Positions 1 to 64,000 of a DNA stretch of 64,000 nt are shown here, piece after piece; the stretch's first letter is position 1, and each line of letters begins with the position of its first letter. Position numbers and translations under genes: made by a program. The stretch is from Prochlorococcus sp. AG-363-C02 (GTDB lineage: Bacteria; Cyanobacteriota; Cyanobacteriia; PCC-6307; Cyanobiaceae). The notes under the pieces were generated by a model, which saw only the letters and a list, made by a program, of their open reading frames with translations, made no database searches and was not told the origin of the DNA. The stretch lies in NCBI GenBank assembly GCA_003278345.1, contig QCFH01000001.1, positions 1 through 64,000 on the forward strand, written 5' to 3'.

Positions 1-844
1 GCATGCCATTTTTACGACACCAATTAGCTAAACCTGTATTTGCAGTAAAACCACCAGTAATGTAGTCATGCATGATGATAGGCATATCAAGCTCTTTAGC
101 GAACTCGGCACGCTCATACATCTCTTCAGGAGTAGTAGCTGTACAGTTAAGGTAATGTCCCTTAACTTCACCAGTTTCCTGTTGAGCAAGCTTTACCGCT
201 TCTGCAACAAACTCAAAACGCTCTCTCCAACGCTGGAAGGGTTGTGAGTTGATATTCTCATCATCTTTGGTTAGGTCTAATCCACCACGAAGGCATTCAT
301 AAACAACACGTCCGTAGTTTTTACCAGAAAGACCAAGCTTAGGCTTAATGGTACAACCAAGAAGAGGACGACCATACTTATTTAAGCGGTCACGCTCTAC
401 AACAATTCCATTAGGAGGGCCACCACAAGTCTTAATGAAGGCCATTGGAAAACGGATGTCTTCTAAACGCAAGTGGCGTAAAGCTTTAAATCCAAAAACA
501 TTACCGACCAATGAAGTCAGAACGTTAGTAATTGAACCTTCTTCAAAGAGATCTAATGGGTATGCAATAAATGCATAAAAAGATTCTTTATCTCCTGGAA
601 CATCTTCGATTCGATAGCAACGACCCTTATAAAATTCAAGGTCAGTTAACAATTCGGACCAAACCGTTGACCAGGTACCTGTTGATGATTCAGCAGCCAC
701 AGCAGCAGCAACTTCCTCTCTTGGAACACCTTCTTGGCCTGTGCATTTAAAGCAAGCCAAAAGGTCTGTATCTAGTGGGACATAGTCGGGAGTCCAGTAG
801 GTGTCTCTGTACTCCTTAACCCCAGCGTCATACTTCTTACTCAT
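1..844 (-). CDS. cbbL: RuBisCO large subunit, form IA (partial, 3' end off window)
   Basis: Translating the minus strand from the ATG at 844 gives the first 281 residues of the RuBisCO large chain, which carboxylates ribulose-1,5-bisphosphate inside the carboxysome. The protein begins [20 protein letters not shown]. The active-site lysine stretch TIKPKLGLS and the carbamylated-lysine region [10 protein letters not shown] are both intact. A strong ribosome binding site (AGGAGTT) lies just upstream of the ATG. The start is 68 nt after the csoS1 stop, so the two genes are very likely cotranscribed, as in other alpha-carboxysome operons. The C-terminal half, cbbS and csoS2 would lie beyond base 1. 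Confidence 0.98.
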
Positions 845-912
845 GGGATAACTCCTTTAGGTCGATGTAGGTATTTGAAATCGCGCTTTAATTAAAAAGA
901 GCGCATTAGACT

Positions 913-1224
913 TCAGTCCTTCTGACCAAGGAAGTTGCCATTGCCCAATGCAGGCTCAACTTCTCTATGAGGACGAGCAATTATATGAGCAGCAACAAGT
1001 CCGTCACCAACGCGTTCACAAGCGTCAGCTCCAGCACGAACTGCAGCATTAACTGCACCAGTTTCTCCACGAACTAAAACTGTTACATAACCGCCACCAA
1101 CAAATTCACGACCTATAAGGCGCACTTCAGCAGCCTTAGTCATTGCGTCAGCAGCTTCAATAGCTGGTACAAGGCCGCGTGTCTCGATCATGCCGAGTGC
1201 GATGCCCATAGTTTCGTTAGCCAT
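913..1224 (-). CDS. csoS1: Alpha-carboxysome major shell protein CsoS1 (BMC domain)
   Basis: This 103-residue single BMC-domain protein forms the hexameric tiles of the carboxysome facets. It begins MANETMGIALGMIETRGLVP and carries the conserved GGGYVTVLVRGETGAV and AHIIARPHREVEPAL segments, at the usual length for CsoS1. It is the first gene of the minus-strand unit leading into cbbL. The start ATG at 1224 has only a short purine stretch (AAGG) nearby as a possible ribosome site. The upstream 350-base gap should carry the carboxysome operon promoter, and one copy of a 15-base direct repeat sits within its leader. Confidence 0.97.
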   Translation of the reverse strand: MANETMGIALGMIETRGLVPAIEAADAMTKAAEVRLIGREFVGGGYVTVLVRGETGAVNAAVRAGADACERVGDGLVAAHIIARPHREVEPALGNGNFLGQKD

Positions 1225-1243
1225 ATGCCTTGCGAAAAATAAA

Positions 1244-1258
1244 GGAATGGAATGTTCA
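1244..1258 (+). repeat. 15-base direct repeat, copy 1 (csoS1 leader)
   Basis: GGAATGGAATGTTCA occurs here, starting about 20 bases upstream of the csoS1 start codon, and again at 1479-1493 in the same orientation. Within each copy GGAAT is itself repeated (GGAATGGAAT). A regulator site or a leftover of a local duplication are both possible. Confidence 0.6.
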
Positions 1259-1478
1259 ACAAGGACAATGACGTCTCAAATACTAATAAGTCAAGAGGAA
1301 TTCACTAAAAACTCGATCACCTTATTTGTACTCATAGATAAGCTAAGCTTATGACCATTGCGACAACTGATATGACAAGCTTGTGGGAAAACAGTTAGGG
1401 GGCCAAAACAATCCTACATTTAGTCAGAATAAATTGGTTATCTTATTTTTCGAGGCAGGATCCTAAGGCTTTGCTGAT

Positions 1479-1493
1479 GGAATGGAATGTTCA
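1479..1493 (+). repeat. 15-base direct repeat, copy 2 (upstream of rdgB)
   Basis: This is the second exact copy of GGAATGGAATGTTCA, 235 bases from the first. It lies about 85 bases upstream of the rdgB start codon and about 255 bases upstream of csoS1. Confidence 0.6.
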
Positions 1494-1578
1494 CCCAACC
1501 CTGTCTCTTTAAAATTTTGATTGATCAGTTACTCTATAAAACAATTTAGCTAAGTCTCTAGCGTGAGACTTTTAAACC

Positions 1579-2163
1579 TTGAACAAACCACTACTAACTA
1601 TTGCTAGTGGAAATCCCAAAAAAGTCGCTGAGATTGAAGCGATGCTCGGGCCTCTCCCTATTGAACTTCATCAAAAACCCAAGGGGTTAGACATAGAAGA
1701 AACTGGATCAACTTATTTAGAAAATGCCTTATTAAAGGCCTCATATATAGCAAAAATTACTAATACTTGGACTATTGCTGACGATTCTGGTCTAGAAGTT
1801 GATGCACTAGATGGTGCACCAGGAATTTACTCCGCTCGTTTTGCAGAGACAAACGAAGAAAAGATCAAGAAAATACTTCAAAAATTAGAAGGCAATCCAT
1901 ACCGCAGCGCTAGGTTTTGCAGCGTTATGGTTTTATGTAACCCCAATGCTGAGCATATTCATGATGCGGAAGGGATATGCTGGGGAGAGCTTTTGAAGAA
2001 GCCGGCATATCCTAAAGGAGAATTTGAATCCATATTTTGGGTAAGAGAAGCAAATTGCACTTATGGAGAACTTACTGCACAACAATTGATCAAGTTGGGA
2101 AGTAGAGGAAAAGCTGCTAGATCTTTAGCTCCCAGATTTCTAAAAGAACTAGGTTTTAATTAA
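1579..2163 (+). CDS. rdgB: dITP/XTP pyrophosphatase (Ham1/RdgB family)
   Basis: The protein (194 aa) hydrolyses non-canonical purine triphosphates such as dITP and XTP to monophosphates, keeping them out of DNA and RNA. The family N-terminus LLTIASGNPKKVAEIEAML, the ADDSGLEVDALDGAPGIYSARFA signature and the late GSRGKAARSLAPRFLKEL region are all visible, and the length is typical. The frame opens at a TTG; no in-frame ATG precedes the conserved core. It lies between csoS1 and csoS1D but on the opposite strand. A Ham1 gene beside the cso genes is a known arrangement in marine picocyanobacteria, though no carboxysome role is established. Confidence 0.95.
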   Translation: MNKPLLTIASGNPKKVAEIEAMLGPLPIELHQKPKGLDIEETGSTYLENALLKASYIAKITNTWTIADDSGLEVDALDGAPGIYSARFAETNEEKIKKILQKLEGNPYRSARFCSVMVLCNPNAEHIHDAEGICWGELLKKPAYPKGEFESIFWVREANCTYGELTAQQLIKLGSRGKAARSLAPRFLKELGFN

Positions 2164-2174
2164 ATTTAAAAAAA

Positions 2175-2945
2175 TTATTGACGATTAATTTGATCAATAG
2201 CCCTCATTGCAGCTGCTGCTGCCTCTTCAACATCTCCTTCTTTACCAGCAAGGGTTAACCGTCCAAAAGCACCTACACCTTTAACATCAACAACGGTAAT
2301 ATTAGATGCTTTTTCGGCTTCATTTGCTGCCATTAATACATATCCAGCTGGTTCTGTTTCCAGAATAAACATACTCATACCAGATTGAATCATTGAACCC
2401 CTACGGTTTTGGCGATTAATTAAAACTGCATGATCAGGAGTAATTGCTCTGATCACTTCAGTCCAACTGACCTGGGGCTTAGTACGCCTACTTACGCTAC
2501 TCCCAATTGCATCTAGTACGACATCTCCAGAATGAAGAACTGTACTTTGATCTCGATGATAAAGGGCCAAAGATCCAAACGCCCTCTCAACCACCATCTG
2601 ACCAAGTCTTACATTACTCGCTTTCAATGCAATATCTGTAACTCTATGCACCGCCATCCCTGGTGAAACTTCCATCCAGAGACAAGCATCTCCAGGGATA
2701 GGAAGAAACCCCTGACTAACTGTTCCCATGTAGGCAGCCAGCTGGGGTTGTAGTGAATCTAAAAATACGTAACTTCGTAATTCAATTTGTTGAACATGAC
2801 TGGCCTGGCGAGAAACAAGTGATTTTTCTGAATCAGTTGTAATTACACAGCTCGCTCCAGCCTGAGGAGCAACCTCAGAACCTGTTACAAGCGAACTCCC
2901 CGAGAGACGTCGCTCACCATTATTAAAACTAGTGAGACCTTTCAT
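2175..2945 (-). CDS. csoS1D: Carboxysome shell pseudohexamer CsoS1D (tandem BMC)
   Basis: The protein is 256 aa, matching CsoS1D, a tandem-BMC shell protein whose trimers form gated pores thought to pass larger metabolites. About 50 polar residues precede the first BMC-like repeat (roughly 55-150). A second BMC repeat follows (about 155-255), ending in [28 protein letters not shown]. It is transcribed leftward, convergent with rdgB with only 11 bases between the stops. It is outside the csoS1-cbbL unit, so it must have its own promoter in 2946-3042. Confidence 0.93.
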
Positions 2946-3042
2946 GTGGGGGATACTACTTGAAAGATTGTCTTTTTAGCTAATAAAAACTCTTGCAAGT
3001 TAAATTTGAACCGATATCTTCAAAGAAATACAGCAAGAAAAG

Positions 3043-3414
3043 ATGTCTGTTTCCCAAAAAAGAGATCACGACTCTGAAGCGATACCAAGCGATTTAAACC
3101 CACAGCAAGCTCTTGGCTTGGTAGGACTTCGAATGATGCAAAAAATATCTAAAGATGGAACTTCAAGGTTAAGATTAGTTGAAGAGAGTGAAGGGAAATA
3201 TGATCTTGCTGCTCTAAGGCAACGCCTCGAATTAGTTGCCTTAGCAATAGAAACTGGCGCACCTTTAAGTACAAGTGAGGCAACATATCTACTAGGAGCC
3301 CGCCCCGGTTCATCAAAAACAACCCGAGGCGGTTTGACAGCTCAAAGAATAAGCAGGAACGTTTGGAAAATTTATCGAAGCGAAGAGAAACAGTCCTCTT
3401 ACTGGAGAAATTAA
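3043..3414 (+). CDS. Conserved picocyanobacterial hypothetical protein upstream of chlN
   Basis: A 123-residue soluble protein with no signal peptide or membrane segment. I do not recognise a named family. The middle (about 45-95) looks helical, with a pattern like YDLAALRQRLELVALAIETGAPLSTSEATYLLGARPGS, reminiscent of small DNA- or protein-binding helical folds. The tail is basic (SRNVWKIYRSEEKQSSYWRN). It lies 155 bases upstream of chlN in the same orientation. Its position between carboxysome and chlorophyll genes gives no firm clue to function. Confidence 0.75.
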   Translation: MSVSQKRDHDSEAIPSDLNPQQALGLVGLRMMQKISKDGTSRLRLVEESEGKYDLAALRQRLELVALAIETGAPLSTSEATYLLGARPGSSKTTRGGLTAQRISRNVWKIYRSEEKQSSYWRN

Positions 3415-3554
3415 ACAGTTATTTTTATTCCCTATACAAATCAGGGGAAAGATTCATGGATACTAAATAAAAAACAACAATATATATATTGAATTCCGAA
3501 TTTTTTTAATTGAATAATTGCATTTTTCTTGTAAAAGATGCAACTTAAAGATAG

Positions 3555-4826
<1,272 letters not shown>

Positions 4827-4829
4827 ATT

Positions 4830-6425
4830 ATGGAATTAACACTTTGGACATATGAAGGACCACCTCATATAGGAGCAATGAGGATCGCCTCTTCGATGAA
4901 AGGGCTTCATTATGTCTTACATGCACCTCAAGGGGATACATATGCAGATCTTCTATTCACGATGATTGAGAGAAGAGGATCTAGACCTCCTGTTACTTAT
5001 ACAACTTTTCAAGCAAGAGACCTTGGGGGAGATACTGCTGAACTAGTTAAAGGTCATATTAGTGAGGCCGTAGAACGCTTTAAACCTGAAGCTCTTCTTG
5101 TTGGAGAAAGCTGTACTGCAGAATTAATTCAAGATCAACCAGGATCTCTAGCTAAGGGAATGGGATTAAATATTCCTATTGTCAGCTTAGAACTCCCTGC
5201 ATACAGCAAAAAAGAAAACTGGGGAGCTGCGGAGACTTTTTATCAATTAATTCGAGGACTCCTAAAAGAAACTTCCCAGGATACTTCTCGCAAACCTCTT
5301 CGATCTTGGAAAGAAGAAGGTCGAAGACCAAGGGTAAATTTACTAGGTCCATCCTTATTGGGATTCAGATGCAGAGATGACGTATTAGAAATACAAAAAA
5401 TTCTTGGGGAGAATGGAATTGATGTAAATGTAATAGCTCCTTTAGGCGCAACTCCTAATGATTTAAAAAGACTTCCAAACGCAGATGCGAATGTTTGCCT
5501 TTATCCCGAGATTGCAGAATCAGCATGTATCTGGATTGAACGCAATTTCAACATTCCATTTACGCAAACAGTACCTATAGGCGTAAGAGCAACGAAGGAT
5601 TTTCTTAAAGAGCTTTATTCTTTATTAGGAATGGAAATATCCAGCTCTATTAATGAGAACGACAAATCTAAGCTGCCATGGTATTCAAAATCTGTAGATT
5701 CCAACTATCTAACTGGAAAAAGAGTCTTCATTTTTGGTGACGGCACTCATGTAATAGCTGCTGCAAGGATTGCAAATGAAGAACTAGGATTTGAAGTAGT
5801 AGGTATAGGAACTTACAGCCGGGAAATGGCTAGGAAAGTTAGAGCAACCGCGAAAGATTTGGGATTAGAAGCTTTAATTACAAATGATTATTTGGAAGTT
5901 GAAGAAGCTATTAAGGAGTCAGCTCCAGAGCTAGTGCTTGGAACACAAATGGAAAGACATAGCGCTAAAAGGCTAGGCATACCTTGCACAGTAATAAGTA
6001 CACCGATGCACGTTCAAGACGTTCCGGCTAGATACAGTCCTCAGATGGGATGGGAAGGCGCAAATGTTATTTTCGATGATTGGGTTCATCCTCTAATGAT
6101 GGGCCTAGAGGAACATTTAATAGGCATGTTTAAACATGACTTTGAATTTACAGATGATGGTCATCAAAGTCATTTAGGCCATCTAGGAGGCAAAACAGAT
6201 AACTCTGAAGACCATGAACAAGGATTTAATGCAAAACAAATAGAACCATCAGAATCTGAAAGTGGTCTGATTTGGACTTCAGAAGGCGAAACGGAATTAG
6301 CAAAAATTCCATTTTTTGTTAGAGGGAAAGTTAGAAGAAATACTGAAAAATATGCAAGACAAGCTGGATGTAGACAAATTGATGGAGAAACTTTATTGGA
6401 CGCAAAGGCTTATTTTAGTGCGTAA
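4830..6425 (+). CDS. chlB: Light-independent protochlorophyllide reductase subunit B
   Basis: ChlB (531 aa) is the second subunit of the NB catalytic component of DPOR. The N-terminus [20 protein letters not shown] is typical and is followed by [12 protein letters not shown], which contains the aspartate that replaces one cysteine as cluster ligand in this family. [15 protein letters not shown] follows. The small C-terminal helical domain (about 480-525, [18 protein letters not shown]) is present. A variable hydrophilic linker (about 440-475) precedes it. It is tightly coupled to chlN. Confidence 0.97.
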
Positions 6426-7499
<1,074 letters not shown>

Positions 7500-7513
7500 A
7501 AATTAATTTTTCT

Positions 7514-8530
7514 CTACTTTGACTTCTCAATAAGTTTCGTCGTTAAATCCCAAACACCCTTGGCAGTTTCAGGGTCTGTAATCCTAGTAGATAGTTGTTG
7601 AGAAAATTGCTCACGATTCTTCTTTTGACGATTACCCCAACTCCAATGGACGCCTGATCTTCCGAATTCAGGGAAAGAAACCACTTGAGCAACTCTTTTA
7701 CCAGCTAAAGTTTCACTAACAAATCCACCTGTTATAAAACGCTGGAATAAAGGGAATAGCCATTGAAAAATCTTAGGAGTATTTCTAAATAACTTTGTTT
7801 TTGCAACGCATCCAGGATAAAGAGAACTGAATACTATAGAAGAGTCTTTGAATCTTCTATGAAGCTCTTGAATAGTTATCATGTTACAGAGCTTGCTGTC
7901 TTTATATGCCTTGCCAGGCTTAAAGCGTTTCCCATTCGCCATACAGATTGGTTTAGAAAACCCCTTCTTAAACCCTAATAAATCTCCTAAATCAGCTGGT
8001 GCAGGAATAGGAATCTTTCCTCCAAGTTCCTCGTAATTAGCTGTAACTGTTCCAAGCATAACTAATCTTGATGGTTCCACTCCCCAAGATCTACCTTTCC
8101 AAACAGGACGTTTTGAATTACTAAGATTTTCCAAAAGAAGTTGTATCAAGAGAAAATGTCCAAAATGATTTGTAGCCATTGAAAGCTCATAACCTTGAGG
8201 CGACCATTTTGGCCTTACCAGACGCGGCATATAGACAGCAGCATTGCAAACTAAAGCATCTAAAGGTTCTTCCAAGGATTGCAATAGTTTTTCAACTGAA
8301 ACACGAACACTATCTAAATCAGAAAGATCCATATGTATATGTTGGAGTTGATTAGGACTCCTAATAGGCAATCCCAACTGCAAGGCTGCCTCCTCAGCTC
8401 TTAAAGGGGATCTATTAGCTGTGATAACTTTCCAGCCAAGATCTATCAAAGCCTTGGTTGCATACAAGCCAACTCCAGAAGTGGTTCCAGTTATAAGGAC
8501 AGTACCTGGGGCTGATTGAAATGAAGACAT
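7514..8530 (-). CDS. por: Light-dependent protochlorophyllide oxidoreductase
   Basis: POR (338 aa) is the short-chain dehydrogenase relative that reduces protochlorophyllide with NADPH upon light absorption. The nucleotide loop [14 protein letters not shown], the [10 protein letters not shown] region and the catalytic tyrosine/lysine in [10 protein letters not shown] are visible. The length fits. Its presence beside chlNBL gives the cell both light-driven and light-independent routes to chlorophyllide. Some annotations call this gene pcr. Confidence 0.97.
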
Positions 8531-8602
8531 TCCTAATCTTTTGATTATTAATTAGTCAACTATGTATACCTTCAAAATAAAAGAAACTTTATTATTTAGT
8601 TT

Positions 8603-9013
8603 TTAACGCCAAATTATTCTTCTACTTTTCGGTAAAATCAATTGATCTTGTTCTTCCAACAAGCGCTGTTTACCCCCTATAGAGAAAAGACTATCAAACC
8701 TTGAATTTAATCTTTTCAATTTCGCAGATTCAATCTTAAGAACTGAAGCAATCTCATTGTTTCGGCTAATTCTTTGGTGTGAAGCAAGACCTAATTTCAA
8801 TGAACTGGCTAAAGCAATAACAAGTAGTCCGGTTTTTACAAATAAATAAATTAAATTGCAAGTAAGTTCTCTCTTTTCTTCTTGCAACTGCAACCTTGAA
8901 GCCAATGTTGCAGCATCAACTCTTTGAGAAGATCTCCTATGCAGATTACTATTTCTGTTTTTTCTGCTTTTTAAAGGAATATTCTCCTTTGGCTGAACCA
9001 GTGGTTGTGCCAA
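8603..9013 (-). CDS. Small single-pass membrane protein with coiled-coil (FtsL/FtsB-like topology)
   Basis: A 136-residue protein of unknown function. A basic, polar N-terminus (about 1-45) is followed by one hydrophobic segment (NLIYLFVKTGLLVIALASSL, about 53-72), then a helical, probably coiled-coil stretch with LKRLNSRFD, and a basic tail PKSRRIIWR. This order resembles the small divisome proteins FtsL/FtsB, but I see no diagnostic motif, so that is only a topological analogy. It is 65 bases downstream of psaM on the same strand and may be cotranscribed with it. Confidence 0.7.
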   Translation of the reverse strand: MAQPLVQPKENIPLKSRKNRNSNLHRRSSQRVDAATLASRLQLQEEKRELTCNLIYLFVKTGLLVIALASSLKLGLASHQRISRNNEIASVLKIESAKLKRLNSRFDSLFSIGGKQRLLEEQDQLILPKSRRIIWR

Positions 9014-9078
9014 AAAACTAAATACTATTTACTTGCTTTTAACGCAAAGGATTAATTAATGCCAGTATTGAAAGGTAT

Positions 9079-9183
9079 TCAAGCTCTACCAAGGCTAATT
9101 CCCAATCTCAAGGCTAAAATCCCAGCATGCATAACCACCACTAAACAAAGGCCAGCAAGATCAATAGTGGTTGAGGTCTCCAT
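9079..9183 (-). CDS. psaM: Photosystem I reaction centre subunit XII
   Basis: This 34-residue gene is too short for most ORF finders, and an overlapping plus-strand frame at 9059-9262 masks it. Reading the minus strand from the ATG at 9183 gives a protein beginning [11 protein letters not shown], continuing through one hydrophobic helix ([10 protein letters not shown]) and ending [11 protein letters not shown], then TGA at 9079-9081. That is the PsaM pattern: a single-helix PSI subunit at the monomer interface that helps stabilise trimers. The 140-base gap on its 5' side should hold its promoter. Confidence 0.93.
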
Positions 9184-9324
9184 GAAAAATATTAGAACTT
9201 CTACTATTCTCAGCTTAAATTGTCAAAAATGGGGATATTTGCAAAACCCTGTCATGGATTAATGCACTTCGAAATAAATTCCAACATCAATTTCAAAGAA
9301 AAAACCTTAATTGGAGCTTAATAA

Positions 9325-10113
9325 ATGGATCATAAAAAATACTTTGCTTCAGAAGAAAATAAAAAGAAGAAAAAAGGTCAAATATTCAGATCGCCTCCAT
9401 TACAAGGATTAAGTCAGATGGCATGTGATGTTGTGATGCTTGAAAAAATTGAAACCGAGCCCGATACTTCAATGGCAATTCGTTTTTACAAGTGGGATGG
9501 AGCTTGGCTCTCGATTGGGCATAACCAAAGAGAATTACCTCAACACTGGATAGCTTTAGCAAGAAAGAAAAAACTTAGAATCGTTCGCAGACCAACTGGT
9601 GGAAGTTCTGTTCTTCACTCAGGAGGTCTAACTTATTCACTTGCATGGAATTCACCTCCAAAGAAAAAACATCTTGCGTATATAGAAACAACAAAATGGC
9701 TAATAGATTGCTTTAAGGACTTAGGCATAAAATTAAGGCTTGGAAATCAATCCTCTACATTTCCATCTGGGAACTGCTTTAACACTTCAACTATTGCTGA
9801 TTTAGTTGACAACGATGGTACTAAACGCATAGGAAGTGCTCAGTTTTGGAGAAAAGGAAATTTACTTCAACATGGTGAAATACTTTTAGCTCCACCTAAA
9901 AAACTTTGGGTAGAATTGTTCAAGCAAAACCCTCCTTCGCAATTTTCAACAAATATTTCAAGTGAAAAGTTAGAACATTTATTATCTCGCCAGGTCGTTC
10001 GACATTGGCCACAATTAAATTGGGGTCATAAGGATTTTACATCTAATGAGTTGCAAAAAATTCTGACCACTTCAAAGAATTACTTAGTCAATTTATCTAA
10101 TTCAGATTTTTGA
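9325..10113 (+). CDS. Lipoate/octanoate-protein ligase family protein (LplA/LipM-like)
   Basis: A 262-residue member of the biotin/lipoate A/B protein ligase family, which attaches lipoyl or octanoyl groups to lysines of 2-oxoacid dehydrogenase and GcvH domains. RRPTGGSSVLHSGGLTYSL (about 93-111) is the family substrate loop. A lysine in TKRIGSAQ corresponds to the conserved catalytic lysine, and SGNCFNTST places a cysteine where LipM-type octanoyltransferases have one. Whether it is a ligase or an octanoyltransferase cannot be settled here. The N-terminus is unusually lysine-rich. Its 3' end overlaps the opposing M50-like gene by 34 bases. Confidence 0.82.
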   Translation: MDHKKYFASEENKKKKKGQIFRSPPLQGLSQMACDVVMLEKIETEPDTSMAIRFYKWDGAWLSIGHNQRELPQHWIALARKKKLRIVRRPTGGSSVLHSGGLTYSLAWNSPPKKKHLAYIETTKWLIDCFKDLGIKLRLGNQSSTFPSGNCFNTSTIADLVDNDGTKRIGSAQFWRKGNLLQHGEILLAPPKKLWVELFKQNPPSQFSTNISSEKLEHLLSRQVVRHWPQLNWGHKDFTSNELQKILTTSKNYLVNLSNSDF

Positions 10114-11363
10114 ATCAAACCAGAATTAATCATCCCATAAACAATTTTTGGTAAGGAAATGCCTAACGGATAAGAATTACTTTTTCTTGCTAAATCGATA
10201 AAAGTTTTTGGCAGAATAATTCCAAGTTTCTTCAACGCTTCCTCTCCTAAATCAGCCTTATCAATAGTTCCTGAAGGCAACCCAGCACTATTTATTACTA
10301 AAAGTCTTCCTTCTTTTATCTTTTCTAATTTCAATACCGCATGCCAAATTGGTTTATTATCTATAATAGAAGGCAAGTCTTCAAGAGGCTTTTTATAACT
10401 TGCCATAGAATAATTATCCCAGTATTTGGCTGGAATTTCTTTTAAGTTCTCATCTGTTATATAACCCACCCATCTTCCAGAATTAGATAAAAGTACCCAT
10501 TCTGAAGAATATTTATCCTCTGAAGAGGATATATTAAGTTCACTAAGCAACCTTAATGATTTGTTTTCATCAAGAACTCTAAAATTCCTTTTTGCAACAT
10601 CTTTTATAAATACTTTTGATAAAGTGTCTTGCAAAGCAATTGTTTGCTCTTGAGATTTATAAGATGTCAAACCAAACCAACTCATAACTATCAATAACAC
10701 TCCATTAAAACCACCAGAAGTAAAAATAATTAAACCTCCAATAAAAAGAGCAAAGAAAGATAAATAACGTCCAATTTTATTTGCAGAAATATGACCTTTT
10801 CTCTGATCATTAGTAAAGTACCATACTAAAGATTTAACTATTACGCCTCCATTCAAAGGAAGTATGGGTAATAAGTTGAAAAATCCTAAAATCAAATTAA
10901 TTCTTCCTATCTGACGAAATAGATAAAAAGTCATAGTATCTAAATCAGATAAGATATAAATAAATGAAAAGCATATAATGGCTATACAAAAGCTTAATAA
11001 TGGACCAGAAATTGCTATTCTAAAATTAGATATAGGGTTAGAACATTGATCATCAATTTTAGCCAAGCCACTCAACAAAAAAAGTTTAATATAATTGACT
11101 TCAACCCCTTCACTAAAGGCCATAAAATAACGACCCAACTCACAAAGAAGTACTGAAAAGAACAAAAGGGAGGATGTCAAAATACCAACGCACCAGCTCT
11201 GCCAAGTGGGTAATTGCTCTCCAAATTCTCTGGCATATTGACCTTGTGAGGACAACGAAAAAAGGATTAATATTAGCCACCAACTTGGATGAACCTTAAA
11301 AGGAATTCCTTTTATTTTGAACAACCCAAAATCCTCCAAACTTATCCTCCTAAATAGCTGCAA
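10080..11363 (-). CDS. Site-2 protease (M50) homologue with CBS-like region, catalytic motifs lost
   Basis: The 427-residue protein has the architecture of cyanobacterial SpoIVFB-type intramembrane metalloproteases: several membrane helices in residues 20-235, then a soluble CBS-like region (about 245-390). The zinc motif HELGH reads CELGR in LLCELGRYFMA, losing both metal-binding histidines. The second motif NxxPxxPLDGG reads NLLPILPLNGG, with the aspartate changed to asparagine. The frame is otherwise open and full length. I infer a catalytically dead rhomboid/S2P-style pseudoprotease that may bind or regulate membrane proteins. It overlaps the lipoate-ligase gene convergently. Confidence 0.85.
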   Translation of the reverse strand: MQLFRRISLEDFGLFKIKGIPFKVHPSWWLILILFSLSSQGQYAREFGEQLPTWQSWCVGILTSSLLFFSVLLCELGRYFMAFSEGVEVNYIKLFLLSGLAKIDDQCSNPISNFRIAISGPLLSFCIAIICFSFIYILSDLDTMTFYLFRQIGRINLILGFFNLLPILPLNGGVIVKSLVWYFTNDQRKGHISANKIGRYLSFFALFIGGLIIFTSGGFNGVLLIVMSWFGLTSYKSQEQTIALQDTLSKVFIKDVAKRNFRVLDENKSLRLLSELNISSSEDKYSSEWVLLSNSGRWVGYITDENLKEIPAKYWDNYSMASYKKPLEDLPSIIDNKPIWHAVLKLEKIKEGRLLVINSAGLPSGTIDKADLGEEALKKLGIILPKTFIDLARKSNSYPLGISLPKIVYGMINSGLIQKSELDKLTK

Positions 11364-11418
11364 AAATGAAGAAAATCTTTTCTAATCCTATAAAGGGAAT
11401 AGATCATTGAGTTTAATT

Positions 11419-12055
11419 ATGGGAGCTCAAGAATCAACTGCCGTCAAAATCTGTGGCATTAAAACAGCGGAGCAGGCACTGGGGATAGCATCCTAGATTT
11501 TTATCAAATGCAAAAAGAAGAGTAATTTTTGAAAGTCTAATTAAAAATGCTCCAACAGTCGAAAGGGTTTGGGTGGTTGCAAATATAGATTCAAATTTAA
11601 TTTTGGAGGGTTTAAAAGGAATGGGAGCTCCATCAGTCATTCAACTCCATGGGACAGAATCCAAAGAAAAATGCAAAGAGTTAAAAGAGCTTTACCCGCA
11701 CATCAAATGGTGGAAATCATTTCAAATTCGTCAAGCTAAAGATTTAAGTTTTGCTCAAACTTATCAAGACTCTGTAGACGCTTTACTTATAGATACTTGG
11801 AGTAGTAAACATCTTGGAGGAACTGGGAAAAGAATCCCTATAGAACTACTAGCCAAGATAAAATTCGATATTCCTTGGTGGTTAGCTGGCGGAGTTTCTG
11901 CTGATTGGATTAAGAAGGTGTTATTAGAAATAAAACCTTTTGGGGTAGATGCATCAAGCAAATTGGAAATAAAACCAGGAGTAAAAGATTTATTAAAAGT
12001 AAAAACCCTTATAGAGGAAGTGAAAACCTATAAGAGCCTTGATATAAAAAAATAA
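11419..12055 (+). pseudogene. trpF: Phosphoribosylanthranilate isomerase, frame broken by apparent internal deletion
   Basis: TrpF isomerises phosphoribosylanthranilate in tryptophan synthesis. From the ATG at 11419 the frame reads MGAQESTAVKICGIKTAEQA then LGIAS and hits TAG at 11494-11496. The match resumes one base out of phase (PRFLSNAKRRVIFESLIKNA) and runs to 12055 with good TrpF features (IQLHGTES, WLAGGVSADW, GVDASSKLE). About 14 residues expected between these blocks, the second beta strand GADAIGxI..S, are missing. A deletion of about 41 or 44 bases would explain both the gap and the shift. A GTG at 11573 opens the longest intact part (160 aa), which lacks the N-terminal strands and the catalytic cysteine region. 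Genuine decay and an assembly error are both possible. Confidence 0.85.
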
Positions 12056-12107
12056 TTCTTTTTATCCTCAAAATTCAAACTAGTCCTTATAGGCTTCCCT
12101 AGCAAAA

Positions 12108-12815
12108 TCAAAATGCACCAGAAGTAGGCATCAATGTAATATCTTCAATCACTTGTGAAGTTGGTTGATTAGCCAAGTAAAAAAGTTCAGAGGCAACTTG
12201 ATCAACAGCAAGCATCGCTCCTCGATCAAAATCACTTTGAACATCATCAGAATCCCAAAGTTCACTATTAACCGAACCAAGAGTAAGGGTACAAGCTCTT
12301 ATGCCAAAACTCCTCTCTTCTTCAGCTAAACATTTGGTAAATCGTTCCAATGCTGATTTGCTTATGCAATAAGCACCCCATTGAGGGAATGAGTTCCGAG
12401 CTGCATGACTACTTACATTGATAATTAAGCCACCTCGTTCACGCATAATTGGGATAACACTTGATGTAACCTGAAAAACGCTCGTTAGATTAAGTTGAAA
12501 TAACCATTGCCATTTATCTAAAGGCATTGATGAAAGTTCACCAGTCCAGGCTGCACCAGCATTATTAATAAGAACTGAAGGGATAAGTCCTTGGCTCAGA
12601 AGATCATCCATTCCAGATTCTATCTGCGATGAATCAGCTAAATCTATGCCCTGAAAAAACACCCTAGCTCCTTTGCTCTTCAATTCTTCAGACAGAATTT
12701 TAAGTTTTTTTGTGGATCGAGAAACTAGCAGTAAATCCCAACCAGCTGAAGCAAATTTCTTTGCTGCTGCTTTACCAATTCCCTTAGAAGCTCCAGTAAT
12801 AAGAACAGTTGCCAA
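12108..12815 (-). CDS. Short-chain dehydrogenase/reductase
   Basis: A 235-residue classical SDR. It has the cofactor loop TGASKGIGKAAAKKFA near the N-terminus, LINNAGAAWTG (the NNAG motif, about 84-94), an active-site serine in INVSSHAARN, and the YxxxK pair in YCISKSALERF (about 149-153). The arginine after the first strand (SRSTKK) suggests NADP(H). The substrate cannot be told from sequence. It is 26 bases downstream of accA on the same strand and closes the accA-aar-ado neighbourhood, so a role in lipid or alcohol/aldehyde metabolism is possible but unproven. Confidence 0.88.
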   Translation of the reverse strand: MATVLITGASKGIGKAAAKKFASAGWDLLLVSRSTKKLKILSEELKSKGARVFFQGIDLADSSQIESGMDDLLSQGLIPSVLINNAGAAWTGELSSMPLDKWQWLFQLNLTSVFQVTSSVIPIMRERGGLIINVSSHAARNSFPQWGAYCISKSALERFTKCLAEEERSFGIRACTLTLGSVNSELWDSDDVQSDFDRGAMLAVDQVASELFYLANQPTSQVIEDITLMPTSGAF

Positions 12816-12841
12816 TTAAGTTTCTATTAATTAATAATATT

Positions 12842-13831
12842 CTATTTAATTAGATTGCCTTCATGTGAACTTGTCTCAAGAAAGCTTCCTATTTCCCTGA
12901 ATTTTTTATATCGGTTATCTCTAAGGCTATTGAAATCCAACTTAGACAACTCATCTAAATGCTTAAGAATAGTATTTTTCAGAGCTTCGCCAGATTGAAG
13001 AGGTGCCCAATTATTACCTCCTGCAGGCTCCTTAATCACCTCGTCCACAATACCCAAACTCAACAAATCTGAGCCAGTTATTTTTAGTGCTGAAGCTGCT
13101 TCAGGAGCTTTCCCTGCATCGCGCCAAAGTATTGAGGCACATGCTTCTGGACTGGCAACTGTGTAAACACTGTGCTCAAACATTAAAAGTCGGTCTGCAA
13201 CACCAATACCAAGTGCTCCCCCAGATCCACCTTCTCCAATAACAGTGGCAATAATAGGTACTTTTAACCTGAACATTTCTCTCAAATTAACTGCTATCGC
13301 TTCACCTTGTCCTTGTTCCTCAGCTAAAAGTCCTGCATAAGCACCAGGAGTATCAATAAATGAAATTATAGGAAGTTTAAACCTATCGGCATGATTCATT
13401 AATCTCAGAGCTTTTCGGTATCCTCCTGGCTTGGCCATGCCAAAATTTCTAGCAACATTCTCTTTAGTATCTCTTCCCTTTTGCTGACCAATCAACATTA
13501 CAGGTATGTCTTCAATGCTTGCTATACCTCCAACCAAAGCACTGTCATCACTGGAGTTCCTATCACCATGAAGCTCAATCCAGTCATCACAGAACATTTG
13601 TATAAAGTCAAGAGTGCTAGGTCTTTGAGGATGCCTAGCAACTTGGATCTTTTCCGAAGGAGTTAATGCCTTAAAAATTTCTTCTCTTCTCCTAGCAGCA
13701 AGTGTCTCAAGCTGGAGCAATTGTTGACTAACATCAACCTCAGAATCTCTAGCCAACTCTCTTATTTGTTCGATTTGCTTTTCAAGCTCCACTAATGGCT
13801 TCTCAAATTCCAATAGATAACGACGTGCCAT
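12842..13831 (-). CDS. accA: Acetyl-CoA carboxylase carboxyltransferase subunit alpha
   Basis: AccA (329 aa) with AccD transfers carboxyl from biotin to acetyl-CoA, making malonyl-CoA for fatty acid synthesis. The N-terminal helical part ([20 protein letters not shown]) and the crotonase-fold core with [20 protein letters not shown] and [18 protein letters not shown] are typical. It is 24 bases downstream of aar in the same direction, which links malonyl-CoA supply with acyl-ACP use for alkanes. Confidence 0.97.
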
Positions 13832-13855
13832 AAGTTTAAAAGTAAATTTTCTAGA

Positions 13856-14896
13856 TTAGGCAATGGATACCTCAATATTAGGTTGCAGTCCTAATACAGA
13901 GAAGCCATGCCTAAGAGAAGCTTCACCAATAAAGTCCATTTTTTCCAAAGTAATGTTATTTCTTCCCCAGCTAAAATTAGTATGGCAATCTTCAAATTCA
14001 AGAAGCATCGCCTCTGCAAAACAAGCAAACATTTGTCTTTGTGGTATATCCATCTCAGCAATCTCCATCATATTCCAGCCTATATCAGTAAAAAATTCCA
14101 CAATTCCTCCCTTAAGTACATGAATTCCAGACCCGCCAAATTTCGAATCAAGATTTTTTGGATATCCACCATCAATCATTAAACAGGGGTCGCGAAGCAA
14201 AGATTTATCTATTTCAAGCTTTTTAGGTAAGCTAGCAACCCAAATCACCGCATCTGACTTAGGGAGAGCTTCCTCCAGGCTTAGAATCTGTCCTCCTTGC
14301 AAAGTTTGCTGAAGTTCTTGAAGGGGTTGTTTTTGACGAGCAACCAAGAAAAGCTCTTCAACACCTGTTCTGTTAGAAAGCCATCTGCAAACTGCGCTTC
14401 CAATATCTCCAGTAGCACCTACAACAGCAACTTTTGCTTTTTTAAGGTCTATTCCGAGTTTTGGTGCATTTAATTCCAGCTGACGGCATATAACCCAAGC
14501 AGTATGAGTGTTTCCAGTAGTAAACTTCGCCCAATCAAGAGTTGTATTTCTTACTTGCTTGTTCTGAAGAAGATTAAAGTTTTCAAAAATAATCGAAGTA
14601 AATCCTCCTAACGCAGTAATGCTTATTCCTTTCTTCTGAGCAAGTTCCATTGCATTTAAGACCTTTCTTCTTGCTGTTTTAAATCGACTCAACATTTCTG
14701 GTACAAAGCAAGAATCTATATAAGCTCCTTCAATAGTCTTACCTATTGCGCTAACAATTTTTACATGTTCAACAAGCTGAGGTGGGGCACTACACCAAAC
14801 ATCCAAGTCTCCCTCAGCAATATGATTATATCCCAAATCCATTGCCTTTTTTCTGGCATCATTAAAACTTGTTGAGTGCCCGATCAAACCAAACAT
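13856..14896 (-). CDS. aar: Long-chain acyl-ACP reductase (fatty aldehyde-forming)
   Basis: AAR (346 aa) reduces acyl-ACP with NADPH to fatty aldehyde, the substrate of ADO. The NADPH loop [18 protein letters not shown] lies near residue 160. The catalytic thioester cysteine is in [15 protein letters not shown] (about residue 292). [10 protein letters not shown] near the C-terminus matches the family. The gene starts 148 bases after ado, on the same strand, and is followed at once by accA. This is the conserved cyanobacterial alkane cluster. Confidence 0.97.
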
Positions 14897-15044
14897 TGTC
14901 TAAAAAAAAACTTCATTTTCAGAAGTAATCTTCAATTGAATTCAACAGACTAAACCATAGAGAGCATATCAATTTGCTAATAGAAGTTTTTTAACTCAAA
15001 AAAGATATGATTTAGGAATCTAATTACAGCTCTACTTGCTATTA

Positions 15045-15761
15045 CTAAATGATTGCAGCCATTGCCATACGTGCTATTTCTCTAGAGTCTAGGCCTATTT
15101 CCATAAGAGAATCCTGATAAGCAATCATAAACTCTTCCATCAATTCTTCTTTATCCATATCAAGAGAGTGAGCATCATCAGCAACCTGATCAAGCATAGA
15201 TTTGATAAGTGGCAGGTTTTGCTTATTCGCCTTCATTAGTTCATCCTTACAATGTGATAAATTTGCCTTCAACCATTCCTGACCGTAATTGAGATGTAGG
15301 TACTCATCCTTTACAACATTTTCGGTTATTTTTCTTGCAAAAGGATCAGCAACTTTTATATATACATGATAAGCAGATATAGCAAAAGCCTCAATAAGAA
15401 TTGCCTGAATTAAAAAACAGGTAGTGATATTTCCTTCTTCAAAAGCCTTATGAAAATTACCATGCAAAGGAGAAAAGAATTCCTTAGCAAACTCCATATC
15501 AGCTTTGACACCTAGATTTTTCCCACAGGCCGTAAATCCTTTCATATGCTTCATTTCCATAATCGCTAATTTTTTTAATTCTTCTGCTTTTTCAGGAATA
15601 AGTTTACCTATAGAATTATAATTATCGAAAGCTTCCTTTTCTCCTTCGATAACAATTGCATTTATCCTGCTGTAAGCATCTTTATATTCAGCAGATGTAA
15701 AGTCTGGCAAGCTATCTGTCTTAATAGTACCGGCTACCTCAGTAGATTCCAGGGTCGGCAT
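15045..15761 (-). CDS. ado: Aldehyde-deformylating oxygenase (alkane synthase)
   Basis: ADO (238 aa) is a ferritin-like di-iron enzyme that converts C(n) fatty aldehydes into C(n-1) alkanes plus formate, using oxygen and ferredoxin. Iron ligands are visible in the first helix pair (EGEKEAFDNY; MEMKHMKGF) and in the second (LIEAFAISAYHVY; VKDEYLHLNYG). The length is normal. It is the first gene of the leftward ado-aar-accA-SDR series. In picocyanobacteria the expected product is mainly pentadecane. Confidence 0.97.
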   Translation of the reverse strand: MPTLESTEVAGTIKTDSLPDFTSAEYKDAYSRINAIVIEGEKEAFDNYNSIGKLIPEKAEELKKLAIMEMKHMKGFTACGKNLGVKADMEFAKEFFSPLHGNFHKAFEEGNITTCFLIQAILIEAFAISAYHVYIKVADPFARKITENVVKDEYLHLNYGQEWLKANLSHCKDELMKANKQNLPLIKSMLDQVADDAHSLDMDKEELMEEFMIAYQDSLMEIGLDSREIARMAMAAII

Positions 15762-15853
15762 AACAATTAGAAATTCACAATATGGCGCATATTACAGAAC
15801 TAATTGCATAAATGGGAAACTATTTAAATCATTATTGGTTATTGATAGTTTTT

Positions 15854-16681
15854 TTATTCCACGTCAGGCCATTTACTTGCCATTAAATTTATGAAAAGTG
15901 CAGTCCAATGATCGACCAAAGCCTTTCTTAAATCATTCCCCAAAGCTGAATTAGAGCCTTTGCTATCTCCAATCACCCCTGAATCGCTGAGGTCATGAGT
16001 AAGCCATGCGCATGGAGCAGCACCTTCGAGACTCCATCCATCAGGTACACATATTTTATTTTCTCCACAAGCTGTATTTAAACCACCATCAGCAGGTCTT
16101 TCTTTTCCAACTAAATCTGGTTTTAAAGAAAGCATCAAACTTGTTTCAGCCAAAGCTGCATGAAGGCCTTGTTCTACTTCACTATCAGGCAACAAATCAC
16201 GCAAAGAATCCACTCCACTCCACAAAAAACATGGCAAAACTGCCATAGAGGGACATTTAACCCGAAGCTCTCTTGCAATAGCTTGTAAAAGGCCTATCTG
16301 GCCTCCGTGTGCATTAAAAAAAACAAGTCTTTGGAATCCCATTTTTGCCAACTGGGTTCCAACTTCAGTAACCATTTTCAACATTAATTCTCCTGAGAGC
16401 GAAAGAGTCCCTGAAAAGCCCAAGTGCTCAGGAGAAAAACCTATGGACTGAGTAGGTAAAGTCCATATAGGCAAATCATTGGGTAAACGTTCAAATACAT
16501 CACTTAATATTTTTTCAGAAAACAAAGTATCTGTAATTAAAGGTAAATGTGGTCCATGTTGTTCGCATGCACCAAATGGCCAGACCAAGGTAGAACCCTT
16601 TGTCAATGCTGCTTCAGAGGCTTCTTGCCAATTAAGAAAGGCATATTTTCTTAAATTAGAACTAATAGAACTGACCTCCAA
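15854..16681 (-). CDS. Creatininase-family amidohydrolase
   Basis: A 275-residue creatininase-fold metal-dependent amidohydrolase. Metal-site residues are recognisable in WPFGACEQHGPHLPLITDT (E and H after the first strand), in FFNAHGGQIGLL, and in a late acidic position (HAALAETSLML). Members act on creatinine, on formamidopyrimidine intermediates (ArfB) or in mycofactocin maturation, and the substrate here is unknown. It lies 92 bases upstream of ado on the same strand but may be a separate unit. It is divergent from the S1-domain gene with a 60-base gap. Confidence 0.88.
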   Translation of the reverse strand: MEVSSISSNLRKYAFLNWQEASEAALTKGSTLVWPFGACEQHGPHLPLITDTLFSEKILSDVFERLPNDLPIWTLPTQSIGFSPEHLGFSGTLSLSGELMLKMVTEVGTQLAKMGFQRLVFFNAHGGQIGLLQAIARELRVKCPSMAVLPCFLWSGVDSLRDLLPDSEVEQGLHAALAETSLMLSLKPDLVGKERPADGGLNTACGENKICVPDGWSLEGAAPCAWLTHDLSDSGVIGDSKGSNSALGNDLRKALVDHWTALFINLMASKWPDVE

Positions 16682-16741
16682 AAATGAAATAAATTAACTT
16701 TTCCTGCAAGAATGGCTTATTGAAACCTACTAAAGGCCCAA

Positions 16742-18019
16742 ATGGCCGGATCAGGAAGCCCACAACCCAAAAAACCTAACCCTCCTAGGCAACAGCAGAA
16801 TTATCTGCGAAAGCCTATTCAGGTAATGCATATTAGTAGAAAAGAAAACCAAAAGAATCCTAACGGAAAAACAAACGAGACAGTAAAAACAGAAGCGCCA
16901 AGCCAAGAAAGTATTATCTCGCCAAAAACAAAAGACAATTTAATCAACCCTTCAAGACCTTCGAAATTGGTAGAGAATAAATTGGAAGAGTCTTTTATTT
17001 CAGGAGAAGAAGCGGAACTATCGATGGGCGATCTTCTTGATAAAGAAGAAATTATTAAACAAAGTCACAAAGAAATTTCTAATAATTTCAACTCTAAGAG
17101 TTTTGTAGAAAGAAGTGTTGATGATTTTGACTTTGATGAAGGTGCTTTTCTTGCTGCGTTAGAGGAAAACGAACCTATTGGTAATACTGGTGAAATTGCA
17201 AAGGGAAGTGTTATCGGGATTGAAAGTGATGGAGTTTACGTTGATATTGGAGGTAAAGCTCCAGGCTTCATGCCTAAAAATGAATGCGGCTTAGGAGTAA
17301 TTACTAATCTCAAGGAAAGATTCCCAAAAGGGCTAGAGGTGGAAGTGCTCGTTACAAGGGAGCAAAATGCTGACGGTATGGTAACCATCAGCTGCAGAGC
17401 ATTAGCTCTTCGCAAAAGCTGGGAAAAAGTTCTTGAACTTGCCAACAAATCAAGTGTAGTTGAGGTAAAGGCAAATGGATTCAATAGAGGAGGACTAACA
17501 TGTGATCTTGAAGGCTTAAGAGGTTTCATTCCTCGGTCACAACTAAAGGAAGGTGAAAATCATGAATCCCTAGTAGGGAAAACACTTACTGTCGCATTTA
17601 TAGAAGTAAACCCTGATAGCAGAAAATTAATACTTTCCGAAAAAAAAGCAGTTACTGCAGCAATATTTGCTCAACTAGAAATAGGCCAATTAGTAGAAGG
17701 CAAGGTTATTTCAGTTAAACCTTACGGATTCTTTATAGATCTAGGTGGAATAAGTGGTCTACTTCATCAATCAGTGGTCACCAATGGTAGCCTCAGATCA
17801 CTTAGAGAAGTCTTCAATCAAGGAGACAATGTGAAAGCGCTTATAACTGATCTTGACTGTGGCAGAGGAAGAATAGGTTTGAATACTGCACTTTTAGAAG
17901 GAATACCAGGAGAGATACTCGTTGATAAGGAGAAAATATTAGCTGAAGCAGAAGATAGAGCTAAAAAAGCTCAAGGTTTATTAAAAGCAAAAGAAGATAA
18001 AGAAGAGCAAGAAAAATAA
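16742..18019 (+). CDS. S1 RNA-binding domain protein (ribosomal protein S1-like)
   Basis: A 425-residue protein with a long disordered, basic/polar N-terminus (about 1-140; proline, lysine and asparagine rich) followed by three S1-type OB folds. These are about 155-225 (GSVIGIESDGVYVDIGGKAPG), 230-300 (LTCDLEGLRGFIPRSQL) and 312-385 (EGKVISVKPYGFFIDLGGIS). The C-terminus is a charged helix. It resembles the second, S1-like cyanobacterial protein rather than canonical rpsA, and probably binds mRNA or the ribosome. The next gene starts immediately after its stop, so the two are cotranscribed. Confidence 0.88.
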   Translation: MAGSGSPQPKKPNPPRQQQNYLRKPIQVMHISRKENQKNPNGKTNETVKTEAPSQESIISPKTKDNLINPSRPSKLVENKLEESFISGEEAELSMGDLLDKEEIIKQSHKEISNNFNSKSFVERSVDDFDFDEGAFLAALEENEPIGNTGEIAKGSVIGIESDGVYVDIGGKAPGFMPKNECGLGVITNLKERFPKGLEVEVLVTREQNADGMVTISCRALALRKSWEKVLELANKSSVVEVKANGFNRGGLTCDLEGLRGFIPRSQLKEGENHESLVGKTLTVAFIEVNPDSRKLILSEKKAVTAAIFAQLEIGQLVEGKVISVKPYGFFIDLGGISGLLHQSVVTNGSLRSLREVFNQGDNVKALITDLDCGRGRIGLNTALLEGIPGEILVDKEKILAEAEDRAKKAQGLLKAKEDKEEQEK

Positions 18020-18913
18020 ATGATTAATTCATCTAAACCGCATACAAACGAAGGTCGAAAAATTGCTGATTGGGAGTTGGACTTTTATTCACGTCCAATT
18101 TTAGAAAGTGATGGAAAAAAAAGATGGGAATTGCTTATAACAAGCACTCAAGACTTCTCAGAAGAACAAACTTTTAAATATGAGAAAAGATGTCCCGCAA
18201 ATGAAGTCAATTCAATTTGGCTAAGCAAATCATTAGAAGAAGCCTTGAATAAGGCTAACGATCAAGGATGGGATCCTCCGAAAAGGATTAGATGCTCTAG
18301 GCCATCTATGAAAACAATGGTCAAAAAAGCATCTGAGAAAGTCGGGATACAAGTAATAGAAAGTCGCAGAACTTTTTCACTTTTCGAATGGTTATCACAA
18401 AGAGAACGTGAGATATACCCAAATGAACCAGGATACATTTCAGGACCATTGCCACCAAATTCCCCTTCGCTAGTCAACCAACCAGAACCTCTACCTGAAG
18501 CACTAAGAGGAGATGCCTGGTCTTTTTCTTCTCTTCAGGTCGGCATGGTAAGAGAAGCTAAAGAATGGCCTATGGAATTCAATTCCTTATTGCCAATTAA
18601 TAATTCGATAGAAGATGAGATCTTTATCCACGGGTTACGTTTATTTAGCAAGTCAAGAGCACTTGCTCTTTCTGCATGGCTAAGTGGTTTAGAGCCAGTA
18701 AGGTTGGTAGTAGAAAACAACCAACTGATTTTAGAAGCAGGTCAAGAAGATAGATGGCTAGTAACTGATTTGGGCAAAGATTACGCAGAAGAAATGAAAA
18801 GCAACCTAAATAATGCAAAGAGAAATGCCGATGGACTTCAATTTATTGCAATTCAAAGTTCTCCTGATGTAGAAATACTTACAGGCTTCTGGATGCTTAA
18901 AGATATCGATTAA
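18020..18913 (+). CDS. Tab2/Atab2 family RNA-binding protein (DUF1092)
   Basis: A 297-residue homologue of Tab2/Atab2, the AU-rich RNA-binding proteins needed in algae and plants for translation of psaB and other photosystem mRNAs. The family opening WELDFYSRPILESDGKKRWE and a late block with GLEPVRLVVEN and RWLVTDL are visible. It starts at the base after the S1-domain gene ends. The coupling of two predicted RNA-binding proteins suggests a joint role in photosystem mRNA translation, which is inference. Confidence 0.88.
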   Translation: MINSSKPHTNEGRKIADWELDFYSRPILESDGKKRWELLITSTQDFSEEQTFKYEKRCPANEVNSIWLSKSLEEALNKANDQGWDPPKRIRCSRPSMKTMVKKASEKVGIQVIESRRTFSLFEWLSQREREIYPNEPGYISGPLPPNSPSLVNQPEPLPEALRGDAWSFSSLQVGMVREAKEWPMEFNSLLPINNSIEDEIFIHGLRLFSKSRALALSAWLSGLEPVRLVVENNQLILEAGQEDRWLVTDLGKDYAEEMKSNLNNAKRNADGLQFIAIQSSPDVEILTGFWMLKDID

Positions 18914-18974
18914 ATTAATAATATATATCAGGTATAACAACAAGTTCAATCTAATAATAAACCAAAGTATTTAC

Positions 18975-19781
18975 ATGAGGATAGAATCTTTAAATCAAGA
19001 AGGATGGTTGTTAAAAAAAACCATGGGAACAATATATCTTCAATCAAAACTTTTGCTAGAAAATCATTTTAATCATGCTTTCTTTACAAGTAAAGCCGGA
19101 GAAAATAATCCTGAGTTTTTGAATAAATTATTAGGCAACACATCAAGTATTCATCTTTTGAATCAGATTCATGGCAACAAAGTGATAAATGCATCTGAAT
19201 CACATAGTCTTTCAATTCAAAAGGGAGATAGCCTTATAAGCGATACAAAGAATCAAGGGCTCTGGGTATATACAGCGGATTGTATACCAATATTATTAGG
19301 AGATAGAAAGACGGGGAATGTAGCAGCTATTCATTCAGGATGGAAAGGCTTGGCAAAAAATAACATTAAAAGCACTATTATAGAATTAGAAAAAAATGGA
19401 TCTAAAAGAAAAAATTTAATAGCAGCATTAGGTCCTGCAATAAGCAGGGTAAGATATATTGTTGGGCAAGAAGTAGTAAATTCAATATATAAAACTTTGG
19501 CGCAGAAAAACTACTCAGATAATCAACATGTAACAAGTTGGATGTCTCAACTAGGATGCCTTGAAGTTAAAGAAAATCAAGAATTAATGATGGACCTCAG
19601 GCAAATAGCAAAAGTCAATTTAATAATTGAGGGGTTTAACGAAAGTCAGATAAGCATAAATTCAAGCTGCACATTTTCAGAATACAAATTTTTTAATTCT
19701 TGGCGAAGAGACAAAGGAAAGGGAAGACAGTGGAGTTTTATAGAGACAAAGTTAAATAACAAAGAAAGATATAACCATTAA
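18975..19781 (+). CDS. YfiH/laccase-domain family protein (purine nucleoside phosphorylase-type)
   Basis: A 268-residue member of the YfiH (DUF152, 'multicopper polyphenol oxidase') family, now known to act on purine nucleosides. Zinc-site residues are visible in LLNQIHGNKVI (His), YTADCIPILLGD (Cys) and AAIHSGWKGLAKN (His). The sequence ends with CTFSEYKFFNSWRRDKGKGR, the usual C-terminal signature. The first 20 or so residues before TIYLQSKL are extra, and an ATG at 19023, in the MGTIYLQ context, could be an alternative start. Confidence 0.88.
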   Translation: MRIESLNQEGWLLKKTMGTIYLQSKLLLENHFNHAFFTSKAGENNPEFLNKLLGNTSSIHLLNQIHGNKVINASESHSLSIQKGDSLISDTKNQGLWVYTADCIPILLGDRKTGNVAAIHSGWKGLAKNNIKSTIIELEKNGSKRKNLIAALGPAISRVRYIVGQEVVNSIYKTLAQKNYSDNQHVTSWMSQLGCLEVKENQELMMDLRQIAKVNLIIEGFNESQISINSSCTFSEYKFFNSWRRDKGKGRQWSFIETKLNNKERYNH

Positions 19782-19813
19782 TACAAATAAATATTAGCTT
19801 TTATTGTTTGTTT

Positions 19814-20152
19814 TTAGTTGCAGATAAGATCTGCTAAGCCTACACTTACCATTGATTCTGATATATCATTCTCGGAACTTAAGCTAATTATTTTTGCTAC
19901 TAATATTCCATTTTCGGAGCCTCTTGGAAGAAGATTAATCTTTGAATGTCTAGGCAATTCTGACCTTAACCAATTAGCAGCCTCTTCTTCTTTAGATGGA
20001 TCAACATTTATGCAAGCAAGTTTAACTTTATAATTTCTATTTTGATCACCAATTTGAACTATTGAAGAATTATTGATTTGAAGAACTTCTGCGGATAAGA
20101 CTCTAACTGGAAGCAAAGCAATAAGGAGAATAATACATAGCAAGTATTTCAT
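19814..20152 (-). CDS. Secreted SNase-like (OB-fold) protein, nuclease residues not conserved
   Basis: A 112-residue protein with a signal peptide (MKYLLCIILLIALLPVRVLSA). The mature part follows the staphylococcal nuclease pattern: YKVKLACIN where the nuclease has the catalytic Arg and Asp, and SMVSVGLADLIC where it has the final helix and strand. The catalytic Arg35, Asp40, Glu43 and Arg87 positions appear to be Lys, Asn, non-acidic and non-Arg. I infer an exported binding protein that is no longer a nuclease. It is convergent with the YfiH-like gene. Confidence 0.7.
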   Translation of the reverse strand: MKYLLCIILLIALLPVRVLSAEVLQINNSSIVQIGDQNRNYKVKLACINVDPSKEEEAANWLRSELPRHSKINLLPRGSENGILVAKIISLSSENDISESMVSVGLADLICN

Positions 20153-20197
20153 ATTAATAATATTAAATATTTCAATATTCTTAAATAAATAATATTT

Positions 20198-21958
20198 TCA
20201 AGAATTATTTGGCAACCCTACCATTTCAGCATTGCTTTTACCAGGGGGAACCATGGGGTAACAATTTTCATCTCTTCTAACATGTATATCTATCAAAGCG
20301 GGTCCTTTAGCATTTAAAGCTTCTTTTAATTTATTTTTTAATAAACTACGATCATCAATCAAATAACCTGATACTCCAAAAGAATTAGCCAAAGAAACAA
20401 AATCTGGTTCTCCTTTAAGCATATTAGTTGCTGAATATCGTTCATCATAAAATCTCTGCTGCCATTGTCTAACCATCCCTTGCCAATGATTATTTATAAT
20501 AATTATTTTTGTGTTTAGTTGATATTGAGAGATAGTCCCAAGCTCTTGAATATTCATAAGAATACTGGCATCTCCAGCAATACAAATAACTTGCTGATCT
20601 GGCAATGCTATTTGAACGCCTAAGGCAGCAGGTACCCCAAAACCCATAGTTCCCAATCCCGCGCTACTTATCCATTGCCGTGGTCCATTTCTTAAATACT
20701 GAGCAGCCCACATTTGATGCTGTCCAACATCAGTTGTTATATATGCGTTAGAAGCTAATTCTCTAACCTCTAATAAAACTTCTTGAGGATATATCTCACC
20801 CTGTTTAGGAGGAATTGAAAGAGGATATTTAACCTTCCATTCTTCTATTTGCTTTAACCATGCATCTGTAATTGGCTTTACTTCTCTTTTGTCACTAAGT
20901 TCAAGTAATTTCTCAAGGCTTACTGATAGATCGCCAAGCACTGCTACATCAGCTTTCCTGTTTTTATCTATTTCAGCAGGATCGACTTCAAAATGAACAA
21001 CTTTTGCACCTGGAGCGAAGGAATCTAATTTTCCAGTTACCCTGTCATCAAAACGAGCCCCTATAGCCACTAGTAAATCGCATCCCATAACCGCAAAATT
21101 TGCATATGCAGTTCCATGCATTCCCAACATGCCCACTGAAAGAGCATCCCTTTCATCAAAGGCTCCTTTTCCCATCAACGTTGTGGTGACAGGCAATCTA
21201 TAACGATTAGCAAGAGCAGAAAGACTTCCGTGCGCACTAGAAGAGATAACTCCTCCTCCGACATAAAGCAAAGGTCGCTTAGCTGTTTCAATTAAATCCA
21301 ATGCATTAGAAATAGATATCGAATCAGAAGAACACGGAGGTTTGAAACCAGCAGGAATAACCGAACTTGGTTCAACAGGTATATATTCAAATAATTCTTG
21401 ACCAACATCTTTAGGAATATCTACCAATACAGGTCCTGGTCTTCCAGAAGAAGCTATTAAAAATGCCTGAGCAATAACTGAAGCAATCTCTGAAGGGTCC
21501 CTAACTACCCAAGAATGTTTGACAATAGGCAAAGTAATCCCAAAAATATCTGTTTCTTGAAACGCATCAGTTCCAATAGCTGGTCGCGGCACTTGGCCGG
21601 TAATGACCACTAGAGGAACTGAATCCATTTGAGCAGTAGCAATTCCGGTAACTAAATTTGTTGCTCCTGGGCCAGAAGTTCCAAAGCATACACCCACCTT
21701 TCCTGTGGCTCTTGCATAGCCATCAGCTGCATGAGCTCCACCTTGCTCATGCCTAACTAAAATATGTTTTAACCAACCTTCTTTTTCTGCTTTGTAAACA
21801 GCATCATAAATAGGGAGGATTGCCCCTCCAGGATAACCAAAAACAGTATCAACTCCGTGACTTCGGAGGGAATCCATAAGAGCATCAGCCCCTAGAATAT
21901 GATTTTGCTCTTGATTCACTGAATCACCTAGACCTAAAGGTAAAGACGACAGGTTCAC
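20198..21958 (-). CDS. ilvB: Acetolactate synthase large (catalytic) subunit
   Basis: A 586-residue ThDP enzyme that condenses two pyruvates, or pyruvate and 2-oxobutyrate, in the first common step of branched-chain amino acid synthesis. The ThDP glutamate region ([20 protein letters not shown]), the central FAD-binding domain and the ThDP motif [14 protein letters not shown] with [12 protein letters not shown] are intact. The regulatory subunit ilvH is not in this window. No attenuator-like leader is evident in the 135-base gap on its 5' side. Confidence 0.96.
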
Positions 21959-22093
21959 AGCAGAGAAACATTTAATCTTTTACGAATGCTATATGGACAA
22001 TGGTTGTTTTGGATGAAAAATACTTATTTAGAATAAAAAAATGATGTTATTCCTAAACACGATTTTTTAATTACTAAGTCAGAATGAAAAATT

Positions 22094-23269
22094 TCATAAT
22101 AATCCGAGGTAATGCAAAGGACCATTACCAATAATCAACTCTATAAAACAAATAAAAAATACAAACATTGCTACTCTCCCATTCCAGACTTCAGCACTAT
22201 TATTCCAACCCCATTGCCATTTCTCCTGTGGATAAAGCTTAACCTTGTCGGGAAGCCTTGAAGCAACATCAAGACTTATTTCAGAGCCGTTAAGACATGA
22301 AATCACTAAATCAGCAAGACCTTTAATAAATAACGGATTTGTATCTAAAGCCTTCACTCTTCTAAAATTAGATATTCCATTCTTTATAGCAATCTGTTTA
22401 TATTCAATATCAATTTCCTGAAGAGTTTCTATATGTTCACTAACAAAACTAATTGGAACAACAACCAATTCTTTTATGCCTTTTTTTCCTAAATCTTCTA
22501 ATACATTCTCTGTATATGGCTGAAGCCATTCCTCTGGACCGACTCGACTTTGATAAGAAAGAGTATAAGAAATGCTAAATCCTAAGTCTCTCTCTATTCT
22601 ATCAATAATCAAAATAGAACAATCCTGTATTTCATCTCTATAGGGATCTCCAGCTTCTTCCACATAACTTTTTGGAACACCATGCGCTGTAAAACAAATG
22701 TGAGCATTTTTTGGTGAAGAACAAGCCAAAATTTCATCTTGAATTAACTCAGCCATAGACCTTATATATCCATCATTATCAAACCAACTTCGAATGCACT
22801 TTATAGATATTTTTTCAAAAGAATCATCTGCTTCAATTAATCTTCTAAGTTCTCTAAAACTTGATCCACTTGTACTTATTGAAAAATGTGGATATAGAGG
22901 AAGAGCTACAACCTCATTAATATTATCTGCCTTGAGATCTTCTACAGCTGATTCAGTGAAGGGATGCCAATATCTCATGGCAACATAACTTGTTGCATTA
23001 ATGCCTCTTTTTCTAAGTTCACTTTGCAATTCTCTAGCCTGTTGTTCAGTAATCCTTCTAAGAGGAGAACCCCCTCCAATTGCTTGATAAGCCTTTTGGG
23101 ATTTCGAACTTCTAAGAGTACTTATAAACCATGCCAAAGGCTTTTGAAATATGGGTATGGGCAGTCGAATTATCTCTGGATCTGAGAAAAGATTGTATAG
23201 AAATGGTCCTACATCCTTAATTCTTTCTGGCCCTCCAAGATTCATTAAAAGGATGCCGACACGAGTCAT
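22094..23269 (-). CDS. hemH: Ferrochelatase with C-terminal chlorophyll a/b-binding-like helix
   Basis: Ferrochelatase (391 aa) inserts Fe2+ into protoporphyrin IX to form haem. The N-terminus [25 protein letters not shown], the active-site histidine in [19 protein letters not shown] and the conserved [16 protein letters not shown] are visible. After about residue 345 comes a HLIP-like tail ([20 protein letters not shown]) with the ExxNGR chlorophyll-binding motif and one membrane helix. This tail is typical of cyanobacterial and plastid ferrochelatases, where it is tied to dimerisation and control at the haem/chlorophyll branch. Confidence 0.97.
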
Positions 23270-23341
23270 TAAGAAAAAGTCCTAATAAGGGGTTGAGTTT
23301 AACGCTTATCGACGTCAATGTACCTGTAACTATTGAAACCA

Positions 23342-24496
23342 ATGAATTTTAAAAATGAACTATTGGATATCAATCAAAATCTTGCTGCTAGAGGAGTCAA
23401 GCTTCGTATAGAGCAACGAGGCAACAAACTCAACTTAAGAGGACCATTACCTTGTCAAAATAATCCCAAGCAAATTAAGAACCAACGTATAAGTTTAGGT
23501 TTAAATACAACCATAGAAGGACTTAAACAAGCAGAAAAAACAATAAATTTTCTTTTTTTGCAAATTGAGCATGACCAATTCGATTGGAAAAACTGGTCTG
23601 TCAAGAAAAAGCAGAATTCTTATAAAGATAATCAAGCTAATATCCAAAAAGCAATAAAAGAATTTAAATTATATTTCTTCAATGATCCCGCTAAAAGCAA
23701 TTCCAAAGCTGGAGCAAAAACTAATTGGAATTCGGCTTATCTTCCTTATTTTCGAAGAATGGAATATATTGCAAAAGAAAATAATAATATTCTAACTAAA
23801 GGTTTATTTCTTAAGACTTTGTCTAGTTATTCAGAGAATAGTAGAAGCAGGAAGCAATGTGGAACAACACTTAAAGCATTAGCAAATTATATTAATTTGA
23901 AATTACCTGATAATTGGAAAGAGATATCGGACGGTTATGGATTGCATAAAGCACAGTTTAGGAAGTTACCTAGCGATAGTAGTATTATTAATACATATAG
24001 CCTAATACCTAATCCTAAATGGCAATTAGTCTATGGACTAATGGCAACATATGGTCTAAGAAATCATGAAGTATTTTTCTGTGATCTGTCATGCTTAAAT
24101 GACAATGAAGATAAAATTATAAGAGTATTTCCAAATACAAAAACTGGCGAGCATCAAGTATGGCCTTTTCATCCTGAATGGATAAATCTATTTAAGCTAA
24201 ATAAACTTCAAACCAATTCAAATCCTCTGCCAAATATAAATACTGATCTAAGTTCAACAACCCTTCAGAATATAGGTAGGAGAGTATCAGAACAATTTAG
24301 AAGATACAATCTCCCAATTACACCATATGATCTAAGGCATGCATGGGCAGTCAGAACCATACATATAGGTCTTCCTGATACAATTTCCGCTAGGATGATG
24401 GGGCATTCAGTTGCTATTCATACTCAAACTTATCATCATTGGATCACTAGAAGGGACCAACAGGAAGCTGTTGACAAAGCATTAAATAAAGAATAA
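23342..24496 (+). CDS. Stand-alone tyrosine recombinase (integrase-like)
   Basis: A protein of about 384 residues with a basic N-terminal part, a SAM-like core-binding region (about 105-195) and a C-terminal tyrosine-recombinase domain. The candidate active site comprises Arg in YGLRNHEVFF, Lys in PNTKTGEH, the box YDLRHAWAVR, MMGHS and the nucleophile in QTYHHWI. The residue that is usually His before LRH is Tyr. No phage, att site or cassette is visible nearby. The ATG at 23342 is preferred over a TTG at 23333. It is divergent from hemH, and cobO follows 43 bases later. Confidence 0.85.
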   Translation: MNFKNELLDINQNLAARGVKLRIEQRGNKLNLRGPLPCQNNPKQIKNQRISLGLNTTIEGLKQAEKTINFLFLQIEHDQFDWKNWSVKKKQNSYKDNQANIQKAIKEFKLYFFNDPAKSNSKAGAKTNWNSAYLPYFRRMEYIAKENNNILTKGLFLKTLSSYSENSRSRKQCGTTLKALANYINLKLPDNWKEISDGYGLHKAQFRKLPSDSSIINTYSLIPNPKWQLVYGLMATYGLRNHEVFFCDLSCLNDNEDKIIRVFPNTKTGEHQVWPFHPEWINLFKLNKLQTNSNPLPNINTDLSSTTLQNIGRRVSEQFRRYNLPITPYDLRHAWAVRTIHIGLPDTISARMMGHSVAIHTQTYHHWITRRDQQEAVDKALNKE

Positions 24497-24539
24497 TTTT
24501 ATTAACCTAGAATTGAATTAATACCTAGTAAAATAAGCC

Positions 24540-25232
24540 ATGGAAATCAAATTGATTGAAGAAGAAACATCATTAGATGACTTAGATCAAGAATCAAAAG
24601 CTCTAGGCATGGGTGGATTTTCAGTTACTGAGAGTGATGAAATAAAATATAAGGAACGTATGAAGCGAAGGAAAGAGGTACAAAGCAAAAGAGTTAAAGA
24701 AAGAGATTTAGAAAAGGGCCTGATAATTGTTTTCACGGGACAAGGTAAAGGCAAGACAACGGCTGCTCTAGGAATGGCATTAAGGACCTTGGGTCACGGG
24801 GAAAATGTAGCCATTGTTCAATTTATAAAAGGAGGGTGGGATCCAGGGGAATCCAAGGCTCTCAAGGTTTATGGAAATGCTTTAAAATGGCATTCTTTTG
24901 GCGAAGGTTTTACCTGGGAAACTCAAAACAGAGAAAGAGATCAAGAACTTACACACAAAGCTTGGGAGAAATCAATTTTATATCTTTCTAATCCTGATTA
25001 TAAACTAGTTATACTTGATGAGATCAACATAGCTATTAAACTAGGATACATTTCATTAGCTGAGGTTCTCAGTTCAATTAAAACCAGACCTGCCTTAACA
25101 CATGTTGTTTTAACTGGCAGAGGAGCAAAGAAAGAGCTTATAGATATATCCGATCTAGTAACGGAAATGAATTTAATGAAGCATCCTTTTCGAGAGCAGG
25201 GTGTTAAGGCCCAGAGAGGTGTCGAATTTTAA
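24540..25232 (+). CDS. cobO: Cob(I)yrinic acid a,c-diamide adenosyltransferase
   Basis: CobO/BtuR (230 aa) adenosylates the corrin cobalt during B12 or pseudo-B12 synthesis, using ATP. The P-loop FTGQGKGKTTAALGMALRTLG begins near residue 65, and VILDEINIAIKLGYIS and VVLTGRGAKKELIDISDLVTEM are typical. The first 60 or so residues are a charged extension (ERMKRRKEVQSKRVKERDLEKG) before the domain; the family has a shorter one of this kind. Together with cobK at 44408 it indicates a working corrinoid pathway. Confidence 0.95.
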   Translation: MEIKLIEEETSLDDLDQESKALGMGGFSVTESDEIKYKERMKRRKEVQSKRVKERDLEKGLIIVFTGQGKGKTTAALGMALRTLGHGENVAIVQFIKGGWDPGESKALKVYGNALKWHSFGEGFTWETQNRERDQELTHKAWEKSILYLSNPDYKLVILDEINIAIKLGYISLAEVLSSIKTRPALTHVVLTGRGAKKELIDISDLVTEMNLMKHPFREQGVKAQRGVEF

Positions 25233-25406
25233 ATCTTTCTAAGAAATAATTTCCTTCTCAAAATCATCTTTGAATTTCAAACAAGCGCTTAATAAAAATA
25301 ACACCAGTTAAGATTTAAAAATAAGTGTTCGTTCTCACTAATAAACCTAAATAAATTTCATGCGAACCAAAAATCTCTTGCTACTGTCATTGAGATATTA
25401 ATACTT

Positions 25407-26120
25407 ATGGCTTACTCACGTGTCCTGATAAAACTTAGTGGTGAGGCCCTAATGGGACAAAAGCCTTATGGAATAGACCCAGAAATAGTCCAAGCAATTG
25501 CTGAAGATGTATCTAAGGTAGTTCACAATGGAACCCAATTGGCAATTGTAGTTGGAGGAGGAAATATATTTCGAGGGCTAAAAGGTTCTGCGGCAGGGAT
25601 GGATAGAGCTACTGCTGATTATGTAGGAATGTTAGCAACAGTAATGAATGCAATTACTCTTCAAGATGGATTAGAAAGAGCCGGAGTTCCAACAAGAGTT
25701 CAAACAGCTATTGAAATGCAACAGATAGCTGAGCCCTATATAAGACGAAGGGCAATTAGACATCTTGAGAAAGGTAGAGTTGTTGTTTTTGGAGGAGGTT
25801 GTGGAAATCCATTCTTCACTACAGACACAACATCAGCATTGCGTGCAGCTGAAATAAATGCCGATGTAATCTTTAAAGCTACAAAAGTTGATGGTGTATA
25901 TAACAAAGATCCAAAGAAATATCCTGATGCCGTGAAGCATGAATCTTTATCTTTTCAAGATGTATTAAGTCATGAAATTGCTGTGATGGATAGCACAGCA
26001 ATTGCACTTTGCAAAGACAACAATATTCCTATTGTTGTCTTTAACATTTTTGAGCCTGGAAATATTAACAAAGCAGTTGGAGGAGAGAATATAGGCTCGC
26101 GTATTTCTAATTCAGGATAA
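25407..26120 (+). CDS. pyrH: UMP kinase
   Basis: Bacterial UMP kinase (237 aa) phosphorylates UMP to UDP. The amino acid kinase opening [45 protein letters not shown] and the DGVYNKDP loop are all present. The 174-base gap upstream probably carries its promoter. frr follows 50 bases later in the same direction, the common pyrH-frr pair. Confidence 0.97.
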
Positions 26121-26170
26121 GCTTGTATTTATAATTTTTCACTCCTTACCAAACACCTTATATAAATCTA

Positions 26171-26719
26171 ATGACTATCAAAGAAGTCGAATTAAACATG
26201 CAAAAATCGGTTGAAGCATCTCAAAGAAACTTTAACACTATAAGAACTGGTAGAGCTAATACGTCACTTTTAGATCGTTTAACCGTTGAATATTATGGAG
26301 CGGATACACCTCTTAAATCACTAGCAACTATTGCAACCCCAGATTCACAAACAATTTCTATACAACCTTTTGACTTAGGTTCAATAGGCTTAATAGAAAA
26401 AGCTATCGCAATGAGCGATCTTGGTTTTACTCCTAATAATGATGGGAAAATTATTCGTATTAATATTCCACCTTTAACAGAAGAAAGAAGAAAGCAATTC
26501 TGCAAATTAGCTTCCAAATATGCAGAAGAAGCAAAGATAGCCCTTCGCAATATTAGAAGAGATGCAATTGAAAAGATAAAAGTAGCCGAAAAAGAAGGAG
26601 AGTTTTCAGAAGATCAAAGTCGAGATGAACAGGCTTCTATCCAGAAAATAACTGATAGATTTATCAATGAAATAGAAAATAATTTAGCTAAAAAGGAAAC
26701 TGAGATTCTTAAAGTTTGA
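26171..26719 (+). CDS. frr: Ribosome recycling factor
   Basis: RRF (182 aa) splits post-termination ribosomes with EF-G. The conserved N-terminal helix [24 protein letters not shown] and the late [23 protein letters not shown] are visible, and the length is typical. It follows pyrH and overlaps the next start by four bases (TTGA), which points to translational coupling with the FAD reductase. Confidence 0.97.
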
Positions 26720-27843
26720 ACCCTGATGATGTCCTAATTATTGGAGCTGGAGCTTCTGGATCTACTGCAGCTTTTCACTTGGCAAAAGAAGGTTTTCAAG
26801 TAAAGATCGTTGATAAATCCTCTGATTTCTTTTTAAAGCCTTGTGCTGGCGGCATGGCTGCTTCAGTGCAGAAATTCTTTCCGTTTTCTCTTGATCCAGT
26901 AATAGACGAAGTAATTACAAAAGTTAATTTCACTTGGTGTCTTTCTGACCAAGTTATCGCAGAACTTCCAGGCGACTCTCCATTTTGGATAGTCAAAAGG
27001 GAGAAACTTGATGCCTATATTTCAAATCGTGCTGCTGAGCAAGGAGCAAAACTACTGACTTCTTTTGAGGTAAAAGAGATCTATAGAAAGAACAATCTGT
27101 GGTTTGTTAAATCAAAAGATGATAGGCAAATCGCATCAAAGTGCATTGTTATTGCTAATGGATCAAGTTCTAGTTGGTCCAAAAAATTCAACCTTGGGCC
27201 CCAAAGACTGCATTATGCATCTACAACTTCAGTTAGATTAGAAGGGAATGGATTTCTTAAAAAAGGGACCTCAATATTCGACTTCGGCTTGGTCAAATAC
27301 GGATTTGCTTGGGCTTTTCCACTAAAAGATTCAGTTAATGTTGGTGTTGGTAGCTTTATTGGAAGTCATTCTGTAGAAAGTGAAAAAATCCTAACTAAAC
27401 TTCTACCTCACCTGGGGTTTGATCCAAATGGAGGGTTAAAGCAAAATTCAAACTTAAGAGTATGGAATGGTCATAGCAAGCTTCATGGAGAGGCTGTAGT
27501 AGCAGTTGGCGATGCAGCATCGTTATGTGATCCATTCCTAGCCGAAGGACTAAGACCTTCGATTATGAGCGGCTATGAAGCAGCTATACATATAAAAGAC
27601 TTACTAAAAGGCAATTCAAAAGACTTGAGTAAATACAGTGAATCAATGCGAATAAAATGGGGAAACTCAATGGCATGGGGAAGAAGGATCTCTCAGGTTT
27701 TCTATAGGTTCCCAAAAGTTGGCTATCAACTTGGAATTAAAAGACCAACTGCTCCTCAACGAATTGCTCAAATACTTTCAGGAGAAATGGGCTATGGAGA
27801 TATTGCACAACGCGTAATAAAAAGACTTCTTCTTCAAAAATAA
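26716..27843 (+). CDS. FAD-dependent oxidoreductase, geranylgeranyl reductase family
   Basis: A 375-residue flavoprotein with the Rossmann motif [19 protein letters not shown] at the N-terminus, [11 protein letters not shown] (a family CxGG-type region), and the second FAD block [27 protein letters not shown]. It belongs with the geranylgeranyl reductases that hydrogenate isoprenoid chains, but canonical ChlP is longer and this may be a paralogue. The start is a TTG overlapping the frr stop; no ATG precedes the Rossmann motif. Confidence 0.85.
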
Positions 27844-27907
27844 ATGTAAATTATATTAAATAATTAAATTTAAATTTAATATCAATCGTATTAATTACAG
27901 TAATTTA

Positions 27908-28912
27908 TTAAGCACTAACTGGAACATTTGTATTCTTTTCAATCAAACAAAGTCTATCCTTTAACTGCATTTCCAACTGTTCAATTGCCTTAGCAAAATT
28001 AACAATTCCTTCTTTAAGTTTTTCATCGGCCATTTGATCAAGCTCAAGCATCCTCTTAAACTCAACTTCATTTAAATAAACTTTATCCTGTGCAGCAAAT
28101 GGCTCACTTGCATCTAGTCTTCTATTTAAATCTTCGTTTGTATTCTCTAATTGTTTAAGCAATTTAGGCGAAATCGTAAGTAAATCGCAACCTGCAAGTT
28201 CAATTATTTCATCAATATTTCTAAAGCTTGCTCCCATTACTTCTGTCTTATAATTATGAAACTTATAATAATTAAATATTTTAGTAACAGATATCACACC
28301 TGGATCTTCAGCTCCAGTATATGAATCTTTTCCTGTTTTACTCTTATACCAGTCAAGAATTCTACCTACAAATGGAGAAATAAGAGTAACATTTGCTTCA
28401 GCACATGCTATGGCCTGCGAAAATCCAAATAGAAGAGTTAAGTTGCAATGAATTCCTTCTTTTTCAAGAACCTCTGCAGCCTTAATTCCTTCCCAAGTAG
28501 ATGCAATCTTAATTAATATTCTTTCCTTATCAATCCCAATTTCTTCATAAAGTTGGATTATCTTTCTAGCCTTTTTAATAGTAGCTTCCTTATCAAAGCT
28601 AAGACGAGCGTCAACTTCAGTTGAAACTCTTCCAGGTATAAGCTGCAGAATTTCCTTCCCAAAAGTAACACATATTTCATCTAGAGCTTCATCAATAACT
28701 TCTTGTGTTGAAGCAAAAGATCCAACCCTTTTTCTTGAAGAGAGTAGAGATTGATCAATTAAATTCTGATAAGCAGGTATTTGAGCTGCAGCAAGTATTA
28801 AAGAAGGATTTGTAGTTGCATCTATTGGCTTAAAAGTTCTTATGGCCTCAAGATCACCTGTATCAGCAACTACAACTGTCATTTCTGAAAGTTGTTCAAG
28901 AAGATTTGCCAT
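27908..28912 (-). CDS. tal: Transaldolase
   Basis: Transaldolase (334 aa) moves a dihydroxyacetone unit between sugar phosphates in the pentose phosphate pathway. The N-terminal [19 protein letters not shown] and the Schiff-base lysine block [24 protein letters not shown] are typical of the long TalB-like class. It is convergent with the FAD reductase. The 64-base gap between them is almost pure AT and includes a weak palindrome (ATTAAATTT/AAATTTAAT) rather than a clear terminator. Confidence 0.97.
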
Positions 28913-28967
28913 AATCCAACCTTTCTCTTTTTATTAAATTTAGCGATATTCCATTAATATTTCATCC

Positions 28968-30791
28968 TTATATATTCCTTTCCACAGGCTTAGTTTTTTC
29001 TGGATAGGAATTAAATGAAGAGTCTACAGGCAATAGTTTTTCTATCACTATCAAACTTTCAATGATTTTTTTAGCTACCGGGACAGCTACTGTAGAACCA
29101 TAAGCATAGGGTTTTCGAGGGCCGTCAACAGCTACTAGAACAACAAACTTTGGATTTTCTATGGGCAAGATAGCGACAAAACTACAAATCTTTGAAGTAT
29201 ATGTTCTTCCATCTTCAGCCTGATCAGAAGTCCCTGTCTTCCCTCCTATTCGGTAATTATCGATTTTAAGACCTTTCCCGCTACCTTCTTCAACAACAGA
29301 TTCCATCCAACTCAAAACTGTTTTTGTAACTTTCGGATCTAAAATATTCATTTCTGATCGTTCGGAGGGATCAATTGATTCATCATTAAGACTCTTTTTA
29401 ATATGAGGGTTAACTAAATATCCACCATTTGCAATCACAGCATGCAATTGAGCTAATTTTAGAGGTGTCACAGAAAAGCCCTGCCCATATGAAGCAACTG
29501 CTGGGTGAATAGGTTGTTTTACAAACAAATCTTTCTCTTTCAAATAACCAGGGACAGCTCCAGGCAAATCTGTATCCAATGTTTCATTTATTCCTAACAA
29601 ATTTAACCATTCCCAATATTTTAATGGGTCTAGTTTTTGCATAGTGTTTACCATCGCTACATTACTTGACACCTGAAGGACCTCAGCGAAATCTAAAAGT
29701 CCATTCGGTTCCTTATTCCAATTAGTTAAGGGCCATCCACCTACATTTACAATGCCTGAGTCATAGACCGTTCCTGTTGGTTGAATAACTCCTTCTTGTA
29801 ATGCCAAAGCTAGATTTATAGGCTTAAATGTTGACCCAGGTTCAAACAATTCTTGAATGGACCACTCTTTATATCGAACAGGCTCATACTCCCAATACTT
29901 ATTTGGATCATAGGTAGGAGCAGAAGCTAGTGCTAATAGCTCTCCATTTTCGACATTCATTACTATTGCTACACCTTTCTTCGCTTTCCACTCTTTCAAC
30001 TGATTTCTTAATGCATTTAGAGCTACTTCTTGGAGTCTTGCATCAAGAGTTAGTTGTAATTGAATATTATCTACTGCAAAAACACCAGGTTCTATATCAT
30101 TAGGCAAAGGAGTTCCATCTCTTCCGAATCTATAGCTTCTGGACTTTTCACTAAAAGATAAATCAGTATCAAAACTTAGCTCAAGTCCAGCCTGAGGTAC
30201 GCGATCGTAATCTAAAAACCCCACTAAATTAGAAACCAAGTCATCTTGCGGATAAATTCTTTGCGGATATGCTTCTAGATCCAACCCATCAATACGAAGA
30301 TTAAGTATTTTTGATGCAATATCCGATTTCAATCCTTCAATCAACTTCACACTCAGTCCTGCTTCTTGACGATATAAAAATCTAATCAGATTCTTATTTG
30401 TTATAGGCAGTAATCCTTCAAGCTTATTTGCTACCTCTTCAGGACTTCTAATAACACCTTTAGTATCTCCAGGGAACCTGAATCTTCCAGGGTCAACGTA
30501 TAAAGTAAACCTTTTTTCATCAAAGGCAAGTAACCTACCTCGACGATCAACGATAGAACGTCTCTTTCCAAGAGGTTCAACCTTTTTTGTTTGATTTTCA
30601 CGAGCCTTACTTTCAAGCACATACCCTTGAATTAATTGTAAGTAAGCAACTCTAGTCATCAATCCTATAAGAGCCAAAAATAGAATAGAAAATGCAAGTT
30701 TTAGTCTATAAGGAGGTATTGGGGAAAGCGGGGCAACACTGAATCTTTTATTTAAAGGGATATCAGATCTATTTTTTCTTCTAATGGGCAT
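28968..30791 (-). CDS. ftsI: Peptidoglycan D,D-transpeptidase FtsI (PBP2-like)
   Basis: A 607-residue class B penicillin-binding protein that cross-links septal peptidoglycan. One N-terminal membrane anchor (LKLAFSILFLALIGLMTRVAY) precedes a dimerisation domain, then the transpeptidase with the SxxK box GSTFKP, SSNVAMV (SxN) and the KTG box GGKTGTSDQ. Its start ATG overlaps the stop of the preceding small membrane gene at base 30791, which fits an ftsL-ftsI arrangement. Confidence 0.95.
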   Translation of the reverse strand: MPIRRKNRSDIPLNKRFSVAPLSPIPPYRLKLAFSILFLALIGLMTRVAYLQLIQGYVLESKARENQTKKVEPLGKRRSIVDRRGRLLAFDEKRFTLYVDPGRFRFPGDTKGVIRSPEEVANKLEGLLPITNKNLIRFLYRQEAGLSVKLIEGLKSDIASKILNLRIDGLDLEAYPQRIYPQDDLVSNLVGFLDYDRVPQAGLELSFDTDLSFSEKSRSYRFGRDGTPLPNDIEPGVFAVDNIQLQLTLDARLQEVALNALRNQLKEWKAKKGVAIVMNVENGELLALASAPTYDPNKYWEYEPVRYKEWSIQELFEPGSTFKPINLALALQEGVIQPTGTVYDSGIVNVGGWPLTNWNKEPNGLLDFAEVLQVSSNVAMVNTMQKLDPLKYWEWLNLLGINETLDTDLPGAVPGYLKEKDLFVKQPIHPAVASYGQGFSVTPLKLAQLHAVIANGGYLVNPHIKKSLNDESIDPSERSEMNILDPKVTKTVLSWMESVVEEGSGKGLKIDNYRIGGKTGTSDQAEDGRTYTSKICSFVAILPIENPKFVVLVAVDGPRKPYAYGSTVAVPVAKKIIESLIVIEKLLPVDSSFNSYPEKTKPVERNI

Positions 30792-31228
30792 TAGTAGCCA
30801 TTTGCAATTGGGTAGAAGGCAGAAGAGAAATTCTCTCTAATATATTCGATGAAGTCTTGAATTGGTCTTTTTTCTATATATTTTGGTTTGTCCAAGTAAA
30901 TCAAATGAGATGACTTAGTTATAACCATAGATTGAGGATAAGATGCACTCTTAAGAAAATATCTTTCTAAAATTGCTGTAGACTCCTCAAGTCTATTAGA
31001 AAGGTCTCTAGTAAGTTGCAACCTAGAAAAGTTTAATGTCCATAAATGTTGTGAATGCAAAGCAAATGCTGTCATTACAGCGCCCGAAAAAAGTACTCCT
31101 ACAAGAGCACCATCAACACTCTTATGTAATGCCGAAATTAATGGATATTTTCTAAGAGTTTTTGAATTAGGGAAATAATCTTTAAAAAAAGAATATGTCT
31201 TTTTAGAAAATTTACTGTTAGTAATCAA
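30791..31228 (-). CDS. Small single-pass membrane protein upstream of ftsI (FtsL candidate)
   Basis: A 145-residue protein with a basic cytoplasmic N-terminus, one membrane helix (ALVGVLFSGAVMTAFAL, about 41-57) and a helical region after it (LQLTRDLSNRLEESTAILERYF). The topology and position directly before ftsI, with overlapping stop and start, match FtsL in many bacteria, but the sequence is not recognisably FtsL. A divisome role is inferred from context. Confidence 0.75.
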   Translation of the reverse strand: MITNSKFSKKTYSFFKDYFPNSKTLRKYPLISALHKSVDGALVGVLFSGAVMTAFALHSQHLWTLNFSRLQLTRDLSNRLEESTAILERYFLKSASYPQSMVITKSSHLIYLDKPKYIEKRPIQDFIEYIRENFSSAFYPIANGY

Positions 31229-31323
31229 TTGTAATTTTCAATTATCTAAGCAAGCTTGTTATAGCCACGTTTATTAATGAAGTCAATCTATAAATAGCTA
31301 CTTCTATATAGTAATGATCAAAG

Positions 31324-32718
31324 TCAACCACTCAATATCAATAAATTAGCAAATGTAACTCCGTTCCATAAAGAATGCATGATTACACAAGGTAATAAAC
31401 GACCAGTGCTTAAGCGTAGTAGAGCAAGTCCAATACCTAAAACAAAAAGAGGAGGTGTTTCTCCTACGCTTAAATGAGCCAATGCAAAAATCAAAGCACT
31501 AAAAATTATAGCTAAAAAACGGTTTTGTTCCTTATCTAAGACAGGAAGAAGTACACCTCGAAAAATAAACTCTTCAAAAACAGGTGCCACAAAAACCGTT
31601 GTAACAAGTAGCACTGCTAAGGCATAGAAATTCCTGCTACTTAGAACCATTTCAAGCAAAGGATTGCTGCCACCAGGGTCTCCAAAGAAAAAAGTTGTTA
31701 ACCAGCTTACTAGCAATACAAAAGGCATAACCATCAGCCATCCTTTTAGAGCTTCTAAAAAAGATCTAGGTATAAAATTAAATCCCCACTGAAACAAGTC
31801 CCCCGTTAATAAATTACTTTTTATACTCTTGACCTGCTGTCTAAGAATTACCAATGGAGGAATGGTCATAGCCAAGTAACCAATAAATACTTTTAACGAT
31901 TCTTTTATAGGACTCTCTATTTCTCTAGTAAGCAAATCACTAATAGGATATGCAATTAAGGGTGTGACAAGTTCTCCAAGTACAACAAATCCACCAGAAA
32001 TAAGAATAATCATATCAATCAATGGAAGAGGTAGAGCAGATATATCCGGCCAAGGTAGTGATTTTTTCCTGAAATAAGTCCAAGATTGCCACAGAAAAAT
32101 TATTATTCCTATTAAGGTTGCAAGCAAGGGTATTAGTTGACTAAGAACCAATCTGAGAGCATTATTTCTTGAAACGCTTTCGTCAAAACAAATTTCTGAA
32201 TTGCCAACAGCAGAGACACAATATAGTCGATATAATAGAGGGTCTAATTTTGTTCTATCAATTTTTGCAAGTAAAGCCTTTTTATCTTCTTGTTGATTAA
32301 TTCCTTTTAAGATACTCTTTCTAAGGTTTTCAAATTCAGTCTCTTGAAAACTATTTTCAAGAAAAGAGTTTTCTTTGAATTCTGGCGATTGTAATAAAAC
32401 AAGTAAAAGTTTTTCTCTATTCGAAATCTCTTCAAATTCCAACTTTTCCAAAATTCCTTTAAGCTCTAATTTCGGATCTTCCCCAATAAAAAATGTACTC
32501 ACAGACTGAGGCAAAGAAGGGGCTGCGAGAATTGCCATTTCTCTCTGATTAAGTGCAAGTTTAGGGCTCACAGAGGGTCTATCAAAACTTTCTTGAAGAC
32601 CGCGTTGCCAAATCAATACAGTTAATAAAAGGGAGAAAATAGCTAAAAGAACTTTCCATCCTGAGTTGGTTTTCTGCATAAGAGATAAACTCAAAGAAAC
32701 GAAATGAGCAAAAAGCAA
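31324..32718 (-). CDS. CPBP-family intramembrane metalloprotease
   Basis: A 464-residue polytopic protein with a long extra N-terminal region and the CPBP (Abi/CAAX-like) domain at the C-terminus. The active-site signatures are FEEFIFRGVLLPVL (EExxxR), ALAHLSVG and MHSLWNG. About eight hydrophobic segments can be counted. CPBP proteins are putative glutamate/histidine-type intramembrane endopeptidases; the substrate here is unknown. The residues before about 190 include one signal-like anchor and a soluble, charged segment. Confidence 0.88.
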   Translation of the reverse strand: MLFAHFVSLSLSLMQKTNSGWKVLLAIFSLLLTVLIWQRGLQESFDRPSVSPKLALNQREMAILAAPSLPQSVSTFFIGEDPKLELKGILEKLEFEEISNREKLLLVLLQSPEFKENSFLENSFQETEFENLRKSILKGINQQEDKKALLAKIDRTKLDPLLYRLYCVSAVGNSEICFDESVSRNNALRLVLSQLIPLLATLIGIIIFLWQSWTYFRKKSLPWPDISALPLPLIDMIILISGGFVVLGELVTPLIAYPISDLLTREIESPIKESLKVFIGYLAMTIPPLVILRQQVKSIKSNLLTGDLFQWGFNFIPRSFLEALKGWLMVMPFVLLVSWLTTFFFGDPGGSNPLLEMVLSSRNFYALAVLLVTTVFVAPVFEEFIFRGVLLPVLDKEQNRFLAIIFSALIFALAHLSVGETPPLFVLGIGLALLRLSTGRLLPCVIMHSLWNGVTFANLLILSG

Positions 32719-32787
32719 CCCTCATTTCCTAATCAAGCCTAGGTTGAGAGAGTATCAATAAGATGAATTCGTAAGAAACTTCTGCCA

Positions 32788-34119
32788 ATGCCCCTACGCC
32801 TTCTACTAATACGCCATGGTTTAAGCAGCTTCAACCGTGAGAACCGAATACAAGGTCGCAATGATTTATCCACTCTTACTGAAGAGGGATTGCTTCAAGC
32901 AAAAAAAGCTGGGGAATCTCTTAAAAATATTGAACTTCAAGCTATTTACACATCACCACTTCAAAGAGCATCTGACACGGCTTGCGAAATAGCAAAAACT
33001 CGAATTAAAAACATAGAACCAATTCTAGAAAATGATCTGTTAGAAGTCGACTTGTCCCCATGGAGTGGACTAACTATTAATGAAGTCAAAGAGAAATACC
33101 CTGATTCTTATAGAATATGGGCAAAAAATCCTGAGGCTTTAAAAATAGTAAGAGAAGATGGAAGCAGCTACCAACCCATCAAGGATTTATTTTCTCAAGC
33201 AGAAAGATTATTAACAAAAATAATAGCCACTCATAAGCCTGAAAAAAATGAAACTGTTTTGTGCGTTGGGCATAATGCAATTCTGCGATGTATTATTTTA
33301 AAATTACTGAATAAACCTCAAGAAGGCTTCAGAAGAATTAAATTGGACAATTCTTCTATATCAATATTAAACATCAATGCTGCAAAATATAATCATTTAG
33401 AAGTTCAAATTGAATCTTTAAATAGCACAGCTCATTTGGAAAATCAATTTCCCCTAAAAGGCAGCAATGCTCGTATTTTTCTTGTGCGTCATGGAGAAAC
33501 AAATTGGAATAAAGAAGGAAGGTTTCAAGGCCAAATAGACATTCCACTTAACGAAGCAGGCAAAAAGCAAGCCTTTTATGCTGGAAAACTTTTAGAAAAA
33601 ATTAATTTTCAAAAAGCATTTAGTAGTCCAATGTCTAGACCCATGGAAACTGCGAAGATAATTTTAGATAATCGTCCAGATATTAAAATTGAACAACAAA
33701 ATGACCTTATAGAAATAGGGCATGGACTTTGGGAAGGGAAGCTAGAATCAGAGATAAGGTCAAGTTGGCCGGAGTTACTTAATGCTTGGCAAAAGACACC
33801 AGAAAAAGTGCAAATGCCAGAAGGTGAGAATATAAACGAAGTATCTATTCGTGCAAAAAAATGTTGGAAGAAAATCTGCCAAAGCCTTTCCTCTCAAGAA
33901 ACAGCACTTGTAGTAGCGCATGATGCAGTGAACAAGACAATACTTTGTGACCTCCTTGGACTTTCCACAGCTGATATCTGGAAAGTCAAGCAAGGGAATG
34001 GAGGGATTACAATTATAGACATAATAGATGACATTGACCAACCAGATATAGTCATGTGCCTTAACTATACCTCACATCTTGGAGGGGTAATTGACAATAC
34101 TGCCCAAGGAGCACTTTGA
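32788..34119 (+). CDS. Tandem histidine phosphatase (double phosphoglycerate mutase-like domains)
   Basis: A 443-residue protein with two complete histidine-phosphatase domains. The first (about 1-200) has LLIRHGLSSFNRENRIQGRN and CVGHNAILRC. The second (about 226-440) has FLVRHGETNWNKEGRFQGQ and VVAHDAVNKTI. Both keep the phospho-acceptor RHG histidine and the second catalytic histidine. Related cyanobacterial proteins act as broad or phosphoserine phosphatases rather than glycolytic mutases; the substrate is not evident. Its stop overlaps the start of the dihydroorotase-like gene. Confidence 0.9.
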   Translation: MPLRLLLIRHGLSSFNRENRIQGRNDLSTLTEEGLLQAKKAGESLKNIELQAIYTSPLQRASDTACEIAKTRIKNIEPILENDLLEVDLSPWSGLTINEVKEKYPDSYRIWAKNPEALKIVREDGSSYQPIKDLFSQAERLLTKIIATHKPEKNETVLCVGHNAILRCIILKLLNKPQEGFRRIKLDNSSISILNINAAKYNHLEVQIESLNSTAHLENQFPLKGSNARIFLVRHGETNWNKEGRFQGQIDIPLNEAGKKQAFYAGKLLEKINFQKAFSSPMSRPMETAKIILDNRPDIKIEQQNDLIEIGHGLWEGKLESEIRSSWPELLNAWQKTPEKVQMPEGENINEVSIRAKKCWKKICQSLSSQETALVVAHDAVNKTILCDLLGLSTADIWKVKQGNGGITIIDIIDDIDQPDIVMCLNYTSHLGGVIDNTAQGAL

Positions 34120-35396
34120 AAAACATGAAGAATTTCCTCCTGGATCCGATTCGTATTCTTAAGGGGCCTAACAAGAAAGCCAGCACTTCCGCTGTCTTGG
34201 TTGTTAACAACCTAATAAAAGCATTTGGGAAGGAAGCAAAAGACAAGGCAAAAGAATTAGGTATACCTTCAACACCCTCTAAAGAACTTGTTTTTGCACC
34301 ATGCCTAGTTGATCCCCATTCATTTCTTACAGACCATCTAAATGGCAAAATAGAAACTCTTGATAGCCTTAGCTATAAAGCTGCATGTGCTGGCTATGGC
34401 CAAATAGCCATTTTACCTAAAGCCTGTCTTTGGAGAGATAAACCAGAGCATCTACTTCCTTTAATTAAGGCAGTCCCCAGAGATGTTTTAATTCATCTGT
34501 GGGGAGGGTTTAGTCAAGGAGGTCAAGGCAAAGAGCTTAGTTCTCATAAAGATTTAATTAAACATGGTGCTATTGGCTTAGCAGAGAATGAGTCGATGAT
34601 AACGCCTGAATTACTACACAAAGGAATTTTGCTAGGGGAGTCGGAAGAAAGACCTATACTTATCGCACCAAGGGATACTTATATTCAAGGGCACGGAATA
34701 GCTAGAGAAGGTGTTGAAGCACTAAGATCTGGTTGGCACCCGGATCCTGTTGCCAGCGAAACAGTTCCATTAGCAATCATTTTAGAAATTCAAAGGCAGA
34801 ATCCAAATGCCAATATTAGATTAATGAACCTATCAACAGCCGCAGGTGTATCGATACTTTCAAACAGTTCCCTAAAACCAATGGCAACCGTATGTTGGTG
34901 GCACCTAATATCAGATCTTTCAAAAATAGGCGCGACTGACGTAGGTATAAAAGTTTCTCCATCTCTTGGCACCCCTTACGATAGGAAGAAATTAATAGAG
35001 GCCCTACTAAAAAAAGTAATCACTGGAGTTTCAGTGCATTCGAGGGCATTGGATGAAGCTGAAACTAAAAAACCTCTTATGGAAAGAATTCCTGGTCTAA
35101 GTGCTTACCATTTAGTATTACCTTCATTGTGGCAAGAGTTAATTGAGAAGTCACATTGGTCAATTGAACAATTATGGGAAGCAATTAGTTTTGGTCCTTC
35201 TAAAATACTTAAATTAGCACCGGAAGAATTAAATATTGATAGCAATCGATGGCTTTTATTTGATCCACATAAACGGTGGATCCAAACTGTTCACAAGAAA
35301 GAAGGAGTTTATAAATCTTCTTCAAATCAACCCTGGGAAGGGAATAAAATTACCGGCAAAGTAATTTCATGTGGTCTTAATAATCAAGAGAATTAA
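34116..35396 (+). CDS. Dihydroorotase-like amidohydrolase lacking the metal HxH motif
   Basis: A 426-residue protein of the amidohydrolase superfamily, closest in pattern to the cyanobacterial PyrC-like class, with a short N-terminal beta sandwich followed by a TIM-barrel. The motif that should read DxHxH after the first barrel strand reads LVDPHSFLTDHL, so the second histidine is gone. I also do not see the usual carbamylated-lysine/histidine pattern. Some family features persist (HGIAREGVEALRSGWHPDP; VKVSPSLGTPYDRKKL-like). It is probably a pseudoenzyme or has a changed function. The start is TTG 34116, or ATG 34125. Confidence 0.78.
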   Translation: MKNMKNFLLDPIRILKGPNKKASTSAVLVVNNLIKAFGKEAKDKAKELGIPSTPSKELVFAPCLVDPHSFLTDHLNGKIETLDSLSYKAACAGYGQIAILPKACLWRDKPEHLLPLIKAVPRDVLIHLWGGFSQGGQGKELSSHKDLIKHGAIGLAENESMITPELLHKGILLGESEERPILIAPRDTYIQGHGIAREGVEALRSGWHPDPVASETVPLAIILEIQRQNPNANIRLMNLSTAAGVSILSNSSLKPMATVCWWHLISDLSKIGATDVGIKVSPSLGTPYDRKKLIEALLKKVITGVSVHSRALDEAETKKPLMERIPGLSAYHLVLPSLWQELIEKSHWSIEQLWEAISFGPSKILKLAPEELNIDSNRWLLFDPHKRWIQTVHKKEGVYKSSSNQPWEGNKITGKVISCGLNNQEN

Positions 35397-36180
35397 TATT
35401 TCCTAACCGATTAAATGGCCAAAACCTCCATACAGCTCTTCCTAAAATTTCCTCCTCAGGCAACAATCCATTTCCAGGCCAATATCTTCCATCCCAACTA
35501 TTTGCTCGGTTATCTCCTAGAACAAAAACATGTCTAGGTGGTATCTTCACTTCTTTGGAAATGCAATTAGAAATATTTTCTTTTGAAATACTGCAGAAAT
35601 TATCTACATATGGTTCGTCAACCAATTTAGTATTAACAAAAAGTTTTCCTTCAGAATTTACAATTACACTATCTCCTTCAATTGCTACTACTCGCTTAAT
35701 ATATGCATGACATGCTTTATCAATTGACCAAGGAAATAAATTAATTAAAGGCAAACTTGTAAATGCACATTCAATCTCTGATGGGAGAGATTCATCTCGA
35801 TTCGAAATTAGAACTTTATCGAAAGAATAGGGAGAATTAAAAACCACTACCTCCCCTCTTCTTGGAGATCTTTTTTTGAGTGAAACCTTTTCTACTATCA
35901 AGCGATCATTAATCTGAAGGGTTGGCAGCATCGACCCTGATGGAATATATCTTGCTTCGGCAATAAAATTCCTAATACCTGTTATGACCGAAAAGGCAAG
36001 AATTAAAGGCCCCCAAAATTCCAAGATCTCTTGAAATTTTGAACTATAAGTAGAGTTCTTGTCAGATTTCACATTCGTACTCTTAGAATCATGATTAGGG
36101 TAATTAGTCACAAATTTCTTCAATGAATTTGAATACTTACAATAGTCACACAAATTATAGATAAGCAAGTCCAAGAGCAT
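35377..36180 (-). CDS. lepB: Signal peptidase I
   Basis: LepB (267 aa) cleaves signal peptides at the membrane surface. The Ser nucleophile lies in RYIPSGSMLPTLQINDRLIVEK, the general-base Lys in IKRVVAIEGDSV, and the last box is VFVLGDNRANSWDGRYWPG. A membrane helix (FWGPLILAFSVITGIRNFI) precedes the Ser box. The first 45 or so residues before it, including CDYC, are unusual, and a GTG near residue 24 could be the real start. It overlaps the dihydroorotase-like gene convergently by 20 bases. Confidence 0.93.
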   Translation of the reverse strand: MLLDLLIYNLCDYCKYSNSLKKFVTNYPNHDSKSTNVKSDKNSTYSSKFQEILEFWGPLILAFSVITGIRNFIAEARYIPSGSMLPTLQINDRLIVEKVSLKKRSPRRGEVVVFNSPYSFDKVLISNRDESLPSEIECAFTSLPLINLFPWSIDKACHAYIKRVVAIEGDSVIVNSEGKLFVNTKLVDEPYVDNFCSISKENISNCISKEVKIPPRHVFVLGDNRANSWDGRYWPGNGLLPEEEILGRAVWRFWPFNRLGNINSLDY

Positions 36181-36191
36181 TATAAATAATC

Positions 36192-37658
36192 ATGAGCATT
36201 CCACGATGGCAACAATCAAAGAAAGATCCCCAATTTGAATTTGAGAATATGTGGGACAAGCTTATAGCAATTATTGCTATAGCTAACTTAAGTTGGATGG
36301 TTTTTGATATTAGCTATATTCCACTTAGAGGGTTTTGGATTAATAGACAAATATCATTTCTAAATTCACCCACAAAAGTAATTTATATAAACTGGTTACC
36401 TGATATTACTAGAATTTATGATAAAGTTAAGGGCATAAAAAAGAAAGACGATATAGAAGAACTTAAAATAAACTTTAACAAACTAGATAACGCAATATTA
36501 GTTAATGGGACAAAGGATCCAGCCTTTAAGCAACTACTCAATGATTATCAATCAACACTAGAAAGTATACTTGGCAAAAAAGCTTTAATTCCCCCAAGAG
36601 ATTTCAATAAACTAGAAAATATTAGACTTAATATAAATACAAGAGCCGGAATAAATAGTTCTGAATATTACTATCCTGAAATTTTAAGTTCTGATTTCAT
36701 AAATAGCAATGAATGGGAGAGCGAAAGGCTATTTTGGTTAAATAATATAATTCCCATACTTAATACAAGCTATTCAATAAATAATAAAAGAGCTTCTATC
36801 GAAAGATTAAAAATAGATTTACCCTTAAAATTAATATTTTTAGTAGATATATTTATAAAGGTAAATTTATTTAAAAGACGTTTTCCTAAAACAAGAGCAA
36901 TAGATTATCTCATGAGAAGGTGGATTGATATACCTTTATTTTTCCCATACTTAAATTTTCTAAAGCCTTTACCTTTAATAGAAAGAATAATAAAAGCAAA
37001 GTTTATCAATATAGAACCTATTCGTGCAGTAATAAGCCAATGGATTGTAACTTTACTGGCTATAGAGATATTCGAAGTATTGACTATAAGAGCAATTAAT
37101 TCTATAGAAAATATTATTTTATCTCCACTTCTTCCTAAAAAAATAAGGAAGTTATGTAGCTATCAATCCATTTCTAAAAGTGAACAATCTAGCATTTCAG
37201 AATTTATAAGGATTTGGATACCATTACTTCTTAAAAGAATAGGACCTAATATGCGCACTCAGCTTATAGAAATCTTTGAGTACTCTCTTCAAAAAAATAT
37301 TAATATAATTCCTATTTCATCCAAAATAAAAAGAAATATTTTAGTTGAGAATACAGAATCAGCAATAAGTTTTCAACTTGCATCTGGAATGGTTGATTCA
37401 ATGCTAGGCATCTCTAAAAATGCCGGTGAAAAATTAGAAAAAAAAGATCTGGAATTAGAAATATTAACTACAAAAGCAATAGATAAATTTTGGGAAGAAT
37501 TGGCACTTGCTCTTGAAAATGATATTACTTTAAAAAATAGCCAAGTACTTCTGATATCAATTTTAGAAGAGCTAAAGGCATCTAGTTTAAATGAATTAAA
37601 AACTCAATCAAACTATAATGAGATAACAAATGAATTAGATAATTTAAATTTCAACTAA
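36192..37658 (+). CDS. Orphan membrane-associated protein, 488 aa
   Basis: I do not recognise this family. There is a hydrophobic segment near the N-terminus (KLIAIIAIANLSWMVFDISYI, about 25-45), a charged soluble region (about 75-210), further hydrophobic stretches (about 215-225, 270-300) and a helical C-terminal region ending in acidic and Asn-rich sequence. The composition is rich in Ile, Asn and Lys. It starts only 11 bases from the upstream end of the divergent lepB frame and converges with the ArsC-like gene, overlapping its 3' end by 8 bases. The frame is open and uninterrupted over 1.4 kb, so it is a real gene. Confidence 0.75.
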   Translation: MSIPRWQQSKKDPQFEFENMWDKLIAIIAIANLSWMVFDISYIPLRGFWINRQISFLNSPTKVIYINWLPDITRIYDKVKGIKKKDDIEELKINFNKLDNAILVNGTKDPAFKQLLNDYQSTLESILGKKALIPPRDFNKLENIRLNINTRAGINSSEYYYPEILSSDFINSNEWESERLFWLNNIIPILNTSYSINNKRASIERLKIDLPLKLIFLVDIFIKVNLFKRRFPKTRAIDYLMRRWIDIPLFFPYLNFLKPLPLIERIIKAKFINIEPIRAVISQWIVTLLAIEIFEVLTIRAINSIENIILSPLLPKKIRKLCSYQSISKSEQSSISEFIRIWIPLLLKRIGPNMRTQLIEIFEYSLQKNINIIPISSKIKRNILVENTESAISFQLASGMVDSMLGISKNAGEKLEKKDLELEILTTKAIDKFWEELALALENDITLKNSQVLLISILEELKASSLNELKTQSNYNEITNELDNLNFN

Positions 37659-38013
37659 GAATACTTTCATTCCATTTGAGTTCATTAAAACCTACAATAA
37701 TATCACCATTATTTTTTATGACAAAAGGTCTTTTTACTAACTTAGCATCTGAGGATATTAATTCAATAACTTTATCTTGGCTCATGGACTTAATTGTATT
37801 TGCACCTATGCTTCTATAACTCTTTCCACTAGTATTGAGTAAGTACTTTGTAGCTCCTAATTGTTTTACAGCATTATTTATTTCTTTTTTACTAGGAGGG
37901 CTACTAATTATATCTATCAACTGATATTTAATATTATTTTCAATCAACCAAGCAATAGCTTTTCTACAAGTTGCACATCTATTATAACTATAGATTTTAA
38001 GAGAAATTGTCAT
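37651..38013 (-). CDS. ArsC/Spx-family thioredoxin-fold protein
   Basis: A 120-residue member of the ArsC/Spx family. It begins ISLKIYSYNRCATCRKAIAWL with the CxxC pair at the N-terminal end of helix 1, and has the family-type blocks YQLIDII and RPFVIKNNGDIIVGFNE. It may act as a glutaredoxin-dependent reductase or as a redox-sensing Spx/MgsR-like protein; a true arsenate reductase assignment is not secure. Confidence 0.85.
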   Translation of the reverse strand: MTISLKIYSYNRCATCRKAIAWLIENNIKYQLIDIISSPPSKKEINNAVKQLGATKYLLNTSGKSYRSIGANTIKSMSQDKVIELISSDAKLVKRPFVIKNNGDIIVGFNELKWNESILS

Positions 38014-38048
38014 GATAAAGATTGTTAAAGTAAAGTATTAATTCTTCA

Positions 38049-38576
38049 TTATAAAATTTCTATATTTTTTCTATGAGCTTCAATACAATCCTGCAATAAT
38101 TGCTCAACGCAATCATGATCTCGCCAACCATCAATTTCAACAACCCTTCCTTCTAAACTTTTATAAGTTCTAAAAAACTCAGCAACATCTTCAAGCTGGT
38201 TTGGGGCAATTTGACGGATACTTGTAATATCTTTTTGTCTAGGATCTGCAACAGGAACACAAAGTAATTTTCCATCATAAGCACCTGAATCATGCATATC
38301 TAATAACCCTATTGGTCTTGCTGTAATAAGACATCCTGCAAAAGTAGGTTCTTCCATAATTACCATTGCATCTAAGGGAGCACCGTCCTCTGCAAGGGTA
38401 TTTGGAATAAATCCATAATCAAAGGGATATCTAACAGAAGAATGAAGCACTCTATCCAGAGCCATGGTACCGGCTTCCGAAAAATACTCATATTTATTTC
38501 TGCTCCCAGCAGGTATCTCAACAACTAGGTTTACTAGGCCCAAAGAAGGAGAGGGCTTAAGAAAATTTAAATCCAT
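38049..38576 (-). CDS. ppa: Inorganic pyrophosphatase homologue with a changed active-site Asp
   Basis: A 175-residue family I soluble pyrophosphatase (PPi to 2 Pi). It keeps EIPAGSRNKYEYFSEAG, YPFDYGFIPNT, and MHDSGAYDGKLL (the second Asp pair). In the signature, canonical DGDPLD reads EDGAPLDAMV, so the middle metal-binding aspartate is alanine. A second family I gene at 53587 has the canonical motif. Loss or change of activity in this copy is therefore likely. The length is normal. Confidence 0.9.
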   Translation of the reverse strand: MDLNFLKPSPSLGLVNLVVEIPAGSRNKYEYFSEAGTMALDRVLHSSVRYPFDYGFIPNTLAEDGAPLDAMVIMEEPTFAGCLITARPIGLLDMHDSGAYDGKLLCVPVADPRQKDITSIRQIAPNQLEDVAEFFRTYKSLEGRVVEIDGWRDHDCVEQLLQDCIEAHRKNIEIL

Positions 38577-38708
38577 TACATTAGTGCTTATAAAAATAGG
38601 TGTAATTGATCATTCACTAAGAGGCATTTAATTTAAAAAGCGAATAAGTCTATTCTCATAAATCTGACTGTTAACGTCAATAAAATTAAAGACTTTTCGC
38701 TATCATTC

Positions 38709-39149
38709 TTATTCATTAGATAGGTTTTTCTCATTTTCAGACAAAGCCTCCAGCCTCGAACTTATAACCTTTAATTCTTCAAGAATTGCGACCAAAACAT
38801 TCTGTGTAGCAGTTGATGGTGAATTTAAGACCTCAACTGTTACTTCTTTGATTCGTAGGATATCTTTTGCAAATCTTGCGACTTCATTAGTATGAAATAA
38901 AAGAGGGTCTTTCTGATCTTGACGAAATTCAGGGTTTAATTTCCTAGGATTAAAAGGAGGGTTTAAATTTCGTGTATCAGTGTTGGTATACCTATAAACA
39001 GAAGCTCTAGATCTATTCAAAGACTTTTGTACTTCATCTATTCCTACTATTGAATCAGACTGATTATCAAAAGAAGTTGGATCTATTTCTAACATTTTCT
39101 CAGAAGAAAAACCAATTAAAGAAGAACTAAGCGCCTGAGCATCTAACAT
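38709..39149 (-). CDS. Conserved protein with HTH-like DNA-binding segment
   Basis: A 146-residue protein of unknown role. Residues about 35-60 (IVGIDEVQKSLNRSRASVYRYTNTD) have the look of a MerR/AlpA-type helix-turn-helix. A basic proline/asparagine loop follows, and then a helical C-terminus (VLVAILEELKVISSRLEALSEN) that could be a short coiled coil. It is divergent from proS, with about 110-145 bases between the starts. A regulatory role is inferred only from the HTH-like pattern. Confidence 0.65.
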   Translation of the reverse strand: MLDAQALSSSLIGFSSEKMLEIDPTSFDNQSDSIVGIDEVQKSLNRSRASVYRYTNTDTRNLNPPFNPRKLNPEFRQDQKDPLLFHTNEVARFAKDILRIKEVTVEVLNSPSTATQNVLVAILEELKVISSRLEALSENEKNLSNE

Positions 39150-39294
39150 GTTTTTACTGCAGGCGAAAACTTGTCAGAAAATAGCAGATCAATCAAAAGA
39201 GTTCTATATAGAAAGAGTATGTCAGGACACTTTTGCAATTGGCAATTTATGACAGATATTATTGTATGTTTTTGAATTAATAGGAGAATCTTCG

Positions 39295-41076
39295 ATGCAG
39301 GTCTCCCGCCTGATGCTTGTCACGCTGCGGGATATACCCGCTGATGCCGAAATAACATCTCACCAACTGCTTGTAAGAGGAGGTTTTATCAAAAGAGTCA
39401 CATCAGGCATCTATGCCTATATGCCTTTGATGTGGAGAGTTTTAAAAAAGATAACTTCCATTGTTCAGGAAGAATTAGATGCTAAAGGTTGTCTTGAAAC
39501 TCTTCTGCCTCAACTTCATCCAGCAGAGATTTGGGAACAAAGTGGTAGGTGGAATGGTTACACCGCAGGTGAGGGAATCATGTTTCATTTAAAAGATAGA
39601 CAAGGAAGAGAACTGGGCTTAGGTCCTACACATGAAGAAGTAATTACAAAAATAGCAGGTGAAACTTTACAATCTTATAAACAACTACCAGTAACCATAT
39701 ATCAAATTCAAACAAAATTTAGGGATGAAATAAGACCACGATTTGGGTTAATGAGAAGCAGAGAATTTATCATGAAAGATGCTTATTCATTTCATTCAAA
39801 CGAAGAAGATCTGAAGAGTAAATATTTAGAAATGAATGAAGCTTATACAAATATATTCAAGAGGTGTGGCCTTACAACAGTCTCAGTCGATGCAGACAGT
39901 GGTGCCATAGGAGGAGCGGAATCGAAAGAATTTATGGTTACTGCTGATGCAGGAGAAGATCTTATTTTGATAAGTACTGATAACAATTATGCCGCGAACC
40001 AAGAAAAAGCTGTTTCAATCGCTTGCAAAGGAAAATCTCTTCCTAAAGAAACATCAAAAATGATAGAAACACAAGGCCAATCAACAATAAATAAACTTTG
40101 TGATAAACAGGATTTAGATCCAACACAAGTAGTTAAAGTTATTCTTTTTCTTGCCTTATTAGAAGATAATAGTTATCAACCAATACTGATAAGTATTAGA
40201 GGTGACCAAGAACTTAATGAAGTTAAGCTTACTAATGAAATTGCAATTCACTTAAAAAAGAATGTTATAGATTTAAAAACATTATCCAATGAAGAATCAG
40301 GAGTTAATCAATTACCTTTTGGTTACATAGGTCCTGATCTTAATGATTCTTTCTTAGAAAAATCTAATAATCATTGGAATAAGTCTTTTCTTAGATTTGT
40401 TGATCATACTGCCGCAACTTTAGAGTCATTCGCATGTGGGGCTAATAAAATTAATTACCATAAGATTTATACGAATTGGCAATCAGTTGGAGGCTTACCT
40501 AAAATAGTTGACATTAGAAAAGCAGTTGCAGGAGATACGGCCCAGCACAACAAAAATGCAAAGCTTGTGGAAAAACGAGGGATTGAAATAGGGCATATTT
40601 TTCAATTGGGGCGTAAATACTCAAAATCACTTAATGCACTATTTACAAATGAATCTGGGTTGCAAGAGCCTTTTTGGATGGGATGTTATGGAATCGGTAT
40701 TTCCCGTCTAGCTCAAGCTGCAATTGAACAAAACCATGACAAAGATGGAATTATCTGGCCATTAGCAATTGCACCTTTTGAAGTTGTAGTTGTAATAGCA
40801 AATATGAAAGATCAAAACCAAAGAGCGTTAGGTGAGGAAATTTACGAAGATCTATTAAAAGAAAAAATTGATGTACTAATTGATGACAGAGAAGAGAGAG
40901 CAGGAGTAAAGTTTAAAGATGCTGATCTAATAGGCATTCCATGGAAATTAATTGCAGGTAGAGATTCAGCAGAAGGAAAAATAGAACTAATCAACCGACA
41001 AACCAAAAATTCAAAATTGCTTCCATACAAGGAAGCAAGAAAGGAACTAATATCTGAAATATCTAAGAGCAGGTAA
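39295..41076 (+). CDS. proS: Prolyl-tRNA synthetase
   Basis: ProRS (593 aa from the chosen start) charges tRNA-Pro. It is the bacterial type, with class II motifs (LGPTHEEVITKIAGE; RDEIRPRFGLMRSREFIMKDAYSFH; a late GCYGIGISRL) and an editing insertion about 225-400, then an anticodon-binding domain. The ATG at 39295 (MQVSRLMLVTLRD) is preceded by AGGAGA at a good distance, so I prefer it to an upstream in-frame TTG at 39262. Confidence 0.96.
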   Translation: MQVSRLMLVTLRDIPADAEITSHQLLVRGGFIKRVTSGIYAYMPLMWRVLKKITSIVQEELDAKGCLETLLPQLHPAEIWEQSGRWNGYTAGEGIMFHLKDRQGRELGLGPTHEEVITKIAGETLQSYKQLPVTIYQIQTKFRDEIRPRFGLMRSREFIMKDAYSFHSNEEDLKSKYLEMNEAYTNIFKRCGLTTVSVDADSGAIGGAESKEFMVTADAGEDLILISTDNNYAANQEKAVSIACKGKSLPKETSKMIETQGQSTINKLCDKQDLDPTQVVKVILFLALLEDNSYQPILISIRGDQELNEVKLTNEIAIHLKKNVIDLKTLSNEESGVNQLPFGYIGPDLNDSFLEKSNNHWNKSFLRFVDHTAATLESFACGANKINYHKIYTNWQSVGGLPKIVDIRKAVAGDTAQHNKNAKLVEKRGIEIGHIFQLGRKYSKSLNALFTNESGLQEPFWMGCYGIGISRLAQAAIEQNHDKDGIIWPLAIAPFEVVVVIANMKDQNQRALGEEIYEDLLKEKIDVLIDDREERAGVKFKDADLIGIPWKLIAGRDSAEGKIELINRQTKNSKLLPYKEARKELISEISKSR

Positions 41077-41124
41077 TCAATTTGTCATCAGTCCTTATAG
41101 AGTAAAGCAAATATCTTGTAAAAA

Positions 41125-41565
41125 ATGGCCTGGGACTTAAATCAATTAGTGAGAATGCTACTCAAAGCATGTTTTTCAGTTGTTCTTGGAATTATTTTCA
41201 TTTTTCATCCTTTTGGTTTAACCATAGATGCTGCGTCACAAAAACCATCTATGTCTGGCGATTTTGTAAAAGATACTGTTTCAGTTGCTCAAAGTCTTAA
41301 AGACACGATTGCTTTATCCGAAGATGAAGAAAATTTATCAGACACAAAAGATGAAGCTCTAGGTCTAATAACTGCATATATATCAAGGTACAGAAATCGA
41401 CCCCAAGTTAACGGCTCTTCTTCATTTACGACAATGCAAACAGCGCTTAATGCAATGGCGGGTCACTACAAAACCTTCTCCAACAGACCATTGCCTGAAA
41501 AGTTAAAGGAGAGACTAAATAAAGAACTAACAAGAGCAGAGAAAACTGTTGTAAAAGAAATCTAA
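41125..41565 (+). CDS. psb27: Photosystem II assembly/repair protein Psb27
   Basis: A 146-residue protein with a signal-like hydrophobic N-terminus (LLKACFSVVLGIIFIFHPFGL) followed by the four-helix Psb27 domain (about 45-146: TVSVAQSLKDTIALSED, ALGLITAYISRYRNRPQVNG, FTTMQTALNAMAGHYKTFSN). Psb27 binds CP43 on the lumenal side of immature PSII. Many cyanobacterial Psb27 proteins are lipoproteins, but no lipobox cysteine follows the signal here, so a free lumenal form is likely. Confidence 0.92.
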   Translation: MAWDLNQLVRMLLKACFSVVLGIIFIFHPFGLTIDAASQKPSMSGDFVKDTVSVAQSLKDTIALSEDEENLSDTKDEALGLITAYISRYRNRPQVNGSSSFTTMQTALNAMAGHYKTFSNRPLPEKLKERLNKELTRAEKTVVKEI

Positions 41566-41656
41566 ATATAACTTTTGATTTATTTGTTTGACTTAGCCTA
41601 AGAAATCTGAGAATGTTGTAACTTCTGAGTTTTATCGGTTTCGTACCGAATTTTAA

Positions 41657-42970
<1,314 letters not shown>

Positions 42971-43027
42971 AAATTACTTGATTTATATATTTAGGTTATT
43001 ATAAATTTTTTATTACCTAAGGAAGAT

Positions 43028-44032
43028 ATGGAAGATTATAAGAAAAGTCTAGACGTTGTGGGCATAGGAAATGCAATAGTTGATGTACTTATAAAAACAG
43101 AAGATTTTTTCTTAAATGAAAATAACCTTACAAAAGGTACTATGTGTTTAATAGATCAAGAAAAAGCAGAAAATCTTTATTTTAAAAATAAATCGTTATT
43201 AGAAACTTCTGGTGGTTCCGCTGCTAATACAATAGCTGGACTATCTGCACTAGGAAGTTCAGCAGGGTTTATAGGAAGAGTAAAAGAAGACCAATTAGGA
43301 GAAACTTTTATAAAAGACCTTTGTTCTACAGGAGCTTTATTTAAAACCTCACCAATAAAAGATGGTCCTTCTACTGCAAGGTGTTTTATTTATGTAACAC
43401 CTGATGCAGAAAGGACTATGTGCACTTACCTTGGTGCTTCTATATTTCTTGAACCAAAAGATATTGATTTTTCGATAGTTAGCAATACAAAAATACTTTA
43501 CCTAGAAGGTTATCTATGGGACTTAGAATCAGCAAAAAGTTCATTTATGACTGCTGCAGAACTATGTAAAGCAAATGGAGGTAAAGTTGCACTCTCATTA
43601 TCTGATTCTTTTTGCATTGAGCGCCATAGAGAAAGTTTTCAATTTTTAATTGAAAAGTATGTAGATATTATCTTTGCAAATGAAAACGAAATAATTTCAT
43701 TATATAAGTCTTCTAATTTTGAATCCTCAGTAGATATAATTAAGAAAAAGTGCGAGGTATGTGTTTTAACAAAAGGAAAAAAAGGTTCTGTTATCATTAA
43801 TAATGACAAATATTTCCCAATAAAACCTTATCTATTTGGGAAAGCAATAGATACAACTGGAGCGGGTGATCTATATGCTAGCGGTTTTCTATATGGCTAT
43901 ACAAATGGAAAAGACTTGGAAAAATGTGGACATATTGGGTCAATTTGTGCAGGTCATATCGTTACTCAATTTGGATCAAGATCATCAACAAATTTAAATA
44001 AACTTTTAAAGGAAAATCTTTCATTTTTATAA
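43028..44032 (+). CDS. PfkB-family carbohydrate/nucleoside kinase
   Basis: A 334-residue ribokinase-like sugar or nucleoside kinase. The N-terminal VVGIGNAIVDVL, the GGSAANTIAGLSALG substrate block and the C-terminal signature AIDTTGAGDLYASGFLYG (with the catalytic Asp) are visible. The sequence is closest in pattern to adenosine kinase-like members, but the substrate is not fixed by sequence. It follows purA by 57 bases, which suits a purine salvage role. Confidence 0.9.
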   Translation: MEDYKKSLDVVGIGNAIVDVLIKTEDFFLNENNLTKGTMCLIDQEKAENLYFKNKSLLETSGGSAANTIAGLSALGSSAGFIGRVKEDQLGETFIKDLCSTGALFKTSPIKDGPSTARCFIYVTPDAERTMCTYLGASIFLEPKDIDFSIVSNTKILYLEGYLWDLESAKSSFMTAAELCKANGGKVALSLSDSFCIERHRESFQFLIEKYVDIIFANENEIISLYKSSNFESSVDIIKKKCEVCVLTKGKKGSVIINNDKYFPIKPYLFGKAIDTTGAGDLYASGFLYGYTNGKDLEKCGHIGSICAGHIVTQFGSRSSTNLNKLLKENLSFL

Positions 44033-44035
44033 AGT

Positions 44036-44362
44036 TTAAAGATTTTCTCTAAACCATTTAGAGTATTCATAACTAATTGAGGTATTTAAACAAATAAATT
44101 GAGGTAATTTATAACTGTGGATTTCTTTTAAAGCATCGTAAAGTTTATCAACCAAATCCGGCCTAACCTTAATACTTATTTGCACCTCTGATTCTTGTAT
44201 TATCTCATTATTCCAACGGTAAATTGAATTAATCTCTTCAAAGCTAACACATGCAGCCAAATTATTAGCGACAAGGGTTTTAGCTACTTTATTTGCATTA
44301 TGCAAATTACTCTCAGTTGTAATTACTAATAACAACTCACCATGTTTTAGGTTTGCATTCAT
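44036..44362 (-). CDS. cutA: CutA1-like divalent-cation tolerance protein
   Basis: A 108-residue trimeric ferredoxin-like fold protein, linked to divalent metal tolerance in E. coli, with an uncertain true role. ELLLVITTESNLHNANKVAKTLVANNLAACVSFEEINSIYRWNNEI and VQISIKVRPDLVDKLYDALKEIHSYKLPQFICLN follow the family closely. It converges with the PfkB kinase, with 3 bases between stops. Confidence 0.92.
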   Translation of the reverse strand: MNANLKHGELLLVITTESNLHNANKVAKTLVANNLAACVSFEEINSIYRWNNEIIQESEVQISIKVRPDLVDKLYDALKEIHSYKLPQFICLNTSISYEYSKWFRENL

Positions 44363-44407
44363 GTAAAAAACCTTATTTAGATATTATTAGGTTAAATCAA
44401 TAATTTA

Positions 44408-45199
44408 TTAAAAGTATTCAAATAATTCTGAATTACTATTAACTATATGATCATAATTAGAAGCAATAGGCCTAGCAATAAGCCACAAATCTAGATTTTG
44501 ACTTAGGGAAATTTCTTGCCATAAAGCCTGTGTAGGTCCCCCAGATTCTCTGGCAACTATCCCTGTTATGCCCCATTTCCTACAAAGAGCAGATTCAATC
44601 TCACTGTGATTCCCCTGTGAAGGCCTAACCACAGCTAGATTTGTCTCAGGCAAATCAGAAGACAACCCAGCCAGCAAAGCTTCAGTTGTAGGTAAAACCC
44701 TAGCAAAGCTTATTGCTTCTGATCTCCTAGCCAACTCAAGTGCCTTAGGCAAAAGCCTTGATCCAATCGCAAAGAGAACTTTTTGATCTTTTAGATTAAA
44801 ACTCAAAAGATCATCTAAATTTTCAATCAAAACTGCTTTTGAGATCGTCTTACAACATCTTTCAAATCGAATTAAAGGCTGACCATATTTTTGACAAACT
44901 TCTTTGAGATTAAAACTTATCTCTTGAGCAAATGGATGAGTAGCGTCGACAACACAATTAAATCCACCATATGTTGCATAAGCATTTTCAAGCACTCTTC
45001 TAATACCTCGAGCACCATCTAAGGGCCCAATCCACATGTTTTTTAAAGGCATATCAGAATATGCCAATGAAGCCTGAAACGAAACAACACTCACAGAAAC
45101 CTCATAACCTTTTGCAATGAATCCCTTAACAATGGAAGGACCATCACAAGTTCCGGATAAAATCCATACATTAAGGTGGCAATTTCTTCTAATGTGCAT
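44408..45199 (-). CDS. cobK: Precorrin-6A reductase
   Basis: CobK/CbiJ (263 aa from the chosen start) reduces precorrin-6A with NADPH in corrin ring synthesis. The opening NVWILSGTCDGPSIVKGFIAKGYEVSVSVVS, the DATHPFAQEISFNLKEVC block and a late GITGIVARESGGP are typical. An in-frame TTG at 45214 extends the frame, but the ATG at 45199 is preceded by AGAGG at good spacing and is preferred. It is divergent from ssb. Confidence 0.92.
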   Translation of the reverse strand: MHIRRNCHLNVWILSGTCDGPSIVKGFIAKGYEVSVSVVSFQASLAYSDMPLKNMWIGPLDGARGIRRVLENAYATYGGFNCVVDATHPFAQEISFNLKEVCQKYGQPLIRFERCCKTISKAVLIENLDDLLSFNLKDQKVLFAIGSRLLPKALELARRSEAISFARVLPTTEALLAGLSSDLPETNLAVVRPSQGNHSEIESALCRKWGITGIVARESGGPTQALWQEISLSQNLDLWLIARPIASNYDHIVNSNSELFEYF

Positions 45200-45227
45200 C
45201 AAGATACCTCTCAACGCCTGCTAGACA

Positions 45228-45689
45228 ATGAATCACTGCATGCTTGAGGTCACAGTAAAGTTAGCACCCAAAATCCGTTATACCCAAGACAACCAAACTG
45301 CAATAGCAGAAATGGAAGTAACGTTTGATGGACTTCGTGCTGAAGACCCAGAAAGTTCAATAAAAGCCATTGGATGGGGCAATATGGCACAAGAACTGCA
45401 AAATCGAATTGAAGTAGGGCAAAAACTTATACTAGAAGGCCGCTTAAGAATGAATATGATTCCAAGACAAGATGGAAGCAAAGAAAAAAGAGCAGAGTTT
45501 ACTGTTTCTAAACTGCACACAATAGCTAATGAAAAGAAGTTGCAGATTAAATCTGATATAAATTTAGAGCCTGGAAATTCCTCAAAATCTTCTATTAATC
45601 AAAACACCAAGAACATTCAAAAAGAGGAAGGTTCAGTTAATTGGAATAGCTCTCCTTTAATTCCTGATACTGATGACATACCTTTTTAA
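45228..45689 (+). CDS. ssb: Single-stranded DNA-binding protein
   Basis: A 153-residue cyanobacterial-type SSB. The N-terminal OB fold (about 1-105; LEVTVKLAPKIRYTQDNQTAIAEM, AIGWGNMAQELQNRI) is followed by a disordered linker, and the C-terminal acidic tail DTDDIPF is the site that binds partner proteins. The length is normal. It has only 28 bases to the divergent cobK start. Confidence 0.94.
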   Translation: MNHCMLEVTVKLAPKIRYTQDNQTAIAEMEVTFDGLRAEDPESSIKAIGWGNMAQELQNRIEVGQKLILEGRLRMNMIPRQDGSKEKRAEFTVSKLHTIANEKKLQIKSDINLEPGNSSKSSINQNTKNIQKEEGSVNWNSSPLIPDTDDIPF

Positions 45690-45704
45690 AACCATTTTCA
45701 TTGA

Positions 45705-45890
45705 TTAGTTTTCAAACTTCTCTGAAGCTGAAGCAAGAAACTGTCCAAGTTCTCTTTCCAAAGCAGCTAGATCATGTCTTAATTCTGGCCAGTATCCTTG
45801 GTCAATCTTCTCTAATATCAAAGCTCTATCTTTATTTAAAAGAGCTATTAACTCATGAAGATCGATAGATTGTTTATCTGCTGAAGCCAT
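45705..45890 (-). CDS. Small conserved cyanobacterial protein next to ssb
   Basis: A soluble 61-residue protein from the ATG at 45890, preceded by AGGAAG. An upstream GTG at 45908 would add six residues. It is largely helical: DLHELIALLNKDRALILEKIDQGYWPELRHDLAALERELGQFLAS. No known domain is evident. It converges with ssb, with 15 bases between stops, and is divergent from the DUF2854 gene. Confidence 0.75.
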   Translation of the reverse strand: MASADKQSIDLHELIALLNKDRALILEKIDQGYWPELRHDLAALERELGQFLASASEKFEN

Positions 45891-45941
45891 GAAACTTCCT
45901 GAATACACAAAACTTAAGGCCTAAGAAGCCAAAACTGCAAA

Positions 45942-46514
45942 ATGAAGAAACAATTTTCACCAGCAAGCATAATTTCAATAGCAGGAAGCATCCTTGCTGT
46001 TACTGGTCTTATTTCTTACTTCAACGATGCCACAAATTTAAGTGTGCCTACTTTTTTCTATGGAGTTCCTATTCTTCTAATTGGTTTAGCTATGAAAAAT
46101 TCAGAATTAGGTCCAGTTAAAAGTGAAATTTCAAACTCTCAACTAGATAAACTCAAGCTTAAGGGGCCAACGGAATTATTTGATTTAATTGGAGACGTGA
46201 CTAGATTTAAGTATGGTCAAAGAGCTCATCTTGAAACATCTTTGCAATCTTTAAAACTTTGGGATGAAAAAAAACCTCCACAACTTAATGAAATTGAATT
46301 AACAGAAGATAGTTACGGTTTTATTGTCCGCATGAAATTTGAATTTGCTGGAGTTCCCATTGAAAAATGGCAAGAGAAAAAAGATCGCCTAGGAAGATTT
46401 TTTGCTAAGGATTTAATAGCAGAGATAACATCAACTTCCCCAGGAGAAATTACACTTGAGCTGCTTCCAAAAAAAAGCGCTAGTAGCAAAAACAACAAAG
46501 ATGGCAAAGAATAA
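45942..46514 (+). CDS. DUF2854 family membrane protein
   Basis: A 190-residue protein of the cyanobacterial/plastid DUF2854 family. Two hydrophobic segments occupy about 10-30 and 38-50 (ISIAGSILAVTGLISYF; FFYGVPILLIGLAM). The rest is a soluble alpha/beta domain (FDLIGDVTRFKYGQRAHLETSLQSLKLW). The function is not known. It is 13 bases upstream of argB in the same direction. Confidence 0.85.
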   Translation: MKKQFSPASIISIAGSILAVTGLISYFNDATNLSVPTFFYGVPILLIGLAMKNSELGPVKSEISNSQLDKLKLKGPTELFDLIGDVTRFKYGQRAHLETSLQSLKLWDEKKPPQLNEIELTEDSYGFIVRMKFEFAGVPIEKWQEKKDRLGRFFAKDLIAEITSTSPGEITLELLPKKSASSKNNKDGKE

Positions 46515-46527
46515 TTAAGCTTCAAAC

Positions 46528-47415
46528 ATGACTAACAACTCCTCTCTTTATCAACAAAATGATGACTCAATAAGAGTTGCTGTACTTAGTGAAGCTCTAC
46601 CTTATATTCAGAAGTTTGCTGGTCGAAGGATCGTTATCAAATATGGTGGCTCAGCAATGACTAAACAGAGCCTGCAAGAAGCTGTATTTAGAGATATTGC
46701 ATTACTTTCAAGCGTGGGAGCACACCCTATAGTTGTTCATGGAGGTGGGCCTGAAATCAATCAATGGCTTACTAAACTCGATATAAAAAGTGAATTTAGA
46801 GATGGGTTGAGAGTTACAACACCTGAAACCATGGAAGTAGTTCAAATGGTTTTACTTGGGAAAGTAAACAAGCAAATTGTAAAAGGTATAAATAAAGTTG
46901 GAGCTCTCTCTATAGGTATATGCGGTATTGACGGAAAATTAATTCAATCACGTTGCTTAGGGGATGGCAGTCATGGACTAGTTGGCGAAGTTTCAAAAGT
47001 AAATGCAGATATCCTTGAACCACTTATAGCTAAAGGATATATACCCGTCATATCAAGCATTGCATCATCAGAAGATGGAATCACTTACAATATAAACGCT
47101 GATACTATAGCTGGAGAAATTGCAGCAGCTATAGGAGCTGAAAAGCTAATTCTATTAACAGACACTATTGGCATATTAAAAGATCAAAAAGATTTAACTT
47201 CTCTCATTCGTCACATAAGGCTACCTGACGTTCGCAAGCTAATAGAGCAGGGAGTAGTCAATGGTGGCATGACACCTAAAGCACAGTGTTGTATAAGAGC
47301 CCTCGCCCAAGGAGTTGGGGCGGCACATATAATCGATGGACGTATTCCGCACTCACTTCTTCTAGAAATTTTTACTGACAAAGGTATTGGTACAATGATT
47401 GTTAGCAGAGGTTAA
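46528..47415 (+). CDS. argB: N-acetylglutamate kinase
   Basis: ArgB (295 aa) phosphorylates N-acetylglutamate in arginine synthesis and in cyanobacteria is activated by the PII protein. The motifs [51 protein letters not shown] and [15 protein letters not shown] are intact. The C-terminal [14 protein letters not shown] is typical. The next gene begins four bases after its stop. Confidence 0.97.
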
Positions 47416-47418
47416 TGA

Positions 47419-48519
47419 ATGAGTCGTGAGACGACTCTAAAAGAAGCCAAGCAGGCTTTAGATAGAGGAGCATATGGAGAATGCTTGTCGATATCGAATT
47501 TACTTTTGAACTCTGACTCTTTGCAAAGTGATAAAGGCGGAGATATTGGAATAGTAATGATTACAGCGTTTATTGGAAAAGGAGATACAGAAAATGCTAT
47601 TGCTATATGTGAAAAGCTCTCAAAGCACAAAAGAGATTCTATTCGTCAGCAAGCAAAGCAATATATATCTGTTTTGAACTCACCTTCACTTGAACGTCCT
47701 GACAATTGGTCAATTAAGATTCCTAATTTAAGCATTAATAATAATGAGTCAAATTTTAATTTCAATCGCAAGAAAAAAAAAGATAAGAAGTTAATTACTC
47801 TTCCACCAACAGGTTCTACTAGATATCTAAGTATAGGCTATACAATAATATGTTTCTTAGTACTTGGTCTTTTAACTATTCTTCTTAGCGGTTGTGTAGA
47901 CTTACATGCTCAAATAGATATTAAAGGACCAGATCGTATAAAAATAGACTTAGAAACTGAAAGCAACTCAAATCAATTGATACCTTGGCAAGAAAATATC
48001 AACTCTTCATTAACAAGTATTTATCCTAAAATTCTTATAGAAAGCAATACTGACAAAGGAAGACAAAGAATAAAAGCACCTTCTCTAAATTCTAAAGAAG
48101 CAAATAGCATTCTAAAAAATATAATTGGAATTGCAGCTGAAAGTGCAGGATTCAAACCACCTAATACTGAACTAACCTTAGATGAAAAGAATTGGTTGAT
48201 AGGAATTCAGCAAAAATTAAATTTAAATATTGACCTTAGAGAAATCCCTGAAGTGCCAGGATTAAAACTTGGGATATCGATAAATTCTACTTCCCAAAAA
48301 GAGTTCGGAACAAGTTCACCTCTTTCAGCAAATTTTTTAAATAATAAGATTATGTGGCCTCTAAAAACAGGTTATATAAATAGTATTTCGCTACATAAGT
48401 GGCAATGGAGTCGTATTGGAATAGGAACTATTCTTATTTTATTACTAATGATATTTAGCATGGTACTACAATATTTAAGGCGTCAAATGGGGCTTGGTTT
48501 TCCTGAATTACCACCTTAA
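47419..48519 (+). CDS. DUF3153-family membrane protein with extra N-terminal helical region
   Basis: A 366-residue protein. Residues about 1-95 are helical and repeat-like (TPR-type pattern ALDRGAYGECLSISNLLL and AIAICEKLSKH). After a lysine-rich linker comes a membrane segment with a lipobox-like LLTILLSGC (about 146-160), then an extracytoplasmic domain as in the cyanobacterial DUF3153 family, and a second helix (IGTILILLLMIFSMVLQYL) near the C-terminus. An internal lipobox does not prove lipidation. The function is unknown. It is coupled to argB. Confidence 0.8.
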   Translation: MSRETTLKEAKQALDRGAYGECLSISNLLLNSDSLQSDKGGDIGIVMITAFIGKGDTENAIAICEKLSKHKRDSIRQQAKQYISVLNSPSLERPDNWSIKIPNLSINNNESNFNFNRKKKKDKKLITLPPTGSTRYLSIGYTIICFLVLGLLTILLSGCVDLHAQIDIKGPDRIKIDLETESNSNQLIPWQENINSSLTSIYPKILIESNTDKGRQRIKAPSLNSKEANSILKNIIGIAAESAGFKPPNTELTLDEKNWLIGIQQKLNLNIDLREIPEVPGLKLGISINSTSQKEFGTSSPLSANFLNNKIMWPLKTGYINSISLHKWQWSRIGIGTILILLLMIFSMVLQYLRRQMGLGFPELPP

Positions 48520-48536
48520 AAAATACACTCATATTT

Positions 48537-50762
48537 TTATAGGTTAATAGGATCAGGATCAATTGACAAATTAACGCCTTTAGGTAGACATTCCCAAAGC
48601 TTTTCGTTATACGGCAATGGTAGCTCAGTAGACTCAGGTCCATGTAACAAAATTTGCCAACGACTTTTACCTGCCACTCTCTCTACTAATGCAGGGGAAG
48701 GTCCTAAAATCATCCAGCCAGATGTATTACAATTTGGTCGTATATATTCAGCCAAAGCAGTGGCAGAAGTTGCCGTCAAAGATGAAGATTCTCCAGATAA
48801 CCTTAACAAACAGGTTCTACTATATGGTACCAATCCAGCTTCCTTTCTCACTTTAGATTCTTTCTCAAGAAAGTCCTCGTAACTACCATCAACTAGATGG
48901 AGAATTACAGGATGATCAGGAGAATATGTTTGGACAAGTACTTTACCAGGTCTTTCACCTCTACCAGCACGACCTGCCAATTGCATGAACAATTGCAATG
49001 CTTGCTCTTCGGCAAGTAAATCCGGTCGATGTAATAGACCATCCGCCGCTAATACCACTGCGAGAGTAACTTTTGGCAAGTCCATTCCTTTCGCTAACAT
49101 TTGAGTACCAATTAAAACGTCCGCCTCACCATCAGCAAATTTTGCCAATAAACGTCGATGTCCATCACGGCCACGAGTAGAGTCTCGATCAAAACGTAAA
49201 AGTCTCAGCCCTTCAAGTTCTTCTTCTAGAACTTCCATTACTCTCTGAGTCCCTACACCAAATGGCTTAAACGCAGTAGAGTTGCATTCATTACATCTAA
49301 ATCCAATGCTTGTTTGATAATCACACCAATGACAGCGCAACCATCTTTGTCCTTTGCTACTTTGATGAACTGTCAAGGAAACATCACAATTTGGACATTG
49401 GACTACGTCTCCACAACTACGACAACTCAAGAAGCTACTATAGCCTCTTCTTGGTACAAGGATGACTGCCTGTTCACCAGAATCTTGCAATAATGCAAGC
49501 CTATCAAGCAATGGTCTACTCAGAAGTTTTCTATTACCTTGAGCCAATTCTTGTCGCATGTCTACAACAATTACAGAAGGCAAAGGCTTATCAGATATTC
49601 GACGTGTAAGTTTAGCTAAAGCAATATTCCCTTTAGGAGTTAGATTCTTCCAGGTAAATAATGAAGGTGTTGCACTTCCAAGGACAACTTTTGCTCCAGT
49701 TCTCTTTGCACGCTCTAACGCCAACTCTCTGGCATGGTAACAAGGCATTGGTGATTCTTGTTTATAAGAACTATCATGTTCTTCATCTAAAACAATTAAA
49801 CCTAAAGGATGCAAAGGAAGAAAAACTGCTGATCGTGTACCAACTATGACTAAAGGCCTAACTGTATTTAAAGCCTCACGCCAAACAGAGATTCTCTGTT
49901 TTTCAGAGCAAGCACTGTGAAATTCATAAACATGTGAACCAAATCGTTTTTTACATCGATCTACTAGTTGCGGTATTAAACCAATCTCAGGAGCAAGTAT
50001 CAAGCAATGTCTACCTTCGAGCAATTCTTTAGCTGCCATTTGCAAATAAACTTCAGTCTTTCCTGAACCTGTAACCCCCCATATCAACAAAGATGATCCT
50101 GGTGGCTGATTAACAAAAATCTTCAACGCAGCTTCTTGTTCTTCAGTAAGCAAACGTGAAGTCTCAACTTTAGGTATGAGCGAAACACCTGGTTGCTCAA
50201 TTGGAACTCCTAAATCAGCGGCAATACGTTTACGACGATTTATAAAGCCATGGTTTAAACAAGCTTTTAAAAAAGTTGCAGAAAAACCATTTAAGAGAAG
50301 ATCTTTCTGCCATGCACCACCTCCGTTATCAACAAGAAAATCTAATAAGGCTTTCTGCTTATTAGAAAGGTTTAGAAAAGAATCATCTTCATCCTCCGTA
50401 AAAATCCACCACAAACTCTTTGAATTAATATCCTTTTTTTTTGCATTTCCTAGCCATCCTGAAGGCAAAGCAGCCTTAAGCATTTTAAAAGGACTTACAT
50501 GACACTTAAAGGCCACACTCTCAAGCCAATCTTTCCATTCAGATTTAACTGCTGCTTTCTGCAAAATCGCCTCGATATTTGTTAAATCAATCTTTCTTCT
50601 TTGGTTTCCAAATCCGGCAACAAGGCCATGCATTGCTCTACCTTTTAATCTGACTAAAACGATGTCACCAACTCCAACGCCCAATCCATTCCCATCTTGA
50701 TACGCAAAGCAACGTCCTGTCCTTCCAACATCAAGCCATACATCTATTTCCTTAATGCCCAT
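48537..50762 (-). CDS. priA: Primosomal replication-restart helicase PriA
   Basis: PriA (741 aa) restarts stalled replication forks with 3'-5' helicase activity. The helicase motifs LLIWGVTGSGKTEVYLQMA (Walker A), LIVLDEEHDSSYKQ (DEEH box) and VLGSATPSL, plus VLIGTQMLAKGMDLPKVTLAVV, are present. The zinc-binding cysteine series (CRSCGDVVQCPNCDVSL; RCHWCDYQ; RCNECNS) is complete. The start is the ATG at 50762. Confidence 0.96.
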   Translation of the reverse strand: MGIKEIDVWLDVGRTGRCFAYQDGNGLGVGVGDIVLVRLKGRAMHGLVAGFGNQRRKIDLTNIEAILQKAAVKSEWKDWLESVAFKCHVSPFKMLKAALPSGWLGNAKKKDINSKSLWWIFTEDEDDSFLNLSNKQKALLDFLVDNGGGAWQKDLLLNGFSATFLKACLNHGFINRRKRIAADLGVPIEQPGVSLIPKVETSRLLTEEQEAALKIFVNQPPGSSLLIWGVTGSGKTEVYLQMAAKELLEGRHCLILAPEIGLIPQLVDRCKKRFGSHVYEFHSACSEKQRISVWREALNTVRPLVIVGTRSAVFLPLHPLGLIVLDEEHDSSYKQESPMPCYHARELALERAKRTGAKVVLGSATPSLFTWKNLTPKGNIALAKLTRRISDKPLPSVIVVDMRQELAQGNRKLLSRPLLDRLALLQDSGEQAVILVPRRGYSSFLSCRSCGDVVQCPNCDVSLTVHQSSKGQRWLRCHWCDYQTSIGFRCNECNSTAFKPFGVGTQRVMEVLEEELEGLRLLRFDRDSTRGRDGHRRLLAKFADGEADVLIGTQMLAKGMDLPKVTLAVVLAADGLLHRPDLLAEEQALQLFMQLAGRAGRGERPGKVLVQTYSPDHPVILHLVDGSYEDFLEKESKVRKEAGLVPYSRTCLLRLSGESSSLTATSATALAEYIRPNCNTSGWMILGPSPALVERVAGKSRWQILLHGPESTELPLPYNEKLWECLPKGVNLSIDPDPINL

Positions 50763-50799
50763 AAAAAATAGTTGCCTACTTTAGAAAATTTTCATAAAA

Positions 50800-50940
50800 T
50801 TAGGGAGTTACAGCATAATGCTGTTCTCTGAACAATACAGAATCCTGTTCAGTGGGAAGGCAAGAAGCCTGGTTAGCGGGTAATTTCCCATAAGCCCATG
50901 CCTGCCTGAGAAAGCCCCGGACCATTCTGTAGCAACATAC
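50800..50940. ncRNA. Candidate structured RNA between priA and rpoD, strand uncertain
   Basis: This stretch is GC-richer than its surroundings and folds well on paper. I found hairpin ACAGCA-TAA-TGCTGT (50810-50824) and a 7-bp stem CTGAACA/TGTTCAG (50828-50834 with 50846-50852) whose loop contains ACAGAAT (50837-50843). That loop is exactly complementary to ATTCTGT at 50924-50930, giving a possible pseudoknot. A stem TGGGAA/TTCCCA (50853-50858 with 50885-50890) encloses a GGC/GCC hairpin. It has no ORF, and I do not recognise SRP RNA, RNase P, tmRNA or a familiar riboswitch. It could be an sRNA or a leader of rpoD or priA. Confidence 0.4.
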
Positions 50941-51141
50941 AAAGACCCTCTTTAATTTCACAATTTCCTAAAGGCTTTCGTTCATAAACCTCAATAGAGT
51001 TTTATGTCTATCAAAAAAGAATGATTTTATTTTATTCTTAAAGTCATTCATGAGTTTTAAGCCTAGCTGCATACGAAATCTGAATACACAACAACAAATG
51101 ATATTTCAAGAGAATCTTTTGTTCTTTTTAAATCTTTCCAA
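50941..51141 (+). promoter_or_regulatory. rpoD upstream region
   Basis: This is the AT-rich remainder of the 379-base priA-rpoD gap. I see no ORF, tRNA or convincing promoter boxes in it. By gene orientation it should carry the rpoD promoter and leader. Confidence 0.3.
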
Positions 51142-52440
51142 ATGACTACTGTAACTTCACAAGATCCATCTGCCAAAGCCAAGGCTAAAGCAACAAAATC
51201 AAAGAAAGGTGCTTCCGTAATTAAAGAAAGCAGTAAGAAAACTCAAACAGTTTCCCAGAAAAAAATAAACCCAAAGAAAAAAACTATTACTTCATCAAAA
51301 GTAAATAAAGAAGTCTTAGATACTTCTAGTAAGCATTTAGAAATTGCAGCGGATGAACTTCTTCTTGCTAGTGGAGAAGATCTACAGCCTAATTCTAAAT
51401 TAGAAATCCAACCTGATTCTCTTATTGGTGAATTTAGCGACCAAGAAGCAAGAGAAAAAGCGCTTGCAAGCATCAAGCTTGGTCCTAAAGGAGTTTATAC
51501 AGAAGATTCTATAAGAGTATATTTACAAGAAATTGGTCGCATAAGACTATTGAGGCCTGATGAAGAAATTGAACTTGCAAGAAAAATTGCTGATTTATTG
51601 CACTTAGAAGAGCTTGCAATTCAATTTGAAAGTGAACATGGCCAGCTCCCAACAAAAAAAGAATGGGCTGCGTTGGTCAACATGCCAATGGCAAGATTTA
51701 GACGAAGGCTAATGCTGGCAAGACGAGCCAAAGAAAAAATGGTGCAATCTAACCTGCGACTAGTTGTTTCAATAGCGAAAAAGTATATGAATAGGGGGCT
51801 TTCTTTTCAAGATCTAATTCAAGAGGGAAGTTTAGGTCTTATTAGGGCTGCAGAAAAATTTGATCATGAAAAAGGCTATAAATTCTCAACCTATGCAACT
51901 TGGTGGATTCGTCAAGCTATCACAAGAGCAATTGCAGACCAAAGTAGAACGATAAGACTTCCGGTTCATTTATATGAAACTATTTCAAGAATTAAAAAAA
52001 CCACCAAAGTATTAAGTCAAGAGTTTGGCAGGAAGCCAAGCGAAGAAGAGATTGCTGAAAGCATGGAGATGACAATTGAAAAACTTAGATTTATAGCCAA
52101 AAGTGCTCAATTACCAATATCTTTAGAAACTCCTATTGGGAAAGAGGAAGATTCTCGTCTAGGAGATTTTATTGAATCAGATTCGGAAAACCCTGAATTA
52201 GATGTTGCTAAAACACTACTTAGAGAGGATTTAGAAGGAGTTCTAGCGACTTTAAGTCCTAGAGAAAGAGATGTTCTTAGATTGCGCTATGGTCTAGACG
52301 ATGGCCGAATGAAAACTCTCGAAGAAATCGGACAGATTTTTGATGTAACCAGAGAAAGGATTAGACAAATAGAGGCAAAAGCACTTAGGAAGCTCCGTCA
52401 TCCCAATAGAAACGGGGTTTTAAAAGAGTACATAAAATAA
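51142..52440 (+). CDS. rpoD: Principal RNA polymerase sigma factor (sigma-70 group)
   Basis: A 432-residue sigma-70 protein of the SigA/RpoD group. The N-terminus (about 1-75) is lysine-rich and disordered. Conserved region 1.2 ([29 protein letters not shown]), region 2 ([31 protein letters not shown]), region 3 and region 4 ([21 protein letters not shown]) are complete. The length suits the cyanobacterial primary sigma factor, though group 2 sigmas are similar. Its leader may hold the structured RNA candidate described above. Confidence 0.95.
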
Positions 52441-52515
52441 TTAACCTAATCATTTTTAGCTCTAGTCAAGAAGCGCCTGAGGAAAATTTAAATTGCAAAA
52501 TATTTTCTCCAAGCA

Positions 52516-52534
52516 TCAGACTAATAAAGTCTGA
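52516..52534 (+). promoter_or_regulatory. Perfect 7-bp hairpin between rpoD and hemC
   Basis: TCAGACT pairs with AGTCTGA around the loop AATAA. It is not followed by a T run, so a standard intrinsic terminator on the plus strand is unlikely. It lies 61 bases upstream of the hemC start and may be a leader hairpin or RNA-processing site. Confidence 0.4.
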
Positions 52535-52594
52535 ATGAAACAATTACATAATGTCATTCTCATGAGTAAGGTGAATGTGTAAATAGAATTACTA

Positions 52595-53542
52595 ATGGCT
52601 CTAGACCAAGTGCGTATTGCCTCACGACGCAGCCAGCTAGCCATGGTGCAAACAAACTGGGTAAAAGATGAGCTTAAAAAGGCCTATCCCAGTATTGATA
52701 TTTCAATAGAAGCCATGGCAACTCAAGGAGATAAAATTCTTGATGTTGCTCTTGCAAAAATTGGAGACAAGGGCCTTTTCACTAAAGAACTTGAAGCCCA
52801 GATGCTTATAGGACGTGCCGATATAGCCGTTCATTCATTAAAAGATCTTCCAACCAATCTTCCTGAGGGACTAATGCTTGGGTGCATTACCGAAAGAGAA
52901 AATCCTGCTGATGCACTAGTGGTAAATAAAAAATTTAAAGACTATCAATTAAGCAACCTACCTGCAGGGTCAATTGTTGGAACAAGTTCTTTAAGAAGAT
53001 TGGCCCAACTTAGATACCACTTCCCAGAACTTGTTTTCAAAGATGTTAGAGGGAATGTTATTACTCGTTTAGAAAAGTTAGATGCAGGAAATTATGACTG
53101 CCTTATATTAGCTGCGGCAGGTTTAACTAGACTTGGATTTAGCAATAGAATCCACCAACTTATTCCTAGTGAAATATCTCTTCACGCTGTTGGCCAAGGT
53201 GCTTTAGGCATTGAATGTGTTCAACACAAAGAAGAAGTTCTTCAAATAATTAAGGCCCTTGAACATAATGAAACTTCACAAAGGTGCCTTGCAGAGAGAG
53301 AATTCCTTAGGGAGCTCGAAGGGGGCTGCCAAGTTCCTATTGGAGTTCATACTCAAATAGAAAACGGTGAATTAACTCTTTCTGGAATGGTTGCAAGTCT
53401 TGATGGGAAGAAACTTATAAAAGATTCAGAATCAGGGCCTTCTATTAATCCAGAAAAAATAGGTAAACAACTTGCAAATAAACTTAAGTCTCAAGGGGCA
53501 ATGGAAATTCTTGAAGAGATATTTAAAGAAGCTAGGCCTTAA
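52595..53542 (+). CDS. hemC: Hydroxymethylbilane synthase (porphobilinogen deaminase)
   Basis: HemC (315 aa) polymerises four porphobilinogens into hydroxymethylbilane, the common tetrapyrrole precursor. [18 protein letters not shown], the catalytic Asp context [26 protein letters not shown] and the dipyrromethane-attachment Cys in [17 protein letters not shown] are intact. A symmetrical terminator follows its stop. Confidence 0.97.
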
Positions 53543-53548
53543 TATAAA

Positions 53549-53578
53549 TTTTTAAGAGTTGGCAAAAACTCTTAAAAA
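53549..53578. terminator. Bidirectional terminator between hemC and ppa
   Basis: TTTTTAAGAGTT (53549-53560) and AACTCTTAAAAA (53567-53578) are perfect 12-base inverted arms around a 6-base loop GGCAAA. The outer A/T tracts give a U tail in either direction. It lies exactly between two convergent stops (53542 and 53587), so it should end both transcripts. Confidence 0.85.
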
Positions 53579-53586
53579 TATTCTTT

Positions 53587-54174
53587 CTAATCAACCAGCC
53601 GCGGTTCAATTTCGGATAAATAGCGACTTTCGCATGTTTTGATAATCTCAACTGCTTTTTCCGTTCCAAAAAAGCCATTAACGGTACATGTTCCTGGCTT
53701 TTTTAAATCTTTATAGTGTTCCCAATAATAAGTCGTTTCTTTTATCCAATGTGGACCAAGCATTTCAAAACTAGTTAAGTGATCCAAACGTTTGTCATCT
53801 GCAATAACTGCAATAACTTTGTCATCTACTTCTCCACCATCATCAAAAGTCATAATTCCAATAATTCTTGCCTCAACAACTGAGCCTGGAATTAAAGGCT
53901 CTGTAACTCCAACGATTTCTATATCTAAAGGGTCTCCATCCTCATCCCATGTACGTGGAATACATCCATACGCAAAAGGGTAAGCCAAAGAAGAATACCC
54001 AACTCGATCAAGCTTTAAATGACCTGTTTCAGTTATTAACTCGTATTTATTAATGGTATTTGAATTCAGTTCAACGATAGTATTCACCCTTAAACTTCTT
54101 TCATCAGCAAAAGCAGGCAGAATATGAAGCAAATTTGGCATACTGCGACTAGGAGATTGGTCTAAATTGGCCAT
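53587..54174 (-). CDS. ppa: Inorganic pyrophosphatase, canonical active site
   Basis: A 195-residue family I pyrophosphatase with an extended N-terminus (SRSMPNLLHILPAFADERSL). It has the full signature DEDGDPLDIEIVG and the second Asp pair in FDDGGEVDDKVI, and YPFAYGCIPRTW and YYWEHYKDLKKPG follow the family. This copy should be the active enzyme, unlike the one at 38049. The sequence is closer to the eukaryotic/plastid-like longer type than to the short bacterial type, which suggests a separate origin. Its stop faces a shared terminator. Confidence 0.94.
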   Translation of the reverse strand: MANLDQSPSRSMPNLLHILPAFADERSLRVNTIVELNSNTINKYELITETGHLKLDRVGYSSLAYPFAYGCIPRTWDEDGDPLDIEIVGVTEPLIPGSVVEARIIGIMTFDDGGEVDDKVIAVIADDKRLDHLTSFEMLGPHWIKETTYYWEHYKDLKKPGTCTVNGFFGTEKAVEIIKTCESRYLSEIEPRLVD

Positions 54175-54201
54175 AAATGAAAAAATACCTATCCTTTCAT
54201 C

Positions 54202-55758
54202 TTAAGTGGTCATAAGCATCTTCAACTTATTCTCTAAATAATTCAAAAATGGAATACTAGATAAATCGCTACCAGAAACTTTCTTTACCAGTTGCTCTGC
54301 ATTTACTTGACGTCCATAATGATGGACTTCATTCCTTAACCATTTGAGAAGCTCTTTCTCATTTCCTTCTTTTATACATTCTCCTATTGGATCTTCGCCT
54401 TTAAAACCTTTTTGAGTAAGTGATGAAGCCATAGCTTCTGATAATTGCGCACTAATTAAATGGCCAAGTAAATAAGAAGGAAAATAGCCAAAGGAACCTT
54501 CACTCCAATGAACATCTTGCAAGCAGCCTTCAGAATCATTCTTAGGAGATACCCCAAGAAGATCTTTATATCTTTTATTCCATTCTCTTGGAAGGTCCCA
54601 AACATCTAATCCTTCTTGAAGTAACGCAATCTCTAGATCAGTTCTTATTAGAATATGTAATCCATAACTCAATTCATCCGCTTCGACCCTATTCAGTCCA
54701 GGAATCAATGGATTCATTGCTTGCCATAGATCTGAAGAATTTTTCAAAGGTGCACCTTCATTAGCAAAGTAAGTCCAGAAGCGTTCTGAGAAATCTTTGC
54801 TTCTCGCAACTCTATTCTCCCAAAAAAGAGATTGGCTCTCATGAACTCCCATTGATGTGGCTTGACCTAAAGGCCATGCAAACCACTGATGATTCTCCAA
54901 AGGTAACCCCTGCTCATAAAGAGAATGCCCCCACTCATGAGCAGTAGCTAAAAAGCATGAGAAAGGTTGCCCCTCAACAATCCTTGTCGTCAATCGGAAA
55001 TCTTGCGGTCCTAGGGTTATAGAAAAAGGATGAGGAGATTTTGCTAAAGATGTGATTTTTTGATTACGACCCCATTGATTTAATAAAATCTCGCAAAGTT
55101 TTTGTTGAGACTTTTGATCTAGATCCCATTTGGGAAGCTTTTTAGAAGACACCTCATTTGCCTTCGCTATTAATTCAGGCAAGCGAGTTCTTAAAGGATC
55201 AAATAATTCATTTAATCGTTTAATTGTCAAATCAGGTTCAAAAGGTTGCGCCAAAGTTTCCCAACAACTACGAGATTCATTAAGTTGATTTGCTTGCTCT
55301 ACCCGTAAATGAACTAATTTTTTAAGTGCAGGAGCAAATCTCTTGTAATCATTATTTTCTTTTGCTTCTTTCCAAAGAGAGTATCCTTCTGTTTGTGCTT
55401 TAGCAAGATGAACAACTAGTTTTGCATCAAGTTTTTTTTGGCGGCTTAGTTCTAACTCTAAAAGATCTAAATTTGTAATTTTCTTTTTAATGTCAGTATC
55501 TGCTTCAAGAGCTTCTATCTGTATTTCTTCTCTAGCTTCTTTAATTAAGTCCTCAAATTCTGTACTACTTTGCCTGGCGTGAAGCCACTTTGCCAAAAAG
55601 CTTAATTCTTCTCCCCTCCAAGCAGCTCCATTTGAAGGCATGGATGTATTCTGGTCCCAATATAATGTGCTGTGAATAGATCCAAGGATCTGAGTTTCTC
55701 GAAGATATCCACCAAGTTTTTGCCAAGAGGTACTAGTCAATGATTTTTTGCCAATCAA
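54202..55758 (-). CDS. M32 family carboxypeptidase (Taq type)
   Basis: A 518-residue zinc metallocarboxypeptidase. The active-site motif HEWGHSLYEQGLP (HExxH), the VHESQSLFWENRVARS block (HESQ) and the late HILIRTDLEIALLQEGLDV region are characteristic. The length is typical. These enzymes remove C-terminal residues with broad specificity, probably in cytoplasmic peptide turnover. It is 27 bases upstream of ppa on the same strand. Confidence 0.93.
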   Translation of the reverse strand: MIGKKSLTSTSWQKLGGYLRETQILGSIHSTLYWDQNTSMPSNGAAWRGEELSFLAKWLHARQSSTEFEDLIKEAREEIQIEALEADTDIKKKITNLDLLELELSRQKKLDAKLVVHLAKAQTEGYSLWKEAKENNDYKRFAPALKKLVHLRVEQANQLNESRSCWETLAQPFEPDLTIKRLNELFDPLRTRLPELIAKANEVSSKKLPKWDLDQKSQQKLCEILLNQWGRNQKITSLAKSPHPFSITLGPQDFRLTTRIVEGQPFSCFLATAHEWGHSLYEQGLPLENHQWFAWPLGQATSMGVHESQSLFWENRVARSKDFSERFWTYFANEGAPLKNSSDLWQAMNPLIPGLNRVEADELSYGLHILIRTDLEIALLQEGLDVWDLPREWNKRYKDLLGVSPKNDSEGCLQDVHWSEGSFGYFPSYLLGHLISAQLSEAMASSLTQKGFKGEDPIGECIKEGNEKELLKWLRNEVHHYGRQVNAEQLVKKVSGSDLSSIPFLNYLENKLKMLMTT

Positions 55759-55999
55759 TTAAGACTAATGTCAACTTGAAATAAAAACATATTGTATGAG
55801 TATTCATAAGTCTTTAAAGACTAGTAAATTTTTGTCATTCTTTAAAGAGAAATTTTTTGCGGACAACATTAATAGAAAATTTCTTAAACCTTTTTATTAT
55901 AAAATTTACTCATAATGGCTATTTTTAAAGCTACTATTAATGAGACTGGATTGGCACTTATGAAGTCAACTCTAGAATTTATATTTATCTACTATCAAG

Positions 56000-56638
56000 G
56001 TGAAACAATTTATTTCTCAACTTTCTATTAATAGCAAAGGCGAAGGATTTATAAATTTAACTGATGCCATTAACCGTTGGATTAAAGTAAAAAAAATAAG
56101 AGAGGGTATATTAGTAATTACATGTCAACATACCAGCTGCAGCCTAATAATAAATGAAAATGCTGATCCAAGAGTACTTCAAGATCTTGCGGCATATATG
56201 AAAGCAATTGTACCAGAAATAGGATTTAAATCTATTCTTAGAAATGAAGAAATAAAAGAATATCTTCATTCAGAAGAAGGTTTAGATGATATGCCTGCAC
56301 ATATAAAAACAACTCTAACTTCAAGCAACCTTTCTATTAGCATACGAGAATCAATGCTAGATCTAGGGACTTGGCAGGCAATTTATCTATGGGAGCATAG
56401 ATATTCTAGTAATGTAAGAAAAATCAATCTTCATGCAATAGGCGAAACAGGTGCAATTAAGCTAGAAGAATCTTACGAAGGGTTTAATACAGTCATGTCA
56501 ACAGATGACCCAGCGAAGCTAAATAAAATCGTATTAGATAGTATTAACCCAGTTAGTTCATCTGATGAAAATGGCTCAGATACAAAAACAGATCTTTTGA
56601 TTGACCGGATTCATGATCTAACAGAACCTACACAATAA
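56000..56638 (+). CDS. YjbQ family protein with C-terminal extension
   Basis: A 212-residue member of the YjbQ/UPF0047 family, linked to secondary thiamine-phosphate synthase activity. The core (about 1-145) has CQHTSCSLIINENADP, the DDMPAHIKTTL motif and LGTWQAIYLWEHR. About 65 further residues (polar, Asp/Ser rich) extend past the usual end. The frame opens at GTG 56000; a stop at 55973 leaves no ATG upstream. The next gene starts 10 bases later. Confidence 0.88.
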   Translation: MKQFISQLSINSKGEGFINLTDAINRWIKVKKIREGILVITCQHTSCSLIINENADPRVLQDLAAYMKAIVPEIGFKSILRNEEIKEYLHSEEGLDDMPAHIKTTLTSSNLSISIRESMLDLGTWQAIYLWEHRYSSNVRKINLHAIGETGAIKLEESYEGFNTVMSTDDPAKLNKIVLDSINPVSSSDENGSDTKTDLLIDRIHDLTEPTQ

Positions 56639-56648
56639 CTGAATCAAT

Positions 56649-56939
56649 ATGTCTATGGACAGAAGAATTTTATCTACTGCTGAAATCAGCAATTACTGTG
56701 AAGCTATACCTCTATGGAAACTTAAAGACAATAAATCCCTTTCAAGAAAATTCCATTTCAAAAATTTTATTCAAGCCTTTGCCTTTATGACTAAGGTTGC
56801 AATTATTGCTGAAAAAATGTCCCATCATCCTGAATGGAGCAATGTTTATGCTGATGTAGAAATAAGTTTAACAACTCATGACTTAGGTGGACTAAGCAAT
56901 CTTGACTTCAAACTTGCCAAATCTATTGACGAACTTTAA
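56649..56939 (+). CDS. Pterin-4a-carbinolamine dehydratase
   Basis: A 96-residue PCD/DCoH-like enzyme that dehydrates 4a-hydroxytetrahydropterins. [39 protein letters not shown] with the HHPE motif and [13 protein letters not shown] are characteristic. No phenylalanine hydroxylase is visible in the window; in cyanobacteria the protein may support molybdopterin or folate/pterin chemistry. It is probably cotranscribed with the YjbQ gene. Confidence 0.92.
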
Positions 56940-56981
56940 GGTGTTTTAATTAACTAAACTGTAAAATCTTTCACATATAAC

Positions 56982-58037
56982 ATGAATACTGAACTATCAA
57001 TCCATAAGAATGTAGAAGAATCAAAATCAATACCTGTAACTATCCTTACAGGTTTCCTTGGGGCTGGCAAAACGACACTACTTAATAATATTCTAGAGAA
57101 CCAAAAAGGGATAAAGACAGCAGTAATAGTAAATGAATTCGGAGAAATAGGTATCGATAATGATCTAATAGTAAGCACCGGTGAAGATATGATTGAACTA
57201 AGTAATGGCTGTATATGTTGTTCTATTAATGGAGAGTTACTTAATTCAGTAGAGAAAATCATAGAGAAGAAAGAAACAATAGATTATATAATCGTTGAAA
57301 CAACAGGGCTGGCAGATCCTCTGCCAGTTGCAATGACATTTTTAGGAAGTGATCTTAGAGAAAAAACACGCCTTGATTCAATTATAACTATTATAGATGC
57401 TGAGAATTTTAACAATAGTATTTTAGAAAGTGAAGTTGCCAAGTCTCAGCTAATACATGCAGATATCTTATTAATAAATAAATGTGATCTAGTTAATAAT
57501 GAAAAAGTTTTAGAAATAGAAGAAATATTATCAGATTTTAAAACAGATCCAAGAATATTAAAATGTTGCAATGGTAAAGTAGCTTTATCTCTTTTATTAA
57601 GTGTAGGACTTTTTGAATCTGACAATATTCATATAGGAAAAGATAAACATAAAGAAGATGTTTCAAATAATCACCATCACCATCACCATCACCATCACCA
57701 TCACCATCATGAAAATAGTGAAAAGAATGATATAGAAGGATTTACATCAATTTCATTTAAATCCGAAGAACCTCTTTCTCTTAGAAGGTTTCAGAATTTC
57801 CTAGACAATCAATTACCCTCTGAAGTGTTCAGAGCTAAAGGCATATTGTGGTTTTACGAAAGTAACAAAAGATATGTTTTTCACCTTGCAGGGAAAAGAT
57901 TCTCAATTGATGATTCTGAATGGCATTCTGAAAAGAACAATCAACTTGTTTTTATTGGTAAAAATCTTGAACATGAAAAGCTAATTAATCAACTTGAAGC
58001 CTGCATTAATAAAGATTTAGTTGAAGATTTTGAATAA
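56982..58037 (+). CDS. G3E-family metal-trafficking GTPase with polyhistidine stretch (COG0523)
   Basis: A 351-residue CobW/ZNG1-like GTPase. The P-loop [18 protein letters not shown], the metal-binding CxCC motif [11 protein letters not shown], the ETTGLADP switch and NKCDLV are present. Thirteen consecutive histidines at 57672-57710 come from a CACCAT repeat, just before the CobW C-terminal domain (about 250-345). Such proteins deliver or store zinc or other metals. It overlaps the following ABC permease by 17 bases, so a metal homeostasis unit is likely. Confidence 0.92.
57672..57710 (+). repeat. CACCAT hexanucleotide repeat encoding His13
   Basis: Six tandem CACCAT units plus a final CAT encode thirteen histidines in frame within the G3E GTPase gene. 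Such a pure repeat is prone to slippage in 6-base steps, which would change the number of metal-binding histidines without shifting the frame. Confidence 0.9.
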
Positions 58038-59571
58038 AATAAACTTTTTATTTTCAAATCTAGTGCAAAAAAAAATTTTGCTAGATGCTTTTGCAATATT
58101 ATTATCCATAATTCTTCTTTGGCCTGTATTAAATTTATTCACAGAAGGATTTAGTGTAATTAGCTCTAGAGAAATAAGCCTAGGTGCAGACGGTATCAAG
58201 CAAATAAAGGGAACTATTTTACTTGTGATTTTTTGTTCATTAAGTGGGGGTGTAATTGGTACAGCCAATGGATGGTTGCTTACAAACTGCTCCTTTAAAG
58301 GCCAAAAATATCTAAGGCTTGCTCAGCTTTTACCACTAGCTACTCCTGCTTATTTACTATCCGCAATTTTAATTGATATTGGAAGCATTTATGGAATAAG
58401 AGTTCATGGAATGATCTGGGGTGTTTTAGTAATGTCAATGACTACATATCCTTATGTGTTTCTTTTAAGTGCAGAAAGCTTTGCTAAATGTGGTCAAAGT
58501 CAAATTGAAGCTTGTCGAAGTTTAGGAATTGGACCATGGAGCAGCTTTAAGCGAATATCTTTACCTCTAGCAATACCATCAATAGGCGCAGGGATTGCAC
58601 TATTAGCAATGGAAGTAATTAATGAGCTTGGAGCAGTGCAACTTCTAAACATACCAAGCATCTCAGCTGGAATAATTGAAAACTGGATTATCAAAGGCAA
58701 TCCATCAGGTGCTATATCACTTGCATTTATTGCATTACTAATTGTCCTAGTTCTTCTTGCCTTCGAGAAAAGATTAAGAAGAAATAGTAGACGATGGAGC
58801 GAAGGAAAAAATCTAATAGAAAGAGACAAATGGGAACTAAAAGGAGTTAGAGCAATATTTGCTCAATTCTTAGCTATTCTTCCAACTTTATTCACACTAG
58901 GTATACCTTTGTTATGGGTAATAATCAACATCGATCAAATTAGCCAAGGGTTTGATCTTGATATTATTCAATTAACACTTAGAAGTTTCATTCTTGGTAT
59001 TTCAGCCGCCTCATTAACAGTATTTTTTGCAATATTTTTAAGCATTTGCAAAAGATGGAATAAAAGCAAATGGATGAGAGCTATTTCATTTCTTTCAGGT
59101 ATTGGCTATGCAATTCCAGGAGCTGTTATAGCTCTAGCCCTTCTATCTTTTTCTAGTTTTAATTGGAGTATTCCCTCTCTAATTTTATTACTTTGGGGAT
59201 ATTCAATTAGGTTTCTGGTGGTTTCAAAAGGTGGTTTAGATGCTGGACTAGAAAGACTGAATCCAAACATTGAGGAAGCCGCAATGATTCTTGGGGAAGA
59301 GTGGACTGGTATTTTAAAAAAAATACATATACCTCTACTAAAAGGACCAATTATAGTAGGTGCTCTTTTGATTTTTGTAGATACTATTAAGGAATTACCT
59401 CTTACATTTATTCTAAGACCATTTGACTTTGACACTCTTTCGGTAAGGATATTTCAATATGCAGGAGATGAAAGAATGGCTGAATCAATTATTCCTGGAT
59501 TAATAGTCCTTAGCTTAGGTTTATTAGCATCAATAGCACTAATGCCAAGTATAGATTCTAAAAACAATTAA
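58021..59571 (+). CDS. ABC transporter permease, iron(III)-type (FutB/SfuB-like)
   Basis: A 516-residue double permease, about 12 membrane helices, with two EAA loops ([25 protein letters not shown] and [23 protein letters not shown]). This fused ThiP/SfuB form is used by ferric iron uptake (Fut) systems in cyanobacteria. Neither the ATPase nor the binding protein is beside it, so they must be elsewhere. It starts at a TTG inside the end of the G3E GTPase gene. Confidence 0.88.
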
Positions 59572-59603
59572 AATTATTCTTATCATTAAATAAGATTCTT
59601 AAA

Positions 59604-60587
59604 CTATTTAATCAACCTTTCAAAAGTCCTTTTTAAAATCAAAATAAAAGGGATAAACAAATCAGCAATGCTTGCCAATAATCTGTAATAGATTAAAACA
59701 AGCAATAAAGATTCCGTTGGTATACTTTGTCCTAGAGTTAGCAATATAAACGATTCAAATATCCCAATTCCTCCAGGAGCTGATGGAACTAATAATCCTA
59801 TAGTCCAAGCGGAAGAAAATAGAAATATCCAACGAGATATAGAAATATTATCATGTATTAGAAAAGCATTTAAGCAACACCAAAAAGCTGCAAATCTCAA
59901 TAGAATAAATAATATTTCTAATATAAATGAATTAAAAGGGAAGGCTGAAGATGGATTAATTGCCCTAAAAGATTCTTTACCAAAATCAATCTTTTCTCCA
60001 AACTTCTTAAATTGCATTATTTTAATTGCACCTAACTGGAGTAATAAGCTTCCCCTAAAGCGCCTAGCCAATAAAATAGAGGGAATAAAAAAAATCAATA
60101 ATGAAATGTTTTTTAAATCGGTGATAGGAAGTAAAAATAATGCAGCTGACATCATCAAAAAAGGCTCGAGCAAAACAGATGTAAAAGCTTGCTCAGGCGT
60201 AATTGAAGAACTTAAAACACGAAACCTCTCCAGGAAGTGCCATATGCCGCCAGGCAAATACTTAAGCGAATTTGTTCTAAGAAATAAATATATAATGTTT
60301 ACATTATGTTTCTCATTGCCCAACCATTTAATTAACTCTTTCCATGCAATCCCATTAACTATTATACTAACAATGCTAAATATGCAGCCAAGAGATAAAA
60401 AATATATTACCTCTTTATTTAATTCTTCCTTAAGAATACTATCAAAATTAATATAGATTGTAATTGCAACAAATCCAATACTTAAATATGTTAAAAATGC
60501 TTTAAAATATTTGAAAGAAATTATATTTTTTATTATATATATTATACTTTTATACAAATTTCTAAAGCAATAAATTAATAATTCCAT
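59604..60587 (-). CDS. Polytopic membrane protein, LPG-synthase/flippase (UPF0104) type
   Basis: A 327-residue membrane protein with about eight helices, resembling the UPF0104/lysylphosphatidylglycerol synthase transmembrane domain. Conserved pieces are YLPGGIWHFLERFR and VPSAPGGIGIFESFILLTLGQ. Related proteins are proposed lipid flippases or glycosyltransferase partners; there is no catalytic synthase domain. Its start overlaps the end of larC by 13 bases. Confidence 0.82.
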   Translation of the reverse strand: MELLIYCFRNLYKSIIYIIKNIISFKYFKAFLTYLSIGFVAITIYINFDSILKEELNKEVIYFLSLGCIFSIVSIIVNGIAWKELIKWLGNEKHNVNIIYLFLRTNSLKYLPGGIWHFLERFRVLSSSITPEQAFTSVLLEPFLMMSAALFLLPITDLKNISLLIFFIPSILLARRFRGSLLLQLGAIKIMQFKKFGEKIDFGKESFRAINPSSAFPFNSFILEILFILLRFAAFWCCLNAFLIHDNISISRWIFLFSSAWTIGLLVPSAPGGIGIFESFILLTLGQSIPTESLLLVLIYYRLLASIADLFIPFILILKRTFERLIK

Positions 60588-61804
60588 TCTTCTTCTGGCA
60601 AAAATTTTTCTAAGGACTTGTATATCTCTTCTCTTACATAATTAACTGAAACTGATCTTTCAAGGCTGATTCGAGTCAATTCATCATGCTCTACCTTGAA
60701 AGTTAACTTTCCATCAGGTCTGCAGACTTGCTTTACAGATAATTCTCCAAAAATAGTAGAACATTTTCCAGTTCTACGTGGCAGAACCCAACGTCCTTCA
60801 ACATGTTCTCTTAATCCAATTGTTGATCCAAAAGAAAACCAAGCACTACGAACTTTATCTTTATTATTGGCGTTTGCTATAGCTGTTATTGAAACACCTA
60901 ATCTTCCTTTCTTCATTTGTACTGGATAGGAAATTACTTCAATCGCTCCATGCTCTCTAAGCTGATTAGAAAGAAGTGCGAGGTCTTCTGGTGAAGAATC
61001 ATCAATCCAGGCTTGCTGAATTACTATTGATTCCCATTGAGCTCCCTTTAAGTTTTTTTCAATAGGACTATATATATCACCATCTAATAGAAATATTCTC
61101 AATAAATTTGGCCTATTAAATTTATTTTGACCTAATCCAATGCCTATAGAGTTAATCTCAAAAAATGAAGGCCTTTGAAAAGCATTACCTAAAACAATTA
61201 AAAGTGCCAAGCCCGTTGGGGTAGTGACTTCACCCTCTAAATTTTTATCTGCAATAAGCCTTATGTTGTGATTTTTAGCTAATTCAACCACTGCAGGTAC
61301 AGGGACTGGCAATCGCCCATGAGAAGTTTGCACAAAACCACTGCCAGCTGGTGGGTAGTCACATAAAACACATTTAAGGTTTAGATATTCAACTGCTGCA
61401 CATACTCCAACAATGTCAACTAATGAGTCAATACATCCAATTTCATGAAAATGAACATGCTCAACATCAATTCCATGAACAAATGACTCAGCTTCTGCAA
61501 GTATTCCAAACACTTTTAAAATCTTATCCCTTAGAGAAATATTTAGATTAGAAGAACTTATTAAATTCTTTATATCTATCCAGTTTTTATATTTATAATT
61601 TAAATTCCTATCTTCAATAGAAACTTTAATTCCTCTTAGATTAAAAGTTTTAGATTCTTTATATATAAACTCATAATCATTAGAGAGTCCTAAAGATTTC
61701 AAAGGTTCATTGATAATCTCAGGAGGAACACCCAAATCAATCAATCCACCAAGTAGCATATCTCCTGAAACACCATTAGAGCAATCAATAAAAAGACTTT
61801 TCAT
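60575..61804 (-). CDS. larC: LarC-family nickel insertion protein (DUF111)
   Basis: A 409-residue LarC-like protein, which in lactobacilli adds nickel to the pincer nucleotide cofactor of lactate racemase. LFIDCSNGVSGDMLLGGLIDLG, HVHFHEIGCIDSLVDIVG and the TTPTGLALL block match the family. LarA, LarB and LarE are not in this window, so the target enzyme is unknown. It begins 17 bases downstream of the next gene on the same strand. Confidence 0.9.
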   Translation of the reverse strand: MKSLFIDCSNGVSGDMLLGGLIDLGVPPEIINEPLKSLGLSNDYEFIYKESKTFNLRGIKVSIEDRNLNYKYKNWIDIKNLISSSNLNISLRDKILKVFGILAEAESFVHGIDVEHVHFHEIGCIDSLVDIVGVCAAVEYLNLKCVLCDYPPAGSGFVQTSHGRLPVPVPAVVELAKNHNIRLIADKNLEGEVTTPTGLALLIVLGNAFQRPSFFEINSIGIGLGQNKFNRPNLLRIFLLDGDIYSPIEKNLKGAQWESIVIQQAWIDDSSPEDLALLSNQLREHGAIEVISYPVQMKKGRLGVSITAIANANNKDKVRSAWFSFGSTIGLREHVEGRWVLPRRTGKCSTIFGELSVKQVCRPDGKLTFKVEHDELTRISLERSVSVNYVREEIYKSLEKFLPEEEWNY

Positions 61805-61821
61805 TTTGAATTATCACAAAA

Positions 61822-62454
61822 TTATAAAATTTTATTTTTATTTTTATTTTTATTTAAAGGTCCAATAATCTCGCTTTTCTCAACTTGAAGTTCTTTACCC
61901 ATCCTTCTAACATCTAAATTCACAAAGTTCCTTAGTTCATTAATTGGTATTTCGCCTTTTAAATAAAGTTTAAATGGAAAGCTTTTACTCCTATTTTTAT
62001 TAGGCTTCTGTCTAATTTTTATAATTAGATCTTTAGTCTCAGGCTTTGTATATATCAACTCTCCTCGGATAGAGAAATAATCATCGCCTTCTTCAACTCG
62101 ATCTGAATCAATTTCTCCATTTGATCTATTTTCAGAATTAAAGGATTCATTAGAATCATTAAATTGTCCTAAGGTACTTGGTTCCCATATACCTGCTATC
62201 TGTAAATGTAAATGATCAGATTCTCTACATCTTGGATAAACAACCCATAAATGAGGAGACTCAATAGATATTTTCCTCTTTATAAGGCTAAGAGTTCTGC
62301 CAAGAACTACTGCATCAATTTCTAAACCATGCTGATCCTCGATCAATCCTCTCGAAAATCCTTTCATATCTTCAGGCTTATATGTACCTCTAACCAAGCC
62401 TATTGCTCTGTATTGAAATAACTCAGTTACTGGGGCGATTGGGTGATCTCTCAT
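61822..62454 (-). CDS. Conserved cyanobacterial hypothetical protein
   Basis: A 210-residue soluble protein. The N-terminal block (VTELFQYRAIGLVRGTYKP, about 8-26, and VVLGRTLSLIKRKI) and a C-terminal block (PFKLYLKGEIPINELRNFVNLDVRRMGKELQVEKSEIIGP) look like an OB-type or beta-rich conserved domain, separated by an acidic, Asn/Ser-rich linker (about 100-125). The C-terminus ends in an Asn-Lys run encoded by a tandem 6-base repeat (TTTTTA on the plus strand). The function is unknown. Confidence 0.72.
   Translation of the reverse strand: MRDHPIAPVTELFQYRAIGLVRGTYKPEDMKGFSRGLIEDQHGLEIDAVVLGRTLSLIKRKISIESPHLWVVYPRCRESDHLHLQIAGIWEPSTLGQFNDSNESFNSENRSNGEIDSDRVEEGDDYFSIRGELIYTKPETKDLIIKIRQKPNKNRSKSFPFKLYLKGEIPINELRNFVNLDVRRMGKELQVEKSEIIGPLNKNKNKNKIL
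61826..61856 (+). repeat. Short A/T hexanucleotide tandem repeat at gene end
   Basis: About four units of a TTTTTA-type hexamer run through this span, encoding alternating Asn and Lys in the C-terminus of the minus-strand protein ending at 61822. Its length could vary between strains. Confidence 0.6.
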
Positions 62455-62520
62455 TTAAGAAAAACATTGCCTAGGCAGATTTAAAATCTAGCGGCTTTTT
62501 GGTCATCCTTACTCTCTTCT

Positions 62521-62865
62521 TCAATTATTAATTGGAATATCTGAATCTAAACCAGATTCTTCTTTATCTTCGCTTTCGAAAGCCTTTAGCGCATCTTCAA
62601 TTGCATCATAAGGTTCAGTTCCCTTGTTTATCGCTTCAATGCGTTGCAGAATATTCAATAAATCATTTGGGGTTGAGGGCAAAGAACTGTCTTCATCAGA
62701 TTCGTAAAAAGTAGACTGAATGTCTTTTGACTCTTGCTGAGTCAAGCCAGATATAAAAAATCCATTCCTCCTAAAGCCACTCTTTTCAAAAGAATAGAAA
62801 AAACAAGTTCCTAATAATAAAATAAAAATTGTATGTTTTAGTAAGAATAAGCGTTGATTATTCAT
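62521..62865 (-). CDS. Small membrane-anchored hypothetical protein
   Basis: A 114-residue protein with one N-terminal hydrophobic segment (TIFILLLGTCFFYSF, about 12-26) and an acidic, Asp/Glu/Ser-rich soluble part. No domain is recognised. It is divergent from xthA with a 59-base gap. The acidic composition and missing motifs make it a weakly supported gene, but the frame is clean. Confidence 0.6.
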   Translation of the reverse strand: MNNQRLFLLKHTIFILLLGTCFFYSFEKSGFRRNGFFISGLTQQESKDIQSTFYESDEDSSLPSTPNDLLNILQRIEAINKGTEPYDAIEDALKAFESEDKEESGLDSDIPINN

Positions 62866-62924
62866 ATATGCTAAAAACTGGAGCTTACAAATTCTAAACC
62901 AACTACAACTTACATTATCAAATC

Positions 62925-63767
62925 GTGTTAATTGCTACTTGGAATGTAAATTCCATTAGAACTAGACTTAATCAAGTTGAAGATTTCATTGATGAATTCC
63001 AACCAGATTTATTGTGCTTGCAGGAAACAAAAGTAGAAGACACTTTATTTCCTAAAGATCCATTAATAAAAAAAGGATATCAGGTTTCTATCTTCGGGCA
63101 AAAGGCATATAACGGTGTTGCTCTTATAAGTAAAATTCCATTAGAAGATATAAGGAAAGGATTTAGTAGCGAAATTATTAAAGATAATGATTCTAATTAT
63201 TTTGATAACCAAAAAAGAATTATTAGCGCTCTGATTGATGGAATTAGGGTAGTCAATGTATATGTACCAAATGGGTCATCTATTGATTCAGAAAAGTACA
63301 ATTACAAAATCAAATGGTTATCAAAATTATTCGATTATCTAGAAAATCAATCAAAAAGAGGAGAGCCAGTTTGTCTTCTAGGGGACTTTAATATTGCATT
63401 AGAGGAAAAAGATCTCCATAACCCAAATAGGTTTAACAATGGAATCATGGCAAGCTTAAAAGAAAGAGAATCTTTAACTAAGCTTCTGAAAAACAGACTA
63501 GAGGATGTTTTTAGACTTTTTGAGCAAAACAGCGGCCATTGGAGTTGGTGGGACTACAGAAGCGGCTCATGGCAAAGGGACCAGGGCTGGCGTATTGATC
63601 ACATCTATCTCAGCGAAGAATTAATAAAAAATTCTAGAAGCTGCATTATATGCAAAAAAATCCGAGGGAATCCCCAGCCAAGTGATCATGCTCCCGTATT
63701 AGTCAACATAAATTGGCCACCAAGCGAACCTGACAACGAACTCCTGGAAGATGAACCATTCTTTTGA
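62925..63767 (+). CDS. xthA: Exodeoxyribonuclease III / AP endonuclease
   Basis: A 280-residue Mg-dependent enzyme that cuts at abasic sites and removes 3' blocks in base-excision repair. LIATWNVNSIRTRLNQV, DLLCLQETKVED, VNVYVPNGS, LLGDFNIALEEKDLHNP and the catalytic PSDHAPVLV are intact. The frame opens at a GTG directly before LIATWN. A T8A9 tract lies about 55 bases after its stop. Confidence 0.96.
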   Translation: MLIATWNVNSIRTRLNQVEDFIDEFQPDLLCLQETKVEDTLFPKDPLIKKGYQVSIFGQKAYNGVALISKIPLEDIRKGFSSEIIKDNDSNYFDNQKRIISALIDGIRVVNVYVPNGSSIDSEKYNYKIKWLSKLFDYLENQSKRGEPVCLLGDFNIALEEKDLHNPNRFNNGIMASLKERESLTKLLKNRLEDVFRLFEQNSGHWSWWDYRSGSWQRDQGWRIDHIYLSEELIKNSRSCIICKKIRGNPQPSDHAPVLVNINWPPSEPDNELLEDEPFF

Positions 63768-63819
63768 TAAGTATTTCTTATCCTTTGCTTGTCTTGCATA
63801 AGGTTATGGGGCGATTTCA

Positions 63820-63839
63820 AGTTTTTTTTAAAAAAAAAG
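63820..63839. other. T8A9 homopolymer tract
   Basis: A run of eight T followed directly by nine A lies between xthA and the right-edge ORF. It is a possible transcription end or a bent-DNA element, and also a place where sequencing errors are common. Confidence 0.5.
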
Positions 63840-63878
63840 TGCAAAATTTTTAATTTTTTTTGTATAAATGAGCTGTTT

Positions 63879-64000
63879 TTGAGAGTCTATTGTCAAATCA
63901 TCACAGTATTAGGAATTGTTTTAGCAACTCTTTTACTCATGTATCCAACCACTCGTCAAACCAGTCTCTGCAATGAGTCTCAGGGTAAGACTTACGTGTT
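63879..64000 (+). CDS. Partial ORF at right edge, possible secreted protein
   Basis: From a TTG at 63879 the frame stays open to the window edge. It reads RVYCQIITVLGIVLATLLLM, a signal-peptide-like stretch, then PTTRQTSLCNESQGKTYV. There is no clear ribosome site, and only 40 codons are visible, so it may be a chance frame. Confidence 0.35.
   Translation, partial: MRVYCQIITVLGIVLATLLLMYPTTRQTSLCNESQGKTYV

Follow-up and report, generated by a model that had tools for sequence, protein, structure and literature searches.

The closest described counterparts of the locus studied here are the members of the TrpF family (PF00697, PRAI; NCBIfam NF002298), in which the cysteine of the N-terminal KICGI block is catalytic. 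A known way to dispense with TrpF is provided by PriA, or bifunctional HisA. The searches detected TrpF in 52 of 60 genomes, with 35 of the 36 well-completed ones having it and the exception being a distant member of the class, and in the named-genome collection trpF formed one open frame in 79 of 80 relatives, the remaining one ending at a contig end. The nearest relatives by TrpF were the Prochlorococcus single-cell genomes AG-439-M18 (L089/G008) and AG-409-K04 (L090/G001), whose intact trpF genes share 66% and 62% identical residues, respectively, with the copy in the window (the whole 64,000-nucleotide stretch of DNA analyzed). The neighborhood in both is that of the window, with the same opposite-strand gene upstream and an opposite-strand short-chain dehydrogenase downstream. 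Unlike the window trpF, both genes retain a stretch of 44 bases and are read in one frame. The window copy matches the family well from the PR motif that follows beta2 as far as the C-terminus, with the KICGI block lying upstream, but unlike the family it consists of two blocks in different frames, with beta2 and its loop gone and no full-length frame. The features of the locus are as follows.

11419..11496, + strand: trpF 5' fragment, starting with ATG and running for 25 codons (MGAQESTAVKICGIKTAEQALGIAS) to a premature TAG formed at the junction (from translation and alignment to relatives)
11491..11494, + strand: deletion junction in trpF, with 44 bases fewer than in 11 genus-mates (from DNA alignment and codon listing)
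11492..12055, + strand: trpF remainder, 187 codons plus stop, undecayed, in a different frame from the 5' fragment

The frame opened by the ATG at 11419 (frame 1) is closed on translation by the TAG at 11494-11496. This fragment corresponds to beta1, and the KICGI cysteine that it carries is severed from the rest of the protein. The remainder (frame 2) occupies 11492-12052, encodes 187 residues beginning PRFLSNAKRR, and has its stop at 12055; its earliest start codon (ATG, GTG, or TTG) is the GTG at 11573. It was matched to PF00697 over profile positions 32-192 with E=6e-22 and 78.7 bits, the curated cut-off being 22.7. When this block was shuffled by composition, none of 20,000 trials stayed open, which shows that chance does not account for the open downstream frame. 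In alignment with an intact relative, the 5' fragment corresponds to residues 1-25 and the second block, in the other frame, to residue 40 onward. The beta2 strand and the SPR loop are absent, with PR alone left, and the TAG, the 44-base loss, and the change of frame leave no single continuous frame from beta1 to beta8. The broken trpF frame was thereby confirmed as real in the assembly. The original prediction, that TrpF blocks lie here in different frames, was borne out by translation, the PF00697 match, and alignment, with its coordinates correct, and its estimate of about 14 residues missing around beta2 also held.

The size of the deletion, originally given as 41 or 44 bases, was settled at 44 by DNA alignment with the 11 genus-mates in which the trpF locus was available: the window trpF is shorter by exactly 44 bases than all 11, the spacing is identical in all 11, and none of them has the shortened frame. 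The gap falls between ...GATAGCAT and CCTAGATTT, the sequence across the junction is GATAGCATCCTAGATTT, and the junction string in this genome is GATAGCATCCTAGATTTTTATC. In the genus-mates, the missing segment encodes (S)LGxDAIGVIGVxSS, also written LGADAIG(V/I)IGVxSS, which is strand beta2 plus the following loop; its loss removes these residues and shifts the frame. The left edge in the genus-mates reads GCA TCC TTA or GCA TCC ATA and the right edge TCA CCT AGA TTT, which suggests that CC or CCT would have been common to both breakpoints if the ancestor resembled the genus-mates, this microhomology being deduced from them and not from an intact close relative within the species. A microhomology of 2-3 bases fits in-cell deletion and amplification template switching alike. 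No long direct repeats that might have caused the deletion were present at the junction, and the hairpin in an intact relative was unremarkable (z = -1.8, for a stretch of the L002 locus folded as the non-coding strand). Exact matching of a degenerate pattern for DAIG(V/I)IGV did not detect the lost segment at any other place in this assembly; as a control, the pattern was found in four of five relatives, the fifth (G004) having AAT for GAT.

Apart from the deletion, the gene appears healthy. The window TrpF keeps 61 of 62 genus-invariant residues in a leave-one-out test and 33 of 33 residues invariant across 23 related genomes, a retention no worse than that of intact copies. No additional stops were present in the remainder, and substitutions cluster at third codon positions. 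Relative-rate counts for the window and its nearest relative, AG-439-M18, were 16-20 and 10-13, respectively, depending on the outgroup, with no clear rate excess. A decayed pseudogene was rejected on the basis of the stops, the invariant residues, and the rate counts. Since the remainder is undecayed, the damage is either very young or technical; this, together with the deletion being private to this assembly, supports the earlier suggestion that the loss is recent or artificial. A second TrpF copy, for which a search had been suggested, was not found in this assembly by protein and Pfam-model searches. The phage collection yielded no DNA match, and no protein relative turned up among viral contigs.

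The draft, of Prochlorococcus type judging by its nearest relatives, comprises 42 contigs totaling 1.42 Mb at 77.15% completeness; these values and the nature of those relatives suggest that it was amplified from a single cell. When the pipeline applied to related single-cell genomes was benchmarked, misassemblies averaged 1.5 and indels 3.0 per 100 kb (PMC6122165), and at that rate about 2 indels are expected per 64 kb. In the window, trpF was the sole gene found split between two frames. A frame-break scan of 152 kb of AG-409-K04 yielded nothing apart from one weak 11-residue match, the automatic test being insensitive to breaks without missing residues and having missed one such break in AG-439-M18. 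There (G008:C15, L055 7799-8507), the short-chain dehydrogenase adjoining trpF is split between two frames with no residues missing; neither the window nor other genus-mates show a break in this gene. In the species-representative genome G014, positions 1-36860 of contig C17 (L169, L170) form a perfect inverted repeat of 36,860 bases, 100% self-complementary, in which trpF therefore occurs twice; this palindrome is almost certainly an amplification or assembly artifact.

The rest of the tryptophan pathway was examined in the same assembly. Full-length open frames were found for trpE (507 residues), trpD (341 residues), and trpA (266 residues). For trpC, only the last ~46 residues were present, at the end of contig C2, and its incompleteness is probably an assembly gap. 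No trpB was found by profile, and a 4.2-kb DNA query spanning trpB together with its neighbors (rhodanese-like, SUI1, and apsK) and a further open frame gave no match in this genome, the query having been run without a positive control. Three other incomplete genus-mates (AG-409-K04, G007, and AG-439-M18) also lack trpB. Because the neighbors are missing too and these three genomes share the absence, the lack of trpB is probably an assembly gap reflecting shared low coverage, and not a loss of the pathway. The assembly is compatible both with retention and with loss of tryptophan synthesis.

Taken together, the locus is probably a typical cyanobacterial trpF, present in single copy, that a local 44-base amplification or assembly deletion has broken in the draft. 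The "artificial" alternative allowed for in the original prediction is the likeliest. The deletion would have arisen either in assembly or in whole-genome amplification of a single cell, where the polymerase may have switched strands at a match of 2-3 bases. In the living cell, trpF would most likely have been intact. That the deletion is technical and not biological is suggested by the incomplete draft, the single-cell relatives, the pipeline error rates, the undecayed gene, and the standing of trpF as the only broken gene in the window, as well as by the full-length trpA, trpD, and trpE and the artifact-like damage in G014 and AG-439-M18. Chimeras joining direct-orientation segments less than 10 kb apart are known from multiple displacement amplification (MDA), and most show a match of 2 or more bases where the segments meet (PMC1855051). 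Counting against an artifact, such short-range direct joins were the rarest chimera class in that study (11 of 475; PMC1855051), and benchmarking placed P. marinus assemblies among the cleanest (PMC5519541). A clean 44-base loss with 2-3 bases of microhomology is, in addition, typical of normal in-cell deletion.

Microhomology-associated small deletions are an ordinary class of mutation, and the principal alternative is a real deletion: a recent, private trpF null in the cell itself or in its close relatives, representing a tryptophan auxotroph or a cell leaving the population. A clean deletion, a premature stop, and an undecayed remainder are what would be expected of a very young null. However, trpA, trpD, and trpE are intact, and trpF was broken in none of the related picocyanobacteria examined, the single incomplete locus among the 80 named ones being truncated where its contig stops. 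It is also improbable, compared with the error rate of amplified genomes, that the one wild cell sampled should happen to carry a young null, and this alternative was accordingly judged rather unlikely. That a Prochlorococcus population has truly lost TrpF, relying on external tryptophan or another isomerase as a phototroph in transition to tryptophan dependence, is very unlikely. If the deletion were both real and population-wide, it would be a rare loss of a core amino-acid step in a free-living cyanobacterium.

It was also considered whether trpF has become dispensable, with a PriA-like HisA of the lineage isomerizing phosphoribosylanthranilate as well, so that the loss is tolerated. HisA enzymes with PriA-type motifs can substitute for TrpF in E. 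coli (PMC4732765). In this 77%-complete assembly, however, no HisA was found, probably because of an assembly gap, the searches returning HisF and weak matches that included TrpA, and every genus-mate with the locus keeps trpF, with no sign that the lineage can spare it; the chance of this explanation is therefore very slim. The auxotrophy or HisA/PriA takeover raised in the original prediction accordingly gained no support, given that trpF is complete in the related picocyanobacteria examined in every case where the locus is covered and that trpA, trpD, and trpE are intact. Finally, although both fragments persist with conserved residues, a working enzyme made from the two pieces by frameshifting, re-initiation, or fragment complementation is scarcely credible, because beta2 and its loop are deleted outright and unrecoverable by any change of frame, the TAG coincides with the junction, no start precedes GTG 11573 in the downstream piece, and the arrangement is absent from all relatives examined. 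In single-cell or other drafts, a broken biosynthetic gene should not be equated with auxotrophy unless reads or a second genome support it.

Two observations were made during the searches for relatives. No TrpF match was obtained with a Prochlorococcus query in G056, a 99%-complete genome from a distant member of the same class. A picocyanobacterial-type TrpF with 43% identity over 206 residues was found in L128 (contig CALPNT020000198.1), which is labeled as a Bifidobacterium breve metagenome-assembled genome, suggesting that this bin is mislabeled or contaminated.
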